Shown: positions 1 to 64,000 of the stretch, one piece after another
How positions within the stretch are numbered: position 1 is the first letter of the stretch
Layout: each line of letters opens with the position of its first letter
From: Oscillospiraceae bacterium
GTDB lineage: Bacteria > Bacillota > Clostridia > Lachnospirales > Lachnospiraceae
Assembly: GCA_021771715.1 (NCBI GenBank)
Contig: JAETOO010000006.1
Coordinates: 1 to 64,000, forward strand
Length of the DNA: 64,000 bases
Direction: 5' to 3'
Position numbers and translations under genes: made by a program
Notes under the pieces: model-generated
The model's input: only the letters and a program-made list of their open reading frames with translations
The model's database searches: none
Told to the model about the DNA's origin: nothing

Positions 1-33
1 TCATCCTGAGCCAGGATCAAACTCTCTGATAAA
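1..33 (-). rRNA. 16S ribosomal RNA, 5' end only (partial)
   Basis: The first bases are the reverse complement of the universal bacterial 16S start (AGAGTTTGATCCTGGCTCAG), so a 16S gene begins near position 33 on the minus strand and runs off the left edge. The mature 5' end is estimated from the usual distance to this conserved primer site. Nothing else of the rRNA operon is in the window. Confidence 0.95.
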
Positions 34-202
34 GTGTTTGATTGGTCAAGATAACTACTTGGCTATCTATCCCTTTTACTGTTTTAAAGGTCAGTTCCTT
101 AAAAAATAAAACTTGTTAAGAATTTTTCAAGGTTGTTTCACTGTTCAGTTATCAAGGTTCTCTGTTGATCTCGGTCGTTTTCTTTACCGGAGCAACTCTG
201 AT
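34..202 (-). promoter_or_regulatory. rRNA operon leader with boxA-like site
   Basis: This transcribed leader lies between the nearest rRNA promoter and the 16S start. On the minus strand it contains TGACCTTTAAAACA (positions 93-80), which resembles the boxA antitermination signal of rRNA operons, and two AACCTTGA repeats within positions 124-160. No protein gene is supported here. The leader call follows from position and the boxA match; processing sites were not identified. Confidence 0.6.
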
Positions 203-231
203 ATAATATCACAGGCTTTTCGGTTTGTCAA
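203..231 (-). promoter_or_regulatory. rRNA promoter P2
   Basis: On the minus strand TTGACA is followed by a 17-base spacer and TATTAT. It is the promoter closest to the 16S gene, with an AT-rich upstream stretch. The match to the sigma-A consensus is near perfect. Confidence 0.88.
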
Positions 232-318
232 CAACTTTTTCAACTTTTTTTGTCGCCGCCTTGCGGTGACGGCTGCCCGGTCTCACTCATTTGAGGAATT
301 ACCTCAGCAGCGAGACAT

Positions 319-347
319 ATATTACCACCCGTTTTCCGTTTTGTCAA
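319..347 (-). promoter_or_regulatory. rRNA promoter P1
   Basis: On the minus strand TTGACA, a 17-base spacer and TAATAT form a second strong sigma-A promoter about 116 bp upstream of P2. Tandem promoters of this kind are typical of rRNA operons in Firmicutes. Confidence 0.87.
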
Positions 348-394
348 CCACCTTTTTTCATTTTTTTCAGATAATTGTGCGCAATTAGTTACAG

Positions 395-428
395 GAAGGG
401 CACCGCAAAGCAGTCAGCGGCACCCTTC
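395..428 (-). terminator. inverted repeat, possible terminator of the glycosidase gene
   Basis: Two 12-base arms (GAAGGGCACCGC and GCGGCACCCTTC) pair fully if two G-U wobbles are allowed. The hairpin lies 39 bp after the stop of the minus-strand glycosidase gene and just before the rRNA promoters. There is no U tract, so termination is plausible but not certain. Confidence 0.4.
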
Positions 429-466
429 TTCTGTCGCCACAGTCTTCTTAGCGCGCGGCGAACGCT

Positions 467-2059
467 CTACGCTTTCCGGATCCGGATCGCCATGTACTCT
501 TTTCCGGGCAGATCAATGCGGAATTTTCCCTTATACGTACCGCACTTTTTGACCGTCATCTCCCAGGTGTCGATGACCTCAGCCTCGTACTCTGTCGTGT
601 CATCGAAATAGAACTCGCGGAACGACGGCCGCATGAAGCTATAATAATATAGGAAGTAATCCTTCCGCGGCGCTATACCGTTCCCGACGGCACGGCAGGC
701 AACTACATCCCAGCCGCCGTCAAACGGCTCCACGCCGATGCCGGGCGTCTCCTCCATGATCTGCGCCAGGAATTTAATCCGCGCCGGCGATTCACCGTGC
801 AGCTCTCCGCCGTGCGACCACCAGAGAATCCCTTCCGGATGCAGGTACGTCTCACCGTGTCCCGGATAGCCTCCGCGGCAGAATGCCTCCCAGAACCGCC
901 GCGTCATCTCTTTTCCGCTGATATTGCCCCAGCCGTGCTGGATGTTTCCCTCGTACGCGATCTCGTCGAGAACCACCGGCTTGCGGTAGCGCTCGCGCCA
1001 CTCATTGACGAGTTCCGCCGATTTGTACAGGTCCGTGCGCTGCACACTGCAGTGTGTGACCCACGGGCGGCTGTAGTCATAGTAGGTCCGGCAGTTGTGG
1101 ATTGAGCGCAGGTGGCCATACGGATCCCGCTCGCAGATGATCCGCGCATACCGCTCCCAGTCCTCGAGCGTCTTGGCGCGGAACAGATCATACTCGTTCG
1201 CCAGCGACCACCAGACATTCCGGTACGCAGAAAAGCGCGCGAGCACATACTTCCAGTAGCGGTCGTCCGACTCTGCATCCATCATCGAGAAGCCCCAGCG
1301 GTCGTACGGATGCATCACGATCAGATCCGCCTCGATCCCGAGCGCCATCAGGTCACAGATCCGTTTCTCGATATGGCGGAAGTGCTCCGGGTTGAAGCGC
1401 GTGAAATCCCAGTCATTTCCCGGCGCGCAGCCATTGTACTCCATGAAATTTTCCTTCGTGATCTGTGAGCTGTCGCACGGCGTCCCCTCAAACGGGTAGG
1501 ACTGCGGCTCATTAAAATTGTAGTCGTAGTGCTTCGGGAAAACGCAGAAGCGGATCTTGTTGAACGCATTTTCCTTCAAGGTCTGCAGCGTCTTCTCCTG
1601 CAGCTCCTCGCTCTGCAGGTTCCAGACATAGCAGGTCGTGCCGAGCGAGCGGTACGGCGTGCCGTCCTCGTACGCAAAGTAGTAGGTATTCGCGACACGC
1701 ACCGGGCCGTGGTTGCCCTCCGATGGCGCTGTGGCGGTGAAGCTTCCGGCAAAGGTACAGATCTCGTCTGCCGTCTCATCTTTGGCCCGATCTGCACCAG
1801 CCGCCCCCACGCGGACAAGGCTTCCCTCAAACACGTACTCCCCCTCAAATGACGGCATAAAGCGAAGCTTGTACACTCCATCCCCATCGTAAAAGCCGTC
1901 TACGGTCTTTTTCTCATTTTTCCCGGTAAACGTGCCCCGCACTTCGATGTCTGTAAACGGATTGCCATCGGCAGGGCCGTTCACTGTAACTTCAAAAACG
2001 CACCATTTTTCTACTGTCTTCTCATAGGACACTGTCTCGTTCCATGTCATGCTGCTCAT
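467..2059 (-). CDS. apiosidase/DUF4038-like glycoside hydrolase (DUF5060-DUF4038-DUF5605 architecture)
   Basis: The protein of about 530 residues has an N-terminal beta-sandwich of DUF5060 type (residues ~1-85), a TIM-barrel of the DUF4038 / apiosidase-like family (~115-420) and a small C-terminal beta domain of DUF5605 type. Likely catalytic glutamates are in WWSLANEYD (about E289) and VVLDEIAYEG (about E366). There is no signal peptide, so it acts in the cytoplasm on imported oligosaccharides. I placed the start at the ATG at 2059 because AGGAGG sits 4 bases upstream; the in-frame ATG 27 bases earlier has no ribosome site. The substrate is not evident: the family contains apiosidases but is broad. 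The FucI-like isomerase and FGGY kinase genes nearby hint at a common pathway, which is inference. Confidence 0.78.
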   Translation of the reverse strand: MSSMTWNETVSYEKTVEKWCVFEVTVNGPADGNPFTDIEVRGTFTGKNEKKTVDGFYDGDGVYKLRFMPSFEGEYVFEGSLVRVGAAGADRAKDETADEICTFAGSFTATAPSEGNHGPVRVANTYYFAYEDGTPYRSLGTTCYVWNLQSEELQEKTLQTLKENAFNKIRFCVFPKHYDYNFNEPQSYPFEGTPCDSSQITKENFMEYNGCAPGNDWDFTRFNPEHFRHIEKRICDLMALGIEADLIVMHPYDRWGFSMMDAESDDRYWKYVLARFSAYRNVWWSLANEYDLFRAKTLEDWERYARIICERDPYGHLRSIHNCRTYYDYSRPWVTHCSVQRTDLYKSAELVNEWRERYRKPVVLDEIAYEGNIQHGWGNISGKEMTRRFWEAFCRGGYPGHGETYLHPEGILWWSHGGELHGESPARIKFLAQIMEETPGIGVEPFDGGWDVVACRAVGNGIAPRKDYFLYYYSFMRPSFREFYFDDTTEYEAEVIDTWEMTVKKCGTYKGKFRIDLPGKEYMAIRIRKA

Positions 2060-2178
2060 AGTTCCTCCTGTTCTCTTTTTTTCCATGTTATCATACTTTT
2101 TCCTGTTTGTCTTCTGCCCACATGGAGCTGTGCCACCTATAAATAGGAAATTTTATTCTTCTACTTTTCAATTTTTTG

Positions 2179-2207
2179 TTGACATTCAGTTTTATATTAT
2201 TTATAAT
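2179..2207 (+). promoter_or_regulatory. consensus promoter before the Rpn-type pseudogene
   Basis: TTGACA, a 17-base spacer and TATAAT give a perfect sigma-A promoter pointing right. The only downstream reading frame is the broken Rpn-type gene starting at 2355. Confidence 0.7.
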
Positions 2208-2354
2208 AATCAATATGTTGATAATCCATTTGTCTTTACAGAAAGCTGCTATTTTTGTCCTCTAAAACAGATATGAAAATGCGATTGCTTGCAGCACATA
2301 TTTTTGATATAGTTAAGGTAAGCAGTTTTCTGTCTTCTACAGAAAGGACCGCAC

Positions 2355-3016
2355 ATGCAGGCACCGACAGATAGCCGGCAGACGGCTATATCCGTCCCTT
2401 CCGCTTCCCAATACGAGGATGCCGCTATGAAAATGGTTTTGCAGTTTTTTGCCGACGAACTGCTTCCCTTTTTCGGCATCAAGGAAAGGGCCGTCCGAAT
2501 CGTTCCCACCGAACTGATTCATATGGAAATCCGGAAATTTTATCAGGATTTCAATTTGGAAATGGAGGATGGGTCCTGGGCGCATTTCGAATTTCAGAGC
2601 ACAAATGAGGGCCTGAAAGGGCTGAAACGCTTCCGCTCCTATGAGGCGCTCGCAAGCTATCAGCACAATGTCGCCATCAAGACCGGATCAAAACTGCTTA
2701 CGAAATCACACAAAATGCAGACTCCGTTTCTGCAGAGGATCTTAAAAAAATTGAGGCGGTGATTTACGCTATGGCAGAAAAATTTTTGGACTCCATCAGT
2801 ATGGAAGAAATCAAGGAGAACATGAAAATGACCAGAATGGGACAGATGCTTGTAAATGACGGATTTAAGGCTGGCATTGAAAAAGCAAAACTTGACAATG
2901 CGAAAAGCCTGATTGGCCTTTTAGATGAGCAGGTAATCGCTGAACGTATCGGATTATCGCTCGAGACCGTGCAAAAGTTGAAGACTCAGCTGGCCTCCGC
3001 AAATACGGATCAATAA
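2355..3016 (+). pseudogene. degraded Rpn/PD-(D/E)XK-type nuclease (transposase-like), internal deletion and frameshift
   Basis: The first part (frame of 2355, ends near 2700) reads like the N-terminus of Rpn-family recombination-promoting nucleases: an acidic nuclease core with EMEDGSWAHFEFQS and a FRSYEALASYQ segment. The second part is in another frame and reads AYEITQNADSVSAEDLKKIE before the annotated-looking start at 2759, then the usual C-terminus with LLDEQVIAERIGLSLETVQK. Intact family members are about 300 residues, so the middle is missing. The join without a stop in the second frame shows a deletion plus frameshift near 2695-2705. It is probably not functional, although a perfect promoter remains upstream. 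Confidence 0.72.
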
Positions 3017-3170
3017 TTGGGCCAGATGACTATCTTGCAAGATACACGTTCTCCACAGATCTGGGGGATTTGGCAAATCAAATCCCCCGGGTCTATTTGC
3101 AAGTTTGCAACGCCTCATCCGACTTTATCGTTATTCCGTCTTCCAATGCACAGTACCTTTTTCTACATTC

Positions 3171-3313
3171 TTGCTCCTCTGTACTATCGGTCCAGCCTTT
3201 TCTCTTCCTCTCTTGCTCTTCCGTACTACGATCCAGTGTTTTCTGCTGCTCTCTTGCTTCTCTGTGCTATCGAACCAGCATCATCTCCTGCTCCTCTGTA
3301 TCACCGAACCAGC
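3171..3313. repeat. degenerate 34-42-bp tandem repeat overlapping the 3' end of the kinase gene
   Basis: Four imperfect copies start near 3171, 3213, 3254 and 3288. Read on the minus strand each begins with CTGG followed by a variant of TTCGGTGA, which are the last codons and stop of the kinase gene, and continues with a purine-rich AGAGGAGCAAGAG segment. The array looks like repeated duplication of the gene's 3' end. Confidence 0.65.
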
Positions 3314-4776
3314 GTCCGCTCCACCGCCGCTTTCCATCCCGCATATTTTCGCGTGCGCAGCGCTTCTTCCATCTGCGGCTCATACTTTGTGCGCTTCAGT
3401 CGGCCAAAGATCTGCTCGTCCCAAAGGCCCAGCCGGATTCCCGCGGCATACGCCGGGCCGATCGCGGAGAGCTCCTCTGCGTCCGGGATCTGAATCACGG
3501 TATCTGCGATGTCGCTCTGGAACTGCATCAGGTAACCGTTTCTCGTCGGGCCGCCGTCGACGCGCAGCTCCGGGATCCGGATGCCGGAATCCTCGCTCAT
3601 GGCGCACAGGATATCTGTGATCTGGTAGGCGATACACTCCACAGCCGCGCGCACCACCTCCGCGCGCTTCGTCGTGCGCGTCATGCCCGTGATCGCTGCC
3701 GTCGCATGGCTGTCCCAGTACGGAGCGCCGAGCCCCGAGAAGGCCGGAACCAGATACAGCGCATCGTCCTGCACTGCCTGCCGTGCGAGCGCTTCCGTCT
3801 CCGCTGGCGACTGGATCAGTCCCAGATCATCCTTCAGCCAGGTGATCACTGCCCCCGTATAGTTCAGGTTGCCCTCCAGGACGTAGTTTACTTTGCCTCC
3901 CATGCGCCAAGCCAGAGAGGTCACGACGCCGTGCTCTGAGAGCACCGGCCGCTCTCCGATATTCATCATGATCGACGAGCCCGTCCCGTAGGTCGCCTTC
4001 GTCATGCCCTCCTGCAGACAGCCCTGCCCGAACAGCGCGCCGTGCGAATCGCCGAGCACTCCGTGAATCGGAACCGCGTGCGGCAGAAGCCCTTCAAAGT
4101 CCGTCTCCCCGAAGCACGCATCCGAGTCACAGACCTCCGCCATGTTCTTCGGGTCAATCCCGAAGAGCGCGCAGATCTCCTCATCCCACTTCAGCTCAAA
4201 AATGTTGAACAGCTGTGTGCGCGACGCATTCGAGTAGTCCGTTTTGTAGACTTTTCCACCGGTCAGCCGGAAAACGAGATAGCTGTCCACCGTCCCGTGA
4301 CAGATATCCCCACGGTCGGCTGCCTCCTTCGTTCCCTCGACATGCTCGAGAATCCACGCCAGCTTCGACGCAGGGAAATACGGGGAGATCGGGATACCTG
4401 TGCGGCGGCGAATCAGTTCCGCTGCCGTCTGGTCTCCCGCCACCCGCTCACAGATCTGTGCTGCACGGGCGCACTGCCAGACAATCGCGTGTCCGTACGG
4501 CTTCCCGGTCGTCCGGTTCCAAGCCAGCGTCGTCTCGCGCTGATTGCTGATGCCGACTCCGACAATCCGGCCGCGGTCGATTCCATCCGTCACCTCCGCG
4601 ACCGCCGCGAGCAGATTCCTGTAAATCTCCTCCGGATCGTGCGACACCCAGCCAAGCTCATTCACAAGCTGCCTGTGCGGACGGTCCGCACGCCGCACGA
4701 TCGCGCCCGACTCGTCAAAGAGCAGGGCCTTCGTCCCCTGCGTGCTCTGGTCAATACTGATCAAAAAGCGTTCCAT
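3301..4776 (-). CDS. FGGY-family carbohydrate kinase, glycerol-kinase-like
   Basis: The 491-residue protein aligns along its full length with GlpK: N-terminal ATPase motif SIDQSTQGTKALLF, NQRETT (R80, E81), IVWQC (W100), PYF (Y133), GD (D243) and the C-terminal LRVDGG. Two residues that contact glycerol in GlpK differ: the Gln after the catalytic Asp is Ser244 (GDSHGA instead of GDQQAA) and the Phe of GTGCF is Ser268 (GTGSS). I therefore expect an alditol or ketose substrate other than glycerol. It lies 57 bp after the FucI-like gene on the same strand, consistent with an isomerase-kinase pair. The ribosome site is weak. A true glycerol kinase is possible but less likely. Confidence 0.82.
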   Translation of the reverse strand: MERFLISIDQSTQGTKALLFDESGAIVRRADRPHRQLVNELGWVSHDPEEIYRNLLAAVAEVTDGIDRGRIVGVGISNQRETTLAWNRTTGKPYGHAIVWQCARAAQICERVAGDQTAAELIRRRTGIPISPYFPASKLAWILEHVEGTKEAADRGDICHGTVDSYLVFRLTGGKVYKTDYSNASRTQLFNIFELKWDEEICALFGIDPKNMAEVCDSDACFGETDFEGLLPHAVPIHGVLGDSHGALFGQGCLQEGMTKATYGTGSSIMMNIGERPVLSEHGVVTSLAWRMGGKVNYVLEGNLNYTGAVITWLKDDLGLIQSPAETEALARQAVQDDALYLVPAFSGLGAPYWDSHATAAITGMTRTTKRAEVVRAAVECIAYQITDILCAMSEDSGIRIPELRVDGGPTRNGYLMQFQSDIADTVIQIPDAEELSAIGPAYAAGIRLGLWDEQIFGRLKRTKYEPQMEEALRTRKYAGWKAAVERTLVR

Positions 4777-4833
4777 ACCTTGTCTTACCTTTCCTGTCTA
4801 TTCGCTCCACCTTCAAGGAGACAGAGGAGAATT

Positions 4834-6237
4834 TCATTCCCCTCTCAGATACGCCCGAACCTCTTCCTCGATCGGGTCATACAGATCCGGCTTCACACCG
4901 ATGTATTTGCATGCCTCGTACAGCACCGGCACGACATCCTTGTGAATGCCGACGCAGTGATGGATGTACGGTCCCTCGACGACCTTCGCCTCGAGGCGCT
5001 TGATATTTTCGACCTCCACCCACAGGTAGGTGCCCATGCCCTTCGGGCCGTCCACACCCTTCGCGCGGCCAAGAAGCAGCGAATACTCCCCGTGGTCTCC
5101 GTCGAAGCGCGCCAAGGTCACTTCACCGTGCTTTGCCTCCGCCGTGATGCTGCCCGGATGGTCAAACGCCAGCGGGTACGTCAGCTTCGGCGTCTCCTTC
5201 GCCACAGAGATCGGCCAAGGGCCGCAGTGCTGCAGCAGCTCCCCGTTCGGGATATCCGGATGGCGGATCGTCCAGTCCGCGAAGAAGCTCCTCGTCCCGT
5301 CGAGGTCAGCCGCCTCCACCATCAGAGCCGTGATCGCCCCGTGGATGTCTGTCTCACAGACCACCGGAATCCCCTCCTCGTTCAGCAACGAGTTTGCCGC
5401 GCACGGCATGATGCCGATCTCACTCTGCAGCTGGTTCCAGCACTGGATCGCAGCCGCCTGACAGCCGTACTTCTCAATCAGGTGCTTCATCGCCACCTTC
5501 AAAGCCGCGACATTCTCCAGCTCGTTGTCCTTCACCTGAATCTCCATATTCGCACGGCAGTACGCGATCACCTCGTCCACCTCGGTGCGCTCCGCCTTCG
5601 CCCGCTTCATCTCATCCGTCAGCTCCGGCAGCGGGATCGGCGCCAGCTGCACGTTGAACTTCTCCAGCAGCTCTCCCTCATTGCACATCGTCGACCAGAA
5701 GTCAAACGGTCTCGGGGCAATCTGAAGAATCCGAATATTCTTAAACGTCTTTACCACGTTGCACACTGCCATAAAATCGCGCAGACCGCGTTCGAACACC
5801 GGATCGTTCAGGCGGCAGTTTGTCAAATACGTGAACGGCACATTGAACCTGCGCAGCACCTTGCCCGTCGCGAACAGACCGCACTGCGTGTCGCGCAGAC
5901 GCACACCGTTCTCATCTGGCCGCTCATCCAGCGGCCCCCACAGCAGCACCGGCACCTTCAGATCCTGCGCGAGCCGCGCGCACTCGTACTCCGTGCCGAA
6001 GTTGCAGTGCGGGAGGAAGAGGCCGTCGATCTTCTCCGCCTTGAACTTCTCCGCAATCCGGATCCGGTCTGCGTCATTGTAGAGCAGCCCCTCCTCATTG
6101 ATGTCCGTGATATCCACGAAATCCACCCCGAGCTCTCTCAGCCGATCCGCCGTCAGGCCGCGGTACTTGATCGCGTCCGGCGCGCTGAAAATGCTTCTTC
6201 TCGTCGGCGCGTAGCCGAGCTTTATCCTTGTCTTCAT
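4834..6237 (-). CDS. L-fucose/L-arabinose isomerase family protein
   Basis: The protein of 467 residues belongs to the FucI/AraA-like fold: an N-terminal Rossmann-like region with LPHCNFGTEYE and VPVLLWGP, the family segment CETDIHGAIT in the centre and a C-terminal barrel with PYIHHCVGIHKD, which supplies the histidines typical of the metal site. The family interconverts aldoses and ketoses, or has related roles in sugar metabolism. The start at 6237 has AGGAGG 8 bases upstream; the longer frame start has no such site. A separate promoter (TTGAGA/TATACT) precedes it, and the FGGY kinase follows. The actual sugar is unknown. Confidence 0.8.
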   Translation of the reverse strand: MKTRIKLGYAPTRRSIFSAPDAIKYRGLTADRLRELGVDFVDITDINEEGLLYNDADRIRIAEKFKAEKIDGLFLPHCNFGTEYECARLAQDLKVPVLLWGPLDERPDENGVRLRDTQCGLFATGKVLRRFNVPFTYLTNCRLNDPVFERGLRDFMAVCNVVKTFKNIRILQIAPRPFDFWSTMCNEGELLEKFNVQLAPIPLPELTDEMKRAKAERTEVDEVIAYCRANMEIQVKDNELENVAALKVAMKHLIEKYGCQAAAIQCWNQLQSEIGIMPCAANSLLNEEGIPVVCETDIHGAITALMVEAADLDGTRSFFADWTIRHPDIPNGELLQHCGPWPISVAKETPKLTYPLAFDHPGSITAEAKHGEVTLARFDGDHGEYSLLLGRAKGVDGPKGMGTYLWVEVENIKRLEAKVVEGPYIHHCVGIHKDVVPVLYEACKYIGVKPDLYDPIEEEVRAYLRGE

Positions 6238-6277
6238 AATAAAGTCCTCCTTATCGCTTGCACAGCCCATTTTCTCT

Positions 6278-6306
6278 AGTATATCGTTCCTTTTACTTTA
6301 TCTCAA
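6278..6306 (-). promoter_or_regulatory. promoter of the isomerase-kinase unit
   Basis: On the minus strand TTGAGA, 17 bases, TATACT lie 40 bp upstream of the isomerase start. It suggests the isomerase and kinase can be transcribed apart from the transporter genes. Confidence 0.6.
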
Positions 6307-6323
6307 TCTTTTGTAAAGTGATA

Positions 6324-6345
6324 ATCGCTTTATTATGACTTTATT
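6324..6345. promoter_or_regulatory. 22-bp candidate operator shared with the LacI promoter region
   Basis: A 22-bp AT-rich sequence beginning ATCGCTTTATTAT matches 21 of 22 bases with the sequence at 12476-12497. It sits just upstream of the -35 box of the isomerase promoter and forms the right half of an imperfect palindrome at 6315-6342 (AAAGTGATAAT / ATTATGACTTT). It is a likely binding site for one of the two nearby LacI regulators. Confidence 0.5.
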
Positions 6346-6369
6346 TTCATTTATTTTGTAAAAAACGAT

Positions 6370-7218
6370 TCAGCCCTTTACCGCTCCCGCCATCAGACCA
6401 TTCTGGAAACTGCTCTGGAACATCACATATACGATTATGATCGGCACGATGGATATCATCATGCCTGCCGCCAGCAGCTGATAGTCCGTGGTGTGAGCCG
6501 ACTGGAACGCGTACAGCGCATACGGCACCGGGTATTTGTCCTGGCTGAAAATGTACATCATCGGCGCAAGCAGATTATTCCACGACCCCATCGCCGTAAT
6601 CACGACCAGAGACGTCCATGCCGGGAACGTGTTCGGAAGCACAACGCGGACAAGCACCTGTATCTCCGAGCACCCGTCCAGTCTTGCCGACTCAATGATG
6701 GAGTCCGGAATCCCGATAAAGAACGAGCGCATCATCATAATCGCAAACCCCTCGCCGGTTCCGATCATCAAAAGTCCGATGCCCGAAAGAGAATTCAGCA
6801 GCCCCATCGATTTCAGTGTAAAATACAGCGGCAGCATAATCGACTGAAACGGAATCATCATTCCGATCAGCAGGATATAGTAAATCGCATTTTTCCCGGG
6901 ATACCGGAATTTTGCAAAGGAATATCCGGCGAGCGTTGCCACCACAAGCGTGCCGACCACGGTCAGCACCATCATGTAGAGGCTGTTCAGCATATAGCGG
7001 CTGAACTGTCCCATCTCCCATGCCTCGATGTAGTTGCCGACGATATTCCAGTCCTTGGGCCATGTGAACGGGCCGCGCACAGCGTCCTTCGCCGTCCGGA
7101 AAGAGGTCAGCAGGATCGTTGCAAACGGAATTAACGTATAGACCAGCGCAAGAATCAAAACCAGGTAAATCAGGATTCTTGTGATCAGCCTGTTTGTTTT
7201 CTGACTTCTCATTTTCAT
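6370..7218 (-). CDS. carbohydrate ABC transporter permease, MalG-type
   Basis: This 282-residue membrane protein has six predicted hydrophobic segments and the cytoplasmic EAA loop ESARLDGCSEIQVLVRVVLP that docks on the transporter ATPase, and it ends in the family-typical GLMAGAVKG. The start at 7218 was chosen because AGGAGG lies 9 bases upstream; this places it one base after the stop codon of the MalF-type permease, so the two are translationally coupled. It works with that permease and the binding protein at 8181-9482. No ATPase gene is in the locus, so a shared MsmX-type ATPase is inferred. Confidence 0.9.
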   Translation of the reverse strand: MKMRSQKTNRLITRILIYLVLILALVYTLIPFATILLTSFRTAKDAVRGPFTWPKDWNIVGNYIEAWEMGQFSRYMLNSLYMMVLTVVGTLVVATLAGYSFAKFRYPGKNAIYYILLIGMMIPFQSIMLPLYFTLKSMGLLNSLSGIGLLMIGTGEGFAIMMMRSFFIGIPDSIIESARLDGCSEIQVLVRVVLPNTFPAWTSLVVITAMGSWNNLLAPMMYIFSQDKYPVPYALYAFQSAHTTDYQLLAAGMMISIVPIIIVYVMFQSSFQNGLMAGAVKG

Positions 7219-7219
7219 C

Positions 7220-8107
7220 CTACAATTCCTCCTTTCCAAGCGTTGCATTGTAAATCACAGTGAATGCCACCATAAAAATTCCGAGCACAATGGCCGCCGC
7301 GGATCCATAGCCAAACCGGTTGAACGTAAATGCCTGCTTATAGATATAGTACGTCATAATCTGCGTGGCATCATTTGGCCCTCCGCTCGTCATCACGAGC
7401 ACCAGATCATACACCTTGAAGCAGTCGATGACCGTGTACACCAGCACCATGTTGATGACCGGGCGGATCTGCGGCAGCGTCACCCGGTGGAACGTCTGCC
7501 AGTTATTTGCCCCGTCCAGCTTCGCCGCCTCCTCCAGCTCCATGTTCGTGCCCATAAACGCGGCAATAAAAATGACCATACAGAAGCCGAAATACGTCCA
7601 GCCTCCGGTGATCGTAATGCCGAGCATCGCAGTCTTCACATTGCCGGTAATTGCAAATCCTCCGCCGTCTCCGCCGAAGAGATTAATGATCAGCCGCAGC
7701 AGTCCGTTTCTCGGATCATACATCCATTTCCACACGGCTCCGTACACGACCGCAGAAATGATTCTGGGAAAAAAATACACGGAGCGAAACAGCGTCCGCC
7801 CTTTGATATACGGCCTTGAGAGAATGTAGGCCAGCGCCAGACCCGGAAGCACGCCAAACGCCAGAATCCCGATCGTGTAAAAAATATTGTTGACAAATGC
7901 CTTCCAGAACACCGGATCTGTGAATAACTCTCTGTAATTTCCCAAACCGACAAACGCAGCCTTCGTCACCCCGTCCCAGTCCAGCATACTGTAATGGATC
8001 GCCTGCACCAGACTGTAGCCAAAGAAAACTGCAAAAAACAGCACCGCAGGAATCAGCAGCACATATCCCATAATAATCTGATTTCTGTACAAAGATTTCT
8101 TTCTCAT
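7220..8107 (-). CDS. carbohydrate ABC transporter permease, MalF-type
   Basis: The 295-residue protein has six predicted membrane segments and the EAA loop EEAAKLDGANNWQTFHRVTLP. It begins with a basic N-terminus (MRKKSLYRNQ) and a GGGG-type ribosome site 8 bases upstream. It follows the binding protein gene by 73 bp and overlaps the operon of its partner permease almost end to end. It forms half of the membrane channel for an unidentified sugar or oligosaccharide. Confidence 0.9.
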   Translation of the reverse strand: MRKKSLYRNQIIMGYVLLIPAVLFFAVFFGYSLVQAIHYSMLDWDGVTKAAFVGLGNYRELFTDPVFWKAFVNNIFYTIGILAFGVLPGLALAYILSRPYIKGRTLFRSVYFFPRIISAVVYGAVWKWMYDPRNGLLRLIINLFGGDGGGFAITGNVKTAMLGITITGGWTYFGFCMVIFIAAFMGTNMELEEAAKLDGANNWQTFHRVTLPQIRPVINMVLVYTVIDCFKVYDLVLVMTSGGPNDATQIMTYYIYKQAFTFNRFGYGSAAAIVLGIFMVAFTVIYNATLGKEEL

Positions 8108-8180
8108 TTTTCAAACCCCTTTGCCCAGTCAAAGCGCAAATGCCGACATGGAATTCCATGCCGGCATTTCACTCCACTGA

Positions 8181-9482
8181 TTATCTGTTGATCTTAAAGG
8201 ATCCCTTTGTGAGTCCTGTCTCCACATCCTTATTCTTTGCCGCATCTGCTTCCGCCACAAACGAGTCCTCATCCAGCGCGCCGATCGCAAGCTTCTGTCC
8301 TGCCTCGGAGAAGAAGTCAAACGCGTTTGTGCCCAGCCACATATTAATGCCCGCGGTGTTCTGCAGCGTCTCATCGCCGAGCAGCTCAACCACCCGCTCC
8401 GCGAGATCGGAGAGCTCTACCTCATACTCCTTCGTGTAAGGCGGCATGGTTCCTCCTACCTCTGCCCAGGTCTTTGCCGTGTCCGGATTGCTGATGCTGA
8501 AGTCGATAAAGCGGTACGCCGCGTCCTTTGCCTCGGAACCGGAGTACACAAGGTATGCGCCGCCTGCAAAATTCACCTGGGAGCCGCCGTCCGCGCATGT
8601 CTCAGAGCCCGGGAACGGATAAATCGATGTCTTGAACTCTGTCCGCTCTGTGATATTGCCGACCTCCCAGTTTCCGGTCACCCAGCAAGCGGTATTGCCG
8701 CTGAAGTACATCTGCTCCTGATCTCCATCCACCTCCGGATGCTCCGGGAAATATCCCTTGTCCAGCCAGTCTGTAATACATGCAACTGCCCTGCGGACGG
8801 ACTCCTTATCCCAGGAACCATCGTTGTTCATCACGTCTCCGATCTCCTCCTGCGTCATGTATGCATAGAGCAGCGTGCCGATAAAGTTCATATTGTTGGA
8901 CCAGGAAGAATCCAGCGTGTTTGCGAGCACCTGATAGCCTGCATCCTTAATCACCTGCATATCCGCGGTCAGCTCCTCCACCGTCTTTGGCTGATCGAGG
9001 CCAAGCTCATCGAAGATATCCTGGTTGACATAGAGGCTCATCGTCTCCATCTCATTTCCGACACCCCAGATAAAGTTGTCGGCGCTCGGAATCTCCCAGC
9101 ACGCTGACATCAGGCTGTCCTTCCAGCCGTACTCCTCATACGCCGCGGTCAGATCCTCATAGTAACCCGCCTGCACATAGTTTCCTGCCGTGCCGATACC
9201 CGCCTCCAGATAGACAATATCCGGCGCATCCCCTGCCATAAATGCCGCCTTCAGTGTCTCGCTAAGCGCGGTCAGCTCCTTTGGAACGCGCTCTACCTTC
9301 ACATCCGGGTTCGCCTCCTCAAATGCTGCCACGATATCGCTCATCGCCGCTCCGAGCGTGCCGTCTATGAACGTATCCCAGATTGTGATCGTTGTCTGCT
9401 CCTCGGCCCCGGCAAACGTCCCCGGAAGCATGGATGCTGTCATCGCTGCTGTCATTAAAATGGCAATCGTTCTTTTTTTCAT
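8181..9482 (-). CDS. sugar ABC transporter substrate-binding protein
   Basis: The protein is 433 residues when started at the ATG at 9482, which has AAAGGAG 7 bases upstream; the longer frame has only non-coding sequence before it. Residues 1-26 form a signal peptide (MKKRTIAILMTAAMTASMLP, then an A-x-A type site near TFAGAEE). The rest is a typical family 1 extracellular binding protein with PDIVYLEAG and a Trp-rich cleft. It has no lipobox cysteine, which is unusual for a Gram-positive binding protein. It precedes two permease genes and follows the ADP-ribosylglycohydrolase-like gene. Confidence 0.9.
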   Translation of the reverse strand: MKKRTIAILMTAAMTASMLPGTFAGAEEQTTITIWDTFIDGTLGAAMSDIVAAFEEANPDVKVERVPKELTALSETLKAAFMAGDAPDIVYLEAGIGTAGNYVQAGYYEDLTAAYEEYGWKDSLMSACWEIPSADNFIWGVGNEMETMSLYVNQDIFDELGLDQPKTVEELTADMQVIKDAGYQVLANTLDSSWSNNMNFIGTLLYAYMTQEEIGDVMNNDGSWDKESVRRAVACITDWLDKGYFPEHPEVDGDQEQMYFSGNTACWVTGNWEVGNITERTEFKTSIYPFPGSETCADGGSQVNFAGGAYLVYSGSEAKDAAYRFIDFSISNPDTAKTWAEVGGTMPPYTKEYEVELSDLAERVVELLGDETLQNTAGINMWLGTNAFDFFSEAGQKLAIGALDEDSFVAEADAAKNKDVETGLTKGSFKINR

Positions 9483-9586
9483 CTTTTTTCTCCTTTCGAA
9501 TCGCTGCTGCGCTCCCTTTCCCGTCCTGTTTATCCCGATCCGGGATTTGGCGGCAGCATGAAATCTTTCTCTGGTAACTTGTCTGT

Positions 9587-10939
9587 CTAACGCTGTTTCA
9601 CAAATGTTTCCGCAAGGCGCTCCAGGCGGCCGCACACTTCTTCCAGCTCCAGATACTCCGGGTGCTCCTTCAGATAAATATGCATTCTCCCGTGGAACGG
9701 CTTGATCCAATGCTCCGGTATGTTCTTTAAGCCGATGACGGCCCCGCAGATACTCCCTGCCGTCGCCCCGGTGCAGTCATTGTCTCCACTCATCGCGATC
9801 GTCTCGCCGATCACCCTCGTGAAATCCTTCTGCCCAATATCCAGCCCCATGACCACGTGGATCGCATTCGTCAGCGCACTGCCGTTGAACATCCCGTCAT
9901 ACCGCGCCCAGCACTTGTCCGCTGCCTCCCGGTAATCCGCAGATTTGTTCTCCAACGCCCAGCGGATTCCTTCTGCAAACAGACAATGCTCCGGGATCTC
10001 CGTCAGCCCGATCCGTACTGCCTCCATCGGGTCCTCCACCACAAACGCCGCCGCGATCGTGGCAGCCATGAACATTGCACCGTACACACCGTTTCTTCTG
10101 TGATTGATCGAGCAGTCCATGTAGGCGAGCGCTGCCGCCTTCTCCGGCCAGCCCGGACATACGTAGCCGTAGGCATCTGCCCTGGTCCAGCCCGCGATGT
10201 TCTGCAGATTCGGATTGCGGTAAAGGCCTGCCTCCGGGGCTTTCATCCCGCTTAGCAGATTCTCCATCATGATGCGCTCTCCCCACCAGCAGCCGCGCCC
10301 GCCGCCCTCGTCGCCAAGCGGAAGGTACTTTTTCCAGATGTGCTCCATGTCTGCGTGTGTGAACTCTGTTCCGTACTCCTCCAGCGTGAGCAGCGCCAGC
10401 AGCGTATAGATCGTATCGTCGTCCGGCGGCACCGCATCCATGTGCTCCCTGGTCAGATCCAGCTTTTTCCCCGTGATATAGTGTTTCGCCATCGGGTCCT
10501 TAATATGACTCCAGTAATCCGTCGGCGGATAGTTATCGCCAAAGTATTCCGCCCACGCTTTCATCGTGTCGATCGGATTAAATTCCAGCGCAGCACCCAG
10601 CGTACAGCCCGCCATGCGCCCGTAAAATGCACCTCGTAGCCGCTCTCCGTAATCGGGCGGAAGCTCTGTCGCAAGCCGCCTTGGCCCATCCGGTCTAAGC
10701 GCCCGGATGCTCTCCAGATCGTCCGGCTCATCCGGATCCTTCTGCGCCAGGACGAGCGCCTGAAAGCGGTCCAGCGTGCGCCCGATCTCGGCCTGAAAAT
10801 CCTCATAGATCTCACGCCCCTCCATGCTGCACCCAAATTCCGCGGCCACGCGAAGATACCTCGTAATATCCTCCGTTCTTTCGCGCAGCCAGGTATCAGA
10901 ATACGGCACGTACCTTACATCCTGAATTTTCATTTTCAT
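9587..10939 (-). CDS. ADP-ribosylglycohydrolase family protein
   Basis: The 450-residue protein has an N-terminal helical extension of about 95 residues and then an ARH/DraG-type all-helical domain: GRMAGCTLGAALE, the metal-binding PPDDDTIYTLLAL and the C-terminal SGDNDCTGATAGSICGAVIG, which supplies the second metal-binding acidic pair. Members cleave ADP-ribose or related ribosides with two Mg ions. AGGGGG lies 5 bases before the ATG. It is the first gene of the transporter operon, which suggests a role in cleaving or processing the imported compound rather than protein de-ADP-ribosylation; that is inference from context. Confidence 0.83.
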   Translation of the reverse strand: MKMKIQDVRYVPYSDTWLRERTEDITRYLRVAAEFGCSMEGREIYEDFQAEIGRTLDRFQALVLAQKDPDEPDDLESIRALRPDGPRRLATELPPDYGERLRGAFYGRMAGCTLGAALEFNPIDTMKAWAEYFGDNYPPTDYWSHIKDPMAKHYITGKKLDLTREHMDAVPPDDDTIYTLLALLTLEEYGTEFTHADMEHIWKKYLPLGDEGGGRGCWWGERIMMENLLSGMKAPEAGLYRNPNLQNIAGWTRADAYGYVCPGWPEKAAALAYMDCSINHRRNGVYGAMFMAATIAAAFVVEDPMEAVRIGLTEIPEHCLFAEGIRWALENKSADYREAADKCWARYDGMFNGSALTNAIHVVMGLDIGQKDFTRVIGETIAMSGDNDCTGATAGSICGAVIGLKNIPEHWIKPFHGRMHIYLKEHPEYLELEEVCGRLERLAETFVKQR

Positions 10940-10965
10940 TCATTCCCCCTTTTTTTCATTTCCCC

Positions 10966-11055
10966 AGGCAACAATCCAAGTAGCCATGCTTGCATGGATA
11001 TTTGGCGACTGCCGCGAGGATCAAATACCCTGTTGCTTGCAGTGAGGTATTTGAT
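10966..11055 (+). repeat. dispersed structured repeat R1, copy 1
   Basis: This ~90-bp sequence recurs at 27471-27573 with roughly 85-90% identity. It contains a CCATG-CTTG-CATGG hairpin and an ATCAAATACC / GGTATTTGAT hairpin. It lies between the LacI gene and the ADP-ribosylglycohydrolase-like gene. Short frames across it are artefacts of the repeat. Confidence 0.7.
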
Positions 11056-11057
11056 TA

Positions 11058-11096
11058 CCGTGTGCGCACACGGTCTTTGCTTATTTAAAACAGATA
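11058..11096. promoter_or_regulatory. palindromic operator module, copy 1
   Basis: The perfect palindrome CCGTGTGCGCACACGG with a central CG, as in LacI-family operators, is followed by TTATTTAAAACAGATA. The whole 39-bp module is repeated at 11200-11238 with 36 of 39 bases identical. Both lie upstream of the minus-strand operon and downstream of a LacI gene. Confidence 0.55.
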
Positions 11097-11199
11097 AAAT
11101 TGCTCTGCATCTTATCTGCCTCAAACCTGGTGACTCTGACTTCTTTTAAAGTTCTTTTTTCCTACGTGATTGCTCTTCCATCACTACCTGCGTGCGCTT

Positions 11200-11238
11200 C
11201 CGTGTGCGCACACGGTCTCGTCTTATTTAAAACAGATA
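11200..11238. promoter_or_regulatory. palindromic operator module, copy 2
   Basis: Second copy of the 39-bp module with CCGTGTGCGCACACGG, 142 bp from copy 1 in the same orientation. The spacing would allow a regulator to bind both and loop the DNA between. Confidence 0.55.
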
Positions 11239-11254
11239 TGTGACATATCTGTTT
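11230..11254 (-). terminator. 25-bp perfect palindrome, operator or terminator of the LacI gene
   Basis: Arms AAACAGATATGT and ACATATCTGTTT are perfectly paired around a single G. On the minus strand the stem is followed by TTTTAAATAAG, 65 bp after the LacI stop, which fits a weak terminator. The perfect symmetry equally fits a protein binding site. Confidence 0.4.
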
Positions 11255-11318
11255 CAAATTCTCCTGTATTCACATCAAAACCGCAAAACCAGTGCCGTCC
11301 GTTACCGGAGCTCCTCAT

Positions 11319-12320
11319 TCACAGCAGCGTCCCGCCCTCTACAATCCTGTAATCCAGCAGACACTCTCTCCTGTATTCCGGATCCTCCATACACTGAAAC
11401 AGCATATCAATCGCCGTACAGCCCATCTCTTTTACCGAGTACGCAATGGTAGTCATGCGCGGCTTCATGTAGTCCATCGACGCGATGTTGTCAAACCCCA
11501 TGACGCCAACCTGCTCCGGCACACGGATTCCGTGATCGCTCAGCGCCCGCATCACTCTCAGCGCATAGGAATCGCACAGACACAGAAGCGCCGTCCGCTC
11601 TTGGGGCACATAGCTCTTGACAAACTGCTCCGTCTTTTCCTCCGCGCTTCCCTTCTCATAGACCTCCGCGCGCTCCAAACCTGCCTGCTGTATGCCGCTC
11701 AGATAGCCCGCCTCCCTCTGGCGAAGTGTGTACGTGTTCAGACCCTCCGACTCCTGCGCCTCAATCTCCGGAGTCATATAGCAGATTCTCCGGTATCCCT
11801 TTGACGCGATGTAAGCCACCGCATCCTCCATCGCTTTTTTCCCATTCACATCCACAAACGGGAAATCCGCTGTCAGCCGATTGTAAATGGTTACAATCGG
11901 AATGCCCAACTGCCTCAATGACGCGATGTACTCCCTGCTCACACCGATCGGAAACAAGATAATGCCGTCCACCTGCCGCTCACACAGATAGCTGAGCCCG
12001 TCCTTCTCCAGTCTGGGGGCCTTGTGCGTCAGAATCAGGTAAATAAAATACCCTCTCTCCTTCGCTCTTGCCTCGATCGTGTCAATCAGTTCCGGGAAAA
12101 AATTATTATACAGATCAAAACAGACGACACCGATTGTCTTTGTCTTTCCCATTGCCAGGCTTCTACCCGTATGGTTGCGATGATAATTCAGCGTCTCGAT
12201 TGACTGCAGTACCTTCTCCTTTGTCTCCTTGCTGATCCCGGGTCTGTTATTCAAGGCCCTGTCCACTGTCCCGACAGACACCTTGCAGTAATCCGCGATA
12301 TCTTTAATTGTCGTCCTCAT
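11319..12320 (-). CDS. LacI-family transcriptional regulator
   Basis: The protein of 333 residues starts with a LacI helix-turn-helix (TIKDIADYCKVSVGTVDRALNN) and continues with a periplasmic-binding-protein-like effector domain ending in a GFDNIASMDY segment typical of the family. The ATG at 12320 was preferred because GGTGA precedes it by a suitable distance. The gene lies directly upstream of the ADP-ribosylglycohydrolase/ABC operon and is divergent from a second LacI gene. It probably represses that operon through the CCGTGTGCGCACACGG sites; that link is inference. Confidence 0.9.
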   Translation of the reverse strand: MRTTIKDIADYCKVSVGTVDRALNNRPGISKETKEKVLQSIETLNYHRNHTGRSLAMGKTKTIGVVCFDLYNNFFPELIDTIEARAKERGYFIYLILTHKAPRLEKDGLSYLCERQVDGIILFPIGVSREYIASLRQLGIPIVTIYNRLTADFPFVDVNGKKAMEDAVAYIASKGYRRICYMTPEIEAQESEGLNTYTLRQREAGYLSGIQQAGLERAEVYEKGSAEEKTEQFVKSYVPQERTALLCLCDSYALRVMRALSDHGIRVPEQVGVMGFDNIASMDYMKPRMTTIAYSVKEMGCTAIDMLFQCMEDPEYRRECLLDYRIVEGGTLL

Positions 12321-12475
12321 GCTTTTCACCATGTGTTTTCTGTATTTTATTACATTCTAACACATTTTCATCCAATATCTACCAATTTTCGGATGAGTCA
12401 GCGCTTTTTTGCGTTTTTTCTGTGTCTCCAGTATATTCGAACGGTTACTTTATCGCAACCAATAATAAAGCTTTT

Positions 12476-12497
12476 ATCGCTTTATTATTACTTTATT
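12476..12497. promoter_or_regulatory. 22-bp candidate operator shared with the isomerase promoter
   Basis: The sequence matches 6324-6345 in 21 of 22 bases and is the right half of a perfect 11-bp-arm palindrome (AATAATAAAGC / GCTTTATTATT) at 12461-12489. It lies between the divergent LacI genes, just upstream of the rightward promoter. Confidence 0.5.
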
Positions 12498-12510
12498 CTG
12501 TTCTTGCGTA

Positions 12511-12539
12511 TTGCGAAACGTTTCCTTTATCCTTATAAT
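12511..12539 (+). promoter_or_regulatory. promoter and operator of the rightward LacI gene
   Basis: TTGCGA, 17 bases, TATAAT form a promoter 55 bp before the start codon. The palindrome GAAACGTTTC (12515-12524) overlaps the -35 box and has the central CG of LacI-type operators, which suggests autoregulation. Confidence 0.68.
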
Positions 12540-12593
12540 ATTACTAAAGTCAATTTCTATTTTTTTGCATTCACGATAGAAAAGGAGTACGCC

Positions 12594-13601
12594 ATGTCCA
12601 TCACCGCAAAGGAACTCGCCGAAAAACTGAATCTCTCCGCCACCGCCATCTCGATGGCGCTGAACAACCGTCCCGGTGTCAGCACGGAGACGCGCCGCAT
12701 GGTGATCGAAGCCGCGGAGAAATACGGCTACGACTTTTCGAAGCTTTCTCTGAAGAAAAATAAAGCGGGCTGCATCTATGCCATCGTCTACCGCACGCAC
12801 AACGCGATTCTGTCGTACTCCCCGATCTTCAACGAGCTGATCGACGGGATCGAGCAGGCCTGCCGGAGGGAGAACTACACGCTCAAGCAGATTCAGTTTT
12901 ACGAAAAAAAAGAAGACCTCCAGAAGTATCTGGAAGATCTTCGCGTCTCTGACTGTATCGGCATCGTGCTGCTGGGCACGGAGATGAAGAAGGAGAACGT
13001 GCAGCAGTTTCTCGCACTGCGCGTCCCCCTGGTGATTCTGGACTCTTATTTTGACACGCTCGACGTGAGCTGTGTCCTGATCAACAACCGGCAGGGCGCT
13101 TATCTGGCGACCGACTACCTGATCAGCCGCACGATGAAGCAGCCGGGCTACCTGCAGTCCTCCTACGCGCTGCGCAACTTCGCCGAGCGGCTCGACGGCT
13201 TCTACAAGGCGGTCGAGGATAACGGAATGTCCCGCGCGCGCTGCATTATCCACCGCCTGTCGCCCTCCATCGACGGCGCGATGGCCGACATGCTCGAGAT
13301 CCTCGACCGCGGCGACAAGCTCGCGGACTGCTACTTCGCGGACAACGACCTGATCGCCATCGGCGCGATCAAGGCGCTGAAGCTGCGCGGCCACCGGATC
13401 CCGGACGACATTGCCGTCGCGGGCTTCGACAACATCTCAGAGAGCCGTATCATCGAGCCGTCCCTGACCACCATCAACATCCCCCGCCACTACATGGGCC
13501 AGCTCGCCGCCAAACAGCTCATCGAGCAGATCAACACCCCCGTGCCCCACACCTGCAAGATCGAGGTGCCGACTTCGCTCGTGAAGCGTTTCTCAGCATG
13601 A
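12594..13601 (+). CDS. LacI-family transcriptional regulator
   Basis: The 335-residue protein has an N-terminal LacI helix-turn-helix (TAKELAEKLNLSATAISMALNN) and an effector domain with the family motif AVAGFDNISESRI near the C-terminus. The ATG at 12594 has AAGGAG 6 bases upstream; the open frame extends 87 codons further back through the promoter and is not coding there. A GAAACGTTTC palindrome overlaps its promoter. The 22-bp site shared with the isomerase promoter makes the isomerase-kinase unit a likely target. Confidence 0.9.
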   Translation: MSITAKELAEKLNLSATAISMALNNRPGVSTETRRMVIEAAEKYGYDFSKLSLKKNKAGCIYAIVYRTHNAILSYSPIFNELIDGIEQACRRENYTLKQIQFYEKKEDLQKYLEDLRVSDCIGIVLLGTEMKKENVQQFLALRVPLVILDSYFDTLDVSCVLINNRQGAYLATDYLISRTMKQPGYLQSSYALRNFAERLDGFYKAVEDNGMSRARCIIHRLSPSIDGAMADMLEILDRGDKLADCYFADNDLIAIGAIKALKLRGHRIPDDIAVAGFDNISESRIIEPSLTTINIPRHYMGQLAAKQLIEQINTPVPHTCKIEVPTSLVKRFSA

Positions 13602-13684
13602 TGGATATGCAAAGTGGTCGAATCCATGCTGCCGATTCTCATGAAGACAGCACAACTGTCTGAAATCCTCGGCTTTCTGAGTTC

Positions 13685-14650
13685 TCACGCACCGACATCC
13701 TTACCGGACGTATCTCCCAGATACCGCACAATTCCCTCAAACACCGCCTGCGCGACCTGGTCCTGGTAGTCCTCCTGCTGCAGTTTTGCCTCCTCCTCCG
13801 GGTTTGAGAGGAAGCCGCACTCTACGATCACCGTTGTGCTCTCCGAACGCTTCAGTATGTAGTACGTCGCATTTCCCTTCTGCACGCGCGGACGTGCCAC
13901 GGCAAGCCCGGTGTTCAGGCTGTCCTGTATCTCCTTCGCGAGCTTCTCGCCCTCGCCGGAATTCTCATAGTAAAAGACCTGCGGCCCGCAGACCGACGGA
14001 TCCTGGTAGCTGTTCTGGTGGATGCTGACGGTCAGAAGCGGCTGCTCCTGCGCGATCACGGCGACCCGCCGCTGCATATCCTGCGCTTTCTTGTGCGAGG
14101 CGTCCGCATCGTACAGCCCATCCTCCGTCGTCCGCGTCATCACAACGCGGTAGCCCGCATCGCCGAGCAGCTTCGCCAGCTTCTTCGCATAAACAAGGTT
14201 CAGCACCTTCTCATTGATTCCGCTGCCGCCGATCATTCCGGGGTCATCTCCTCCATGTCCGGGGTCCAGAACGATCGTTCCCTTCCCGTCCCCCGTCTCC
14301 ACCACTTGGCCCTGGCCGACTCCGGGTGTCTGGCTGGTCTCACTTCCTGACGACTGGCTCCCTCCGCATCCTTCCTGCAGATCCGCTCCGTTTCCCATCG
14401 CCTGGCCCGTACCATTTCCCGTCACCTGACCAACTTCGCTTCCCGCTCCCTGACCTGCTCCGTTTCCGGTTGCTCCTCCCGCTCCATCCTTCGCCTCCGC
14501 GGTCACCTGCGCTCCGCTGCTCTCCTTGCTTCCCTGCTCCGCCAGCTGTTTCGGAAGGACAACCGCGCTGATCAGCAGTAGGGCGAGCATCACGTACTGG
14601 ATCGCCTTTACCGTCATCAGAATCTCGCTCAGTTTATTAAAATCCGGCAT
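13685..14650 (-). CDS. N-acetylmuramoyl-L-alanine amidase (Amidase_3), membrane anchored
   Basis: The 321-residue protein has one N-terminal membrane segment (residues ~17-33), a low-complexity linker rich in Gly, Ser, Gln and Thr (~40-120), and a zinc amidase domain of the CwlD/AmiC type: IVLDPGHGG (zinc His), INEKVLNL (zinc Glu), SIHQNS (zinc His) and VIVECGFLSN (catalytic Glu). It cleaves the peptide from muramic acid in the cell wall. The start has AGGGTGA upstream. It converges with the LacI gene; no division or sporulation genes are adjacent, so the specific role is open. Confidence 0.88.
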   Translation of the reverse strand: MPDFNKLSEILMTVKAIQYVMLALLLISAVVLPKQLAEQGSKESSGAQVTAEAKDGAGGATGNGAGQGAGSEVGQVTGNGTGQAMGNGADLQEGCGGSQSSGSETSQTPGVGQGQVVETGDGKGTIVLDPGHGGDDPGMIGGSGINEKVLNLVYAKKLAKLLGDAGYRVVMTRTTEDGLYDADASHKKAQDMQRRVAVIAQEQPLLTVSIHQNSYQDPSVCGPQVFYYENSGEGEKLAKEIQDSLNTGLAVARPRVQKGNATYYILKRSESTTVIVECGFLSNPEEEAKLQQEDYQDQVAQAVFEGIVRYLGDTSGKDVGA

Positions 14651-14712
14651 AAAATCACCCTGACCGATTTTGTACTATCCTATACAGGTAACCGGAACAA
14701 TATGAATAAAAT

Positions 14713-14912
14713 TTACTGCGAAAGTAAGCCAAGTGAGCATAGCTGAGACGTGCTTGCACGAGAGCAGATATGAACATTAGGGACACCCCGGCATGAGCAA
14801 GTAAACCGATCGGTCGGATTGCGAATATCGGGGGCGATTGCAGGAGTGCGAAACACGGAGCAATCGACTTCCATGCGTAGTGGTACCTGCGAAGCAGGCA
14901 AGTAAGTTTAAC
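14713..14912 (-). other. structured intergenic sequence without a convincing gene
   Basis: About 200 bp between the amidase and the GH42 terminator hold several short hairpins (for example TACCTGCGAAGCAGG) and the related direct repeats GCGAAAGTAAGCC and GGCAAGTAAGTTT near its ends. A 62-codon frame on the minus strand has no ribosome site. Its composition differs from the flanking genes. It may be a small RNA or a dispersed repeat. Confidence 0.35.
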
Positions 14913-14918
14913 GCAAAA

Positions 14919-14948
14919 CGGGCACAGGAATTCCTATTCCTGTGCCCG
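14919..14948 (-). terminator. terminator of the GH42 gene
   Basis: A perfect 13-bp stem with a 4-base loop (arms CGGGCACAGGAAT and ATTCCTGTGCCCG) is followed on the minus strand by TTTTGCGTT, 57 bp after the GH42 stop. It is a good intrinsic terminator with a short U tract. Confidence 0.75.
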
Positions 14949-15005
14949 AACCTATTTCTCCGATTCCTGTCAAAGAGCTGCTCTAAATCAGCCTCTCTTC
15001 TCTCC

Positions 15006-17051
15006 TTATAACCTGATCACCATCGTCCCATACCCGTCAAGCTTCTGCGCGCCGGACACGGTCTCGCCTGTGTACAGGTCCGTTCCACTCTGGTGGAGTG
15101 TGATCTCTGCCGGAGTGGGCTCGTAGTTCAGGACAAAGAGATACTTCTCTCCGTCTTTGCTGCGGACTGCCAGCTCACAGCTCTCCGGCACCTCGACGAG
15201 CGCGCGGTACGGCGATGCCACGCCGAGCTTCTCCAGGAAGATCCGCGCGGACTCCTCATTGAAGGCGCTTCCGTAGTAGTACGCCTTTCCCTTTCCGAGC
15301 GCACGGCACACGAGCGCGCCTGCCCCCGCGTAGTAGTCGGAGGTGTACGTCCCGACGACCTTCGCGTCGCCGACCGCCTCGAGCTGATCCGCAAATACGT
15401 TTGCCGTCAGCTGCGTGTCTTCCCAGTCGACCGTCACCGCCCCTGCATCCGGTGCGATGAAACTGTACTCCGGAACGTCCGTACCGGTCAGCTCCGAGAG
15501 CACGCCCGGCAGCTTGTCCATCACGCACTGCCCCGTCGTGTTCTTGTAGCCGCTGCGGCAGCCGATCACCAGCGTGCCGCCGTTTTCCACGTACGCAGTC
15601 AGCAGCTCGGCCTGCTCCTTCGTCGCGATCGTCATGTGCGGGTAGATCAGAACCTCATACTGCGCCAGCTCCTCTGCCGTCGTCCGCTTTGTCAGATACA
15701 CGAAATCGAGCGGTGTGTGCGATCTCTGTGCCGCCGCAAAGAGCGCCTTCTGGCTCGCGCTGTCGACCCGGCCGTGCCATACGTCGAGCTGCGCATCCCA
15801 GATGTTGTCATAGTCCTTCAGCACGCCGACCTTCGCCTCATAGCGCGCGCCGGCGATCCCCTTCATGCCCTGCAGCTTCCGGTGGATATCGCGCACCTCG
15901 CGGATCCTGCGGTTCTCCCGGCCCGAGTAGTCGAGAATCCCGTGCCAGTAAATCTCCGTCCCCATCGTGCAAGTTCTCCAGCGGAAATAGCTCACGTAGT
16001 CCGCACCGTGCGCGATCGACTGCATCGTCCACAAGGTCATCTGGCCCGGACGCGGCGTCGGCGCCTCCATGCGCGTATTCCAGCCGTTCGCGCCGGACTG
16101 CTGCTCCATGATGCCGAAAATCGGCGACACCGAGCGCGTCTCGGAGAGATTGCGGCTCCACTTGCGGTCGCGCAGATTCCTCGGATCGTTGGAGTACGCA
16201 TCCAGACAGTACGCAAAATTCGGGTACGAATCGTACGTGATAAAGTCAAGGCTCTCATTTGTCATCGCGTGGTTGTCCAGATTGCCGAACAGTCCGTTGG
16301 TCGTGATGAAATCGCCCGGCTTCAGGTAGCGGCGGATGATGTCGCTCTGCAGCTTCGCAAACCTGCGCGCGCTCGCGGAGATGAACCGCGTATAGTCGAG
16401 CACCTCGTGCGGATTCGTCGAGTTGCTGATCGTCGTGCGCGGCACATGGACCTCCTTCCAGTCCGTGTACGTCTGGTTCCAGAATGCCGTCCCCCACGCT
16501 TCATTCAGCGCGTCGATCGTCCCGTACTTCTCCTTCAGCCAGACACGGAATGCGCGCGTGTCGCTCTCGGAGTAGAACTCATTCGTCTCACAGTTGATCT
16601 CATTGTCCAGCTGCCAGCCGATGATACAGTTTCTCCCTGCATAGTGGCTCGCAAATTTTCCCGTAATCCGCGCGCACAGCTCCTGGTACACCGGGGAATT
16701 GTAATTGTAGTGGCGTCTCGCCCCGTGGCGCAGCAGCACGCCGTCCATCCGCGCGTTCAGCACCTCCGGATACTTCTCCGTCAGCCACGCGGGCGGCGTC
16801 GCCGTCGGCGTGCAGAAGATCACCTTCATGCCCACCTCGTCCGCGATGTCGAGAAATTCATCGAAAAATTCGTAGGTGAATCTCCCCTCCTCCGGCTCGA
16901 CCTTGCTCCACGCGAACTCCGCAATCCGGACCACCTCAATGCCGGCCTCGAGCATCCGCAGCAGATCCTCCCGCCACAGCTCCTTCGGCCAGTGCTCCGG
17001 ATAGTAGCACGTGCCGAGCACCAGCCGCTCTCCGTTCAAAATCTCGCTCAT
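15006..17051 (-). CDS. beta-galactosidase, glycoside hydrolase family 42
   Basis: The 681-residue protein has the full GH42 layout: catalytic TIM barrel (~10-395), a trimerisation domain (~400-610) and a small C-terminal beta domain. The acid/base Glu is in GWQLDNEINC and the nucleophile Glu in FGIMEQQSG. The N-terminal LGTCYYPEHWP motif is characteristic. It lacks a signal peptide and should hydrolyse imported beta-galactosides in the cytoplasm. The start has AGGAGGAGG upstream. It is downstream of the second ABC transporter on the same strand, with a repeat-rich gap of 248 bp between. Confidence 0.93.
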   Translation of the reverse strand: MSEILNGERLVLGTCYYPEHWPKELWREDLLRMLEAGIEVVRIAEFAWSKVEPEEGRFTYEFFDEFLDIADEVGMKVIFCTPTATPPAWLTEKYPEVLNARMDGVLLRHGARRHYNYNSPVYQELCARITGKFASHYAGRNCIIGWQLDNEINCETNEFYSESDTRAFRVWLKEKYGTIDALNEAWGTAFWNQTYTDWKEVHVPRTTISNSTNPHEVLDYTRFISASARRFAKLQSDIIRRYLKPGDFITTNGLFGNLDNHAMTNESLDFITYDSYPNFAYCLDAYSNDPRNLRDRKWSRNLSETRSVSPIFGIMEQQSGANGWNTRMEAPTPRPGQMTLWTMQSIAHGADYVSYFRWRTCTMGTEIYWHGILDYSGRENRRIREVRDIHRKLQGMKGIAGARYEAKVGVLKDYDNIWDAQLDVWHGRVDSASQKALFAAAQRSHTPLDFVYLTKRTTAEELAQYEVLIYPHMTIATKEQAELLTAYVENGGTLVIGCRSGYKNTTGQCVMDKLPGVLSELTGTDVPEYSFIAPDAGAVTVDWEDTQLTANVFADQLEAVGDAKVVGTYTSDYYAGAGALVCRALGKGKAYYYGSAFNEESARIFLEKLGVASPYRALVEVPESCELAVRSKDGEKYLFVLNYEPTPAEITLHQSGTDLYTGETVSGAQKLDGYGTMVIRL

Positions 17052-17106
17052 GTCTTTCCCTCCTCCTACATATTTATCATACTTTGCATTACAATCTGCT
17101 CACGTC

Positions 17107-17257
17107 CGCAATTCACCGCGCCGACAATCGTCACCATGTAGATCGCAGATTCACCGCACGGACAATCCTGCGCCATGCAAGCCGCAATTTACCTCACGGA
17201 CAACCGTCGCCATGCAAGCTGCAAATTCGTCGCACGAACGATCCTGCGCTGCGCACC
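17107..17257. repeat. degenerate ~38-bp tandem repeat, four units
   Basis: Units begin near 17107, 17144, 17183 and 17220, with the pattern CGCAATTCACC-GCACGGACAATC-TGCGCCATGCAAGC. The array fills the gap just after the MalG-type permease gene (stop at 17300). No gene is supported in 17052-17299. Confidence 0.65.
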
Positions 17258-17299
17258 TCCATCTGCAGCCACATGCCGATAGCAGAACTGAATTTTATT

Positions 17300-18184
17300 C
17301 TACTCCTTCACCGCTCCCGCCGTCAATCCGTCCATGAAGAACTTCGACGCGCACAGGAAGCAGATCAGAAGCGGCAGCACCGCGCAGGTGCTCGCGAGCA
17401 TCATCGCGCCGTAATCCGTGCCGCGGTCCGACACCATTGACCTCAGCAGCAGCGGCAGCGTGAACAGTTTCTCTTTTCTCAGGATAATCAATGCCTGCGT
17501 GAACTCGTTCCACTGGTTTACAAAATTCATGATGCCCAGCGACGCGTACGCCGGCTTCAGGATCGGCGCGATGATGCGGAAGAAGATCGTCCACTCGCTG
17601 CACCCGTCGATCCGGGCTGCCTCCATCAGCGCCTTCGGCACATTGTTCTGACAGTACTGCCGCATCCAGAAGATGCCGAACGCGTTCGCACAGCCCGGGA
17701 TGATCAGCGCCTTGAAGTCGTTGACCCAGCCGAACCGGCTCATCATGATGAACCACGGGATCATGCCTGCGGTCGCCGGGATCATCATCGTGCCGAGCAG
17801 GATCGCGAAGAGCACATTTTTGCCCGGGAACTCATAGACCGAGAACGCATAGCCGCCCATCGAGCAGAAGAACAGCACGAGGATCACGTACGAGAAGGTC
17901 ACGATGCAGCTGTTCAAGAACGCCCGCGGCATGTTGACCTGATCCACCATGCTCTTGAAATTCTCCACCAGGTTCGTGCCGAACGTCACGATCGGCGGGA
18001 ACGAGTAGATCTCGTTCGTCTTCAACGTCGACATCACGAACATCATGTAGAACGGCAGCAGCATGATCAGCGCAATCGCGATCAGAATCACGTACAGGGA
18101 GATTTTTTTGCCGATCGGGTGGACGATCGAAATCACGACCATCACGACCGCAATCGCAATAAGGAGCAATAACAATGTTTTCAT
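17300..18184 (-). CDS. carbohydrate ABC transporter permease, MalG-type
   Basis: The 294-residue protein has an extra N-terminal membrane segment before the usual set, and the EAA loop EAARIDGCSEWTIFFRIIAP. It ends GLTAGAVKE as is common for this family. It starts 3 bp after the stop of its partner permease gene, so the two are coupled. It is part of the binding protein-permease-permease locus next to GH42 and probably imports galactosides; the link to GH42 rests on proximity only. Confidence 0.9.
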   Translation of the reverse strand: MKTLLLLLIAIAVVMVVISIVHPIGKKISLYVILIAIALIMLLPFYMMFVMSTLKTNEIYSFPPIVTFGTNLVENFKSMVDQVNMPRAFLNSCIVTFSYVILVLFFCSMGGYAFSVYEFPGKNVLFAILLGTMMIPATAGMIPWFIMMSRFGWVNDFKALIIPGCANAFGIFWMRQYCQNNVPKALMEAARIDGCSEWTIFFRIIAPILKPAYASLGIMNFVNQWNEFTQALIILRKEKLFTLPLLLRSMVSDRGTDYGAMMLASTCAVLPLLICFLCASKFFMDGLTAGAVKE

Positions 18185-18187
18185 ACC

Positions 18188-19126
18188 CTATCTTCTCCCC
18201 TTTCTCTTCTTCGGCTCGTCCTTGTCCGCCGTTACCTTGTTCAGCACAATCGAGATAACCACGATCATCATGGTGATGATATACGCAACCGCCGACGCGT
18301 AGCCGTACGCGTTTCCGCCCTGCGGCGCCTTGCTCAGCAGGTAGATCATCAGCGTCAGTCCGCCGTTGTTCGTTCCGCCGCCCCAGCTGCTGTTCGTCAG
18401 GATAAACGGCTCAGTGAACAGGTTGAACATACCGATCGTCGACTGGATCAGCGTGAACAGGATGATCGGCTTCAGGAGCGGGATCAGGATGCGGAACACG
18501 ATCTGTACGTGGTTCGCGCCGTCGATCTCCGCCGCCTCGTAGATATCGTTGCTGATGCCCTGCATACCCGCCAGGTAGATGACCATATTCCAGCCGATCC
18601 ACTTCCACGCGAACATCACGATGACCGCCACCTTGATCAGGGAGCCGTCGCCGCCCAGCCAGTTGATCGGCTTCTCCCCGAACAGGCTCAGGAACCAGTT
18701 GATCAGGCCGTAATTGTTGCCGAACAGGTTCATAAAGATGATCGAGATCGCCACCGAGCTCGTGACCATCGGCATAAAGTAAATCGTCTTAAAAATATTC
18801 TGTCCCTTTACCAGCTTCGAGTTCAGGATGTACGCGAGCACCAGGCCGCCCAGCAGGATCGGGATGTGCGCGATGATACCGATGAACAGCGTATTTTTCA
18901 GCGCTTTCCAGAACAGCACATCTTGAAAAAGATTTACATAGTTGTCAAACTGAATAAAATGCATCGGCCCAAGGCCGTCCCACCGGAAAAAGCTCAGCGC
19001 AAATCCGGCAATCATCGGGAACAGGTTGAATACCGCAAACAGGATAAAAAACGGCGCGATATACACATAAGCGACGCGGTTCGCATACAGGGTGCCGAGC
19101 AATCCTTTTTTCTTCTTTACACTCAC
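18188..19126 (-). CDS. carbohydrate ABC transporter permease, MalF-type
   Basis: The 312-residue protein has six predicted membrane segments and the EAA loop EAAEIDGANHVQIVFRILIP. I placed the start at the GTG at 19126, where GAGGAAGGTG lies 8 bases upstream; the open frame upstream of it crosses a transcription terminator and is not coding. It pairs with the next permease. Confidence 0.87.
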   Translation of the reverse strand: MSVKKKKGLLGTLYANRVAYVYIAPFFILFAVFNLFPMIAGFALSFFRWDGLGPMHFIQFDNYVNLFQDVLFWKALKNTLFIGIIAHIPILLGGLVLAYILNSKLVKGQNIFKTIYFMPMVTSSVAISIIFMNLFGNNYGLINWFLSLFGEKPINWLGGDGSLIKVAVIVMFAWKWIGWNMVIYLAGMQGISNDIYEAAEIDGANHVQIVFRILIPLLKPIILFTLIQSTIGMFNLFTEPFILTNSSWGGGTNNGGLTLMIYLLSKAPQGGNAYGYASAVAYIITMMIVVISIVLNKVTADKDEPKKRKGRR

Positions 19127-19184
19127 TGATTTTTCACCTTCCTCTGTCTCCTTGACACAACGATAAACACAGCTATCCTTCCTG

Positions 19185-19216
19185 AAAAAAAGAGGCCGGA
19201 TTCTCCGCTCCGGCCT
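19185..19216 (-). terminator. terminator-like hairpin between binding protein and permease genes
   Basis: Arms AGGCCGGA and TCCGGCCT close an 8-base loop and are followed on the minus strand by CTTTTTTT. It lies 98 bp after the binding protein stop. Partial termination here would give more binding protein than permease, a common arrangement in such operons. Confidence 0.8.
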
Positions 19217-19314
19217 TCTTTTCCTGACTGCTCTGCAGCCATTTTCATTCTCTGTCAAGCCTTCGGCTATTCGGTTACCTGGCAATCAAAGCCCCGGCTC
19301 ATTGCCCGCCGGAA

Positions 19315-20658
19315 TCACTCGCCGTCCCACACGCCCGCATCCTTGAGCGTCTGGATCTGCTGCTCCTTGAGCTCTGCGCATGCCGCCTCAATGTCGTTGC
19401 CCAGTCTCTCGCGGATCTGCTCCGGCGTCTCGCCTGCCTCAGCGCCTGCGTTGAAGGAGCTGTACAGATAGCCCTCAGCCGTCGTATCCATCATCGTGTT
19501 GTAGACAACCGGCACCTGCGAAGCGATCTCCGTCGCGATCGCATTCGGAGCCTGGCCGCCAAAGTAATCGTCCGGATCTGTGTAGAGCTCCGGAGCCGCA
19601 TCCCATGCCGGCTTGTAGGACGGGAAGTAGTCAACTGCCTTGAACATGGTGTTCTGGCCCTCGGTGGTTGCCAGCATGTACTTGATGAACGCCCATGCAG
19701 CTTCCTTGTTCTCGGACTGCTCCGGGATCACGAGGAAGGAACCGCCCCAGTTCGTCGCAGGCATACCTGCCGGAAGCACGGTAGCGCCCCAGTGCCCTGC
19801 GCCGTCCGGATCAATATCGGTCTTCAGGAAGCCGGAGAACCAGGATCCGGATGCCACAGATACGCACGTACCTGCCGCATACGCTGCATACGCCTCTGCG
19901 GACCACATGTCAACGTTCATATCCCAGCCGTTCTCACGGATCTTCAGACATGCCTCCAGGCAGTCCAGATCGCCGTCGCGCTCCAGTCTCAGGTTCAGAT
20001 CCTCGTCGTAGTAGTCGCGGTTGATGAACAGCCACTGATACGGATATGCTGCGGACGGAAGGAACCATCTCTCGCCCGGGATCGACACCTTCTCCGCTAC
20101 CTCGAGCACGCCGTCCCAGGTGCTCATCAGATCCGCAACCTCCTGCGGGTCAGTCGGAAGTCCTACCTCCTCGAATACGTCTGTGCGGTAATAGTAAAGC
20201 GTCGGGCCGAGATCCCACGGGATTGCGACGAGTCTCTGTCCGTCGTCCGAGATCGCCTGATTCCACTTGAACTCCACGAAATCATCCTTCAGCTCGTCTG
20301 CGCCGAGCGTGTACAGATCCGTCAGCGCGGAGCTGTTGCGGTACTGTGCAATGTAAGCGCCCTCTACCATCGCCACGTCCGGAGCGCCTGAGCCTGCCGC
20401 CAGAGCAGTCTGCAGCGACTGGTGATGTGCGGTTGTGTCTGTAAATACCAGCTCTACCTCAACATCCGGATACGCCTCGTAGAAACCGTCCAGAGCCGCC
20501 TCAAACGCGTCGTCGCCGGACGGCCAGCCGCCCACCTCAATCGTGCCGGAGATCTCCTCGTCCGCCGCTGCGGTCAGCTGCATCCCTGTCATCATCGACA
20601 TTGCCATCACCGTCGCCAGTGATCCGGCCAGAAGCCGTTTTGCGTTTCTTGCTTTCAT
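19315..20658 (-). CDS. sugar ABC transporter substrate-binding protein
   Basis: The protein of about 447 residues has a signal peptide (MKARNAKRLLAGSLATVMAM, cleavage near LTAAADEE) without a lipobox cysteine, and then a family 1 binding protein fold with GSGAPDVAMVEG and VAIPWDLGPTLYYY. The second of two close ATGs was chosen because AAGGAGG lies 6 bases before it. It starts the second ABC operon and follows the LacI gene at 20885. The ligand is not evident; galactosides are plausible from the downstream GH42. Confidence 0.9.
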   Translation of the reverse strand: MKARNAKRLLAGSLATVMAMSMMTGMQLTAAADEEISGTIEVGGWPSGDDAFEAALDGFYEAYPDVEVELVFTDTTAHHQSLQTALAAGSGAPDVAMVEGAYIAQYRNSSALTDLYTLGADELKDDFVEFKWNQAISDDGQRLVAIPWDLGPTLYYYRTDVFEEVGLPTDPQEVADLMSTWDGVLEVAEKVSIPGERWFLPSAAYPYQWLFINRDYYDEDLNLRLERDGDLDCLEACLKIRENGWDMNVDMWSAEAYAAYAAGTCVSVASGSWFSGFLKTDIDPDGAGHWGATVLPAGMPATNWGGSFLVIPEQSENKEAAWAFIKYMLATTEGQNTMFKAVDYFPSYKPAWDAAPELYTDPDDYFGGQAPNAIATEIASQVPVVYNTMMDTTAEGYLYSSFNAGAEAGETPEQIRERLGNDIEAACAELKEQQIQTLKDAGVWDGE

Positions 20659-20736
20659 ATACATCCTCCTTAACTTTTTTATAAAATTCCCTGCACATGG
20701 CAGGGGAATTTCCCCGTTTTTCTATCCCGCGCCCGC

Positions 20737-20880
20737 CCGGCTCTCTTCTGCCGCCCGACCTGCGTCTTGCTTTTGTCCGGCTCTCTTCTGCCGCCCGACC
20801 TGCGTCTTGCTTTTGTCCGGCTCTTTTCCGCCGCCCGGCTTGCCATCCTGCTTTTGTCCGGCTCTCTTCTGCGCCCGGCA
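20737..20880. repeat. 40-bp tandem repeat just after the LacI stop codon
   Basis: Units begin at 20737, 20777, 20817 and 20858 (period 40-41). The first two are identical over the unit CCGGCTCTCTTCTGCCGCCC plus GACCTGCGTCTTGCTTTTGT. The array starts a few bases beyond the LacI stop on the minus strand and lies upstream of the binding protein gene. Confidence 0.8.
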
Positions 20881-20884
20881 TTGT

Positions 20885-21949
20885 CTAATAGCGCCTGATG
20901 GATCTGACTGTCTCTCCCTCCACAATCTGCGTCGGGATATACGTCGCGTACTTGAATTTTTTCCCGTTGATCACATCCAGCAGCACCGCCGCGCACTTCT
21001 GCCCCTGCAGATACGGATTGATCGCCAGCGTCGTCAGCGTCTGGTCCGCATATTTGCGCGCCTCGATGCCGTCGATCCCCATCACAGACAGATCGTCCGG
21101 GATCCGGTAGCCCAGCTGCCGCAGCCGCTTGCAGAAGCCCATCGCCATCTCGTCATTAAAACAGACCGCCGCCGTCGCATCACACCCGCGCTCCCGAAAC
21201 ACCTCCGCCGCCAGCGTCCCTTTCTCAAAGAACTTCTCCGGCAGCAGGATGCCGTCCATCCGCTCCTCCGGGATCTCCATGATCCTCGGGTCCATATGCA
21301 TACTTTTTCGATTGATTTCGAAACAGTAATCGTCGAGATTGCCCTCGAACTCCTGCGCCATGTAGGATCTCCACGCGAGATCGCGCGCGCTTGCATCGTC
21401 CGCATCGTTCGGACTGATCAGCGCAATTTTCCGGTGCCCCTTGCCTCTGAGATAGTCCAGCATCTTCACCATGCCGCTCCACAGATCGCTCTCGACCACC
21501 GGAAGGGATCTCGGATAGCTCATCCGCCGTCCATACGTCGCCGCAACCGCAGGGAGATAGTAGTTCTTTCCGACCATGCGCATATAACTCTCAGCGATCG
21601 CCTCGTCTGCCAGGATGATCCCGTCCGCCATAATCCCCCGCACATACCGGAAATCCAAGGAGCCATTCACCGCTACCATGTAGCCCTGCTTTTCTGCCTG
21701 CTCCTTCATGCCGAGATACAACTCTGTATTGAACGAGTTATCCATATTTCTGCAGTAGAACAAAAGCTGTTTCGTTCTCTGCCGCATCAGCGACATCGCC
21801 ACGGGGTTCGGGTGATAGTCGAGTTCCTCCGCGATCCTGAGAATCCGCTCCCGCTTCTCGGCTTCCACATATCCGCTGTTATTCAGCGCTCTCGACACGA
21901 CGGAAACAGATACCCCTGCTCTCTTTGCTATATCTTTTCTGGTAACCAT
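20885..21949 (-). CDS. LacI-family transcriptional regulator
   Basis: The 354-residue protein starts with a classical LacI helix-turn-helix (RKDIAKRAGVSVSVVSRALNN) followed by a hinge region and effector domain with VMGIDGIEARKYADQTLTT. The second ATG (21949) is 5 bases after GAGGTGA and was preferred. It is directly upstream of the second ABC locus on the same strand and most likely controls it. Candidate inverted repeats (GGGGAATTTCCCC near 20703) lie before the binding protein gene. Confidence 0.9.
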   Translation of the reverse strand: MVTRKDIAKRAGVSVSVVSRALNNSGYVEAEKRERILRIAEELDYHPNPVAMSLMRQRTKQLLFYCRNMDNSFNTELYLGMKEQAEKQGYMVAVNGSLDFRYVRGIMADGIILADEAIAESYMRMVGKNYYLPAVAATYGRRMSYPRSLPVVESDLWSGMVKMLDYLRGKGHRKIALISPNDADDASARDLAWRSYMAQEFEGNLDDYCFEINRKSMHMDPRIMEIPEERMDGILLPEKFFEKGTLAAEVFRERGCDATAAVCFNDEMAMGFCKRLRQLGYRIPDDLSVMGIDGIEARKYADQTLTTLAINPYLQGQKCAAVLLDVINGKKFKYATYIPTQIVEGETVRSIRRY

Positions 21950-22191
21950 ATCATTCACCTCGGTTAATCCTTATCACAGATACAGCCATGCTGTGAACAC
22001 TCAAAGTTTTCTGCTCTGTTCTTTCGTAATTATTGATAACGGCGGACCTCTTTTTTCAATTTCTCCTGACAATATTTTTTTGTTTTTCGCTGTTTCGATG
22101 TCATTATTTTAAACATTCCGGCATTTATCCGCAATTCGCAAATATGTGGTCGCGCGTCCACATGGCAAAACTACCACTGGCTCACTCTGCG

Positions 22192-22275
22192 CACGAAAAT
22201 TTTCTGTCCGAACATCTTCTGCCCGCAAAATCTTCTGCACGCAAAATTTTCTGCCGAACATCTTCTGCCCGCAGA
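22192..22275. repeat. ~16-bp tandem repeat in the gap between the LacI gene and ccsA
   Basis: On the minus strand the segment reads as about five variants of CAGAAGATTTTGCGGG in a row. The surrounding gap 21950-22586 otherwise holds C/T-rich sequence with no convincing gene, promoter or RNA. Confidence 0.55.
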
Positions 22276-22586
22276 AAACAAAAACGGCAGACTTCATATG
22301 GAAATCTGCCATTCTTCGCCATACCGTCCTCTCTGTCCGGTTCCGGTCCTCTGTCTTATGATATTTTATTTTCCGGCGGCTTTTGCATACCGCGCATTGC
22401 CGCCTCTGCCCGGCCGCCTGAGCTTTCTGCCGCTCTTGCCCGTTCTTACCTGCTCTTTCCTGCTCTTGCCAGGCTTCCTTTTCCCTGTCACTTCGCCTCG
22501 TGCCGCACTGCTTTTTATATCTATGCGTAGCTGTGCGGTTTATATGCAAAGCCAATCTGCTTTTGCCAGCAAACTACTTCTTATAT

Positions 22587-23393
22587 TTATGCGTAGCTGT
22601 GCAGCCCCGACAGCAGCGTGTTCACACCGATGTAGGTAAAGATCACGCATAGAAATCCGATCACCGCGAACGCCGCGGCCTTTTTGCCCTTCCAACCCTT
22701 CGACAGACGGATGTGCAGATACAGCGCGTAGATAATCCAGGTCACGAGCGACCACGTCTCCTTGGGATCCCAGGACCAGTAGCTGCCCCAGGCGCGCTCC
22801 GCCCAGATCGCCCCCGTGATCATCACGAGCGTCAGGAACAGAAAGCCCAGCGAGATCGCCCGGTAGCTGATCAGATCGAGCTTCTCCGCATCCGGGAGGT
22901 TCTTCTGGTTAAACTCATTGTCCGCCATCCTCGCCCGGAACAGGTAGACCATCGAGACGCCGAACGCCACGCCGAACGAGCCGTAGGAGACGATCGCACA
23001 CGACACGTGAACCGCCAGCCAGTTGCTCTGCAGCGCAGGCATCAGCTCGTTGATCTCCCGGCTCTGCATCGACGCGTAGCCGATGATCAGGAAGATCACC
23101 GGGGCCACGAACGTGCCGAGCGCGCGGAAATGATACTTTTTCATGAAAACCAGGTAGCACAGCGCAATCCCCCACGCGAAGCTCGTCGCAAATTCATACT
23201 GGTTCGTCAGCGGCAGCCTGCCCGCCGCCACGCCGCGCACCGCCATCGCCGCCGTGTGGACGACGAACGCCGCCGTGATCACATAGCCGGCTGCCACGCC
23301 GAGTTTCTCCTTTTTCAGCGCAAAAAACAGGAAATACAATGCCACCGACACCAGATACAGCGCCAGAGCGCCCGTAAAAAGTATGTTCTCCAC
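22587..23393 (-). CDS. ccsA: cytochrome c biogenesis protein CcsA/CcsB type (haem handling, WWD protein)
   Basis: The 268-residue protein has about eight hydrophobic segments and the haem-handling WWD signature AWGSYWSWDPKETWSLVTW near residue 205, with flanking histidines (for example in NWLAVHVSC). With ResB it forms the system II haem lyase that attaches haem to apocytochromes outside the membrane. It follows resB by 18 bp and is the last gene of the nrfA-resB-ccsA set, so nitrite reductase is the likely client. Confidence 0.92.
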   Translation of the reverse strand: MENILFTGALALYLVSVALYFLFFALKKEKLGVAAGYVITAAFVVHTAAMAVRGVAAGRLPLTNQYEFATSFAWGIALCYLVFMKKYHFRALGTFVAPVIFLIIGYASMQSREINELMPALQSNWLAVHVSCAIVSYGSFGVAFGVSMVYLFRARMADNEFNQKNLPDAEKLDLISYRAISLGFLFLTLVMITGAIWAERAWGSYWSWDPKETWSLVTWIIYALYLHIRLSKGWKGKKAAAFAVIGFLCVIFTYIGVNTLLSGLHSYA

Positions 23394-23411
23394 GTTCCTT
23401 CCTCCTGTCCT

Positions 23412-25121
23412 CTATTGTTCTGCGGAATCCTGTCCCATCGGGTCCGTGCCCCGCCCATCTGCATGGGCTGACGCATCCGCCGCATGACCTGACACATCCG
23501 ATACTGGCTCTTCTGCCGCATGACCTGCATCATCCGATGCCGGCTCTTCCGCCCCATGACCTGACACATCCGATACCGGCTCTTCTGCCGCATGACCTGC
23601 ATCATCCGATGCCGGCTCTTCCGCCCCATGACCTGCATCATCCGATACTGGCTCTTCTGCCGCATGACCTGCATCATCCGATGCCGGCTCTTCCGCCGCA
23701 TGACCTGCATCATCCGATACTGGCTCTTCTGCCGCATGACCTGCATCATCCGATGCTGATCTATCCGCCATATGACCTGCATCATCTCCCGTCAGCTCGT
23801 CCACCTTCACCCCTAGTTTCCCGAGTGTCGTCCTGAGCCGGTCCTTCATGAGCTCCGCGCCCTTGCGGCTGCGCATGCAGAGAATCTGTCTTCCGCCCGC
23901 ATCCGCGTACATCCACAGTTCCTCCGTCCGCACGTAGAACGCGAGCACGAGCGCCAGCAGCGTCAGCAGCCCGCCGAACGCCACAAAATGCATCGTCGGA
24001 TCCTTCAGGATCTGGATCAGCGTGTACTGCTGCGGGTCCTCAAACACAAAGCGGTACGCATCCACATCAATATTGTAGCCAACGCCGATCGAATCCATCG
24101 CGATCACCTCGCCCTCGTAGTACAGGGCAAAGATCGCGTACGGGTTCTTCAGCGCGGACGAGAGCGTCATCGGGCCGACCGTGCGGTCATAATAGTAGTC
24201 CGGGTAGAACCGCGTAAAGACCAGCACCAGTTCCGGCATATCGTCCGGCGAGATGGTCTCCCCCGCACAGAGAATCTGCTCCTTCTGCAGCTCGTCATCC
24301 TTGTAAATCTTCACATTGCATGCCCAGCCGGTCGAATTCTGGTACAGGCGCATCCCAAACGCGTCCATCGGCGCGTTCACCTGCGCCGTGCCGCTGACCT
24401 CACGGCCGCTCGCCGCATCTGCCACGGTCAGCGCAGCCGTGTACTGCTCCACCGTCTCATCGTCGCGCAGCGCAATGTCAAAATCGTCAATCCGAAGAGT
24501 ACAGCCCGTCCCCGGGATCTCCTTCGTCATCCCCGGCACACCGTACACGCTCGTCTCCAGGGACAGCATCTGTCCCAGCCCGAAGCCGATGATAATCACG
24601 AGCATCCCGAGATGGCACAGCCATGCACCCCAGACGCCCGCCCGGTTTCTCACCGCATATGTATATTCCCGCCCGTCCACCGACACCGTCTGCTTCTTTT
24701 TGAACCCCATTCTGCTCCACAGCTCCTCGGGGAGCGCTCCGGACACCGCCACGGTATCATCCGCGTCACGGCGCGCAGCGCGGTTTTCGGGATTGTATTC
24801 CTTTTGAAAGCGCCTAAGCACCTGCGGAAACCGCGAGATGCTGCACAGCAGCAGATTCACGCACAGAAACGCCGCAAGCGCCACAAACCACCAGCACGTA
24901 AATACCCGGTCAAAGCCCAGCCGCAGAATCAGCTTTGCCAGCCACTCCTGGTAGGTATTCAGATAATAGCTCTCCGGCTGCCCCTGCGTCACCAGCGAGC
25001 CGAATGTGCACACGACCGCCAGCACGATCAGGATCACGACCGCCAGCTTCATCGAATGCAGGAAGGACCACAGCCGCCCTGGCAGGCTCCGTTTTTTCTG
25101 TCGGTTCTTCTTCTCTTCCAA
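23412..25121 (-). CDS. resB: cytochrome c biogenesis protein ResB with C-terminal 12-residue repeats
   Basis: The 569-residue protein has the ResB layout: three N-terminal membrane segments, a large extracytoplasmic domain (~190-370) and a last membrane segment (~385-405). The final ~140 residues are acidic repeats of the type DDAGHAAEEPVS, nine or so copies, which normal ResB proteins lack. The start is TTG at 25121, 6 bases after AAGGAG. ResB works with CcsA to deliver haem and form the thioether bonds. The histidine in each repeat could in principle bind metal or haem; that is speculation. Confidence 0.9.
   Translation of the reverse strand: MEEKKNRQKKRSLPGRLWSFLHSMKLAVVILIVLAVVCTFGSLVTQGQPESYYLNTYQEWLAKLILRLGFDRVFTCWWFVALAAFLCVNLLLCSISRFPQVLRRFQKEYNPENRAARRDADDTVAVSGALPEELWSRMGFKKKQTVSVDGREYTYAVRNRAGVWGAWLCHLGMLVIIIGFGLGQMLSLETSVYGVPGMTKEIPGTGCTLRIDDFDIALRDDETVEQYTAALTVADAASGREVSGTAQVNAPMDAFGMRLYQNSTGWACNVKIYKDDELQKEQILCAGETISPDDMPELVLVFTRFYPDYYYDRTVGPMTLSSALKNPYAIFALYYEGEVIAMDSIGVGYNIDVDAYRFVFEDPQQYTLIQILKDPTMHFVAFGGLLTLLALVLAFYVRTEELWMYADAGGRQILCMRSRKGAELMKDRLRTTLGKLGVKVDELTGDDAGHMADRSASDDAGHAAEEPVSDDAGHAAEEPASDDAGHAAEEPVSDDAGHGAEEPASDDAGHAAEEPVSDVSGHGAEEPASDDAGHAAEEPVSDVSGHAADASAHADGRGTDPMGQDSAEQ
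23482..23775. repeat. 36-bp in-frame minisatellite within resB
   Basis: The 36-bp unit (for example TGACCTGCATCATCCGATGC plus GGCTCTTCCGCCCCA) is repeated about eight times with alternating variants. Because the period is a multiple of three it adds 12-residue blocks without a frameshift. Confidence 0.9.
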
Positions 25122-25195
25122 AATAATCTCCTTCTATTGCAGTATGGTCAATCCCCCTTACAATCAGTAAAGAGTGATCCATCTATATTTATATA

Positions 25196-25224
25196 GCCCT
25201 GCAGGCAAATCCTGCCCGCAGGGC
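25196..25224 (-). terminator. hairpin between nrfA and resB
   Basis: Arms GCCCTGCAGGCA and TGCCCGCAGGGC pair at 11 of 12 positions around a 5-base loop. On the minus strand it is followed by TATATAAATATAG rather than a U tract, so it may be a processing or stability element rather than a terminator. Confidence 0.5.
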
Positions 25225-25261
25225 CCTTCATGCTCTGCGTTCTCCCGGCGCACCGACAAAT

Positions 25262-25410
25262 ACGTCAGCCAGAACTCCTCTGGCCTTGCTGCGCTTCCAC
25301 ACGTCAGCCAGACTCCTCTGGCCTTATCGCGCTTCCACACGTCAGCCGGACTCCTCTGGCCTTATCGCGCTTCCACACGTCAGCCAGACTCCTCTGGCCT
25401 TGCTGCGCCA
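25262..25410. repeat. 38-39-bp tandem repeat just after the nrfA stop codon
   Basis: Units beginning ACGTCAGCC occur at 25262, 25301, 25339 and 25377. Each contains the small hairpin GCCAGACTCCTCTGGC. The array starts about 13 bp after the nrfA stop. Confidence 0.85.
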
Positions 25411-25422
25411 GGCTACGCTGTC

Positions 25423-26667
25423 TTACTTAAATAATGCCATCGCCTCTGCGCAGATGCTCTCCGCCTTGTCGAGGCACTCCTTTGTCAGCTTGGAGTTGTG
25501 CGCTCCTTCGCTGTTCTCCACGAAGACGAAATCCCAGTAGAACTGCGCGTCGCGGTTCTTGCTGCGGATCGCGTTCAGCTCGTCCTCGGTGTACTCGCCA
25601 GATGCAACTGCCTCCGCAAGCTTTGTGGTCAGCTCCACGAGCTGGTCTGCGATCGCATTCACGCGGGTCTCTTCCTCTTCCTGGATCGCCGCCACCTGAC
25701 TCTTCAGGTCGTCGTGGCAAGCCGAGCATGTGCTCGCGATCAGCTCCTCATTGTTGAGCGGGCTGGTCCACTTGTGGTTCACATACTCCACGCCCTCAGC
25801 GCTCGTCGCCTTGCCCATATGACAGTCTGCACAAGAGAACGTTCCCGCATGCTGGCTGCCTGCACCCATGAAGGTCTCAAACTCCGGATGCTGCACCTTG
25901 ATCTGCTGCGTGCCGGTCTGCGGATTCGTGTAATCCGTAAAGCCCGTCTCGTTGTAGAACGCGAGAATGTCGTCCGGATTCATCGTATCGAGGCTCGTGT
26001 ACGGCAGTGTCGTCGCCTTGGTCTCCGGGTTAAAATAGTACTCATTGTGGCACTGTCCACAGGAGAGCGTCGCCGGATCTACCTTTTCCTTGTCCGCACC
26101 CATCGCATTGTCCAGATAGGAGTGCGTCACCACGAGCTCGCCGCCGTTGCCCGCATTGTTCGCATGGCAGTTGTAGCAGCTCACGGTCTCGTCCATCTGT
26201 GCGTAGACCTCCTCGAAGTCCATCGCGTACGCCTCATCTCCGAGCTCATTCACCAGCGCAGTGTAGTCCGGCGTCTTGCAGGTCAGGCAGTTTGCGAGCG
26301 GATGCGGGCGTCCCGTCGCCGCTACATCCTCCAGCGTGTAGGAATGGCCGCGCGCGCTGTTGTAGGAGTGCGCAAAGCCCATGCCCTCATACAGCGTCGC
26401 GATCTGCGGATACTCCTCCACATGGTCGATCACTTCACTGTTCTCCTCATTGGCCTTCCAGGACTCGTAGATCTCAGGAAACTGCTCCTTCCACGTCTCT
26501 GCGGAAACGACGCCGTTCTCCTTCGTCGGGAGCTCGACCGTGATATCACCGCCTACCGCCTCCGTCACCGCCTCTGTCTCCGCCGCAAATGCCTGCATCG
26601 AAGCTGCCCCCGCGAGCACCATCGCCCCTGTCAGACAGACTCCGATCATGTGTTTACGAAGCTTCAT
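25423..26667 (-). CDS. nrfA: ammonia-forming pentahaem cytochrome c nitrite reductase NrfA
   Basis: The 414-residue exported protein has a signal peptide (cleavage near QAFAAE) and five haem motifs: CLTCK (127-131, the lysine-ligated catalytic haem), CYNCH (164), CGQCH (203), CADCH (279) and CSACH (314). The active-site residues expected for NrfA are present: Arg in SARGHSY, Tyr in QCHNEYYF and His in VQHPEFETF. It reduces nitrite to ammonium at the outer membrane face. SD AAGGAGG lies before the ATG. resB and ccsA follow, but no nrfH or other quinol dehydrogenase is visible in the window. Confidence 0.96.
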   Translation of the reverse strand: MKLRKHMIGVCLTGAMVLAGAASMQAFAAETEAVTEAVGGDITVELPTKENGVVSAETWKEQFPEIYESWKANEENSEVIDHVEEYPQIATLYEGMGFAHSYNSARGHSYTLEDVAATGRPHPLANCLTCKTPDYTALVNELGDEAYAMDFEEVYAQMDETVSCYNCHANNAGNGGELVVTHSYLDNAMGADKEKVDPATLSCGQCHNEYYFNPETKATTLPYTSLDTMNPDDILAFYNETGFTDYTNPQTGTQQIKVQHPEFETFMGAGSQHAGTFSCADCHMGKATSAEGVEYVNHKWTSPLNNEELIASTCSACHDDLKSQVAAIQEEEETRVNAIADQLVELTTKLAEAVASGEYTEDELNAIRSKNRDAQFYWDFVFVENSEGAHNSKLTKECLDKAESICAEAMALFK

Positions 26668-26857
26668 ACTTTTTCCTCCTTTCTCTGAGATTTTATAACT
26701 ATCCGCCGCGAGGGTGGATAATTACCTGGATTGTACCATATCTTGCTATGTTTGTGTACTATCATTTCAGTATTATCCATTCATTCATGAAAAAAATGGG
26801 AAGACAGACCGCGCAAGCTCGCTTGCCAGGTACTGTATTCCCATTTTTGCATGCGCG

Positions 26858-26943
26858 GAACACCGATTCAACCACAGACAGGGTTAGCGCCGACCGAAGC
26901 AGTGCGCAGTTCTGCGGCTTGCATGGTGTTCCGGCTGAACGAT
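26858..26943. repeat. dispersed repeat R2, copy 1
   Basis: The 3' half (26892-26940, from GACCGAAGC to GGCTGAAC) matches 53853-53900 at about 80% identity. The segment is bounded by CGGAACACC and GGTGTTCCG, so it can fold into one hairpin. It fills the gap between nrfA and the next gene. Confidence 0.6.
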
Positions 26944-26962
26944 AACTCTTTTTGCGCCGTCC

Positions 26963-27397
26963 TTACAGGTATGCCTTCATCTCATCGACCATATCCTGCT
27001 CGACACTGATCAGTTCCTCCGCGATTCCCTTTACGCGCCTCTCCGCGGCCGGATACTGGTTCAGGTAGCGGCGCAGCGACTTGATCCCCATGTTGCAGCC
27101 GTCCGTCATCAGGTCGGCGATCGTCGCGTCAGAATGCTCCATCGCCATTTTCATGTTCGTCTTCATCCAGGACATTCCCTTCGCCATCGGCGTCGGCTCC
27201 CGGCCCTCGTCGTGGTACTCGTGCAGAATCTCTGTCACATCGCTGTCCAGCTTCTCGTGCTTCTCGCGGCTTTTCTTCAGAATATTGGAGAGCATCTCAC
27301 TCTCCACGTCCCCGACGACCTCATTGATCGACGAGAGCCCCATCTTCACCCCTGCGTCACACTCGCGCAGCAGCTTAATCGTATCATCCTCTACCAT
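26963..27397 (-). CDS. conserved helical protein of unknown function
   Basis: This 144-residue protein is almost entirely helical by composition, begins MVEDDTIKLLRECDAGVKMG and has no signal peptide. The spacing of Glu, His and Asp (for example EKLDSDVTEILHEYHDEG) resembles ferritin-like four-helix proteins, but I cannot assign a family. The start at 27397 has GGAGGTG 4 bases upstream; the longer frame runs back through repeat R1 and is not coding. It lies upstream of nrfA on the same strand, separated by repeat R2. Confidence 0.7.
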   Translation of the reverse strand: MVEDDTIKLLRECDAGVKMGLSSINEVVGDVESEMLSNILKKSREKHEKLDSDVTEILHEYHDEGREPTPMAKGMSWMKTNMKMAMEHSDATIADLMTDGCNMGIKSLRRYLNQYPAAERRVKGIAEELISVEQDMVDEMKAYL

Positions 27398-27464
27398 TTC
27401 GCACCTCCAAGATAAAACGGCGGCAAACCGCCTTTTCCTCAGTATGCGCACAATCACGGTTTTT

Positions 27465-27575
27465 ATTCCCGCGGGCAACGAGCCAAGTAGCCATGCTTGC
27501 ATGGATATTTGGCGACTGCCGCGAGGATCAAATACCCCGTTGCTTGCAATGGGGTGTTTGATTCCCGCGGGCAAC
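27465..27575 (+). repeat. dispersed structured repeat R1, copy 2
   Basis: The core (27471-27573) matches 10966-11055. This copy is flanked by perfect 15-bp direct repeats ATTCCCGCGGGCAAC at 27465-27479 and 27561-27575. Its ATCAAATACCCC / GGGGTGTTTGAT stem keeps pairing through a U-G wobble when read on the plus strand. Confidence 0.7.
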
Positions 27576-27650
27576 ACGCTAAACTGCTCTGCATAATACC
27601 GGCGTCGTCATGTGCCGGTGCACTCGCTTAGCGGCGGACACATCTGGAAG

Positions 27651-28265
27651 TTAACCTTCTCCGGTCCGCACTACCTCCCTGCTTTTCAGAAACCACAACT
27701 CCTGGCCTGCCCCGGAGTACAACGCCAGCTGTATGCCGATCTCCGCCATGCGCCCGTTCAGGCGATGGTACATCGGCTTTCTCTCCCAGGGAATCCCGAG
27801 AAGGTACTCCCGCTCTCTCGTGCTCAGGCAGTCGAGCAGACGTGCCAGGCGCGCCTCGCGGTCCCGGTAGATCATGCCGTACGTGCAGGTCAGATACGAA
27901 TTCTCCTCCCCGTTTTTCTCAATCTCATCCCGGATCAGAGTCCCAAACCCAGCGGCCGACGGACGCCGCACCCTCGTCACCGCAAACTGCTCCGTCTCCC
28001 CGGGAAGTGCCTCCAGCAGGATCCCGCTTTTCTGCAGATATTCATACACCGTGCGCTGCACCCGCTCCCGCGGAGTCGGAAAATCCAGCCGCCGCCAAAT
28101 CTCATCCACCGAATACCCCAGGTTCACCATATGCCGGATAGCCCCTCCGCTCGCCACATCGTGAGCAAAATTCGACAGCGCCTCTCCAAAATAATCCGGC
28201 TCCTCCCGCTTCCCGCGCTCCGGCACCCCATGCACTCCGTACACATCTATTCTCTCATCTGACAT
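27651..28265 (-). CDS. hypothetical protein
   Basis: The 204-residue soluble protein starts MSDERIDVYGVHGVPERGKR at 28265, where GGAGGAG lies 7 bases upstream. A segment near residue 50-85 (GYSVDEIWRRLDFPTPRERV) looks like a helix-turn-helix or winged-helix element, and the rest is charged and mixed alpha/beta. I do not recognise the family. It is divergent from sufC, with a large palindromic element between. Confidence 0.6.
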   Translation of the reverse strand: MSDERIDVYGVHGVPERGKREEPDYFGEALSNFAHDVASGGAIRHMVNLGYSVDEIWRRLDFPTPRERVQRTVYEYLQKSGILLEALPGETEQFAVTRVRRPSAAGFGTLIRDEIEKNGEENSYLTCTYGMIYRDREARLARLLDCLSTREREYLLGIPWERKPMYHRLNGRMAEIGIQLALYSGAGQELWFLKSREVVRTGEG

Positions 28266-28450
28266 CTCATCTCTCCTCCCGAAAACCCTTTCTGCTATAT
28301 GGGAACTTTCTCCGCTCCATATGAACTCCACCCGCTATATCGAAGTTCGTTTCACCAATCGGCCTCATCCAGTTGCATAAACTATAACGCATCAGGCAAT
28401 CCCTGGCAATTCCATTTTCTCCTTCCCGTCTGTGATCACAGTTCTGCTAG

Positions 28451-28708
28451 CCACAGTCAGAGAAGATCACAGGGCCGTACGGTAGCGACTGTAGCGAGTC
28501 TTTACAAATTCTTGGGCCTTGGGATACCGGAGCAGCTGTAAAAATCCTGCCCTCCTGCAGGATTTTTAGCCGGCACTGTCTGAGCCTCATGTGCATCCGG
28601 CACATGGGGCGAGTTGCCCGCGGCAGCTGCACAGGTATTCCAAGGCCCTAGAATTTGTAGACGAGCGATTCGGAGCTACCGTACGGCCCTGTGATCTTCT
28701 CGTCCGCG
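28451..28708 (+). ncRNA. candidate structured RNA or palindromic element R3, copy 1
   Basis: The 258-bp element recurs at 39426-39683 with identical length. Its outer stem is a perfect 26-bp inverted repeat (28461-28486 with 28675-28700). Inside lie a second 26-bp stem (28503-28528 with 28634-28659, one T-T mismatch), a hairpin AAAAATCCTG / CAGGATTTTT and a hairpin ATGTGC-ATCCG-GCACAT. The two copies differ by many paired, compensating changes. It could be a structured RNA or a MITE-like mobile element; strand is not certain. Confidence 0.7.
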
Positions 28709-28761
28709 AGTCATCCGACCCTCGCCTGTCCATTTCCAACTGAAAAGTAACGCCCCAGCCA

Positions 28762-28791
28762 TTGACAGCCTCCACGCCCTGCATTTATAAT
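28762..28791 (+). promoter_or_regulatory. promoter of sufCB
   Basis: TTGACA, an 18-base spacer and TATAAT lie 62 bp before the sufC start. A small GGCAGG / CCTGCC hairpin sits between the promoter and the ribosome site. Confidence 0.75.
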
Positions 28792-28853
28792 AAGTAGGCA
28801 AAAATTTACGTTATTTCTACCCAGGCAGGCACCCCTGCCATAAGGAGGCATTT

Positions 28854-29591
28854 ATGCTTGAATTAAAGAATCTCGTCTGGACGTTACCAGGCGGCGAGGA
28901 AATTATAAAAGGCATCACCATGCACGCCGCACCCGGCAAGCTCACCGTCGTGACCGGGCCAAACGGCGGCGGCAAGACTTCGATTGCAAAGCTGACCGCG
29001 GGCCTGTACGCCCCGACGAGCGGCAGCATCCTGCTCGACGGCAACGACATCACCGGCCTCGACATGACCGAGCGCGCGAAGCTCGGCATCGCCTACGCGT
29101 TTCAGATGCCGGTGCATTTCAAGGGACTGACCGTCCGCGATCTGCTCGAGATCTCAGCCGAGGACAAGCTCGACGAGGGAAGACTCTGCGGCCTGCTCGG
29201 CAAGGTCGGCCTGTGCGCGCACGACTACATCGACCGGCCGGTTGACGCCAGTCTCTCCGGCGGCGAGATCAAGCGGATCGAGATCGCGACCGTGCTTGCG
29301 CGCAAAAACGCCCGGCTGCTCGTCTTCGATGAGCCGGAGGCCGGCATCGACCTCTGGAGCTTCACCAGCCTGATCGAAGTATTCCGCGCACTGCGCGAGG
29401 AGCGCGACCGCGCGATGCTCGTCATCTCGCACCAGGAGCGTATCCTCGAGATCGCCGACGAGATCGTCGTCATCGCCAACGGAAAGGTCCGCGTCGCAGG
29501 GACGCGCGAGACTGTCCTCCCGACACTTCTCGCAGAAGAAAAGCAGGCCAGCTGCCCGATCCGAACTCAGACAGCGGCAGTCTCCTGCTGA
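28854..29591 (+). CDS. sufC: SufC, ABC-type ATPase of iron-sulfur cluster assembly
   Basis: The 245-residue soluble ATPase has Walker A GPNGGGKTS, the signature LSGGEIKRIEIA, Walker B LLVFDEPEAGID and the switch His in VISHQ. The Q-loop AFQMPVHFKGLT and LSGGE are typical of SufC rather than transporters. It drives the SufBC scaffold that builds Fe-S clusters. The ATG has AAGGAGG upstream. It is followed by a single SufB/D-like gene, without sufD, sufS or sufU, which matches the minimal two-gene form known in anaerobes and archaea. Confidence 0.92.
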   Translation: MLELKNLVWTLPGGEEIIKGITMHAAPGKLTVVTGPNGGGKTSIAKLTAGLYAPTSGSILLDGNDITGLDMTERAKLGIAYAFQMPVHFKGLTVRDLLEISAEDKLDEGRLCGLLGKVGLCAHDYIDRPVDASLSGGEIKRIEIATVLARKNARLLVFDEPEAGIDLWSFTSLIEVFRALREERDRAMLVISHQERILEIADEIVVIANGKVRVAGTRETVLPTLLAEEKQASCPIRTQTAAVSC

Positions 29592-29674
29592 CGCACGCAG
29601 CCTGGCTTCGGCAACGCATTTTTATACAGATAGCGCTCTATATCCATATCGGGCGCTTCAGGAAAGGATCGCAC

Positions 29675-30595
29675 ATGGAAAAAATTACGGAAGAGCTTCT
29701 GCAGAAAATCTCTGATTTTAAGGAACAGTTCAAGGGCGCCTACAGCATCCGCGAGAATGGATTCTGCACCGGGCGTCAGTCCTCCCCGCACATCCACATC
29801 GAGTCAAAGGAGGATGCGCCGGGCCTGGTCATCCACATTGACTCCGAGGCGCAGGACGAGAACGTCTACATTCCCGCCTGTGTCACCCACGGCGATGTAG
29901 ACGACCTGGTCTACAACGATTTTTATGTCGCAGAGGGCGCAAATGTCACGATCATTGCGGGCTGCGGCGTTCACAACGACAGCGAGGAGAGCGCCCGCCA
30001 CAACGGCATCCACCGCTTCTTCCTCGGAAAGAACTGCCACGTCCTGTACAAGGAAAAGCACATCGGCACCGGAACCGGCAAGGGCCTTCGGACCATTGAC
30101 CCGGTAACAGATGCCACTTTGGAGGAAAATGCCATCCTCGAGATGGACACAATCCAGATTGGCGGAGTCGACCGCACGACACGCACCACACGCGCAACGC
30201 TCGCCGCAGGCGCACGCCTGACCATCCACGAGAGCCTTCTGACGGAGTACGATCAGACCGCCTCCACCGAGTTCGAGGTCTCGATGGACGGCGATGATTC
30301 CTCCGTGGATCTGATCTCCCGCTCCGTGGCGAAGGGCAATTCCAGCCAGCAGTACCACTCCTGCATCAAGGGCAACTGCCGCTGCACCGGCCATTCCGAG
30401 TGCGACGCGATCCTCGTCGACCACGGAACCGTCAACGCCGCTCCTGAGCTCTACGCCGGCAACATCGACGCAGCCCTGATCCACGAGGCCGCCATCGGCA
30501 AGATCGCCGGCGAGCAGATCATCAAGCTGCGCACCCTCGGGCTGACCGAGGAGGAGGCCGAGGCAAAGATCATCGACGGGTTCCTGCGCGGGTGA
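29675..30595 (+). CDS. sufB: SufB/SufD-family Fe-S cluster scaffold protein (minimal type)
   Basis: The 306-residue protein contains the beta-helix core of the SufB/SufD family and ends with the conserved acceptor region (AAIGKIAGEQIIKLRTLGLTEEEA). It is much shorter than classical SufB (~470) because the N-terminal domain is reduced. Cysteines in KGNCRCTGHSECD could hold the nascent cluster. It starts 83 bp after sufC with GGAAAGGA upstream. With SufC it would form the single-paralogue scaffold complex. A SufD-only identity is less likely because no other SufB is present. Confidence 0.88.
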   Translation: MEKITEELLQKISDFKEQFKGAYSIRENGFCTGRQSSPHIHIESKEDAPGLVIHIDSEAQDENVYIPACVTHGDVDDLVYNDFYVAEGANVTIIAGCGVHNDSEESARHNGIHRFFLGKNCHVLYKEKHIGTGTGKGLRTIDPVTDATLEENAILEMDTIQIGGVDRTTRTTRATLAAGARLTIHESLLTEYDQTASTEFEVSMDGDDSSVDLISRSVAKGNSSQQYHSCIKGNCRCTGHSECDAILVDHGTVNAAPELYAGNIDAALIHEAAIGKIAGEQIIKLRTLGLTEEEAEAKIIDGFLRG

Positions 30596-30730
30596 GCGCA
30601 CTTGACAGGCAAAGCTTTTCCTCACATGAATGTTCTTGACAGGAAGGCTTTCTCCACCGATGAACCTTTTCGCAGATACAGCTGATACACGGATGTCTCA
30701 GGTTCTTCTGACAGTCCGCATTACGATAAC

Positions 30731-30838
30731 AAAAAGCGAGGGCGCTGCAAAGCTGCTGACAGCTACAGCTACGGTATACGGCTCATTGGCCTAAACCCGT
30801 GCTTCTAGCTTGCCGCATTTTGCAGCACCCTCGTTTTT
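30731..30838. terminator. hairpin element R4, copy A, between sufB and lon
   Basis: Outer arms GAGGGCGCTGCAAA (30738) and TTTGCAGCACCCTC (30819) close a ~95-bp element that recurs at 37968-38058 and 61046-61139. It is followed by TTTTT on both strands, so it can end transcripts of both sufCB and lon, which converge here. Positions 30596-30730 hold nothing recognisable. Confidence 0.7.
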
Positions 30839-30985
30839 CTTATTTCTATATTCTTATTGCCGACACAGCGCCGAAAAATGCCTTTCTTATTCCTACTACG
30901 ACGCAAGACACCACACCCGTCACCGGGCATGCTGCCAAGTGACACCATTCATACCGTCAAATCCTCCGTCAGATACATCATCGCC

Positions 30986-33253
30986 TCATCCGAGCACCTG
31001 CTCCAGCACTTCCCTGACCTTTGTGACCGGGACGATCTCGAGCTGCTCGCGGATCTCCTTTGGCACATCCTCGAGGTCCTCCACATTCTCCTGCGGGATG
31101 TAGACCTTCTTCACGCCCGCACGCACCGCGGCCATCAGCTTCTCCGGCAGGCCGCCGATCATCATCACTCCGCCGCGCAGCGACACCTCGCCGGTCATCG
31201 CGATCTCCGGGGAGGCCGTCTTCCCGGTCACGAGCGACGCGAGCGCTGTCACCAGCGTGATCCCCGCCGACGGGCCGTCCTTCGGCACCGCGCCGGACGG
31301 CACATGGATGTGCAGATCATTTTCCTTGAATTTGTCCGCATGTTCCGGGAACATTCCCTTCACCAGCGTGACCGCGATCTGCGCCGACTCCCGCATGACG
31401 TCGCCGAGCTGCCCTGTGATCGTCACCTCGCCGCTGCCCTTTGTAAATGCAGTCTCGATAAACAGAATCTCTCCGCCCGCCTGCGTCCACGCGAGCCCGG
31501 TCACGACGCCGGCCTGCGGCTGTTTCTGGATCCGGTCGTGGTGCAGCGCATGGCGCCCGAGGAACTCCGGCACCCGCTTCGCACTCACGGAAATGCTCTT
31601 CTGCTCTCCCTTCACGAGCTTCACCGCCGCGTACCGGCACAGCGTATCGAGCTGCTTTTTCAGACCGCGCACCCCGGACTCCGCCGTGTATTCGGCGATG
31701 ATCCGCGCGATCGCCTTGTCGCTCACCTTCAGGTTCTGCGATTTGATCCCCATGCTCTTCATCGCGCGCGGCAGCAGATGACGCTTCGCAATCTGCGCCT
31801 TCTCCGTCGCCGTGTAGCCCGGGAACTGAATCACCTCCATGCGGTTCAGAAGCGGCTCCGGAATCGTGTCCACCGCGTTCGCGGTGCAGACAAAGAGCAC
31901 GTTCGACAGGTCATACGGCACATTCATATAGTGGTCGGTGAACGTGTGGTTCTGTTCCGGGTCGAGCACCTCCAGAAGCGCGCTCGCCGGGTCGCCGCCG
32001 TAATCCTTCATCAGCTTGTCGACCTCATCGAGCACCATGACCGGATTACTCGCGCCGCTGCGCTTCATGCCCTCCATGATGCGGCCTGGCATCGCGCCGA
32101 TGTACGTCCTGCGGTGTCCGCGGATTTCCGCCTCGTCGCGGATGCCGCCCAGGCTGATCCGCACGTATTTGCGGTGCAGCGCCCGCGCAATGCTCTGCCC
32201 GATGCTCGTCTTGCCCGTCCCGGGCGCCCCCACAAAGAGCAGGATCGAGCCGGACTGCCGCTTGTTCAGCGCCATGACTGCAAGCTGCTGGATGATCCGG
32301 TCCTTCACCTTTTTGAGGCCGTAGTGCTCCTCGTCAAGAATCCGCTCCGACTCCGCGAGATCAATCTCCGGCATCTCCTCCGTCTTCCACGAGAGACCGG
32401 TCACAAAATCAAGATAGTCGTAGAGCATTCCGTACTCGTGCCCGTCCTTGCCCTCCTGTTTCATCCGGTTCAGCACTTTTTCCGCTTCCTTTTTTGCCTC
32501 CTCGTTCATGCCGGACTCCGCAATCTTCGTCTCAAATCTGCGGACATCGGAGATATTTTCCGGGTGCATCTCGTCGAGCTGCTTCTGCAAAAATTCAATC
32601 TGCTTTTTGAGTGCCGCCTCGCGGTACAGCTGCTCGTTCGAATCCTTCTGCGCCGTCTCCGCCTCCTCGCTGACGCGGAACACCGCCATGAGCTCATAGA
32701 CCGCTTTCTCGATCCGCTCCATGCGCTCCCTGCGGGAATCCACCGCGAGCAGCGCGTACTTTTCCTCCCACGGCATATTCAGATAACTGCCGAGCGCGCA
32801 GGCAACCTCCTCAAAGCTCTTCCAGCGCAAAATCATCCCGCGCGCCCACATCCCCCAGCTGAAATCCTTCGCGAAGTCCAGAATGTCCTCCCGAAGCTTG
32901 TCAAAGTGTGATTTCTCCTCGTCTGCCGGGAGATCCTCAGCCGCCGCACAGACGCGTGCATACGCATGCATCCCCTCCGGCGAGGGCTCGATGTCCGTCA
33001 GCTCCACGCGCTCCTGCGCCTGCACGCGCACATTTCCCTCCTCGTCCAGACTCTCAATCTTTCCGGCCACGCCGATGGGATAGAAGTCCTCCCGCGCCAT
33101 CTCGGCCAGACTTCTCTCCTCCTTCAGCATCATAAACAATATATCCTCACCGACGTTCTCCGCCGTAATTCGCTTTTCGGGAAACATATCTTTTTTGAAA
33201 TAGAATGTCACGCCTGGCAGTATCAACAAATCATGTACAGGTATAGTAATCAC
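30986..33253 (-). CDS. lon: ATP-dependent protease Lon
   Basis: The 755-residue protein has the N-terminal substrate-binding LON domain (1-200), a coiled-coil region (~200-290), an AAA+ module with Walker A GAPGTGKTS (342-350) and Walker B PVMVLDEVDK, and the serine protease domain with S662 (in PKDGPSAG) and K705 (in PEKLMAA). It degrades misfolded and regulatory proteins. The start is GTG at 33253 with GGAGG 7 bases before it. A CIRCE operator directly upstream places it under the HrcA heat-shock repressor. Confidence 0.97.
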   Translation of the reverse strand: MITIPVHDLLILPGVTFYFKKDMFPEKRITAENVGEDILFMMLKEERSLAEMAREDFYPIGVAGKIESLDEEGNVRVQAQERVELTDIEPSPEGMHAYARVCAAAEDLPADEEKSHFDKLREDILDFAKDFSWGMWARGMILRWKSFEEVACALGSYLNMPWEEKYALLAVDSRRERMERIEKAVYELMAVFRVSEEAETAQKDSNEQLYREAALKKQIEFLQKQLDEMHPENISDVRRFETKIAESGMNEEAKKEAEKVLNRMKQEGKDGHEYGMLYDYLDFVTGLSWKTEEMPEIDLAESERILDEEHYGLKKVKDRIIQQLAVMALNKRQSGSILLFVGAPGTGKTSIGQSIARALHRKYVRISLGGIRDEAEIRGHRRTYIGAMPGRIMEGMKRSGASNPVMVLDEVDKLMKDYGGDPASALLEVLDPEQNHTFTDHYMNVPYDLSNVLFVCTANAVDTIPEPLLNRMEVIQFPGYTATEKAQIAKRHLLPRAMKSMGIKSQNLKVSDKAIARIIAEYTAESGVRGLKKQLDTLCRYAAVKLVKGEQKSISVSAKRVPEFLGRHALHHDRIQKQPQAGVVTGLAWTQAGGEILFIETAFTKGSGEVTITGQLGDVMRESAQIAVTLVKGMFPEHADKFKENDLHIHVPSGAVPKDGPSAGITLVTALASLVTGKTASPEIAMTGEVSLRGGVMMIGGLPEKLMAAVRAGVKKVYIPQENVEDLEDVPKEIREQLEIVPVTKVREVLEQVLG

Positions 33254-33274
33254 TATGTTCCCTCCTCTGTTTTG

Positions 33275-33301
33275 TCAGCACTCTGTCTCATTGAGTGCTA
33301 A
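33275..33301. promoter_or_regulatory. CIRCE operator (HrcA binding site) of lon
   Basis: TCAGCACTC, nine bases and GAGTGCTAA match the CIRCE consensus TTAGCACTC-N9-GAGTGCTAA at 17 of 18 positions. It lies 22 bp upstream of the lon start, overlapping a TATATT -10-like box on the minus strand. Confidence 0.92.
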
Positions 33302-33310
33302 TATAATCTG

Positions 33311-33340
33311 AAAGAAAACGGCGAACCGTCAGGATTCGCC
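33311..33340 (-). terminator. terminator-like hairpin downstream of the AAA-ATPase gene
   Basis: On the minus strand GGCGAA-TCCTGACGG-TTCGCC is followed by GTTTTCTTT. It lies about 140 bp after the stop of the ATPase gene and before the lon promoter. Confidence 0.5.
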
Positions 33341-33481
33341 TGTCGTCCTCTGTAAACCTGTTGTCCTCATGCTCCACAGCGCGCAGAAAACCGCCATGAA
33401 TTTCTATTATTGTAGCACGAAATGCGGATTTTGCAAGTAGCTTCGGAAAATTTTCCTGCGGAAGTCACTGCCATAATTACG

Positions 33482-35095
33482 TCAGTCCTTCAGCACCTCG
33501 ACGACACAGCCGTGCTTTTTCTCTTTTTTACTGTACCCGATTCCCACCGCCAGCACGCGGCCTGCCAGAGCCTGCCTCTCACCGAGTCTGCCCGCAAACC
33601 TGAGCATGTATTGCTTCTGCTTGATCTGACGAATCGCTTCCTCCGGCGTGTGATCCACCTTCAACTCCAGAATGATCCCGTCCTCATTTCGATTGTATGG
33701 GTAGAAAATAAAATCAACGTACCCCACTCCCGCCTTATCCTCCCGCTCCACACGGTACCGGTCCCGCGCAGACAGATAAACGAGATTGATAATCGCAGAC
33801 AGCTCCGTCTCATGATGATAGTAGAGCAGCGGCGCTTCTGTATTGTGCGCAAATTCCAGTATTTCCGCCATAGTCTCTGTATCCCGCGCCAGAGTCGCCC
33901 TCAACATTTTGTCGGACTGCCTTGCCAGTCGGTAAATGTATCCGAGAGACGCTTCATTTCTGAGTACATCGTCAAATTTGTCCATCAATTCCTTGTTCGG
34001 AATCACGACCTTGCCGCCGTCCACGCTCAAAAACCCATAGACGACCATCGCGGAGAAAATCTGATCTCTCGTCTTCAGTTCCATCGCCGTGGCTGCATAT
34101 TCCTGGATTCTTGCTTGTACCGGCTCCCCCGACACGAGAAGCGCCAGATCCTCCCTGATGTCCGCGATATTATTTTTAATATAGTAGAAGATTTCATCAT
34201 ACGGGCCGGAACTCGTCCAGTAGCTGCCCAGATTATTGAACTGCAGCGCAAACACGACGGAGCGCGGATTGTACACCTGATCGCCTGCAGCCGTATGATA
34301 CCCGTTATACCACAGTCTCAGCCCCTCCCTGGAGACCTTTCTGTCTGTGCACACCCTGCAGTACCGCCCATACAGGTCGTCTACCTCCTGCCCCGTAAAT
34401 CCAAAATATTCCCCGAACGCCGGAGAATTTGCCATCGTAAATTCCGCAAACATATTCAGCTCAGAGCCGCTTGAATATTTTGCGATCGGAAGCACTCCTG
34501 TCATATACGCAAGGGCTACGTACGCGCCGCCCTTCAGCAGCCCCTTCAGAAACGCAAGGTACGAGACTTTATCCGCTTCTCTTACGAACGGCATATGAAA
34601 AACCGCATCCCACTCATCCAGAACAAAAAGGAATTTCTCTCCTGTCTCTGAATAGATCCTCCGCAGATCCTCCGCCGCATTTCCTTCTTCCCGAAACGAA
34701 ATCTGCGGATATGCTCTGCGCAGATCCTCGCGCAGAAGAGTCTTAATATTGCCAATATAGGCGCGGTAGCTGTCACATTCATCGTCTGAGACGCTGAAGT
34801 CAATGTATATCACATGGTATTGATTCCGGTAAGCCTGACAGCCGGCATAATCAGCGATCCGCAGCCCGTCAAACAGCTCGCCGCTGTCCGCTCCCTTTGA
34901 GAAAAAGGCGCCGATCATATTCGCGATCACTGTTTTTCCAAAACGACGCGGCCTGGTAACGCAGATATATTTCGTATTGCTCTCCAGCATCGGAATCAGT
35001 TCTGCCAGCATTGCAGTCTTATCGACAAAGTACGGGCTGCGCACTACCTCCTGATAAAGTGACGCAGGTCCCGCGCTGTCTAACAGCATCCCCAT
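33482..35095 (-). CDS. AAA-ATPase-like / PD-(D/E)XK nuclease domain protein
   Basis: The 537-residue protein has an N-terminal AAA-ATPase_like domain (PF09820 type) with YFVDKT, Walker A-like RPRRFGKTVIANM and Walker B FLFVLDEWD, and a C-terminal PD-(D/E)XK domain with YVDFIFYPYN and GIILELKVDHTPEEA as the D and ExK motifs. Such proteins occur in many copies in Clostridia and Bacteroidetes; their function is unknown, and a link to mobile elements or defence has been suggested only from family expansion. The start at 35095 has GGAGG 7 bases upstream. No partner gene is evident. Confidence 0.85.
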   Translation of the reverse strand: MGMLLDSAGPASLYQEVVRSPYFVDKTAMLAELIPMLESNTKYICVTRPRRFGKTVIANMIGAFFSKGADSGELFDGLRIADYAGCQAYRNQYHVIYIDFSVSDDECDSYRAYIGNIKTLLREDLRRAYPQISFREEGNAAEDLRRIYSETGEKFLFVLDEWDAVFHMPFVREADKVSYLAFLKGLLKGGAYVALAYMTGVLPIAKYSSGSELNMFAEFTMANSPAFGEYFGFTGQEVDDLYGRYCRVCTDRKVSREGLRLWYNGYHTAAGDQVYNPRSVVFALQFNNLGSYWTSSGPYDEIFYYIKNNIADIREDLALLVSGEPVQARIQEYAATAMELKTRDQIFSAMVVYGFLSVDGGKVVIPNKELMDKFDDVLRNEASLGYIYRLARQSDKMLRATLARDTETMAEILEFAHNTEAPLLYYHHETELSAIINLVYLSARDRYRVEREDKAGVGYVDFIFYPYNRNEDGIILELKVDHTPEEAIRQIKQKQYMLRFAGRLGERQALAGRVLAVGIGYSKKEKKHGCVVEVLKD

Positions 35096-35207
35096 CCCGG
35101 CTCCTCCCTTCTCCAAACGCGCCTGCGGCCATTTCAAATGCACCGCACAGCGCTTTCTGTCTTTCGTTCATCATACCATGCACCGATAAAATGCGCAACA
35201 AGCAAAG

Positions 35208-35951
35208 TCACCCCGCCAGCTCGCTCACCGTCGCCAGCTCGTAGCCCTGCTCCTGCAGCCGGCCGATCACCGCCTCCAGTCCTTCTGCGGTGTCCACGGC
35301 ATCGGTGTGAAAGCGGAGCACAGCGCCTTTTTGCAGGCTGCCGGATTCCGTGACGGTGCGAAGCATCGCGTCCGCCCCGTAATGTTTCCAGTCCAGCGAG
35401 TCGACGCTCCAGAGCACCGTCTGGCAGCCGCAGCGCCTGGCCTCCCAGAGCAGTTGCTCGTCATATCTCCCGTACGGCGGGCGGAACAGTGTCGCCTCGA
35501 CGCCGGCCTGCGTCCGCACCGTCTTCTGCGCGCCGAGGATACTGCTGCGGATCGACGCGGCGGACAGTTCCGTCATATCCTCCCGTTTCTTGCCGAGGCA
35601 GCCGATCTCATGGCCGGACGCGGCGAGCTCTCGAATGCAGTCCGGGTACTGCTCCGCCCACTCTCCGGTCACAAAGAAGGTCGCCCGCACCCCGCACGCA
35701 TCCAGCGTCTCCCGCACTCTGCCGACAGCCTCCGGATCGCCTGCGACCTCAAAGGTCAGCGATACCGCCTGTCTCCTGGTGTCCACCGCACACACCGGCC
35801 CTTCCGCGACCACCGCCCGGCTCCCCGCCGACATGCTCCTCTGATCCACGGCGTACGCCCCGACAAAAAATACCGCAAAGCACAGACAGATCAGCCCGAG
35901 CCCGCGCAGGCGGTACCAGAGAATCACGCGCCCGCCATCTTTTTCTTCCAT
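35208..35951 (-). CDS. polysaccharide deacetylase-like protein with degenerate active site
   Basis: The 247-residue protein has one N-terminal membrane anchor (residues ~17-35) and a NodB-type fold. Motif 3 (RPPYGRYD) and motif 4 (WSVDSLDW) are intact. Motif 1, normally TFDDG, reads LTFEVAGD; motif 2, normally H-S/T-x-x-H, reads GCLGKKRED with both metal-binding histidines gone; motif 5 reads VLRFHTD. It resembles the PdaB group but should not bind metal in the usual way, so a catalytic role is doubtful. The start at 35951 has GGAG 10 bases before it. Confidence 0.83.
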   Translation of the reverse strand: MEEKDGGRVILWYRLRGLGLICLCFAVFFVGAYAVDQRSMSAGSRAVVAEGPVCAVDTRRQAVSLTFEVAGDPEAVGRVRETLDACGVRATFFVTGEWAEQYPDCIRELAASGHEIGCLGKKREDMTELSAASIRSSILGAQKTVRTQAGVEATLFRPPYGRYDEQLLWEARRCGCQTVLWSVDSLDWKHYGADAMLRTVTESGSLQKGAVLRFHTDAVDTAEGLEAVIGRLQEQGYELATVSELAG

Positions 35952-36155
35952 ATGAATCACGCTCCGGTTTCCCCTTATTCCAGTATATGACAGCAGAGCG
36001 CCCCTGCATGCAGCAACTTTTCACCCATCGTAACGCATTATAGTTTCACCTCTCCACAAAAATTTTAAACCTGCAGTGCCGCAAAGCATTGATCCTTTCT
36101 TCCGTCAGTATTTTATAAGTAATTTATCTGCCGCCCAGCCCCTGCAGCATCAACC

Positions 36156-36218
36156 GTTACTGTTCATGGCCATCCTGGCTGCGCACAGTAACGCGCTTCG
36201 CGATGCGTGAACAATAAC
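36156..36218. repeat. inverted-repeat element upstream of carbonic anhydrase
   Basis: GTTACTGTTCA at 36156 can pair either with CAGTAAC at 36186 or with TGAACAATAAC at 36208, giving two alternative folds. The rest of 35961-36248 shows nothing recognisable. Confidence 0.45.
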
Positions 36219-36248
36219 TATCAGCCTTCGCTGTCAGCAATATTCTTC

Positions 36249-36277
36249 TTGTCCGAATGTCCGCTCCATGTTACACT
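36249..36277 (+). promoter_or_regulatory. promoter of the carbonic anhydrase gene
   Basis: TTGTCC, 17 bases and TACACT lie about 67 bp before the start codon, with AAAAGGAGG just upstream of the ATG. Confidence 0.6.
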
Positions 36278-36344
36278 GTAATTACTTACAGCGTTTTGTC
36301 CTGCTGGCCAAAGTTGCCGCACCAATGAAAAGGAGGATTTTCAG

Positions 36345-36887
36345 ATGATTGAAGAGATGCTTGCATTTAACAAAAAATTTGTGGCTGAAAAACAGTACGA
36401 GAAATATGCGACCGGAAAGTACCCCAACAAGAAGGTCGCAATCCTGACCTGCATGGACACGCGGCTCGTCGAGCTGCTCCCCGCGGCGCTCGGGATCAAG
36501 AACGGCGACGTGAAGATGATCAAAAATGCCGGCGGAGTCGTGACAAATCCGTTCGGGAGCGTGATCCGCAGCCTGCTCGTCGCAATCATCGAGCTTGGCG
36601 TCAATGAGATCATGGTCATCGGCCACACGGACTGCGGCGTGCAGCACATCGACAGCGAAATGATGATCCACCACATGAAGGAGCGCGGCATCCCGCAGGA
36701 GTCCATTGACCTGATGAAATACTGCGGCATTGATTTCGAGAAATGGCTCGCGGGCTTCGACACGGTCGAGGATTCGGTGCGCGAGACCGTCGACACCATC
36801 CGCAACCATCCGCTGATCCCAGGGGATGTCAACATCAGCGGCTATGTCATCAACACAGAGACCGGAGAGCTCACACCGATCTGCTGA
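36345..36887 (+). CDS. beta-class carbonic anhydrase
   Basis: The 180-residue protein has the beta-carbonic anhydrase zinc site: C36 and the Asp-Arg dyad in TCMDTR (36-40), with H94 and C97 in GHTDCG. It interconverts CO2 and bicarbonate in the cytoplasm. The short length is typical of the small clostridial type. AAGGAGG lies upstream of the ATG, a sigma-A-like promoter precedes it and a terminator follows, so it is a single-gene unit. Confidence 0.93.
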   Translation: MIEEMLAFNKKFVAEKQYEKYATGKYPNKKVAILTCMDTRLVELLPAALGIKNGDVKMIKNAGGVVTNPFGSVIRSLLVAIIELGVNEIMVIGHTDCGVQHIDSEMMIHHMKERGIPQESIDLMKYCGIDFEKWLAGFDTVEDSVRETVDTIRNHPLIPGDVNISGYVINTETGELTPIC

Positions 36888-36962
36888 ACGATGTCCGAAA
36901 CTCCGCTTTCTCATATGAAATGGTTTCATACCGTTTTCTATCGAAAGAAACCTTCCGACGAG

Positions 36963-36989
36963 ACAGGGTGCCCCGGCATCCTGTTTTTT
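36963..36989 (+). terminator. terminator of the carbonic anhydrase gene
   Basis: Arms ACAGGGTGCC and GGCATCCTGT (one G-U pair) with a 2-base loop are followed by TTTTTT. Confidence 0.85.
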
Positions 36990-37100
36990 ACAAAATTATC
37001 CGCTTCCTTTTAAGAATACATTCATTTTTTGCCGGGATATGCGTGCTAAAATACAGGAAAAGAAATGGTGTAAAATGACACAAACTAAGGGGGCTCTGAT

Positions 37101-37958
37101 ATGAGGAATCGTATTTTTAACACTGGAAAAATGAAAAAATCCGGAAAGGCTCTGCCGCTCGCGCTGTTGACCGCCTGCATGGCATCCGCTTTCTCCATGA
37201 CCGCTGCCTGCTCCATAACGGCCGCTGCCGCGCCGGAGGATCTGTTTGCCTGCTCCACCTCCCGCAATTCCGACAACAACATTGTCGTCGATTTCAAGGA
37301 GGTACAGCTCACCCTTCCCGCCAGCTGGTCCGGCAAATGTCAGGTCACTACCTCGGCCAACTCCGCATCATTCTACCAGACAAAGTCGCGGAAGCTCTGG
37401 TCGCAGGAGCTCGGCTACTCAAACGGCGGGCTGCTGTTCGAAATCTGCTACAGCGAGAATCTTGATTTCCTGGAGTACCCCGCGTACCGGATCATCGGGG
37501 ACACCGACGAGGGGCACTACTATGTCGAGTACCCGACAGACGTGCAGGCCTACGTGGACAACGAGGAGGCTGCCAACGAGTTCTGGGTGATGAGCGACGA
37601 TGTCCAGTGGATCTCTGACACAATCACGATCAAGCCGGAATATCAGAAGACCGAGACGGACTTTGCGAACGATGAGGATTACATTCTGCCGCAGAGCTCC
37701 ACCGCATATCTCACAACCGAGGACCTGAAGACGCTGACCGGCGACGAGATCCAGATGGCAATCAACGAGATCTACGCGCGTCACCACCGGAAGTTCGTGG
37801 TCAAGAAAGTGCAGGACTACTTCAACGAAAAGTCCTGGTACGAGGGCTACGTCGAGGCCTCCGAGTTCAGCACGGACGTCATGAATGACTACGAGGCTCA
37901 GAATATCGGCCTCATGGTAAAATACATGAAGGACAACGGGATCACCAGTTCCTTCTAG
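37101..37958 (+). CDS. secreted YARHG-domain protein
   Basis: The 285-residue protein has a long signal peptide (to about residue 44, AAAAPED) and a C-terminal YARHG domain (INEIYARHHRKF, then DYFNEKSWYEG). The middle region is rich in Trp, Tyr and acidic residues. YARHG domains are thought to be extracellular and are often found on cell-wall or lipoproteins; the function is not known. A Cys sits at residue 37 (SMTAACSIT) but the context does not fit a lipobox well. AAGGGGG precedes the ATG. Confidence 0.8.
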   Translation: MRNRIFNTGKMKKSGKALPLALLTACMASAFSMTAACSITAAAAPEDLFACSTSRNSDNNIVVDFKEVQLTLPASWSGKCQVTTSANSASFYQTKSRKLWSQELGYSNGGLLFEICYSENLDFLEYPAYRIIGDTDEGHYYVEYPTDVQAYVDNEEAANEFWVMSDDVQWISDTITIKPEYQKTETDFANDEDYILPQSSTAYLTTEDLKTLTGDEIQMAINEIYARHHRKFVVKKVQDYFNEKSWYEGYVEASEFSTDVMNDYEAQNIGLMVKYMKDNGITSSF

Positions 37959-37967
37959 ACAATTTAA

Positions 37968-38058
37968 GGGTGCTGCAAAACGCGTCCAGCCACAGATCAC
38001 GGTATCCAATTAAATCTGCGATACCGGATCCTGTGTCTGTCAGCGACTTGCAGCACCC
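37968..38058 (-). terminator. hairpin element R4, copy B, after the aldo/keto reductase
   Basis: Perfect 11-bp outer arms GGGTGCTGCAA and TTGCAGCACCC enclose a second hairpin CGGTATC / GATACCG with CACAG / CTGTG around it. It sits 16 bp from the reductase stop and 10 bp from the YARHG gene stop, between convergent genes. Confidence 0.65.
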
Positions 38059-38074
38059 GCCGTCACTCAGCCCG

Positions 38075-39184
38075 TTATTTCTCGAATACCGCCGCGACCT
38101 TCTTCAGCCACTCGATTGCCGTCAGATGCTGCGGGCATGCGCCCTCGCACTGGCCGCACTCGATACAGTCGGATGCCTTGCCGTGCTCCTTCGTCAGCTC
38201 CTCGTAGCGCTTTGCGTGCTCCGGGTTGCCCTTGTCCGTGATCTCCTCATTGTACAGCGCAAAATACTCCGGAATCGCGATGCTCTGCGGGCAGCCCTCC
38301 ACGCAGTACCGGCATGCCGTACACGGAATCTTCGCCGCCTCGTGGATGATGTCTACCACCTGCTCGAGCACCTTCTTCTCCTCCTCGGTCAGAGGCGTAA
38401 AGTCCTGCATGTAGCCGGAGTTGTCGAGCATCTGATCCATGTTGGACATACCGCTCAGCACCACCATCACATTCTCGAGGCTCGCCACAAAGCGGATCGC
38501 CCAGGATGCATTTGACCAGTCCGGATGTACTGCGCGCAGAAGCTCCTCCGCCTTCTTCGGCAGGTTTGCCAGCGTGCCGCCCTTCACCGGCTCCATCACG
38601 ACCACCTTCTTGCCGTGCTTGACCGCCGTCTCGTAGCACTTGCGCGACTGCACCTTCGCATCCTCCCAGTCCAGATAATTGATCTGAAGCTGTACAAATT
38701 CCGCCTCCGGATGATCCGTCAGGATCTGATCCAACACCTCGGCGCTGTCGTGGAACGAAAAGCCGACATGCTTCACCTTTCCCTCCGCTTTCTTCTGCAT
38801 CGCAAACCCAAAGCAGTCGAGACGCTTCACAGTCTTATAGTGCTCCGCATCCAGCGCGTGCAGCAGATAGTAGTCGAAATACTCTGCGCCCGTCTTCTCG
38901 CGCTGCTCATTGAAGATCCGCTCCATATCCTCTTTTTCCTTCAACTGCATCACCGGCAGCTTCGTCGCCAGCGTGTAGCTGTCGCGGTCCTTCCTTGTCA
39001 TGAGCACATCCTTGACCGCGTGCTCGCTCTCGTACTCGTGGTACATGTAAGCCGTGTCAAAATAGGTAAATCCACGCTCCATGAACGTGTCCACCATCTG
39101 ACAGACCTGCGGCCGGTCAATACTCTTCTTATCCTCCGCGTCCAAAAGCGGAAGCCTCATCATGCCAAAACCAAGCTTCTTCAT
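38075..39184 (-). CDS. aldo/keto reductase with C-terminal 2x[4Fe-4S] ferredoxin domain
   Basis: The 369-residue protein has an aldo/keto reductase barrel (GFGMMRLPL, FDTAYMYHEYESE with the catalytic Tyr, ATKLPV with the catalytic Lys, and YYLLHALD) and then two ferredoxin-type cysteine clusters: CTACRYCVEGCP and CIECGQCEGACPQ. Such fusions reduce carbonyls with electrons from NADPH or ferredoxin. The start at 39184 has AGGAGGG about 10 bases upstream. Its promoter lies 170 bp further up, so the mRNA has a long leader with hairpin repeats. Confidence 0.9.
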   Translation of the reverse strand: MKKLGFGMMRLPLLDAEDKKSIDRPQVCQMVDTFMERGFTYFDTAYMYHEYESEHAVKDVLMTRKDRDSYTLATKLPVMQLKEKEDMERIFNEQREKTGAEYFDYYLLHALDAEHYKTVKRLDCFGFAMQKKAEGKVKHVGFSFHDSAEVLDQILTDHPEAEFVQLQINYLDWEDAKVQSRKCYETAVKHGKKVVVMEPVKGGTLANLPKKAEELLRAVHPDWSNASWAIRFVASLENVMVVLSGMSNMDQMLDNSGYMQDFTPLTEEEKKVLEQVVDIIHEAAKIPCTACRYCVEGCPQSIAIPEYFALYNEEITDKGNPEHAKRYEELTKEHGKASDCIECGQCEGACPQHLTAIEWLKKVAAVFEK

Positions 39185-39246
39185 CGTCGTATGCCCTCCT
39201 GATTCCGTGTGTCGTTCTCTACTGCTTCCCCATAAAAAAATAAGTG

Positions 39247-39352
39247 CAGACTCAAGAAAATGCTTCGCATTTTTCCTGTTGAAATACAGACTCGAAAAAA
39301 TGCTTTGCATTTTTCCTCGTTGAAATATGAGAAGCTGCGCTTCTCATATTTC
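39247..39352 (-). repeat. hairpin-repeat 5' leader of the aldo/keto reductase mRNA
   Basis: On the transcribed strand the leader starts with a 14-bp hairpin with a 3-base loop (arms GAAATATGAGAAGC and GCTTCTCATATTTC, 39322-39352) and then two ~39-bp units containing GAAAAATGC and GCATTTTTTC stems and ending in GAGTCTG. The same arrangement with seven units is found at 43995-44283. Confidence 0.8.
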
Positions 39353-39354
39353 AC

Positions 39355-39383
39355 ATTATACACTCTCCCCCTTGAATCCTCAA
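39355..39383 (-). promoter_or_regulatory. promoter of the aldo/keto reductase
   Basis: On the minus strand TTGAGG, 17 bases, TATAAT. The expected start point falls at the 5' edge of the 14-bp hairpin. Confidence 0.75.
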
Positions 39384-39425
39384 GCTTAGGATTGAAAAAT
39401 ATTGACCACAGTCTCCTTCCTCAAT

Positions 39426-39683
39426 CCACAGCCAGAGAAGATTGCAGGGCCGTGCGGTAGGGACTGTAGCGAGTCTTTACAAGATCTTAGGCCCCAGGAT
39501 ACCGGAGCTGCTGTAAAAATCCTGACTTCTGGCAGGATTTTTAGCGGGCACTGTCTGAGAAAAATGTGCATCCGGCACATTTTTCGAGTTGCCCGCGGCA
39601 GCTGCGCAGGTATCCTGGGGCCTTAGATCTTGTAGACGAACGATTTGGAGCTGCCACACGGCCCTGCAATCTTCTCGTCCGCG
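39426..39683 (+). ncRNA. candidate structured RNA or palindromic element R3, copy 2
   Basis: Same length and layout as copy 1 at 28451-28708. Outer stem 39436-39461 with 39650-39675, second stem 39478-39503 with 39610-39635, inner hairpins AAAAATCCTG / CAGGATTTTT and GAAAAATGTGC / GCACATTTTTC. Base differences from copy 1 are largely matched on the opposite arm. It lies between the end of glgB and the aldo/keto reductase promoter. Confidence 0.7.
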
Positions 39684-39761
39684 GATATGCAAATACGTAG
39701 ATATGCAAACGCCCCAATATACAAACTAAAACACCTACAATACTCAGCTCAATTTTCAACT

Positions 39762-41828
39762 CTAAAACTTAAACACCGCCACCCCATACGCCGGCAGATC
39801 ATACGCGAAGGAGTACGGCCGGCCGTCGCATTCGCCCTTGACTGCCTTGTAGACCTCCGGCTGGTCCTTGCCGCTGCCGCCGTACTGGATTTCGTCGCTG
39901 TTGAGGATCAACTTATACTGCTTCTTTTTCGGCACACCGACGCGGTAGTCCGGGCGTGCGACCGGCGTGAAGTTGATCACGAACAGCAGATTGTTCTTGC
40001 CGTCCTCCGAGTGCCGCACGAAGCTGAAAATACTGCGGAAGCAGTCGTCCGCGTTGATCCACTCGAAGCCTCCCGGCTGGCAGTCGAGCTCATACATCGC
40101 CTTATTCTTCGTGTACAGATGCTGCAGTGCGCGCACGTAGTTCTGGAGCTGGCGGTGCTTCTCCTCACCCAGCAAATACCAGTCGAGCTCCCGCTCCTCA
40201 CTCCACTCCTGGAACTGTCCGAAATCCTGCCCCATGAACAGCAGCTTTTTGCCCGGATGCCCCATCATAAACGAGTAGCCCGCCTTCAGGTTCGCGAACT
40301 TATCCTCGTACTCGCCCGGCATCTTGTTGATCATCGAGCATTTCAGATGCACGACCTCATCGTGCGAGAGCACGAGCACGTACCGCTCCGAGTACGCGTA
40401 CGTCATCGCAAACGTCATCTTGTTGTGGTTGTATCTGCGGAAATACGGGTCGAGCTTCATGTACTCGAGGAAATCGTGCATCCAGCCCATATTCCACTTC
40501 ATTGTAAATCCGAGCCCGTCATCCTCCGGCTTGCCCGTCACCTTCGGCCACGCGGTCGACTCCTCAGCGATCATCATGAGCCCCGGATAACGGCCCACCA
40601 TCAGGCTGTTCAAATGCTTGAAAAACTCAATCGCCTCCAGGTTCTTATTTCCACCGTACTTGTTCGGCACCCACTGGCCGTCCTGCCTGCCGTAGTCGAG
40701 GTACAGCATCGACGCCACCGCGTCCACGCGCAGACCGTCGATGTGGAACTGCTCGACCCAGTAGATGGCGTTCGCGATCAGGAAATTCTTGACCTCATTT
40801 TTGCCGAAATCAAACACCTTCGTGCCCCAATCCGGATGCTCACCCTTGCGCGGGTCCGCGTACTCGTACAGACACGTCCCGTCAAAGTCCGCGAGTCCCT
40901 CCGCATTGCGCGGGAAATGCGCCGGCACCCAGTCCAGGATAACGCCGATCTTGTTCTTATGCAGATAATTTACAAAGTACGCAAAGTCCTCCGGCGTGCC
41001 GTACCGCGAGGTGGGCGCATAGTAGCCCGTCACCTGATAGCCCCAGGAGCCGTCAAATGGATGCTCCGCGATTCCCATCAGTTCCACATGCGTGTAGCCC
41101 ATGTCCTTCACATAATCCGCCAGCGCGTGCGCGAACTCGCGGTAATTGTAGAAACCCGGATCCTCCTCGCCGTGCGGGTGCTTCTTCCAGCTGCCCGGAT
41201 GCACCTCGTAGATCGAAACCGGGCTCTTGTCCTGCACAAAATTCTTCCGCGCGTTCATCCACGCGGTATCCGACCACTTGATCTTTGCGAGATCCGCAAT
41301 CTTCGACGCCGTGCCCGGGCGAAATTCCGCTGAATTGCCAAACGGGTCTGCCTTGTACAGCTTGCGCCCGTCCGGAGTCTCAATCAGAAACTTGTACATC
41401 TCTCCCTCTCCGATGCCCGGGATGAAGAGCTCATAGATTCCGTTCGCCTCCCGGCGCTCCATCTCGTGCGCCGTCTCGTCCCAGCCGTTAAAGCTGCCGA
41501 TCACGTGCACGCGCTTCGCGTTCGGCGCCCACACCGCAAACGCCGTGCCCTTCTTTCCATTCCAGGTCATCGGGTGCGCGCCGAGCTTCCGGAAAATGTC
41601 ATAGTGCGTCGCCTGCCCGAACAGATACTGATCGAGATCGGAGATCAGATGCTCCTGCACCGCTACCGCATTGCGCTCTGCGCGCTTCGCCGATCCGGCT
41701 CTTCTTCCCGCTGACGTGTTCTTCGTAGTCGTCGTTCCGGCTGCTTTTTTCCTTCCAGTCGCTGTTCTGCCTGTTGTTTTCTTCGCTGCGCCGTCATCTG
41801 CGGCCGCTGTTCTCTGTCTGCCTGCCAT
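39762..41828 (-). CDS. glgB: 1,4-alpha-glucan branching enzyme GlgB with basic N-terminal tail
   Basis: The 688-residue enzyme has a CBM48 domain (~70-170), a GH13 barrel and a C-terminal beta domain. The catalytic triad is visible as the Asp in GLRVDAVASMLYLDY, the Glu in MMIAEESTAWP and the Asp in VLSHDEVVH. It forms alpha-1,6 branches in glycogen. The first ~52 residues are a Lys/Arg/Ala/Thr-rich tail resembling bacterial histone-H1-like proteins, not usual for GlgB. The start at 41828 has AAGGAG 9 bases upstream. It follows a GH13 gene by 64 bp. Confidence 0.93.
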   Translation of the reverse strand: MAGRQRTAAADDGAAKKTTGRTATGRKKAAGTTTTKNTSAGRRAGSAKRAERNAVAVQEHLISDLDQYLFGQATHYDIFRKLGAHPMTWNGKKGTAFAVWAPNAKRVHVIGSFNGWDETAHEMERREANGIYELFIPGIGEGEMYKFLIETPDGRKLYKADPFGNSAEFRPGTASKIADLAKIKWSDTAWMNARKNFVQDKSPVSIYEVHPGSWKKHPHGEEDPGFYNYREFAHALADYVKDMGYTHVELMGIAEHPFDGSWGYQVTGYYAPTSRYGTPEDFAYFVNYLHKNKIGVILDWVPAHFPRNAEGLADFDGTCLYEYADPRKGEHPDWGTKVFDFGKNEVKNFLIANAIYWVEQFHIDGLRVDAVASMLYLDYGRQDGQWVPNKYGGNKNLEAIEFFKHLNSLMVGRYPGLMMIAEESTAWPKVTGKPEDDGLGFTMKWNMGWMHDFLEYMKLDPYFRRYNHNKMTFAMTYAYSERYVLVLSHDEVVHLKCSMINKMPGEYEDKFANLKAGYSFMMGHPGKKLLFMGQDFGQFQEWSEERELDWYLLGEEKHRQLQNYVRALQHLYTKNKAMYELDCQPGGFEWINADDCFRSIFSFVRHSEDGKNNLLFVINFTPVARPDYRVGVPKKKQYKLILNSDEIQYGGSGKDQPEVYKAVKGECDGRPYSFAYDLPAYGVAVFKF

Positions 41829-41892
41829 ACTTACCGTCTCCTTACCTTTTTCCATTTTATCATGATCATTATGCCCCGCATGATGTCATATT

Positions 41893-43248
41893 TTACCCAT
41901 TCACTTTCAGCAGCGCACATCCGCCTGCCTCCAGCGTCAGCCTTATCTTTCCGTTCTCCGGCATCACAGCTTCGCCGGTCGCAAGGTCCGTGATCTTCTC
42001 CGCCGCCACCGGAAGCGGGATGTAGAGCTCCGCGGGATTCTCGTCGTTGTTCACCGCTGTGATGACCGCCTCATTGTCCAGGATCCGCGCAAATGCGTAC
42101 TGGCGGTTCGTCAGCAGCAGCTCGCGGTACCGCCCTTCCCCGATCACCGGATTCTCCCTCCGGCACTTACCGAGAAATGCGAGATATCCGGCCAGCCACG
42201 GCACATTCGGATGCTCCTCCATCTCCTTCAGGTCGAGCTTGGGGCGGAGCGCCGGGTCGCCGCCGTTCGCCTTTCTCCCGTCGATCCCCCACTCCGATCC
42301 GTAGTAGATCGAGGGCACACCCGGAAGCGTGTACAGAAGCGCGTACACCGGCTTCAGATGGCGCTTGTCATTCAGCTTCGCGTAGATCCGGTCGACGTCA
42401 TGATTGTCGACAAACGAGTACAGTACCCGCCCGCGGTAGATCCCGCCGTTCTCATCAAACTGGCGGCGAATCGTGTGCGCGATCTCAAAATAATTGTGAT
42501 CGTTGTGTCCGGAATACAGCCCCTTGTGCAGCTCATAGTTCGTCACCGAGTGCAGCATGTCCTGGTTCGCCCACCGCGCGTAGTCGCCGTGAATGACCTC
42601 GCCCATCAGCCAGAAATCCGGCTTCTCATTTGTCGTCATCCACCGCATTTCCTTCATAAAATCAAAGTCCAGACAGTCCGCACAGTCGAGGCGAATCCCG
42701 TCGATATCAAATTCCCTGATCCAGAAACGGATCACATCAAACAGATAATCCTTTACCTCGCGGTTCTGCAGATTCAGGTTGACGAGCTCAAAACAGTTGC
42801 GCCATGCCTCGTAGCCAAAGCCGTCATTGTACGGATTGTTCCAGCCGAAATTGATGCCCTTGTACCAACCGCAGTAACGGGAGCCCTCCCGATTCCTCTG
42901 AATATCCTGAAACGCAAAAAACTCGCGCCCCGTGTGGTTGAACACTCCGTCCACCACGATGCGCAGTCCCAGCGCATGTGCCTGCTCCACAAACGTCTTA
43001 AAATCCTGGTTGTCGCCGAGCCTGCGGTCGACCATTTTGTAATCGCGCGTGTCGTACCCATGTGTCGTCGACTCAAACAAAGGCCCAATGTAGATCGCGC
43101 CGCAGCCGAGCTCCTTGATGTGCGGCAGCCACTTTTTCAACTCATCAAACCGGTGGACAATCCCCTCCCCGCGGTTCTCAAACGGCTCACCGCTCATCCC
43201 AAGTGGATACATATGATAAAACACTGTGTTTTCATACCAGTTGTGCAT
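41893..43248 (-). CDS. GH13 alpha-amylase-family enzyme
   Basis: The 451-residue cytoplasmic enzyme has the GH13 motifs: VDGVFNHTG (region I), GIRLDCADC (nucleophile Asp, region II), LMGEVIHG (acid/base Glu, region III) and FVDNHDVDR (region IV). Compact size and lack of a signal peptide suggest a maltodextrin or glycogen-processing enzyme; exact specificity cannot be read. The start at 43248 has AAGGAG 9 bases before it. It lies between a TetR gene and glgB on the same strand, so the three may form an operon of glycogen metabolism. Confidence 0.88.
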   Translation of the reverse strand: MHNWYENTVFYHMYPLGMSGEPFENRGEGIVHRFDELKKWLPHIKELGCGAIYIGPLFESTTHGYDTRDYKMVDRRLGDNQDFKTFVEQAHALGLRIVVDGVFNHTGREFFAFQDIQRNREGSRYCGWYKGINFGWNNPYNDGFGYEAWRNCFELVNLNLQNREVKDYLFDVIRFWIREFDIDGIRLDCADCLDFDFMKEMRWMTTNEKPDFWLMGEVIHGDYARWANQDMLHSVTNYELHKGLYSGHNDHNYFEIAHTIRRQFDENGGIYRGRVLYSFVDNHDVDRIYAKLNDKRHLKPVYALLYTLPGVPSIYYGSEWGIDGRKANGGDPALRPKLDLKEMEEHPNVPWLAGYLAFLGKCRRENPVIGEGRYRELLLTNRQYAFARILDNEAVITAVNNDENPAELYIPLPVAAEKITDLATGEAVMPENGKIRLTLEAGGCALLKVNG

Positions 43249-43362
43249 TTTTCCAATCTCCTTGTTGATTTCTTTTTTTAGGCGACCATTTCCTGTTGTC
43301 ATGCTAACTCCGCATCTAATACACCATAAAATAATCCTCGCAGATATCCGCCCCTCTAACCC

Positions 43363-43941
43363 CTACGAGAAAATTCCGTACATGAACTGCCGCACTACGG
43401 CGTCGATCTCCGTCTCGCTGATCTGCACCTTTTGGGCGCCATCCTCCTCGAAGCGCAGCATCAGGTAATGGTTGATCGTCCCGATAAACCCGATCGCAAA
43501 CTGCCGCTGCCGCCCGTTCATGTTGCCGAGCTGACCGGACGCGCGGTCGAAAATTCCGACGACGAGCTCATAGAACTCCGTCACATACGGCTTCACCGCC
43601 TGGTACGCCTCGTTCTCCCTCGCCGAGTAGTACAGGGCCATAAACAGCATGTAGAACTCTCTGTCATTTTCAAAAAAAGAGCAGTAGGTCCGTGCAAATC
43701 GGTACAGGACCTCCTCGATGCGGCAGTCCAGCCCCTCTACCTCGTGGAGCTGCACGCGAAACTCCCCGAACTTCACCTCGATCAGCGTCTTCAGAAGGCC
43801 AAACTTGCTGCCGAAATAATAGTAGAGCGTCGGCTTCGTGATGCCGGCGCGGTCCACGATCTCCTGTACGCCGACTGCATCGTAACCCTTCGCATAGAAA
43901 AGAGTCTTCGCACACTGCATGATTAACTCCCGGTTCTCCAC
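43363..43941 (-). CDS. TetR/AcrR-family transcriptional regulator
   Basis: The 192-residue protein starts with a TetR helix-turn-helix (AKGYDAVGVQEIVDRAGITKPTLYYYFGSK) and a variable ligand-binding C-terminus. The start is GTG at 43941, 5 bases after GGGAGGTG. The promoter at 44286-44314 carries the palindrome TATACCG-TT-CGGTATA, which fits autoregulation. The mRNA leader of about 340 nt holds seven hairpin repeats. It may also control the GH13 and glgB genes downstream. Confidence 0.9.
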   Translation of the reverse strand: MENRELIMQCAKTLFYAKGYDAVGVQEIVDRAGITKPTLYYYFGSKFGLLKTLIEVKFGEFRVQLHEVEGLDCRIEEVLYRFARTYCSFFENDREFYMLFMALYYSARENEAYQAVKPYVTEFYELVVGIFDRASGQLGNMNGRQRQFAIGFIGTINHYLMLRFEEDGAQKVQISETEIDAVVRQFMYGIFS

Positions 43942-43994
43942 GGACTCACCTCCCTCTAGTATTATCTTAGTATTATCTGCATTTTCCGTTAAAA

Positions 43995-44283
43995 CAGACT
44001 CGAAAAAATACTTCGCGTTTTTCCCGTTGTGCAGACTCGAAAAAATGCTTCACGTTTTTCCTCGTTGTGCAGACTCGAAAAAATACTTCGCGTTTTTCCC
44101 GTTGTGCAGACTCGAAAAAATACTTCGCGTTTTTCCCGTTGTGCAGACTCGAAAAAATACTTCGCGTTTTTCCCGTTGTGCAGACTCGAAAAAATACTTC
44201 GCATTTTTCCCGTTGTGCAGACTCGAAAAAATGCTTCACGTTTTTCCTCGTTGAAATGTGAGAAGCGTTGCTTCTCACATTTC
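43995..44283 (-). repeat. seven-unit hairpin-repeat 5' leader of the TetR mRNA
   Basis: Seven units of 37-38 bp start at 43995, 44032, 44070, 44107, 44144, 44181 and 44218; each contains CAGACTCGAAAAAAT, a short GC-rich turn and TTTTTCC. At the promoter end is a perfect 14-bp hairpin with 3-base loop (arms GAAATGTGAGAAGC and GCTTCTCACATTTC, 44253-44283). Short frames through the array are artefacts. Confidence 0.9.
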
Positions 44284-44285
44284 AC

Positions 44286-44314
44286 ATTATACCGTTCGGT
44301 ATACTGGATGTCAA
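44286..44314 (-). promoter_or_regulatory. promoter and operator of the TetR gene
   Basis: On the minus strand TTGACA, 17 bases, TATAAT: a perfect sigma-A promoter. The palindrome TATACCGTTCGGTATA (44288-44303) overlaps the -10 box and spacer and is a typical TetR-type operator. Confidence 0.9.
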
Positions 44315-44500
44315 TTAGTTTTCAAAATATATCTGCCCCTTTTCTGCAGCACCGGCAGTTGAGAGGGCCGAAAAAAGAGTGTGGCAGGATTGAAGCCGAT
44401 CCATGATCCTAAAGCGCCCCATAAAAGAAACCAGCCCGAATATCTCAGACTGGTTATTTTATGCTTAGAATTTGCAATTTTTTGCCGGGCTCGCTATTTC

Positions 44501-44649
44501 CTGCTCACTCAAATCTTCTCTGTTAATACAACGGCCTGCTCACTCAAATTTTCTCTGCCAGCCCAGCGGCCTACTCACTCAGATTTTCTCTGCCAACGCA
44601 GCGGCCTGTTCACTCAGATCTTCTCTGCCAGCGCAGCGGCCTGCTCACA
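44501..44649. repeat. 35-bp tandem duplication of the reductase 3' end
   Basis: Units start at 44501, 44536, 44571, 44606 and (partial) 44641, period exactly 35. The unit at 44606 contains the stop codon of the flavodoxin-like reductase gene and the preceding codons for AAALAEKI; the outer units repeat that coding end and stop. Confidence 0.88.
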
Positions 44650-45159
44650 GCCATCCGTCTTCTCAATGTCGCCTGCGTTCAGGACACCGGGAACCAATAC
44701 CTCGCCGACCATTTTCCACTTCATCAGAGCGGCAGAACGCTCAACCGGAATGCGAACGCCGTCCATAACGGACATGTCGTCCTCCTCGCAGCAGGTAATC
44801 AGGGCACATTCCTTCCCTGCAATATTCTTGCCGGCCACACAGAAAGAAAACAGTTTGTCGATGACGCCTTTGATCTGTGCCGGAATAGAGTACCAGTAGA
44901 CAGGGGTGGTAAAGACCACGGCATCCGCCTCTAAAATAGCAGGTGCAATGACATTAAAATCGTCATCGAAAGAACAGGCCTTTCCCGTCTTGAAGCAGGT
45001 TTCACAGGCATGACAGCCGCCTACATTTTTCATCGCGGCATCAAAACGAGTAACCGTATGCCCCTTTGCCTCTGCTGCCTTGATAAAAGCCTCCGTCATG
45101 GCAAAGCTGTTGCCGTTTTTGCGCGGACTTCCGGTAATCACTACAATTTTCTTGTTCAT
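44614..45159 (-). CDS. flavodoxin-fold NAD(P)H-dependent FMN reductase family protein
   Basis: The 181-residue protein starts with the FMN-phosphate loop VITGSPRKNGNS and has the family cysteines GGCHACETCFKTGKAC and the FTTPVYWYSIPAQIKG segment of NADPH-dependent FMN reductases or iron-sulfur flavoproteins. The start at 45159 has GGAGG 8 bases upstream. Its 3' end has been tandemly duplicated. The electron acceptor is not evident. Confidence 0.88.
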   Translation of the reverse strand: MNKKIVVITGSPRKNGNSFAMTEAFIKAAEAKGHTVTRFDAAMKNVGGCHACETCFKTGKACSFDDDFNVIAPAILEADAVVFTTPVYWYSIPAQIKGVIDKLFSFCVAGKNIAGKECALITCCEEDDMSVMDGVRIPVERSAALMKWKMVGEVLVPGVLNAGDIEKTDGCEQAAALAEKI

Positions 45160-45441
45160 ATCACATTCCTCCAAATTCTGCGAGATTGACGTTTCCCGTC
45201 GCTGTCATTATCATCATAGCGAGAATGCGGCAGAAAACAAGTACGCACTTTCAAGTGCGATACTTACATCGGGGTTTTATACTTACCGGAAGGAAAGCGG
45301 AAGGGAAGCCGAAAGAGAGCCTAAAGAGAGCATATGCTGCACTCAAAATACACCCCCGAAGGAAAGAAGCTTTGGCAGCAGCGCAATCTCTCATTTGTCA
45401 TAATTACCCGTTGCTGTATCGCCGGAAAATCCCTGTTTTGT

Positions 45442-45470
45442 TTGCTATTCTCCATCGAATATTGTATAAT
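45442..45470 (+). promoter_or_regulatory. promoter of the DUF624 gene
   Basis: TTGCTA, 17 bases and TATAAT lie 46 bp before the start codon. Confidence 0.7.
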
Positions 45471-45515
45471 TTTTCCAGTATCTTTCAAAAGATCATTTTC
45501 ATAAGGAGCGGAATT

Positions 45516-46196
45516 ATGCGTAAATTTTTTAACCTGGAAAATCCGGTCTGGAGTTTTTTTTCTAAAATTTTCTGTATGGTCTATCTGAATCTGCTGTGGC
45601 TGGTCTGCTGTCTGCCGGTCGTCACGATCGGGCCGTCTACCACGGCGCTGTACTATGCGATGTTCAAGGTGCTCTCCGGCGACGACAGTGAGCTGACCAG
45701 GCACTTTTTCCATTCCTTCCGGCAAAATCTGAAGCAGGGCATGGTGCTCGGGATGATCGCCACCGCGGCGGGAGTCGTCTGTGTCATCGACTACATTTAC
45801 TATATCGTGGCTCCGGGGCACATCGACTCCGTCATGCAGGTATTTCAGATCATCATTGTGCTGCTCTATCTGATGATCCTGACGTGGCTGTTCGGGGTCC
45901 TCGCAAAGTTTGAGAACACCTCCCTGAACATGCTGCAATTTTCATTTTTCCTCTCGTTTAAGCATTTTGGGTACACGCTGATGATGCTGGTCATGGAAAT
46001 CAGCATTTTCCTGATCGAATTTTTCTATGTTCCGCTGCTCGCACTTTTCGGGATGGGACTGATCAGCTTTGTGAAATGTATCTGCTTCCGGGCCGTCTTT
46101 CAGAAATATGTTCCGGAGCCGCCGGAGGAGATTCTGGATGACGCAGAGATTTCAGAAGACTGCGAAACCGATACGAAAGACATGACAACGTTCTGA
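45516..46196 (+). CDS. DUF624 / YesL-family membrane protein
   Basis: The 226-residue protein has the family opening (MRKFFNLENPVWSFFSK, then NLLWLVCCLPVVTIGPSTTALYY) and five to six predicted membrane segments, ending in an acidic tail. DUF624 proteins are typically found beside carbohydrate ABC transporters and GHs; their role is unknown. AAGGAG lies 7 bases before the ATG at 45516, so the longer open frame upstream is not used. It has its own promoter and terminator. Confidence 0.85.
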   Translation: MRKFFNLENPVWSFFSKIFCMVYLNLLWLVCCLPVVTIGPSTTALYYAMFKVLSGDDSELTRHFFHSFRQNLKQGMVLGMIATAAGVVCVIDYIYYIVAPGHIDSVMQVFQIIIVLLYLMILTWLFGVLAKFENTSLNMLQFSFFLSFKHFGYTLMMLVMEISIFLIEFFYVPLLALFGMGLISFVKCICFRAVFQKYVPEPPEEILDDAEISEDCETDTKDMTTF

Positions 46197-46205
46197 CACT
46201 CCGCA

Positions 46206-46236
46206 AAAAGGGGACTGCAATATGCAGTCCCCTTTT
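46206..46236. terminator. bidirectional terminator
   Basis: Arms AAAAGGGGACTGCA and TGCAGTCCCCTTTT pair perfectly around a 3-base loop between the convergent DUF624 and DUF6171 genes; T-rich ends flank it on both strands. Confidence 0.85.
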
Positions 46237-46279
46237 ACAACACCCTTTTACAATACCTTCTTCGCAATACCCTCTCTTC

Positions 46280-46549
46280 CTACCACCTCGCGGGCGTGTC
46301 CGGGCAATGGCGGTGGACGCTGGCTGCGCGGATCTCCACGAAGCAGCCGCAGAGCCGGCAGGCTCCGTTTTGCAGGTAGGCGCACTCCTTGCAGTGCCCC
46401 AGACGCTCCTCATAGTCCGCATCCGCCGCCCGATCCTCCGGCAGCATCGAGTCCAGATAATTCTGAACATACTTCGAATAAGCGCTGTCGCTCATCTCCC
46501 GGAACAGGCATCTGCGGCAGGCATCCCGCGCGTTCTGCATCTCATCCAT
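46280..46549 (-). CDS. DUF6171-like small cysteine-rich protein
   Basis: The 89-residue protein has two cysteine groups: ACRRCLFREM near the N-terminus and CKECAYLQNGACRLCGCFVE, which together look like a zinc-binding site, and ends RHCPDTPARW. This matches the small DUF6171 proteins of Lachnospiraceae as I remember them. It starts 4 bp after the GH51 stop, so it is the last gene of the arabinoside operon. The role is unknown. Confidence 0.7.
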   Translation of the reverse strand: MDEMQNARDACRRCLFREMSDSAYSKYVQNYLDSMLPEDRAADADYEERLGHCKECAYLQNGACRLCGCFVEIRAASVHRHCPDTPARW

Positions 46550-46553
46550 ACAA

Positions 46554-48092
46554 TCACTTACTCTTCACAGCGAGCGAAACCACGGACTTCGACGGCATAT
46601 GGATCGTGACGGTCTCTCCGTTCACCTCGTAGCTGGAGAATGCAGCCGGCTTCAGCGTGTCCGGATGCTCAAACGTGTTCATCGTGTTCATCGCGTCGGC
46701 AGTGAGCACCAGTCCCTCATCGACATGGAACGCGCCGAAATCTGCGATATGGCAGGTCACGTCAGCCCCCTCGTTCGGGTCAATGTTTACCAGCGTCATG
46801 TGGATCACGCCCTCCGCATCCTTCGAGACCGTAGCATTGACCTTGTTCAGCGTCTCGCCGCCGTAGGTGTAGCCGTCCGTGATCATCGCCGACTCCAGCA
46901 GATCCGCATCCTGATGTACCTTGTACATGTCATATACATGGTAGGTCGGGGTCAGGACCATCTTGTCGCCCTCAGTCAGAATCACTGCCTGGAGCACATT
47001 GATCGTCTGTGCGATATTCGTCATCCGCACACGGTCGCTGTGGTTGTTGAAGATGTTGAGGCTGGACGCCGCCGACACGGCATCGCGCAGCGTGTTCTGC
47101 TGGTACAGGAAGCCCGGATTCGTGCCAGGCTCGCAGTCAAACCAGGTGCCCCACTCATCCACGATCAGCGCAACCCGCTTCTCCGGGTCGTACTTGTCCA
47201 TGATCGCGCTGTGCTTGGAGACGATACTGTCTGTGCGCAGCGTCGCCTTCATGATGCCAAACCATGCGTCCTCCTGGAAGTCCGTCGCGGAGCCTCTGGA
47301 GCCCTCGCCGCGCAGGTAGCGCTCGTTGCCGTCGCGCCCGAGGAAGGTGCGGATCTTGTCGCCGACTCTCGTGTAATAGTGAAGCGCGATCGCGTCAAAG
47401 TACATGCTCGAGTACTCCATCAGGATCTCGGTCCAGTGATAGTTCTCATTTCTCGGACCCGCAGCGATGCGGTAAAGCGTATTGTCGCCGTAATCTCTCG
47501 CGTACAGATTGTAACGGTTGACCACATCGGAGTAATACTCCGCGCGCATGCGCCCGCCGCAGTTCCAGTTCTCGTTGCCGACACCGAAATACTTCAGACG
47601 CCACGGCTCCTCCCGGCCGTTCTTCTTTCGAAGGTCCGTCATCGGGGACTTTCCGTCGAACGTCATGTACTCGACCCACTCCGACATCTCCTGCACCGTC
47701 CCGCTTCCCACATTTCCGCAGATGTACGGCTCGCAGCCCAGCTTCTCGCACAGATCAAAAAACTCGTGCGTTCCAAACGAGTTGTCCTCCACGACGCCGC
47801 CCCAGTGCGTGTTGATCATGCTCGGGCGACTCTCCTTGGGCCCGATGCCATCCTTCCAGTGGTACTCATCCGCGAAGCACCCGCCCGGCCAGCGCAGCAC
47901 CGGAATCCTGATCTTCCGCAGCGCTTCGATGATGTCGAGGCGCAGGCCGTTGACGTTCGGGATCTTGGAATCCTCCCCCACATAGAATCCGTCATAGATA
48001 CATCTGCCGAGATGCTCCGCAAAATGACCATAGATATTCTTGTCAATCTTATTTTTCGATTTCTGTGCGTTTACAATGATTTGATTTGCCAC
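46554..48092 (-). CDS. alpha-L-arabinofuranosidase, GH51
   Basis: The 512-residue cytoplasmic enzyme has the GH51 layout, a TIM barrel plus a beta-sandwich. The acid/base Glu lies in [13 protein letters not shown] and the nucleophile Glu in [30 protein letters not shown] is characteristic. It releases L-arabinose from arabino-oligosaccharides. I placed the start at GTG 48092, 9 bases after AAGGAGG; the ATG three codons earlier abuts the ribosome site. It is the fourth gene of the binding protein-permease-permease-GH51 operon. Confidence 0.95.
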
Positions 48093-48123
48093 AGCTATCA
48101 TCCTCCTTAAACTTATTCTTTTG

Positions 48124-48963
48124 TTAGCCCTTCACACCGCCGCTGGTCAGACCTGCGATAAAGAACTGCTGGTTGCACAGGAAGAGCACCAGGATCGGCA
48201 GAATCGCAACGACAGAGCCGGTCAGCATGATCGTGTAGTTCGCCGTGTACGGATTGATCAGGGAAGCGATACCTACTGTCAGCGTAAAATGCTCATTGCT
48301 TCTCATGACAATCAGCGGCCACATAAAGCTGTTCCACTCGTACATCGCCAGCAGGATGCACATCGCGCCAAACGCAGGCTTCATGAGCGGGACAACGATC
48401 TTGACGAACAGGCCAAGCTCGGTACAGCCATCCATGCGCCCGGCCTCCTGAAACTCCTTCGGCAGGCCGTCCACAAACTGGCGGAAGAAGAAAATCGCAG
48501 TACAGTTTACCACAAACGGAAGGATCACACCAGCATAAGTGTCAATAATTCCCATGTTTGTGATCAGCTTGTAGAGCGGGAGCACGATGATCTCGAGCGG
48601 AATCATCATCACGATCAGCACAAGGACAAAGACGACGTTCTTTCCCTTGAACTGATAGCCTCCGATGCCGTATCCCACGAGGGACGAGAGCACCAGGCCG
48701 CCGACGGTGTAAATGACGGTCAGAAGGAAGCTGTTCATAAACCACTTGACGTACATGCCGCTGTTGTACATGAACAGATCCAGATAGTTCTGGAGCCGCA
48801 GGGTCTCCTTCGTTATCGTGAGGCTCATCCCATTTGTAAACAGCTCTGTCTGATCCTTGATCGAACCGACGAACAGGAAAATGAGAGGAAACAGCTCATA
48901 AACGGCGATGCACACAAAGAGGAGAAACACAAGGACAGTTAAAATGCGATTTTTTCTCTTCAT
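48124..48963 (-). CDS. carbohydrate ABC transporter permease, MalG-type
   Basis: The 279-residue protein has six predicted membrane segments and the EAA loop [20 protein letters not shown], and ends GLTSGGVKG. It starts 2 bp after its partner's stop, indicating coupling, and is followed after 31 bp by GH51. Import of arabino-oligosaccharides is the likely role from context. Confidence 0.9.
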
Positions 48964-48965
48964 AC

Positions 48966-49877
48966 TCAGCGATCCTCCTTGTCAAACATGCCGAACCCCT
49001 TCAGCTGAATGAGGTTGATGACCAGAATAATCAGCAGCAGGACCACGCCGATCGCGGAGCCGAGTCCCATATCATTTTTCTGGAACGCCTGATTGTAGAT
49101 GTAGCGCACAATCGTCAGGCCGTTATCGCCGGGGTTCGTCTCATTCCAGTACACGTAGCCCTCCGTGAACATCCGGTAGCCGTTGATAATCGTCAGCGTC
49201 AGGACGTAGATAATGATCGGCTTTACCTGGGGGATGGTGATGAAGACAAACTGCTGGAATTTGTTGGCTCCGTCCATCTCCGCAGACTCGTACAGCTCGG
49301 CTGAGATCGTCTGCAGCGCCGAGAGACAGTAAATCATGTTGATTCCCATCTCGCGCCAGCTGGCCAGAATCACCATAATAAAAATACCGGTTGCATAGCC
49401 CATCTTCCACTGAATCGGCTCTCCACCCAGCTTGACGATGATGGAGTTGACAAAACCGATGTCCGTGTCTCCGAAAATCAGCCGGAACGCGATACCTGCG
49501 GAGATCGTGGAGACCAGGGCCGGAATGAAAATGACCGAGCGGAAAAAGTTCTTGAGTTTCAGCATTTTGGAATTCAGAAATACAGCCAGTGTGATCGGCA
49601 TAATCAGCATAATGCAGACCATACAGAGCGTGTAGATGGTGCTGGTCTTCAGCGCATTAAAGAAATGCGCATTATCCAGACGCGCATAATTCTTGAAACC
49701 GACAAAACGACCGGTATTCAGATTGATCACCTTCTGAAAACTCATCGAAAAGGTCTCCATGATCGGATATGCGAAAAAGACGCAGAACGCAATCACAAAC
49801 GGAAGAATAAACAAGTAGGGAGCAAGCTTTTTGCTGTAGGCCAGCCTGGAAAAGCTGCTTCTTTTCTTCGTCTTCAA
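48966..49877 (-). CDS. carbohydrate ABC transporter permease, MalF-type
   Basis: The ~303-residue protein has six predicted membrane segments and the EAA loop ESAEMDGANKFQQFVFITIP. The most likely start is TTG at 49877 (MKTKKRSSFSR), with AAAGGGGG upstream; the six codons before it overlap the ribosome site. It pairs with the next permease and the binding protein upstream. Confidence 0.87.
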   Translation of the reverse strand: MKTKKRSSFSRLAYSKKLAPYLFILPFVIAFCVFFAYPIMETFSMSFQKVINLNTGRFVGFKNYARLDNAHFFNALKTSTIYTLCMVCIMLIMPITLAVFLNSKMLKLKNFFRSVIFIPALVSTISAGIAFRLIFGDTDIGFVNSIIVKLGGEPIQWKMGYATGIFIMVILASWREMGINMIYCLSALQTISAELYESAEMDGANKFQQFVFITIPQVKPIIIYVLTLTIINGYRMFTEGYVYWNETNPGDNGLTIVRYIYNQAFQKNDMGLGSAIGVVLLLIILVINLIQLKGFGMFDKEDR

Positions 49878-49898
49878 ACAACATCCCCCTTTCAATAA

Positions 49899-49934
49899 TC
49901 GAGGGCATGAAACCTGACGACTCCATGCCCTCGA
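49899..49934 (-). terminator. intercistronic hairpin between binding protein and permease
   Basis: Arms TCGAGGGCATG and CATGCCCTCGA pair perfectly around a 14-base loop, 43 bp after the binding protein stop. There is no U tract, so it more likely stabilises the upstream mRNA or attenuates partially. Confidence 0.6.
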
Positions 49935-49977
49935 TGAAGTTTTTAATTATAGGATGGCAACCCTTGCCATGCCGCGA

Positions 49978-51264
49978 TTAATACTGCTTGTCACGAAGCT
50001 CCTGAGCCGCCTCTGCCAGAGTGTCCTCTGCGCTCATGCCGCCGAGGAACGCATTGTACATAGCGGAATTGTTCACTACGTCCTGTGCGTCTGCGGACAG
50101 TGCCTTGTTGTTCGGAGAGAGCACCTCTCCGCCGCCCTCCACGTACTCAGAGAGCAGTGTGAACGGAGACTCGTTGTAGAAGTACTCGCTCGGAGCCGTC
50201 AGCGCGTCATCCTTCCATGTGTCGACACGCACCGGGTCGAACATCAGGCTCGTCCAGATATTTACATTTGCCTCATACGTGAGCTTGGAGAGTGACAGCA
50301 CTTCCTTGGCAAGCTCAACGTTCTCACACTGATTCGTGATCGCTGTACCGGTGCCGCCGATACCGACAACGCTCGCGTCTCCCTCTGCCATGATCGGCAT
50401 CAGGCGAACTGCGATCTTGCCCTTCAGATCCGGCATATAGTTGATGAAGCGGGACATGAACCAGGACGGCATCGACAGGGATGCGTAGGAGCCCTTGTTC
50501 ATCGCGGTCCAGAACTCCTCCACGGAGGTATTTCCGCCGGCTGCCTGCACTGCAACGCCTGCATTGTACTGATCCAGCATATAGTTCAGCGTGTCGATAT
50601 TGACCTCGCTGTCCAGGACAACGTCGCCGTTCTCATCCAGATAATCTCCGCCTCTGGACACGATCATCGGCCAGAACGGTCTCTGGTTCGATACCTCGTA
50701 AGCCGTCATCGGGATGCCTGTCTTCTCGAGGACATCCGCGCCGATCTCATAGTACTGATCCCAGGTCTTGATCGCGTTTACATCCTCGATCGTGTAGCCT
50801 GCCTGCTCCATGATGTCCATGTTGTAGTACGTGAACATAGCGCCTACGTGCGTCGGGATCCCGTAGTAGTGATCGTTGAACTTGTAGATGTCAAATCTGG
50901 AAGCGATGCAGTCGTCAATCACGTCCGCCACGATGTCATCCAGCTCGATCAACTGGCAGTCCTCACCGCAGTAGTTCGCGAAATAGTTGATATTGATGTC
51001 AGCGATGTCCGGAGCGCCCGTGCCGGACTGAAGCGCGATCAAGAGCTTCTCCGCCATCTCCGCGTTCGCGTACACCTCGACATTCACATCTACCGGAGCG
51101 TCCGGATGCGCCTCGTTGTAAGCCTTCTCGCCGAATTCGAAGATGCTGTTGTGGAGCTCATTGGACACCCAAACCGTGAGCTCCGTCGGCTCAGCGGCAA
51201 AAGACGTCATGCTGGCTGCCATTGTCATAGCTGCGATCGACATGAATAATGCACGTTTCTTCAT
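49978..51264 (-). CDS. sugar ABC transporter substrate-binding protein
   Basis: The 428-residue protein has a signal peptide (MKKRALFMSIAAMTMAASMT, cleavage near SFAAEP) with no lipobox cysteine, then a family 1 binding protein fold (SGTGAPDIADININYF, GIPTHVGAMFTYYN). GGGAGG lies 7 bases before the ATG. It heads the operon that ends with GH51 and DUF6171 and is divergent from the ArsR-like regulator, so arabino-oligosaccharides are the likely ligand. Confidence 0.92.
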   Translation of the reverse strand: MKKRALFMSIAAMTMAASMTSFAAEPTELTVWVSNELHNSIFEFGEKAYNEAHPDAPVDVNVEVYANAEMAEKLLIALQSGTGAPDIADININYFANYCGEDCQLIELDDIVADVIDDCIASRFDIYKFNDHYYGIPTHVGAMFTYYNMDIMEQAGYTIEDVNAIKTWDQYYEIGADVLEKTGIPMTAYEVSNQRPFWPMIVSRGGDYLDENGDVVLDSEVNIDTLNYMLDQYNAGVAVQAAGGNTSVEEFWTAMNKGSYASLSMPSWFMSRFINYMPDLKGKIAVRLMPIMAEGDASVVGIGGTGTAITNQCENVELAKEVLSLSKLTYEANVNIWTSLMFDPVRVDTWKDDALTAPSEYFYNESPFTLLSEYVEGGGEVLSPNNKALSADAQDVVNNSAMYNAFLGGMSAEDTLAEAAQELRDKQY

Positions 51265-51329
51265 TGAAAAACCTCCCTTGTGTTCTGCCAGTTGGCATAA
51301 TGTTGTTGCTGGTCTGCGGGTTCCGATTT

Positions 51330-51386
51330 ACTTAAATATTTTAGCAATTATTCAATTATATTTTAGAAAATACTAAATATTTAAGT
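51330..51386. promoter_or_regulatory. candidate regulator site in the binding protein promoter
   Basis: A 12-bp inverted repeat (ACTTAAATATTT at 51330 and AAATATTTAAGT at 51375) encloses two copies of TATTTTAG (51337 and 51359). The same 8-9-mer recurs inverted at 51549-51557 and before the AEC gene at 52641 and 52673. Confidence 0.55.
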
Positions 51387-51464
51387 TTTTACAATAATAA
51401 CAAATATTCCTCGGTTATGCAATATGTCGATTTCAACATTATTAATCCATCGAAACTATGCAAT

Positions 51465-51493
51465 TTGCACAATGTTATACTTTTTGTTATAAT
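51465..51493 (+). promoter_or_regulatory. promoter of the ArsR-like regulator gene
   Basis: TTGCAC, 17 bases, TATAAT. A TCTAAAATA motif (51549-51557) lies downstream of it in the leader, where a bound regulator could block elongation or initiation. Confidence 0.68.
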
Positions 51494-51626
51494 ACATTTG
51501 CGATTTTCCGCAAAAAGTTTTATACTTACATCGAGTATTTCATTTTTTTCTAAAATATAAACTATTTTTTATCTGTTGACGCCGGAAACTATTTTTCCGG
51601 CCCATCTGTTTAGACAGGAGGAACCT

Positions 51627-52541
51627 ATGTTGCACGTAGTAAATTTGCGCGACGGCATCGAGATCCACAAGGCGCTCGGCTCGAAGGTCCGGGTCCAGAT
51701 CATGGAACTGATGCTCGAGAACGACGGAATCAACCTCAACGAGATTGCCAACCGGCTGAATCTGACGAACGGCGCTTTGACCGGCCACATCAAAAAGCTC
51801 GAGGACGCGGGGCTCATCGCTCTGAACAAGAGCTACGAGGGGAAAAGCAATCACAAGATTTACAAGGTCACGTACGACCGGGTGCTGACGGAAATGAGAT
51901 CCGAGAAGGTCGAGCACAACGTCTACCAGGCGGAGATCAAGCCCGGGCTGTACACGGATTTTCAGGTGTACCCGACGTGCGGGATCGCGACCCCCGAGAG
52001 CGTCATCGGCGATTACGACGATCCGCGGTATTTTCTCGATCCCAACCGGGCAAACGCCGAGCTGCTCTGGTTCTCAAAGGGGTATGTCGAGTACATTCTC
52101 CCGTCGATCATCCCCAAGTCGCAGCGCATCGACCAGATCTCCGTCTCGGCCGAGCTCTCCTCGGAGGCGCCGGGATCGAATGATTTTTATCCGTCGGACA
52201 TCCATTTCTCGATCAACGGGACAGAGCTGGGGTACTGGACCAGCCCGGGGGATTTCGGCAACGTCCGGGGGCGGTACACGCCCGAATGGTGGAGCATCAC
52301 CTCGAACCAGTACGGCCTTCTGAAAAATCTGGAGATCAACCACTTCGGGACCTTCATCGACTCCGTCCGGATCTCCGCCGTCACCATCGACGATCTGCGG
52401 CTGACCAGCGATTCCACCATTCGGTTTCGCCTGTCCGTCCCGGAGGATGCCGAGCACAGCGGCGGGCTGACCATCTACGGCCGGAATTTCGGGAATTTTG
52501 AGCAGGATATACGCGTGCAGATTCTGTACAGTCCGCTTTAA
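51627..52541 (+). CDS. ArsR-like winged-helix regulator with a large C-terminal sensory domain
   Basis: The 304-residue protein has an N-terminal winged helix (ALGSKVRVQIMELMLENDGINLNEIANRLNLTNGALTGHIKKLEDAGLI in blocks across residues 16-65) and a C-terminal beta-rich domain of about 200 residues with SADELS-type strands, GYWTSPGDFGNVRGRYTPEW and RFRLSVPED, which looks like a sugar-binding jelly roll. The start at 51627 has AGGAGG 5 bases upstream. It lies between the GH51 transport operon and the AEC-GH51-dgoD operon and probably controls both through TATTTTAG sites. Confidence 0.78.
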   Translation: MLHVVNLRDGIEIHKALGSKVRVQIMELMLENDGINLNEIANRLNLTNGALTGHIKKLEDAGLIALNKSYEGKSNHKIYKVTYDRVLTEMRSEKVEHNVYQAEIKPGLYTDFQVYPTCGIATPESVIGDYDDPRYFLDPNRANAELLWFSKGYVEYILPSIIPKSQRIDQISVSAELSSEAPGSNDFYPSDIHFSINGTELGYWTSPGDFGNVRGRYTPEWWSITSNQYGLLKNLEINHFGTFIDSVRISAVTIDDLRLTSDSTIRFRLSVPEDAEHSGGLTIYGRNFGNFEQDIRVQILYSPL

Positions 52542-52636
52542 AGAAAACGCGTGTGCCGCAGACCTGCGGATCGCCGGCGCACTGTAACTTCTGGCAGTTT
52601 TTGCGCTGCATTGCGCTCTTTTTTTGCGCATATGTT

Positions 52637-52681
52637 ACTATATTTTAGAGAATAGTATAAGTTTTATCAAAATCTAAAATA
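52637..52681. promoter_or_regulatory. candidate regulator sites before the AEC operon
   Basis: TATTTTAGA at 52641 and its inverse TCTAAAATA at 52673 are 32 bp apart; the first is inside ACTAT-ATTTTAGAGA-ATAGT. They match the sites in the regulator's own promoter region. Confidence 0.55.
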
Positions 52682-52759
52682 ACTGTTGTAAATACAGGCT
52701 TCATGAAATATAATAGCATTATCGGCTTCCGTGACGAGGCGAGAAGGAGGATACCTGAA

Positions 52760-53698
52760 ATGGAAAATTTTAACGTGGCTTTGACTGCCGTTCTGCCTTT
52801 TTTGTGCTATATCGGCTTCGGCTATCTGGTGAAACAGCTCCAGCTGGTGGACGAGCCCTTTATGAAAAAATTAAACCAGATGATTTTCCAGTTATTTTTT
52901 CCGTTTATGATGTTTTACAACATCTACAACACCGAGGATGGGCTGCAGTTCGACGTGAAATTTGTGCTCATCGGCGCGGTCTCGGTGCTGGTGCTGGTGA
53001 CGCTGCTGATGGCAATCGTCCCCAGGCTCGAGAAGGAAAATCCGAAGCGGGGCGTGATCGTGCAGGCGATCTACCGCAGCAATTTCATCCTGTTCGCGTT
53101 CCCGCTGACGGAGAGCGTGTTCGGCTCGGAGGGCATCGCGGTGGCTGCGCCTATGGTCGCGATCATCGTCCCCCTCTACAACGTCCTCGCGGTGGTGATT
53201 CTCGAGTACTTCCGCGGCGGAAACATCTCCGCATGGCAGCTGGTCAAAAAGATCCTCACGAACCCGCTGATTGAGGGCGCGATCGTCGGGATCCTGTTCG
53301 TGATTTTCGGATGGAAGCTTCCCGCCGGCATCGAGAAGCCCGTCTCGCAGTTTGCCGGGCTAACCACCCCGCTGGCGCTGTTTGTGCTGGGCTCCACCCT
53401 GCACTTCTCCTCCCTGAGAAAGCACATGAACTATGTGACAAGTGTGATCGGAGTCAAGATGATCCTCCTGCCGGCGATTGCCATGCTTCTGTCCGTGCCG
53501 TTTGGCCTGACCGAGGTACAGCGGTTCATCTACCTGACCATCTTCGCGACCCCAGTGGCGGCGTCCTCCTTCGCGATGGCGGAAAATATGGGCGGGGACG
53601 GGGAGCTCGCAGGGGAACTCGTCGTGACCAGCACGACGGCCTCGATCGTCACCATTTTTCTGTGGATTTTTATTTTGAAGAGCATTCATTTGATATAG
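52760..53698 (+). CDS. AEC-family (auxin efflux carrier-like) transporter
   Basis: The 312-residue membrane protein has about ten hydrophobic segments and the two-half layout of the AEC family (FLCYIGFGYLVKQLQLVDEPF at the start, RSNFILFAFPLTESVFG and the C-terminal TLFATPVAASSFAMAENMGGD-like region). Family members export or exchange small organic acids such as malate. The start at 52760 has AAGGAGG 9 bases upstream. It precedes GH51 and galactonate dehydratase, so export or uptake of a sugar acid is plausible. Confidence 0.85.
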   Translation: MENFNVALTAVLPFLCYIGFGYLVKQLQLVDEPFMKKLNQMIFQLFFPFMMFYNIYNTEDGLQFDVKFVLIGAVSVLVLVTLLMAIVPRLEKENPKRGVIVQAIYRSNFILFAFPLTESVFGSEGIAVAAPMVAIIVPLYNVLAVVILEYFRGGNISAWQLVKKILTNPLIEGAIVGILFVIFGWKLPAGIEKPVSQFAGLTTPLALFVLGSTLHFSSLRKHMNYVTSVIGVKMILLPAIAMLLSVPFGLTEVQRFIYLTIFATPVAASSFAMAENMGGDGELAGELVVTSTTASIVTIFLWIFILKSIHLI

Positions 53699-53852
53699 AG
53701 ATTCCGGTGAAAGGCCATACCGCACTGCTCTATGGCTTTACAACTCATATATCACAAAATAAGTTTACAATTCAGCACAGACAGGATCCTCGCAGAAGCG
53801 GATCACCTGCGTATCAGGCGGCACTTTACGTCAGCGGCACACGGTCAGTGCC

Positions 53853-53900
53853 GCCCGAAGCGGCGCGCAGGCCTGCGCTTGCATGGTGTCCAGGCTGAAC
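53853..53900. repeat. dispersed repeat R2, copy 2
   Basis: Matches 26892-26940 at about 80% identity, ending GGCTGAAC. It lies just before the ribosome site of the large GH51 gene; the preceding 53770-53852 contains the related CAGCACAGACAGGATCC start of the element. Confidence 0.55.
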
Positions 53901-53928
53901 TGTAGCAAAAAATAAGGAGGCAGCAACG

Positions 53929-56418
53929 ATGAGCGCAATTCATGTAAAGACAAACGAAATCCGGTTCCCGGTGGCCCCCAATCTCTACGGCCTCTTCTTT
54001 GAGGACATCAACCGTTCCGGCGACGGCGGCCTGTACCCGGAGATGCTCCGCAACCGCACCTTCGAGGATTCCATCCTCCCGGAGCGCTGTACCCTTCTTG
54101 AGAACGGGCTCGATTTTACGACGCCCAGGGGCTGGAAGGATCAGTTCAACAACGGAGAGGGACTCCGGCGATGGATCACAGACCTGGAGCCCACCGACAT
54201 TCCGGGCTGGTACTGCCGGGACGCCGCTATCCGGCTCGAGCGGACGGATGTGCTGAACGACAGGCGGAAGGCGGCGCTCTCCGTCTCATTTCAGCCGTCC
54301 GGCGTCGTCTACAACGTCGGCTACCGCGGCGTCCCCGCGCAGAAGGGGGCGACATACAACGGCTATTTCTTCCTGAAATCCGATGCTCCGTGCACCCTGA
54401 CCGTCTCGATCGCCTCCAAGGATCTCGGGACCGTCTACGGCTGCGCCACGATCCGGGTGACCTCGGATTGCTACACGAAATATGACTATACCATCACCTG
54501 CGACGCGACGGACTACGAGGCCGTGCTGGCGGTGTCCTGCGCAAAGCGCGCCGAGCTCAGGCTGGGCTACTCCTCGCTGATGCCGTCCGACACCTTCAAG
54601 GGACACGGACTCAGAAAAGACCTCGCCGAGCTCTTAGCGCACACCTCCTCGAAGTTTTTCCGCTTCCCCGGTGGCTGCATCGTCGAGGGCTTCACGAAGG
54701 AGACCTCCATGCGCTTTTATAACACGATCGGGCCGGAGTGGGAACGCCCGTCACACAATCTGATGTGGCACTACCGGACCTCCAACGGCCTGGGCTACCA
54801 CGAGTACCTCCAGCTCTGTGAGGATCTCGGCCTCGAGCCGCTGTACGTGATCAACTGCGGCCTCACCTGCCAGGGACGGCGGGAGGAGCTCTTTGAGGGC
54901 GAGGAGCTGACGCAGTGGATTCAGGAGGCAAAGGATGCGATCGACTATGCCATCGCGCCCTCCGACACGCCGATGGGAAAACTGCGCGCGGCCGCAGGGC
55001 ACCCGGAGCCCTTCAAGATGACCTACGTCGAGATCGGGAACGAGAACATCGGACCGGAGTACGTGAAACGGTACCGCCTGTTCTATGACGCGCTGAAGGA
55101 GCGCTACCCGCAGATTCAGTTTATCGCGAACATTCACGTAGAGCGGCAGGGCTGCCAGGCGGACATTGTGGATGAGCACTACTACAACACGCCGGAATTT
55201 TTTGCCCGCCAGTTCCACATGTTTGACGAGTACGACCGGAAAGGGCCGGATATTTTTGTCGGGGAATACGCGGTGACGAACGGAAATGACGTGGGAAATC
55301 TGCGCTCCGCGATCGCGGAATCCATGTACCTGATGGGGATCGAGAACAACCAGGATATCGTCACTTTGACGGCCTACGCCCCGCTCTTCAACCATGTGGA
55401 TTATACGAGCTGGACGCCGGATCTGATCGCCTACAACAACCATGCATCCTACGGCATCCCCTTTTACCACGCGCTCACCATGCTCGCTGCCAACAGGGGC
55501 GAGCACGTCGTCGCCGTCGACATCGACTCCCCGGCCGCCTACGAGGACCTGACCGGGCTCACCGGGATTGTCGCCTCGGGGGACGGTGTACGGATCCGCA
55601 ATATGACCTGCAACGGCGTGCCCGTCGCGCCGACTCACAATATCGTCTCCGAGCTTCGGGAGGAAGACGGGACGTATCTTGCCTGGGAGACGGACAACAG
55701 CGAGCTGATGCGCTCCCCGGGCCTGTCCGTAAAGGAAGTCCTGCAGGAAGTGAAATCGTACATTACCTTCGGCGAGAAGGAAGTCCGCAGCACCGTCTTC
55801 GAGGCGGAGCTTTGGCTCTCGGATCCCTCCGTGAAGACCTCCCTCGCATTCTGGATTCACAACAACACCATGCTGCACAACCAGGACGAGACGCGCTGCG
55901 GCGAGTCCAAGCTCTGGACGCCGATCTACACCAACCGGTACGTGTGGAGTCTGGACAACCACGAGGGCTACATCGACGCGATCACCAGGAGCCGCTATTC
56001 CTTCCGAGGCCCGCACAAATATCTGCCGGAGCTCGCGTACGGCTGCTGGATGAAGGTGCGCATCGAGGCCGAGCACGACTGCATCCGCTGCTACCTCAAC
56101 GGGAAGCTGGTGCAGGAGCAGCCAAATGTCCACTATCCGACCGTCTCCGCCACGGCCGCGATTGCGGGGGATGAGATTATCCTCAAGGTGGCAAACCTGG
56201 GCAATGCGGAGGATCCGATCGCAATCGGGCTGGACTGCGACGTGGCAGCAGACTATGAGGTGACGATTCTGACCGGGGATGACCCGAAGCTGGAGAACGA
56301 TTTCGAGCACCCGCTGGCGGTATCTCCTGTCACGAAGGACGGGCACGGCGCGGCGAAGAACTTTGTGTATTACGCGCCGGCGTATAGTTTGAATATATTG
56401 AAGTTGAGGAGAAAATAA
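53929..56418 (+). CDS. alpha-L-arabinofuranosidase-like GH51, long form
   Basis: The 829-residue protein is longer than usual GH51. An N-terminal region with a CBM-like insert (~100-235) precedes the barrel with [13 protein letters not shown], the acid/base Glu in [13 protein letters not shown] and the nucleophile Glu in [14 protein letters not shown]-terminal extra beta-sandwich (~620-760, [27 protein letters not shown]) resembles a laminin-G/LamG-like domain. No signal peptide. AAGGAGG precedes the ATG. It is co-transcribed with dgoD 19 bp downstream. Confidence 0.9.
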
Positions 56419-56437
56419 CGAAGGAGGCAAACACCGA

Positions 56438-57586
56438 ATGAAGATAACAGCTGTCCACACCTACTATTGCAGGCCGCGGTGGGGATTTGTGTCCATCGAG
56501 ACGGACGAGGGGTACACCGGCTGGGGCGAGGCGGTCCTGGAGGGGCACTGCGACGCAGTCCTGGCCTGCGTGAACGAGATGTCCACCTACCTGATCGGGA
56601 ACGATCCGTCCAGAATCGAGGACATCTGGAGCACCATCTACCGCGCAGGCTTCTATCGCGGCGGCGGCGTTCTGATGAGCGCGCTCTCCGGGATCGACCA
56701 GGCGCTATGGGACATCAAAGGAAAATATTTCAATGCACCCGTCTATCAGCTGATGGGCGGCGCCTGCAGGGAGAAAATGCAGGTGTACTCGTGGATCGGC
56801 GGCGACAGGCCGGACGACACGGGCCGCGCTGCCAAGGAGAAAAAAGATGCGGGCTTCCGGGCGATCAAAATGAACGCGACCGAGGAGCTGCAGATGATCG
56901 ACACCTACGACAAGGTCGATGCGGTCCTCGCGCGTGTCGCAGCAATCCGCGAGACGTGCGGCAAATACTTCGGGATCGCCATTGATTTTCACGGCCGCGT
57001 GCACAAGCCGATGGCAAAAATCCTCGCAAAGAAGCTCGAGGAGTTTGACCCGATGTTCATCGAGGAGCCCGTGCTGTGCGAAAGCATGGAATGCTTCAAG
57101 GAGATCGCGGCGTGCTGCAACATCCCGATCGCCACGGGAGAGCGCCTCTTCAGCCGCTACGATTTCAAGCGGCTGCTGCAGGCCGGCGGAGTGGACATCA
57201 TTCAGCCGGATCTCAGCCACGCCGGCGGCATCACCGAGGTCAAAAAGATCGCCGCAATGGCGGAGGCCTACGACGTAGCCCTGGCCCCGCACTGCCCGCT
57301 CGGCCCCATCGCCCTCGGCGCGTGCCTGCAGATCGACGCCACCTGCTACAACGCCGTGATCCAGGAACAGTCTATGGGCATCCACTACAACAAGGGCCGT
57401 GAGGTCCTCGACTACGCGCTGAACCGCGAGGATTTCCGTTTTGTCGACGGCTACGTCCGCCTGCCCATCCGTCCGGGAATCGGCGTCGAGGTGAATGAAG
57501 CGCTCGTATTGGAAGAGAACAAGACACCGCACCAGTGGAAAAATCCCGTGTGGAGACACGCGGATGGGTCAGTGGCGGAGTGGTGA
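56438..57586 (+). CDS. dgoD: D-galactonate dehydratase (enolase superfamily)
   Basis: The 382-residue protein matches DgoD over its full length and keeps the active-site residues at the same numbers as in E. coli: D183 and H185 (DFHGR), E209 (EEP), E235 (GER) and H285 (HCPLG). The C-terminal [13 protein letters not shown] is near identical to the E. coli end. It dehydrates galactonate to 2-keto-3-deoxygalactonate. AAGGAGG lies 10 bases upstream. Its presence with arabinofuranosidase genes, and without dgoK or dgoA in the window, is unexpected. Confidence 0.93.
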
Positions 57587-57598
57587 GAAAAGAATAGG

Positions 57599-57639
57599 AG
57601 AAGCGGCCGCTTTCTGCTGACTGCGAAGCGGCCGCTTCT
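57599..57639 (+). terminator. hairpin after dgoD
   Basis: Perfect 14-bp arms AGAAGCGGCCGCTT and AAGCGGCCGCTTCT around a 13-base loop, 12 bp after the dgoD stop. No U tract follows, so it may terminate weakly or protect the 3' end. Confidence 0.65.
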
Positions 57640-57705
57640 AAATATGGTTTTCGAGCCACTAAATCAAAATGCCGACATACGGCAGTTTAGGATCATCCAT
57701 CGCTC

Positions 57706-57953
57706 TTATCCGCGACCGCTTCCGCACGGACACGGATCATCTATCTCGACGCGGTATGCAGCCTCCTCGCCGCAATAGCAGGAAGTCCTCTGTGATAGAA
57801 CTCAAATTTGCAGGGTGCTTTGCCGTCAGAGTCCATCATCTCATTCAGCAATACGCCCAGCGCCGAAAATGTGATTCCGCCCGGTATGATACAGCACTTC
57901 CACACCGACGGCTTCGTGCCCTTCACAGATATTTTGACCTGAAAACTGTTCAT
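57706..57953 (-). pseudogene. pRiA4b ORF-3-like protein with SEC-C motif, truncated and frameshifted
   Basis: The first part (from 57953) reads FQVKISVKGTKPSVWKC and the usual start of pRiA4b ORF-3-like proteins. After a frameshift near 57790-57800, another frame gives CYCGEEAAYRVEIDDPCPCG followed by SGRG and a stop, a SEC-C-type metal motif. Intact members are several times longer, so the gene is a remnant. Confidence 0.65.
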
Positions 57954-58011
57954 CTCCCGTCACTTCTCTTTGCGTCATTATAGGCGTATTTTGGAGTTTG
58001 TACAATAGAAA

Positions 58012-59022
58012 TCAAGATGCCCTCTCCAGCATATCCTGAATATACGTCCGCAGACCTGTCTCTCTATCTATACCATACTTCTCATTCACTGCCATATAAT
58101 ACTTCATAATCCTCTCTTTCGGCAGAAGCTCACTGGACGGGATACTGTCGCCATAACCTTTCCTGGCTTCCTTCCACGGATCCTCATTATGCGTGATCCG
58201 CTCCAATACCTTTCCGCTATACATGCCGAAGGTATTTGCAACAAGATCGATGACTCTCTTCTCTTCCTCTGTCAGCGCGTCCGCAGTTCCCTCCAGGAGT
58301 GCAAATCTCGCATCATCGATTGGATTGTACTTAAAATCCCGGAACAAATGATAGACCTCAGAATAGACCGGACCATGAATCCATGCCCTGCAATCCTCCA
58401 CAAAAATTGGCCTGCCATATAATGCGGAATAGATACCCTGAATAAAATATAGCAATTTCTGCAGCATAAGCGGAGTCACCTCTTCCAGCCTTTCAAATAC
58501 ATAGGCAATCACCCGAAGCATCTTTTCCGATACGGAAAACAGGCTCTCCATGCTGTCTGCTGCCGCCATCGCCTTCCTATATGCTGCATCAGTCAGTTTA
58601 TCACGGTTCTCTGTAAGCTTCCGCTTCATATACGCCGGGGATGCCAGGGCTGTTCTCACTATATCCGAATACTCTCTGGACGGAACCTGCCCTTCCAGAT
58701 ACCTCGGTATCGTCACCTCACCAAAACCAAGAGCCAAAGACAGCGGCGCTTTCCCAATCTTATATAGCTTCATCAGCTTCTCAATATCATCAATGGACAC
58801 CAGACCTTCCGCCGCTCTGTACTGCTCATCAATCTCCTGAACATTTTGATCGATTAGCCCCGGAAGGCTCATTTCTCCGCCACATTCTGCACATACGGCT
58901 ACTGTAATTCCAAACGTATACGCTTTATCCCTTATCGTTTTTACGATGTCCCTTTTTTGCAAAAGGTACTCTGTCTCTTTCCGGCACTCAATGCAGAAGT
59001 CCCTTCTTCTCTTTTCTGTCAT
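58012..59022 (-). CDS. antitoxin: MqsA-like zinc finger and HTH fused to a Panacea (DUF4065) domain
   Basis: The 336-residue protein has an N-terminal zinc finger (CIECRKETEY and CAECGGEM), a helix-turn-helix of the YgiT/MqsA kind (SIDDIEKLMKLYKIGKAPLS, then TIPRYLEGQVPS) and a C-terminal Panacea domain (EVTPLMLQKLLYFIQGIYSA, then AWIHGPVYSEVYHLFRDF). Panacea proteins neutralise diverse toxins. The start at 59022 has GGAGGTGA upstream. It follows the toxin gene by 27 bp, so toxin comes first as in mqsRA. Confidence 0.83.
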   Translation of the reverse strand: MTEKRRRDFCIECRKETEYLLQKRDIVKTIRDKAYTFGITVAVCAECGGEMSLPGLIDQNVQEIDEQYRAAEGLVSIDDIEKLMKLYKIGKAPLSLALGFGEVTIPRYLEGQVPSREYSDIVRTALASPAYMKRKLTENRDKLTDAAYRKAMAAADSMESLFSVSEKMLRVIAYVFERLEEVTPLMLQKLLYFIQGIYSALYGRPIFVEDCRAWIHGPVYSEVYHLFRDFKYNPIDDARFALLEGTADALTEEEKRVIDLVANTFGMYSGKVLERITHNEDPWKEARKGYGDSIPSSELLPKERIMKYYMAVNEKYGIDRETGLRTYIQDMLERAS

Positions 59023-59049
59023 CCTGATCACCTCCGATTTACTTTATGT

Positions 59050-59484
59050 CTATTTGAAATAGTATGTAAGCGGATATTTCTGCTCATGAAATGAAATGAT
59101 AATCACAAAACAGTTTTCCAACTTATTAAATTTGATATATAAAGAAACTGTTTTCTCTTCTGTTCCATTTCTCTCTAAAAGGTTCACATCCTTACCAAAC
59201 ACGTACAGTCTTTCGTGTTCATATCCTGCATGCTCATTTTGCAGAACCGCTGAAAAATCCATTGCCGTAAGGCTTAATATGATTTCCTTCGCTTTTGCTT
59301 CGTCTATCACATAATCAAGAAAAAGATTGATGTTATCCTGCCGCCTGGCATTCCGGTCTAACCGGTATCTGTCATTCCCAACAGCTTCTTTTACCTCAAA
59401 AAGATACTGTTCTATGTCTTTTTTATCTATGCTCAATCCTTTATCCTCCGCAAAGTATATGATGCGGTTTTTTAATTTTCCCAT
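59050..59484 (-). CDS. MqsR-like toxin of a type II toxin-antitoxin pair
   Basis: The 144-residue protein has an MqsR/RelE-like core: FLDYVIDEAKAKEIILSLTA, MDFSAVLQNEHAGYEHERLY and a final beta-strand pair IKFNKLENCFVIIISFHE, which parallel the MqsR mRNA interferase. The N-terminal ~50 residues are extra. Identity is inferred from pattern and from the antitoxin next door. No ribosome site precedes the likely ATG (59484 or 59487), and the -10 box ends 2-5 bases before it, so the mRNA may be leaderless. Confidence 0.68.
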   Translation of the reverse strand: MGKLKNRIIYFAEDKGLSIDKKDIEQYLFEVKEAVGNDRYRLDRNARRQDNINLFLDYVIDEAKAKEIILSLTAMDFSAVLQNEHAGYEHERLYVFGKDVNLLERNGTEEKTVSLYIKFNKLENCFVIIISFHEQKYPLTYYFK

Positions 59485-59488
59485 CATC

Positions 59489-59517
59489 AATATAACAGTA
59501 TGATTGGATTTTGTCAA
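59489..59517 (-). promoter_or_regulatory. promoter of the toxin-antitoxin operon
   Basis: On the minus strand TTGACA, 17 bases, TATATT. It overlaps the region where upstream in-frame codons would lie and leaves no room for a leader. Confidence 0.72.
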
Positions 59518-59528
59518 TATCCGATCAT

Positions 59529-59563
59529 AAAAAGTGGCGGTAGAATTACTTCTATCGCCACTT
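59529..59563 (-). terminator. terminator of the larA-type gene
   Basis: Arms AAGTGGCGGTAGAA and TTCTATCGCCACTT (one G-U pair) with a 4-base loop are followed on the minus strand by TTTTATG. Confidence 0.8.
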
Positions 59564-59587
59564 CATCCTGTTTCTGCGATTTTCGGA

Positions 59588-60853
59588 TCACTCCACAACC
59601 ATCACCGACACCCCGTCCGGAATTACGACGACGTGCTTTTCCTGTGGGTCGGCCATGCGGATTGCCGCCTCGAGGCTCTTGGCATACTCCATCTTCATAT
59701 CCGTCACGACCTGCGCCAGCTCGCCTCCTGTGACGAAGATCACGCGGTGCTTCTCCAGGATCCTGCAGAGGATCTGGTACTGCCACTGATCCGGGACCGT
59801 GTCCTCGGGCTCCACCTGGCGGATCTCACCGAGCAGCTGCCCTGCGCTCTCGCACTCCTTCACGGCTCTGTAAAACTGCTCCCCGCCTATGCCGTCCGCG
59901 CACTCACAGCAGACGATAATCGTCCCGCCATCCGCCGCGGCCGCCTCCGCGGCCGACATACATTTCACCGACTGGTACAGGTTCTGATCCAGCGGCGCGC
60001 CTCCGTTCGAGGTGATGACGATATCGCCCTTCTTCTCCGGGCGAACCGCACAGATCCCGGAGATGAAATCACATCCCGCCCTGTGTGCCTCTATCGCGTC
60101 TCCCGCCACCGCATGAATCACCTGCTTTTTCGCATCCAGCACGACATTCACCACATAGCTCAGCTTCGCCATGCGCGCCGCGGCCATCATATCCGCGTGG
60201 ATCGGATTCTGCTCCAGGATTCCGGTCCTCGCATGCGGATCGTCAATCAGCTTGGCACAGTGATTTGCCATCACCGTCCGCCGCGCGCAGACACCCGGCA
60301 GGACGCTCTTCCGTCCTCCGGAAAATCCTGCGAAAAAGTGCGGCTCAATGAATCCCTCCGTCAGCAGCAGCTCTGTCTCGGCGGCAACCCTGTTCACCCA
60401 GAGATCGACGCCCGACGGAAGTGTGCCCAGATTTACCATGTTGTCCCTGTCATCGCAGTCATGCACCAGAATCCGCTCGCGCTCAAAAATTGCATCCCCA
60501 AGCTTCTGCCTGAGCTCCGCCTCCGTCGTTCCCCTGTGGCAGCCTGTCGCGACCAGGAGCGTGATCTCAATCTCCGGAGATCCTGCCCGCAGCGCCTCGA
60601 GCATCGGCGGCAGAATCAGCCTGCTCGGCACAGGGCGGGTGTGATCACTGATGATGATGACCGCACGTTTCTTCCCTCTTGCCAGCTCCTCCAGCGGACG
60701 TGAGCCAATCGGATTCGCCATCGCCCCGGCGATGATCTGCTCCTGCGTCTGTTCCTCACATCCTGCGCTTTCCTGCGCATGGATCACCTCGCAGGAGGAG
60801 AAATCTCCTTCCCACTCCAAAACGGTATTTCCATATGGAATCTTTACCTGCAT
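59588..60853 (-). CDS. larA: LarA-family nickel-pincer racemase/epimerase
   Basis: The 421-residue protein matches lactate racemase LarA and has its key residues: H106 (ATGCHRGTT), H172 and K182 (EPHFFAGFSGGRKSVLPG; the Lys carries the nickel-pincer nucleotide) and H198 (NHCAKLID). It would racemise or epimerise a 2-hydroxy acid. Many LarA homologues act on other hydroxy acids, so lactate is not certain. larBCE cofactor genes are not in the window. It is downstream of an iron alcohol dehydrogenase gene but separated by a terminator element. Confidence 0.87.
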   Translation of the reverse strand: MQVKIPYGNTVLEWEGDFSSCEVIHAQESAGCEEQTQEQIIAGAMANPIGSRPLEELARGKKRAVIIISDHTRPVPSRLILPPMLEALRAGSPEIEITLLVATGCHRGTTEAELRQKLGDAIFERERILVHDCDDRDNMVNLGTLPSGVDLWVNRVAAETELLLTEGFIEPHFFAGFSGGRKSVLPGVCARRTVMANHCAKLIDDPHARTGILEQNPIHADMMAAARMAKLSYVVNVVLDAKKQVIHAVAGDAIEAHRAGCDFISGICAVRPEKKGDIVITSNGGAPLDQNLYQSVKCMSAAEAAAADGGTIIVCCECADGIGGEQFYRAVKECESAGQLLGEIRQVEPEDTVPDQWQYQILCRILEKHRVIFVTGGELAQVVTDMKMEYAKSLEAAIRMADPQEKHVVVIPDGVSVMVVE

Positions 60854-61045
60854 ATCGTTTCCCCTTTCCCACTATTTCAAACAGTCCATCCAAGACCAAA
60901 CTGTAACTTCCCATTACAATGTAAATATCGTTCCTATCCTTATAATCAGTAAAGGCTTACCCCTTTGCTATTTTAAATGCAAACGTACCTATCTGTCCAG
61001 TCCTCTCGCGAACGAATACACCTGAACAGTCACACACAAACACTT

Positions 61046-61139
61046 TGAGGGTGTCGTAAACGATCCCGCCGCAGCCTCCGGTATCTGCACCTTCTCCGAT
61101 ACCACGCACTGTAGCCATCCGCACGTTACAACACCCTCA
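61046..61139 (-). terminator. hairpin element R4, copy C, after the alcohol dehydrogenase
   Basis: Outer arms TGAGGGTGTCGTAA and TTACAACACCCTCA pair with one mismatch that becomes G-U on the minus strand. An inner GGTATC / GATACC hairpin matches copy B. It begins 5 bp after the dehydrogenase stop. In the rest of 60854-61045 the palindrome TTACAATGTAA (60914-60924) upstream of the larA-type gene is the only other notable site. Confidence 0.68.
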
Positions 61140-61144
61140 TGCTC

Positions 61145-62428
61145 TTATTTATTTACGATCTTACTAAAGTCCCCGTCGACTGCCGCGCGGATCACAGGGC
61201 CCATGTACGGGTCTACGTCCTCCGCCGTCATCGGCACCGGCATGTTTCTCAGCTTCATGGAAAGCTGCGGGTCCTTCGCCGCGGTCAGGATTTTCCCGAC
61301 ATACGCCTCAGAAAAGCCCTGCAGGTCGCTCAGCTTCGTCGGCGCGCCGATGGATTTGCCGAACGCGATCAGCCCTGCTGCCACCGCCTCCGCTCTGGCT
61401 CTTCCCTCCAGAGCCGACACATCCTCCGCGATGAAGCCGTGCTGCGCAAGCACCTTCCCGACCACCTCCAGCTGAGGCTGAATCGCCGGTGAATAGAACA
61501 CCGCATAGTACGGATTCATGATACCGCAGGCCGTTCCATGCGCGACCAGATCCACCAAAGAAAAGCTCGTCTGATGCGCTCCGCTCGTCCCGCCGACCAT
61601 GATCGCGTACCCGCCGAGATCCGTCGCCAGCCCGAGCGCCTCCCTGGCCTTCCTGTCTGACGGATCCTCGATGACCTTCTTCGCATACGTCAGCACAAGG
61701 TCGATCGCAGTCTCTGCCAGCTTTCCGGTCAGCTCATACGTCTCCGGCTTCGCACCGCAGAACACCTCAAACGTATGCGCAATCGCATCGAGCGCCCCGT
61801 CGATCGTGACACTCACCGGCATGGACACCGTCATCTCATAGTCAAACAGGCTCGCCGCCGGCACAATCGCCGGATCCACAATCAGAAGCTTCTGGCCTGC
61901 CACCGGATCTGTGATGTTCGAATACTTCGTCAGATGTGCGCCGGACGACGCGGAGGTCTCCACCGCGATCACCGGCGTCATCTCCCTGCCCGTCTTCTCG
62001 CGGACCTCGGAGACAATCCCTGTGCCGAAATACCGGTCAATCTCCGGGCTGTACGCTTCCCCGTATGCCGCCAGCATCGAGGCCGCCTTGCACGCATCGA
62101 TCGTAGACCCGCCGCCGATCGCCACAATGCAGTCCGGCTTATAGTGCAGGATATAGCTCTCCAGACGGTAGACATCCTCCCTGGGCGCGTTCGGACGCGC
62201 CCCCGGGATCACCCCATCCGGAACTACCTCTACTCCGGCTTCCTTCAAGTATTCCATTGCCTTCTCCGCCACCGGTTTCAGTCTCCTCCCGGTTCCGATT
62301 ACCAGCGCGCGGCTTCCATATTTTTTCACCAGCTCACCCAGCTGATCCATCACACCCAGTCCAAAAATGTAAGAACCCTGCTTCCATTCCTCCAAAAGGG
62401 TGTATGCTTTATTTACAGAATCATTCAT
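61145..62428 (-). CDS. iron-containing alcohol dehydrogenase
   Basis: The 427-residue protein is a group III (iron-type) alcohol dehydrogenase: NAD-binding GGGSTIDACKAA, ETSASSGAHLTKYSN, and the metal region TIDGALDAIAHTFE (Asp and His ligands) with two further histidines in GAHQTSFSLVDLVAHGTACG. It reduces an aldehyde or ketone with NADH. The start at 62428 has GAGGAG 7 bases upstream. It follows the gcl gene by 71 bp on the same strand, which suggests tartronate semialdehyde or a related compound as a possible substrate; that is inference. Confidence 0.9.
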   Translation of the reverse strand: MNDSVNKAYTLLEEWKQGSYIFGLGVMDQLGELVKKYGSRALVIGTGRRLKPVAEKAMEYLKEAGVEVVPDGVIPGARPNAPREDVYRLESYILHYKPDCIVAIGGGSTIDACKAASMLAAYGEAYSPEIDRYFGTGIVSEVREKTGREMTPVIAVETSASSGAHLTKYSNITDPVAGQKLLIVDPAIVPAASLFDYEMTVSMPVSVTIDGALDAIAHTFEVFCGAKPETYELTGKLAETAIDLVLTYAKKVIEDPSDRKAREALGLATDLGGYAIMVGGTSGAHQTSFSLVDLVAHGTACGIMNPYYAVFYSPAIQPQLEVVGKVLAQHGFIAEDVSALEGRARAEAVAAGLIAFGKSIGAPTKLSDLQGFSEAYVGKILTAAKDPQLSMKLRNMPVPMTAEDVDPYMGPVIRAAVDGDFSKIVNK

Positions 62429-62499
62429 ACAACTTCTCCTCTTTTTCGTTGGACAGCTTTGTAATACCAGATACTCTGTATATCGCAAAAATATCCTTT

Positions 62500-64000
62500 T
62501 TACTCTGCGGGTGCGAAGCTCTTCACATTGGCCAGAGAACCGCCCATGTCGCAAAGCTGCTCTTTGACACAAATCGCATCAATAATGTACGTCTTTCCGG
62601 ATTCCTTTGCCCGAACCAGAGCCGCCTTCAGTTCGTCCGGCGTAAAGACTCTCTCTCCGGCACAGCCAAAGCCCTCTGCCACCTTCACGTAGTCAATCGT
62701 TCCATCCTGATTATACGGCATCTCAACCGCATATTCAAACCCATATGCACCCTTCTGATTCTGCCGGATCAGGCCCAGGAACGCGTTATTGACAATAACG
62801 ACGATGATCGGCTTCTTAAACACCGCCGAGACAGCAATTTCCTCTCCCAAAAAGGTAAAGCCGAAATCGCCGAGCACCGTAACCACGGTTCTCTCCGGGT
62901 GTGCGACCTTCGCTCCGAACGCTGCCGGCACTTCATATCCCAGCGTACCCGCTCCGCCTGACGGAAGGTATCTCATCGGCTTATTAATTTCCTGCAGCTG
63001 TCCGGACCAGATCTGAACGATTCCGCAGCCTGTCGTGAACATGGTCTCATCGTCAAAGGCGTCGTTTACCTCTTTGAACACTCTGTGCGGCATGATCGGA
63101 ACACTGTCGTAATCCGTCTTTCTCGCAAGCTTCTTTCTCCAGGACGGGATCTCCGCAACTCTCGGATTGCCGGCCGCAGTCAACCCCATCTCCTTCGCCG
63201 CATCCTTCAATGCCTCGATCGCCAGCTTTGCGTCAGAGACAATGCCAAGATCCGGGTCAAATACCTTTCCGATCTGCTTCGGCTCAATATCGATATGAAT
63301 AAACTTTCTGTCTCCGCGGTACACGTCCAGCGCGCCTGTGTGGCGGTCTGAGAAACGGCAGCCAATCGCCAGCACTACGTCTGACTCCAGCATATACTTA
63401 TTTCCCAGCGGCTGTCCTACCTGGATTCCGCAGTGGCCGACATTCAGCGGATGATCCACCGGGATTCCGCCCTTCGCCATATAGGTCGTGATCACAGGAA
63501 TCTGGTACTCCTCCGCAAATTCCACCAGCTCGCGCTCAGACTCAGAGAGAATCACGCCGCCTCCCATGATGATGATCGGAGCCTTCGCCTCCTTCAGCAT
63601 CGCAACGGCTTCCCTGATCTGGCCCATATCCGGTCTGACCTCTTCCACCGGCATCGCCTCGTAAGCGTCAATGTCGAACTCCGTCTCCGCCATCTGGACA
63701 TCCAGCGGGAAATCAATCAGGACCGGCCCCGGCTTTCCTGACCGCATCAGGTGGAACGCCTCTCTCATCATCACCGGAACATCCTCAGCCTTCATCGGCC
63801 GGAAGACCTTCTTCGTCACGGTATCCGCAATGCTCACCATATCCACGCACTGGAACGGATCCTGCGTCAGCTGCCACGTATTTGCCTGTCCCACCATAGC
63901 CAGCATCGGGATGGAATCAATATTTGCAGTGTACAATCCTGTCACAAAGTTTGTCGCTCCCGGGCCGGCGGTACAAATGGCAAGTGCAATCTTATGACTT
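62500..64000 (-). CDS. gcl: glyoxylate carboligase-like ThDP enzyme, N-terminus beyond the window
   Basis: The visible 500 residues cover the end of the first ThDP domain, the central domain and the ThDP-binding C-terminal domain. They follow E. coli Gcl closely: REAFHLMRSGKPGPVLIDFP, DRHTGALDVY, HIDIEPKQIGKV, DPDLGIVSDAK and NNAFLGLIRQNQKGA. The ThDP/Mg motif GDFGFTFLGEEIAVSAVFKK is present. Gcl joins two glyoxylates to tartronate semialdehyde with CO2 release. The frame stays open to position 64000, so the start is outside. The catalytic-Glu/Val position that separates Gcl from acetolactate synthase is also outside the window. Confidence 0.87.
   Translation of the reverse strand, partial: SHKIALAICTAGPGATNFVTGLYTANIDSIPMLAMVGQANTWQLTQDPFQCVDMVSIADTVTKKVFRPMKAEDVPVMMREAFHLMRSGKPGPVLIDFPLDVQMAETEFDIDAYEAMPVEEVRPDMGQIREAVAMLKEAKAPIIIMGGGVILSESERELVEFAEEYQIPVITTYMAKGGIPVDHPLNVGHCGIQVGQPLGNKYMLESDVVLAIGCRFSDRHTGALDVYRGDRKFIHIDIEPKQIGKVFDPDLGIVSDAKLAIEALKDAAKEMGLTAAGNPRVAEIPSWRKKLARKTDYDSVPIMPHRVFKEVNDAFDDETMFTTGCGIVQIWSGQLQEINKPMRYLPSGGAGTLGYEVPAAFGAKVAHPERTVVTVLGDFGFTFLGEEIAVSAVFKKPIIVVIVNNAFLGLIRQNQKGAYGFEYAVEMPYNQDGTIDYVKVAEGFGCAGERVFTPDELKAALVRAKESGKTYIIDAICVKEQLCDMGGSLANVKSFAPAE

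Follow-up and report, generated by a model that had tools for sequence, protein, structure and literature searches.

The window, the whole stretch of 64,000 nucleotides analysed here, is part of a Lachnospiraceae genome (G000) of 4,182,792 bases in 54 contigs. It contains two copies of an element of 258 nt with seven helices, which the preliminary description had placed at 28451-28708 and 39426-39683 and which were both confirmed when the window sequence was checked. The two copies and their surroundings comprise the following features.

28434 to 28450, + strand: decayed remnant of the left terminal repeat before copy 1 (consensus GTTACAGTTCAGCCAG; similarity by eye)
28451 to 28708, + strand: four-stem element, copy 1 (window sequence, fold, genome DNA search, 33-copy alignment)
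28460 to 28486, + strand: outer stem of copy 1, 5' arm (alignment A2, columns 4-30)
28494 to 28528, + strand: second stem of copy 1, 5' arm, with the unpaired T of the T-T mismatch at 28513
28540 to 28567, + strand: apical hairpin 1 of copy 1, an A-tract, GC stem and T-tract, terminator-like by eye
28584 to 28610, + strand: apical hairpin 2 of copy 1, with a CATC motif in the loop
28634 to 28666, + strand: second stem of copy 1, 3' arm, with the partner T at 28649
28675 to 28701, + strand: outer stem of copy 1, 3' arm (alignment A2, columns 221-247)
28762 to 28791, + strand: sigma-70 promoter matching the consensus at 12/12 positions, between copy 1 and the ABC-transporter/SufBD-domain genes
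39426 to 39683, + strand: four-stem element, copy 2 (window sequence, fold, genome DNA search, 33-copy alignment)
39435 to 39461, + strand: outer stem of copy 2, 5' arm (alignment)
39515 to 39542, + strand: apical hairpin 1 of copy 2 (alignment)
39650 to 39676, + strand: outer stem of copy 2, 3' arm (alignment)

The outer stem of copy 1 is a perfect inverted repeat, as had been described, with an uninterrupted length of 27 bp instead of the 26 bp first reported. The T-T mismatch of the second stem (28513 / 28649), described as conserved between the two copies, is kept more widely, being T·T in all 33 full or near-full copies of the genome and, across five genomes, in 50 of the 53 copies aligned. 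Since the sigma-70 promoter is downstream of copy 1, this copy lies outside the leader of the ABC-transporter/SufBD-domain genes. Directly before copy 2, the region 39240-39350 is hairpin-rich and contains, by eye, two close variants of AAAATGCTTYGCATTTTTCC plus a third palindrome. Elsewhere, a Clostridiales-1 RNA (RF01699) was matched at 14719-14873 of the window (+ strand, 88.3 bits) and at 2969-3098 of locus L012 (- strand, 79.6 bits).

A DNA search of the genome with copy 1 as the query revealed that the two copies first described are members of a set of approximately 40, which comprises 33 full or near-full copies, six cut at contig ends and one internally deleted. The 33 copies (copy 1 counted) occur on both strands, and the other 32 are 76-88% identical to copy 1; two of them, L019 and L025, are without the 5' outer arm, which is replaced, yet are counted among the 33. 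Alignment of the flanks placed the copies in unrelated surroundings. Better-preserved copies run outward into a terminal inverted repeat, GTTACAGTTCAGCCA... on the left and ...TGGCTGAACTGTAAC on the right, and many four-stem copies have decayed ends. In four of the 33 copies (L003, L026, L031 and L032) the first part of the element (at most ~68 nt) is duplicated directly upstream of the full copy, and in L026 and L031 this duplication stops near GAGTCTTTACAAG, where the second stem starts (by eye). Several contigs of G000 and of another carrier genome, G250, start or stop within elements, as in the six cut copies of G000, and several TTGCTGTTTAG ends lie less than 400 bp from a contig start in G250. 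Short-read assemblies therefore probably undercount the copies.

Folded with a few flanking bases, copy 1 forms a long rod with two apical hairpins (-166.6 kcal/mol, z = -14.2) and copy 2 forms the same rod (-158.7 kcal/mol, z = -14.4); none of 200 shuffles of either copy folded as well as the real sequence. The paired changes noticed between the two copies proved to be real in the 33-copy alignment, where 56 of 96 base pairs show both-sided change. Paired cells amount to 97.9% in the 33 copies, compared with 38-43% when partners are slid, and shuffled partners were paired at a mean of 87.1%, with 0/500 reaching any of the five observed measures. Within the outer stem, 22 of 28 pairs carry paired changes in the G000 copies, and the outer-stem counts of the 33-copy covariation, strand and conservation tests include L019 and L025 with their replaced 5' arm. 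RNAalifold applied to 53 copies from five genomes gave 64 pairs, 56 of them with both-sided change, on an alignment that leans towards the model; alignments A4 and A5 were fitted to the covariance model. Identity is 93% in the internal loops, 85% in inner pairs, 73.5% in outer pairs, 71% in apical loops and 56% in the terminal-repeat region, beyond which the flanks of the G000 copies are at the random level of 27%. The CATC motif is present in 50/53 aligned copies and in 18/21 longer aligned matches, compared with 42% of shuffled cores. The four-stem interior is a structure conserved by covariation.

The earlier statement that the element matches no known RNA family holds for Rfam 15, in which nothing within the element attained the gathering score, and no Rfam match to OMEGA or HEARO RNAs was found in it. 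As the only match with a low E-value, the Dictyoglomi-1 RNA (RF01703) aligned with copy 1 over its full length (E = 0.017 in a 301-base search), scoring 20 bits against a cut-off of 150. This identity was rejected since the match is absent on copy 2 and on locus L108 and has mostly low posterior values; it was taken as a coincidental similarity between two long rods. No description of the element was found in literature searches, which covered mostly papers available without subscription.

The genes beside the element are unrelated at the nine loci examined (RecA-, HrcA-, FtsH- and RsmG-like, among others; translations read by eye), and the orientation of the copies to their neighbours is mixed. 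A riboswitch or leader as the general role was rejected on both grounds and because copy 1 stands upstream of a perfect promoter. By a simple choice of open reading frames, 12 of the 33 copies lie between divergent genes and three between convergent genes; the 12 would receive no read-through from outside, which counts against RNA. Apical hairpin 1 in G000 has the shape of an intrinsic terminator (by eye), a feature that is odd within an RNA, and a scan of one G250 unit gave no sigma-70 promoter. The resemblance of hairpin 1 to a bidirectional intrinsic terminator in G000, along with the 12:3 distribution between divergent and convergent genes, would fit a cis-acting insulator or regulator, by which inserted copies terminate or modulate the transcription of neighbours. 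However, a terminator scan called none around copy 1, the scan of the G250 unit called a single terminator-like site, on the opposite strand, where chance alone would give 1.4, and the right-hand G250 modules have no T-tract on the + strand (by eye). Such a role is very unlikely, since the genes downstream of copy 1 have their promoter beyond this copy, and since both the covariation of the four stems and the paired arrangement of modules in other genomes (below) would be left unexplained.

Terminal repeats, target duplications and empty sites show the element to be dispersed and mobile. The GTTACAGTTCAGCCA-type terminal repeat has 234 sites at no more than two mismatches in G000, compared with 65 for the reversed control, and these ends bound four-stem copies and their collapsed derivatives L072, L073, L075 and L083 (by eye). 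Target duplications were sought in 21 elements with both ends recognisable, from 29 loci tried. Agreement between the flanks peaks at length 8, at 68.5%, against 26-36% at lengths 3-7 and 9-12, and at least six of the eight flank positions match in 12 of the 21 elements, compared with 1% of 2000 partners from different elements. Four full four-stem copies in this set match at 8, 6, 5 and 1 of the 8 positions, and the derivatives at 8/8 (L072), 7/8 (L073), 8/8 (L075) and 8/8 (L083). Empty orthologous sites were found for (i) L024 compared with G302, where the intergenic alignment is poor, (ii) copy 1 of the window compared with G302, where 437 bp before the downstream gene are without a match, and (iii) one G345 pair compared with a short gap in G344. 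No insertion site was common to relatives among 8 G345 and 18 G344 loci, or among 18 G302 and 42 G000 loci (some overlapping). The preliminary description had reserved the name MITE for the case of clear target duplications with hundreds of near-identical copies, of which the duplications were found, whereas the copies number approximately 40 and are divergent.

Two further observations concern the ends and sites of insertion. Loci L066-L105 of G000 hold a large set of other palindromic elements with the same GTTACAGTTCAGCCA ends (by eye), and the other forms with these ends include nested palindromes round GCATGGCGTCC, short GGACTTTGCA...TGCAAAGTCC elements and a 30-bp minimum (by eye). In the locus pairs L164/L217, L200/L193 and L201/L190, elements of relatives lie near the same gene in different gaps, through chance or regional preference.

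The search of Lachnospiraceae with a covariance model, proposed earlier as a check, recovered the rod and its two apical hairpins from a small number of other genomes. Model R1, which represents the element core and was built from the G000 copies alone, matched loci of UBA7160 (G302), S36M_St_33 (G202), S36M_St_66 (G344) and S36M_St_44 (G345), the names of G302 and G202 being deduced from identical stretches; the S36M lineages were found at ~1e-25 to 1e-30 (rough E-values). Within the genus, a DNA search located the element in 2/47 genomes, G000 included. Model R2, built from the five-genome lineages, had matches in 6/397 family genomes (G000, G202, G250, G046, G408 and G424), in a search that drew a sample and from whose matches the carrier G302 is absent. 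Of these, G250, G046 with G408, and G424 represent three more genera, and the loci of these four genomes are strongly diverged in sequence yet fold into a rod of similar type, in most cases tipped by two apical hairpins. A sample of 391 genomes drawn from across the class gave G000 itself as the only match; the family and class searches both scored few candidates per genome under stricter filters. A distant DNA search using copy 1 gave no match in plasmids or phages, and a pattern search gave none in viral contigs.

In several of these genomes the modules are paired. Close pairs, taken as modules with a second module within ~650 bp, are divergent in 18/18 cases from five genomes (G345, G344, G250, G046 and G408), with the 5' ends together and the 3' ends at the outer edges; a partial module occurs in the G408 pair, in one pair of G344 and in two of G250. 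In G345, the 16 modules found all belong to eight divergent pairs with ~180-380 bp between core matches, and each pair consists of two different subtypes (told apart by eye). G344 has two divergent pairs, one with the partial second module, and 16 of the 19 modules matched in it are without a partner among the matches, some by contig ends or gaps. Six pairs occur in G250, where other regions have one module, and one divergent pair was found in each of G046 and G408; only single modules were seen in G000 and G302. The G250 units with both ends TTGCTGTTTAG (at most one mismatch) include five of 639-859 bp and one of 281 bp, and six aligned G250 loci have a common spacer. No target duplication was visible in the six bounded G250 units, so the pair form may move differently. 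The single module of G424 lies within another inverted repeat, and the modules of G250, G046 and G408 start with GGAGCC at the 5' foot. The core fold thus occurs within at least three kinds of ends.

Whether the fold acts on one strand can be read from the mismatches tolerated in its stems. If the element had a role as double-stranded DNA alone, equal frequencies would be expected, given that each G·T corresponds to an A·C on the complementary strand. Mismatch states were mapped on copy trees (FastTree, midpoint root, parsimony), leaving out one pair per alignment in which G·U is the majority. Among inner-stem states common to at least two copies, the G000 tree gave 10 origins of G·U and none of A·C, and the corresponding counts for the S36M lineages (G344/G345) were 14 and 0; other mismatches in these shared states numbered 0 in G000 and 4 in G344/G345. 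Terminal branches of the inner stems gave G·U:A·C ratios of 27:19 (G000) and 28:18 (G344/G345), a pooled excess of 55:37 that is not significant (p = 0.08), and the comparison of 24:0 shared with 55:37 terminal gave a Fisher p of 4e-5. With another root the shared ratios were 11:0 (G000) and 12:0 (G344/G345), and with L019 and L025 left out they were 10:0 to 11:0 in G000. Raw cell counts in G000 were 109 G·U against 37 A·C, with 29 of the G·U from a single pair. The shared states of the outer stem in G000 (1 G·U, 2 A·C, 2 other) carry no strand signal, and without L019 and L025 (0 G·U, 0 A·C, 1 other) they are uninformative on strand. Wobbles that are shared as G·U and never as A·C indicate selection for the fold of one strand, an asymmetry not to be had from a symmetric DNA palindrome. 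The folded + strand of the inner stems thus appears to be under selection on lineages that go on copying, and inserted copies appear to drift.

Paired changes may also arise without selection through template switching, in which one arm of a quasi-palindrome serves as the template for the other. This process could contribute to the outer stem, with its many paired changes and no strand signal, but as an account of the whole element it is improbable in the extreme, since it would be expected to be strand-symmetric, against 24:0 in the inner stems, and since the unpaired internal loops are more conserved than the inner pairs. The same conservation of the internal loops, the most conserved part of the element, together with the T-T mismatch kept across five genomes and the presence of one core within several kinds of ends, is what a host-useful structured RNA might display if it were active at many loci and dispersed by mobile ends by chance. 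We regard this as quite unlikely. The occurrence of the element is very patchy, no insertion site is common to the related genomes compared, the neighbour genes at the loci examined are unrelated, and the changes on terminal branches look near-neutral.

The preliminary description had left a choice between a palindromic mobile element and a large structured RNA. The findings point to a combination of the two, a dispersed element with a strand-specific selected fold that is putatively an RNA. The folded strand might alternatively be single-stranded DNA, as in REPINs and elements of the IS200/IS605 type, with an HUH (Y1) transposase recognising the hairpin of one strand and the divergent pairs representing giant analogues of inverted REP doublets. 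Folded DNA tolerates G·T as well, so the strand bias fits this explanation, and so do the inversion of all 18 close pairs and the lack of a visible target duplication in the six G250 units. GGAG is also a foot of REPs, and the GGAGCC foot of the G250, G046 and G408 modules resembles the GTAG/GGAG foot. In the passages available of the source articles, compensatory changes are described for REPIN hairpins too (PMC3116915), the foot of REPs is given as GTAG and their size as 20-40 bp, compared with ~250 for the modules (PMC3733652).

The distribution of Y1 genes bears on this explanation directly. A Y1 transposase was matched in 8/9 carrier genomes, but not in G345, a draft genome with 16 modules, and the element was beside the Y1 gene in 0/14 Y1 loci from eight carriers, within the stretch read. 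Relative to the local base skew, the + strand is positive in 15/33 copies and negative in 18/33, without bias. An HUH/Y1 mobiliser is disfavoured by the lack of a match in G345, by the lack of linkage to the element in the loci read and by the absence of a skew bias. In addition, the single form has 8-bp target duplications, which are not expected from HUH transposition. Folded single-stranded DNA is consequently considered unlikely, though a serious candidate.

Candidates for a mobiliser of another kind were also sought. No transposase-bearing element with the same ends was found in the loci read of these draft genomes. IS66 elements produce 8-bp duplications and have GTAA-like ends. As the mobiliser, IS66 (PF03050) gained no support, with a single match below the cut-off in G000 and none in G302. 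GTTACRGTTCAGCC is present in 29/299 Lachnospiraceae genomes and its reversed control in 5, and no autonomous element with GTTACRGTTCAGCC ends was seen, the loci read containing short elements only. Locus L226 has a 1.2-kb interval with similar ends that encodes a LacI-type regulator (read from the translation) and no transposase. The TTGCTGTTTAG ends of G250 occur at 30 sites, with 0 inward-facing pairs of 1-3 kb.

On balance, we consider it somewhat more likely than not that the element is mobile and non-autonomous and that it needs the fold of its + strand, probably formed by RNA, in order to spread. It would be a short mobile repeat without coding capacity that occurs in some Lachnospiraceae and relies for its movement on enzymes encoded elsewhere and acting in trans. 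For the single form, an enzyme acting in trans, presumably a DDE-type transposase, would cut at the terminal repeats and leave the 8-bp duplications. The interior, expressed or exposed as the + strand, would fold as a ~250-nt four-stem rod, and the folded strand may promote spread, for instance through recruitment of the enzyme or of some host factor. The lineages that spread would be those in which the fold is preserved, and each copy would drift once inserted. RNA is favoured over single-stranded DNA by the 8-bp duplications, the even skew (15:18), the lack of a Y1 match in G345 and the absence of the element beside the 14 Y1 loci, a combination that is not decisive. A more specific proposal, which is unlikely and put forward tentatively, is that small mobile elements of a new, RNA-dependent class are involved. 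Such an element would consist of two structured RNAs of ~250 nt, arranged divergently so that their 3' ends point out towards the two junctions, and their folding would be required for copying or re-insertion by a protein in trans. The RNA module could be lent to different transposon ends.

The element is of interest for its branched fold, which is under selection on a single strand, persists across several genera and sits within different transposon ends. If the selected strand is RNA, a non-coding RNA would be used by a protein-less DNA element, and a possible dependence of small transposons on structured RNA could be tested directly. With many copies per genome, the comparison of internal and terminal branches also provides a natural data set in which selection on spreading lineages can be separated from decay after insertion.

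Several known systems share part of these properties. The Dictyoglomi-1 RNA has a long rod in common with the element and differs in a score far below its cut-off, obtained on copy 1 only. The pneumococcal BOX, RUP and SPRITE repeats (PMC3049150) are likewise dispersed, strongly folded Firmicute repeats thought to be mobile, and in the available text of that article BOX is built from boxA, boxB and boxC modules. They differ from the element in the modularity of BOX and in their taxa, and are set apart by description, not sequence; the terms 'compensatory' and 'covar' are absent from the main text of the article. REPINs, in the available passages of PMC3116915 and PMC3733652, are extragenic inverted doublets of foldable palindromes, with heterodimers possible and with compensatory changes. 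The element somewhat resembles REPINs and REP doublets with RAYT in its compensatory changes and in the inverted doublets that part of the carriers have, some of them alongside single modules. Unlike these simple palindromes of 20-40 bp, it has ~250 nt per module, a single form with target duplications and a branched rod with conserved internal loops, and no linked RAYT/Y1 gene was found beside it.

Bacterial MITEs, according to the portions available of PMC10969869, are short and non-coding, have terminal inverted repeats and target duplications, possess no transposase of their own and give transcripts predicted to form stable stem-loops. The element is similarly short, non-coding and dispersed, and terminal inverted repeats, target-site duplication and presence or absence at orthologous sites were all found for it. 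It is filed here as a MITE with a conserved single-strand fold. In contrast to the MITEs of that account, it has a strand-specific four-stem interior with conserved internal loops and compensatory change across genera, and it occurs also in divergent pairs and within several kinds of ends. MITEs are usually seen as passive ends with filler between them, whereas here the filler is the conserved part.
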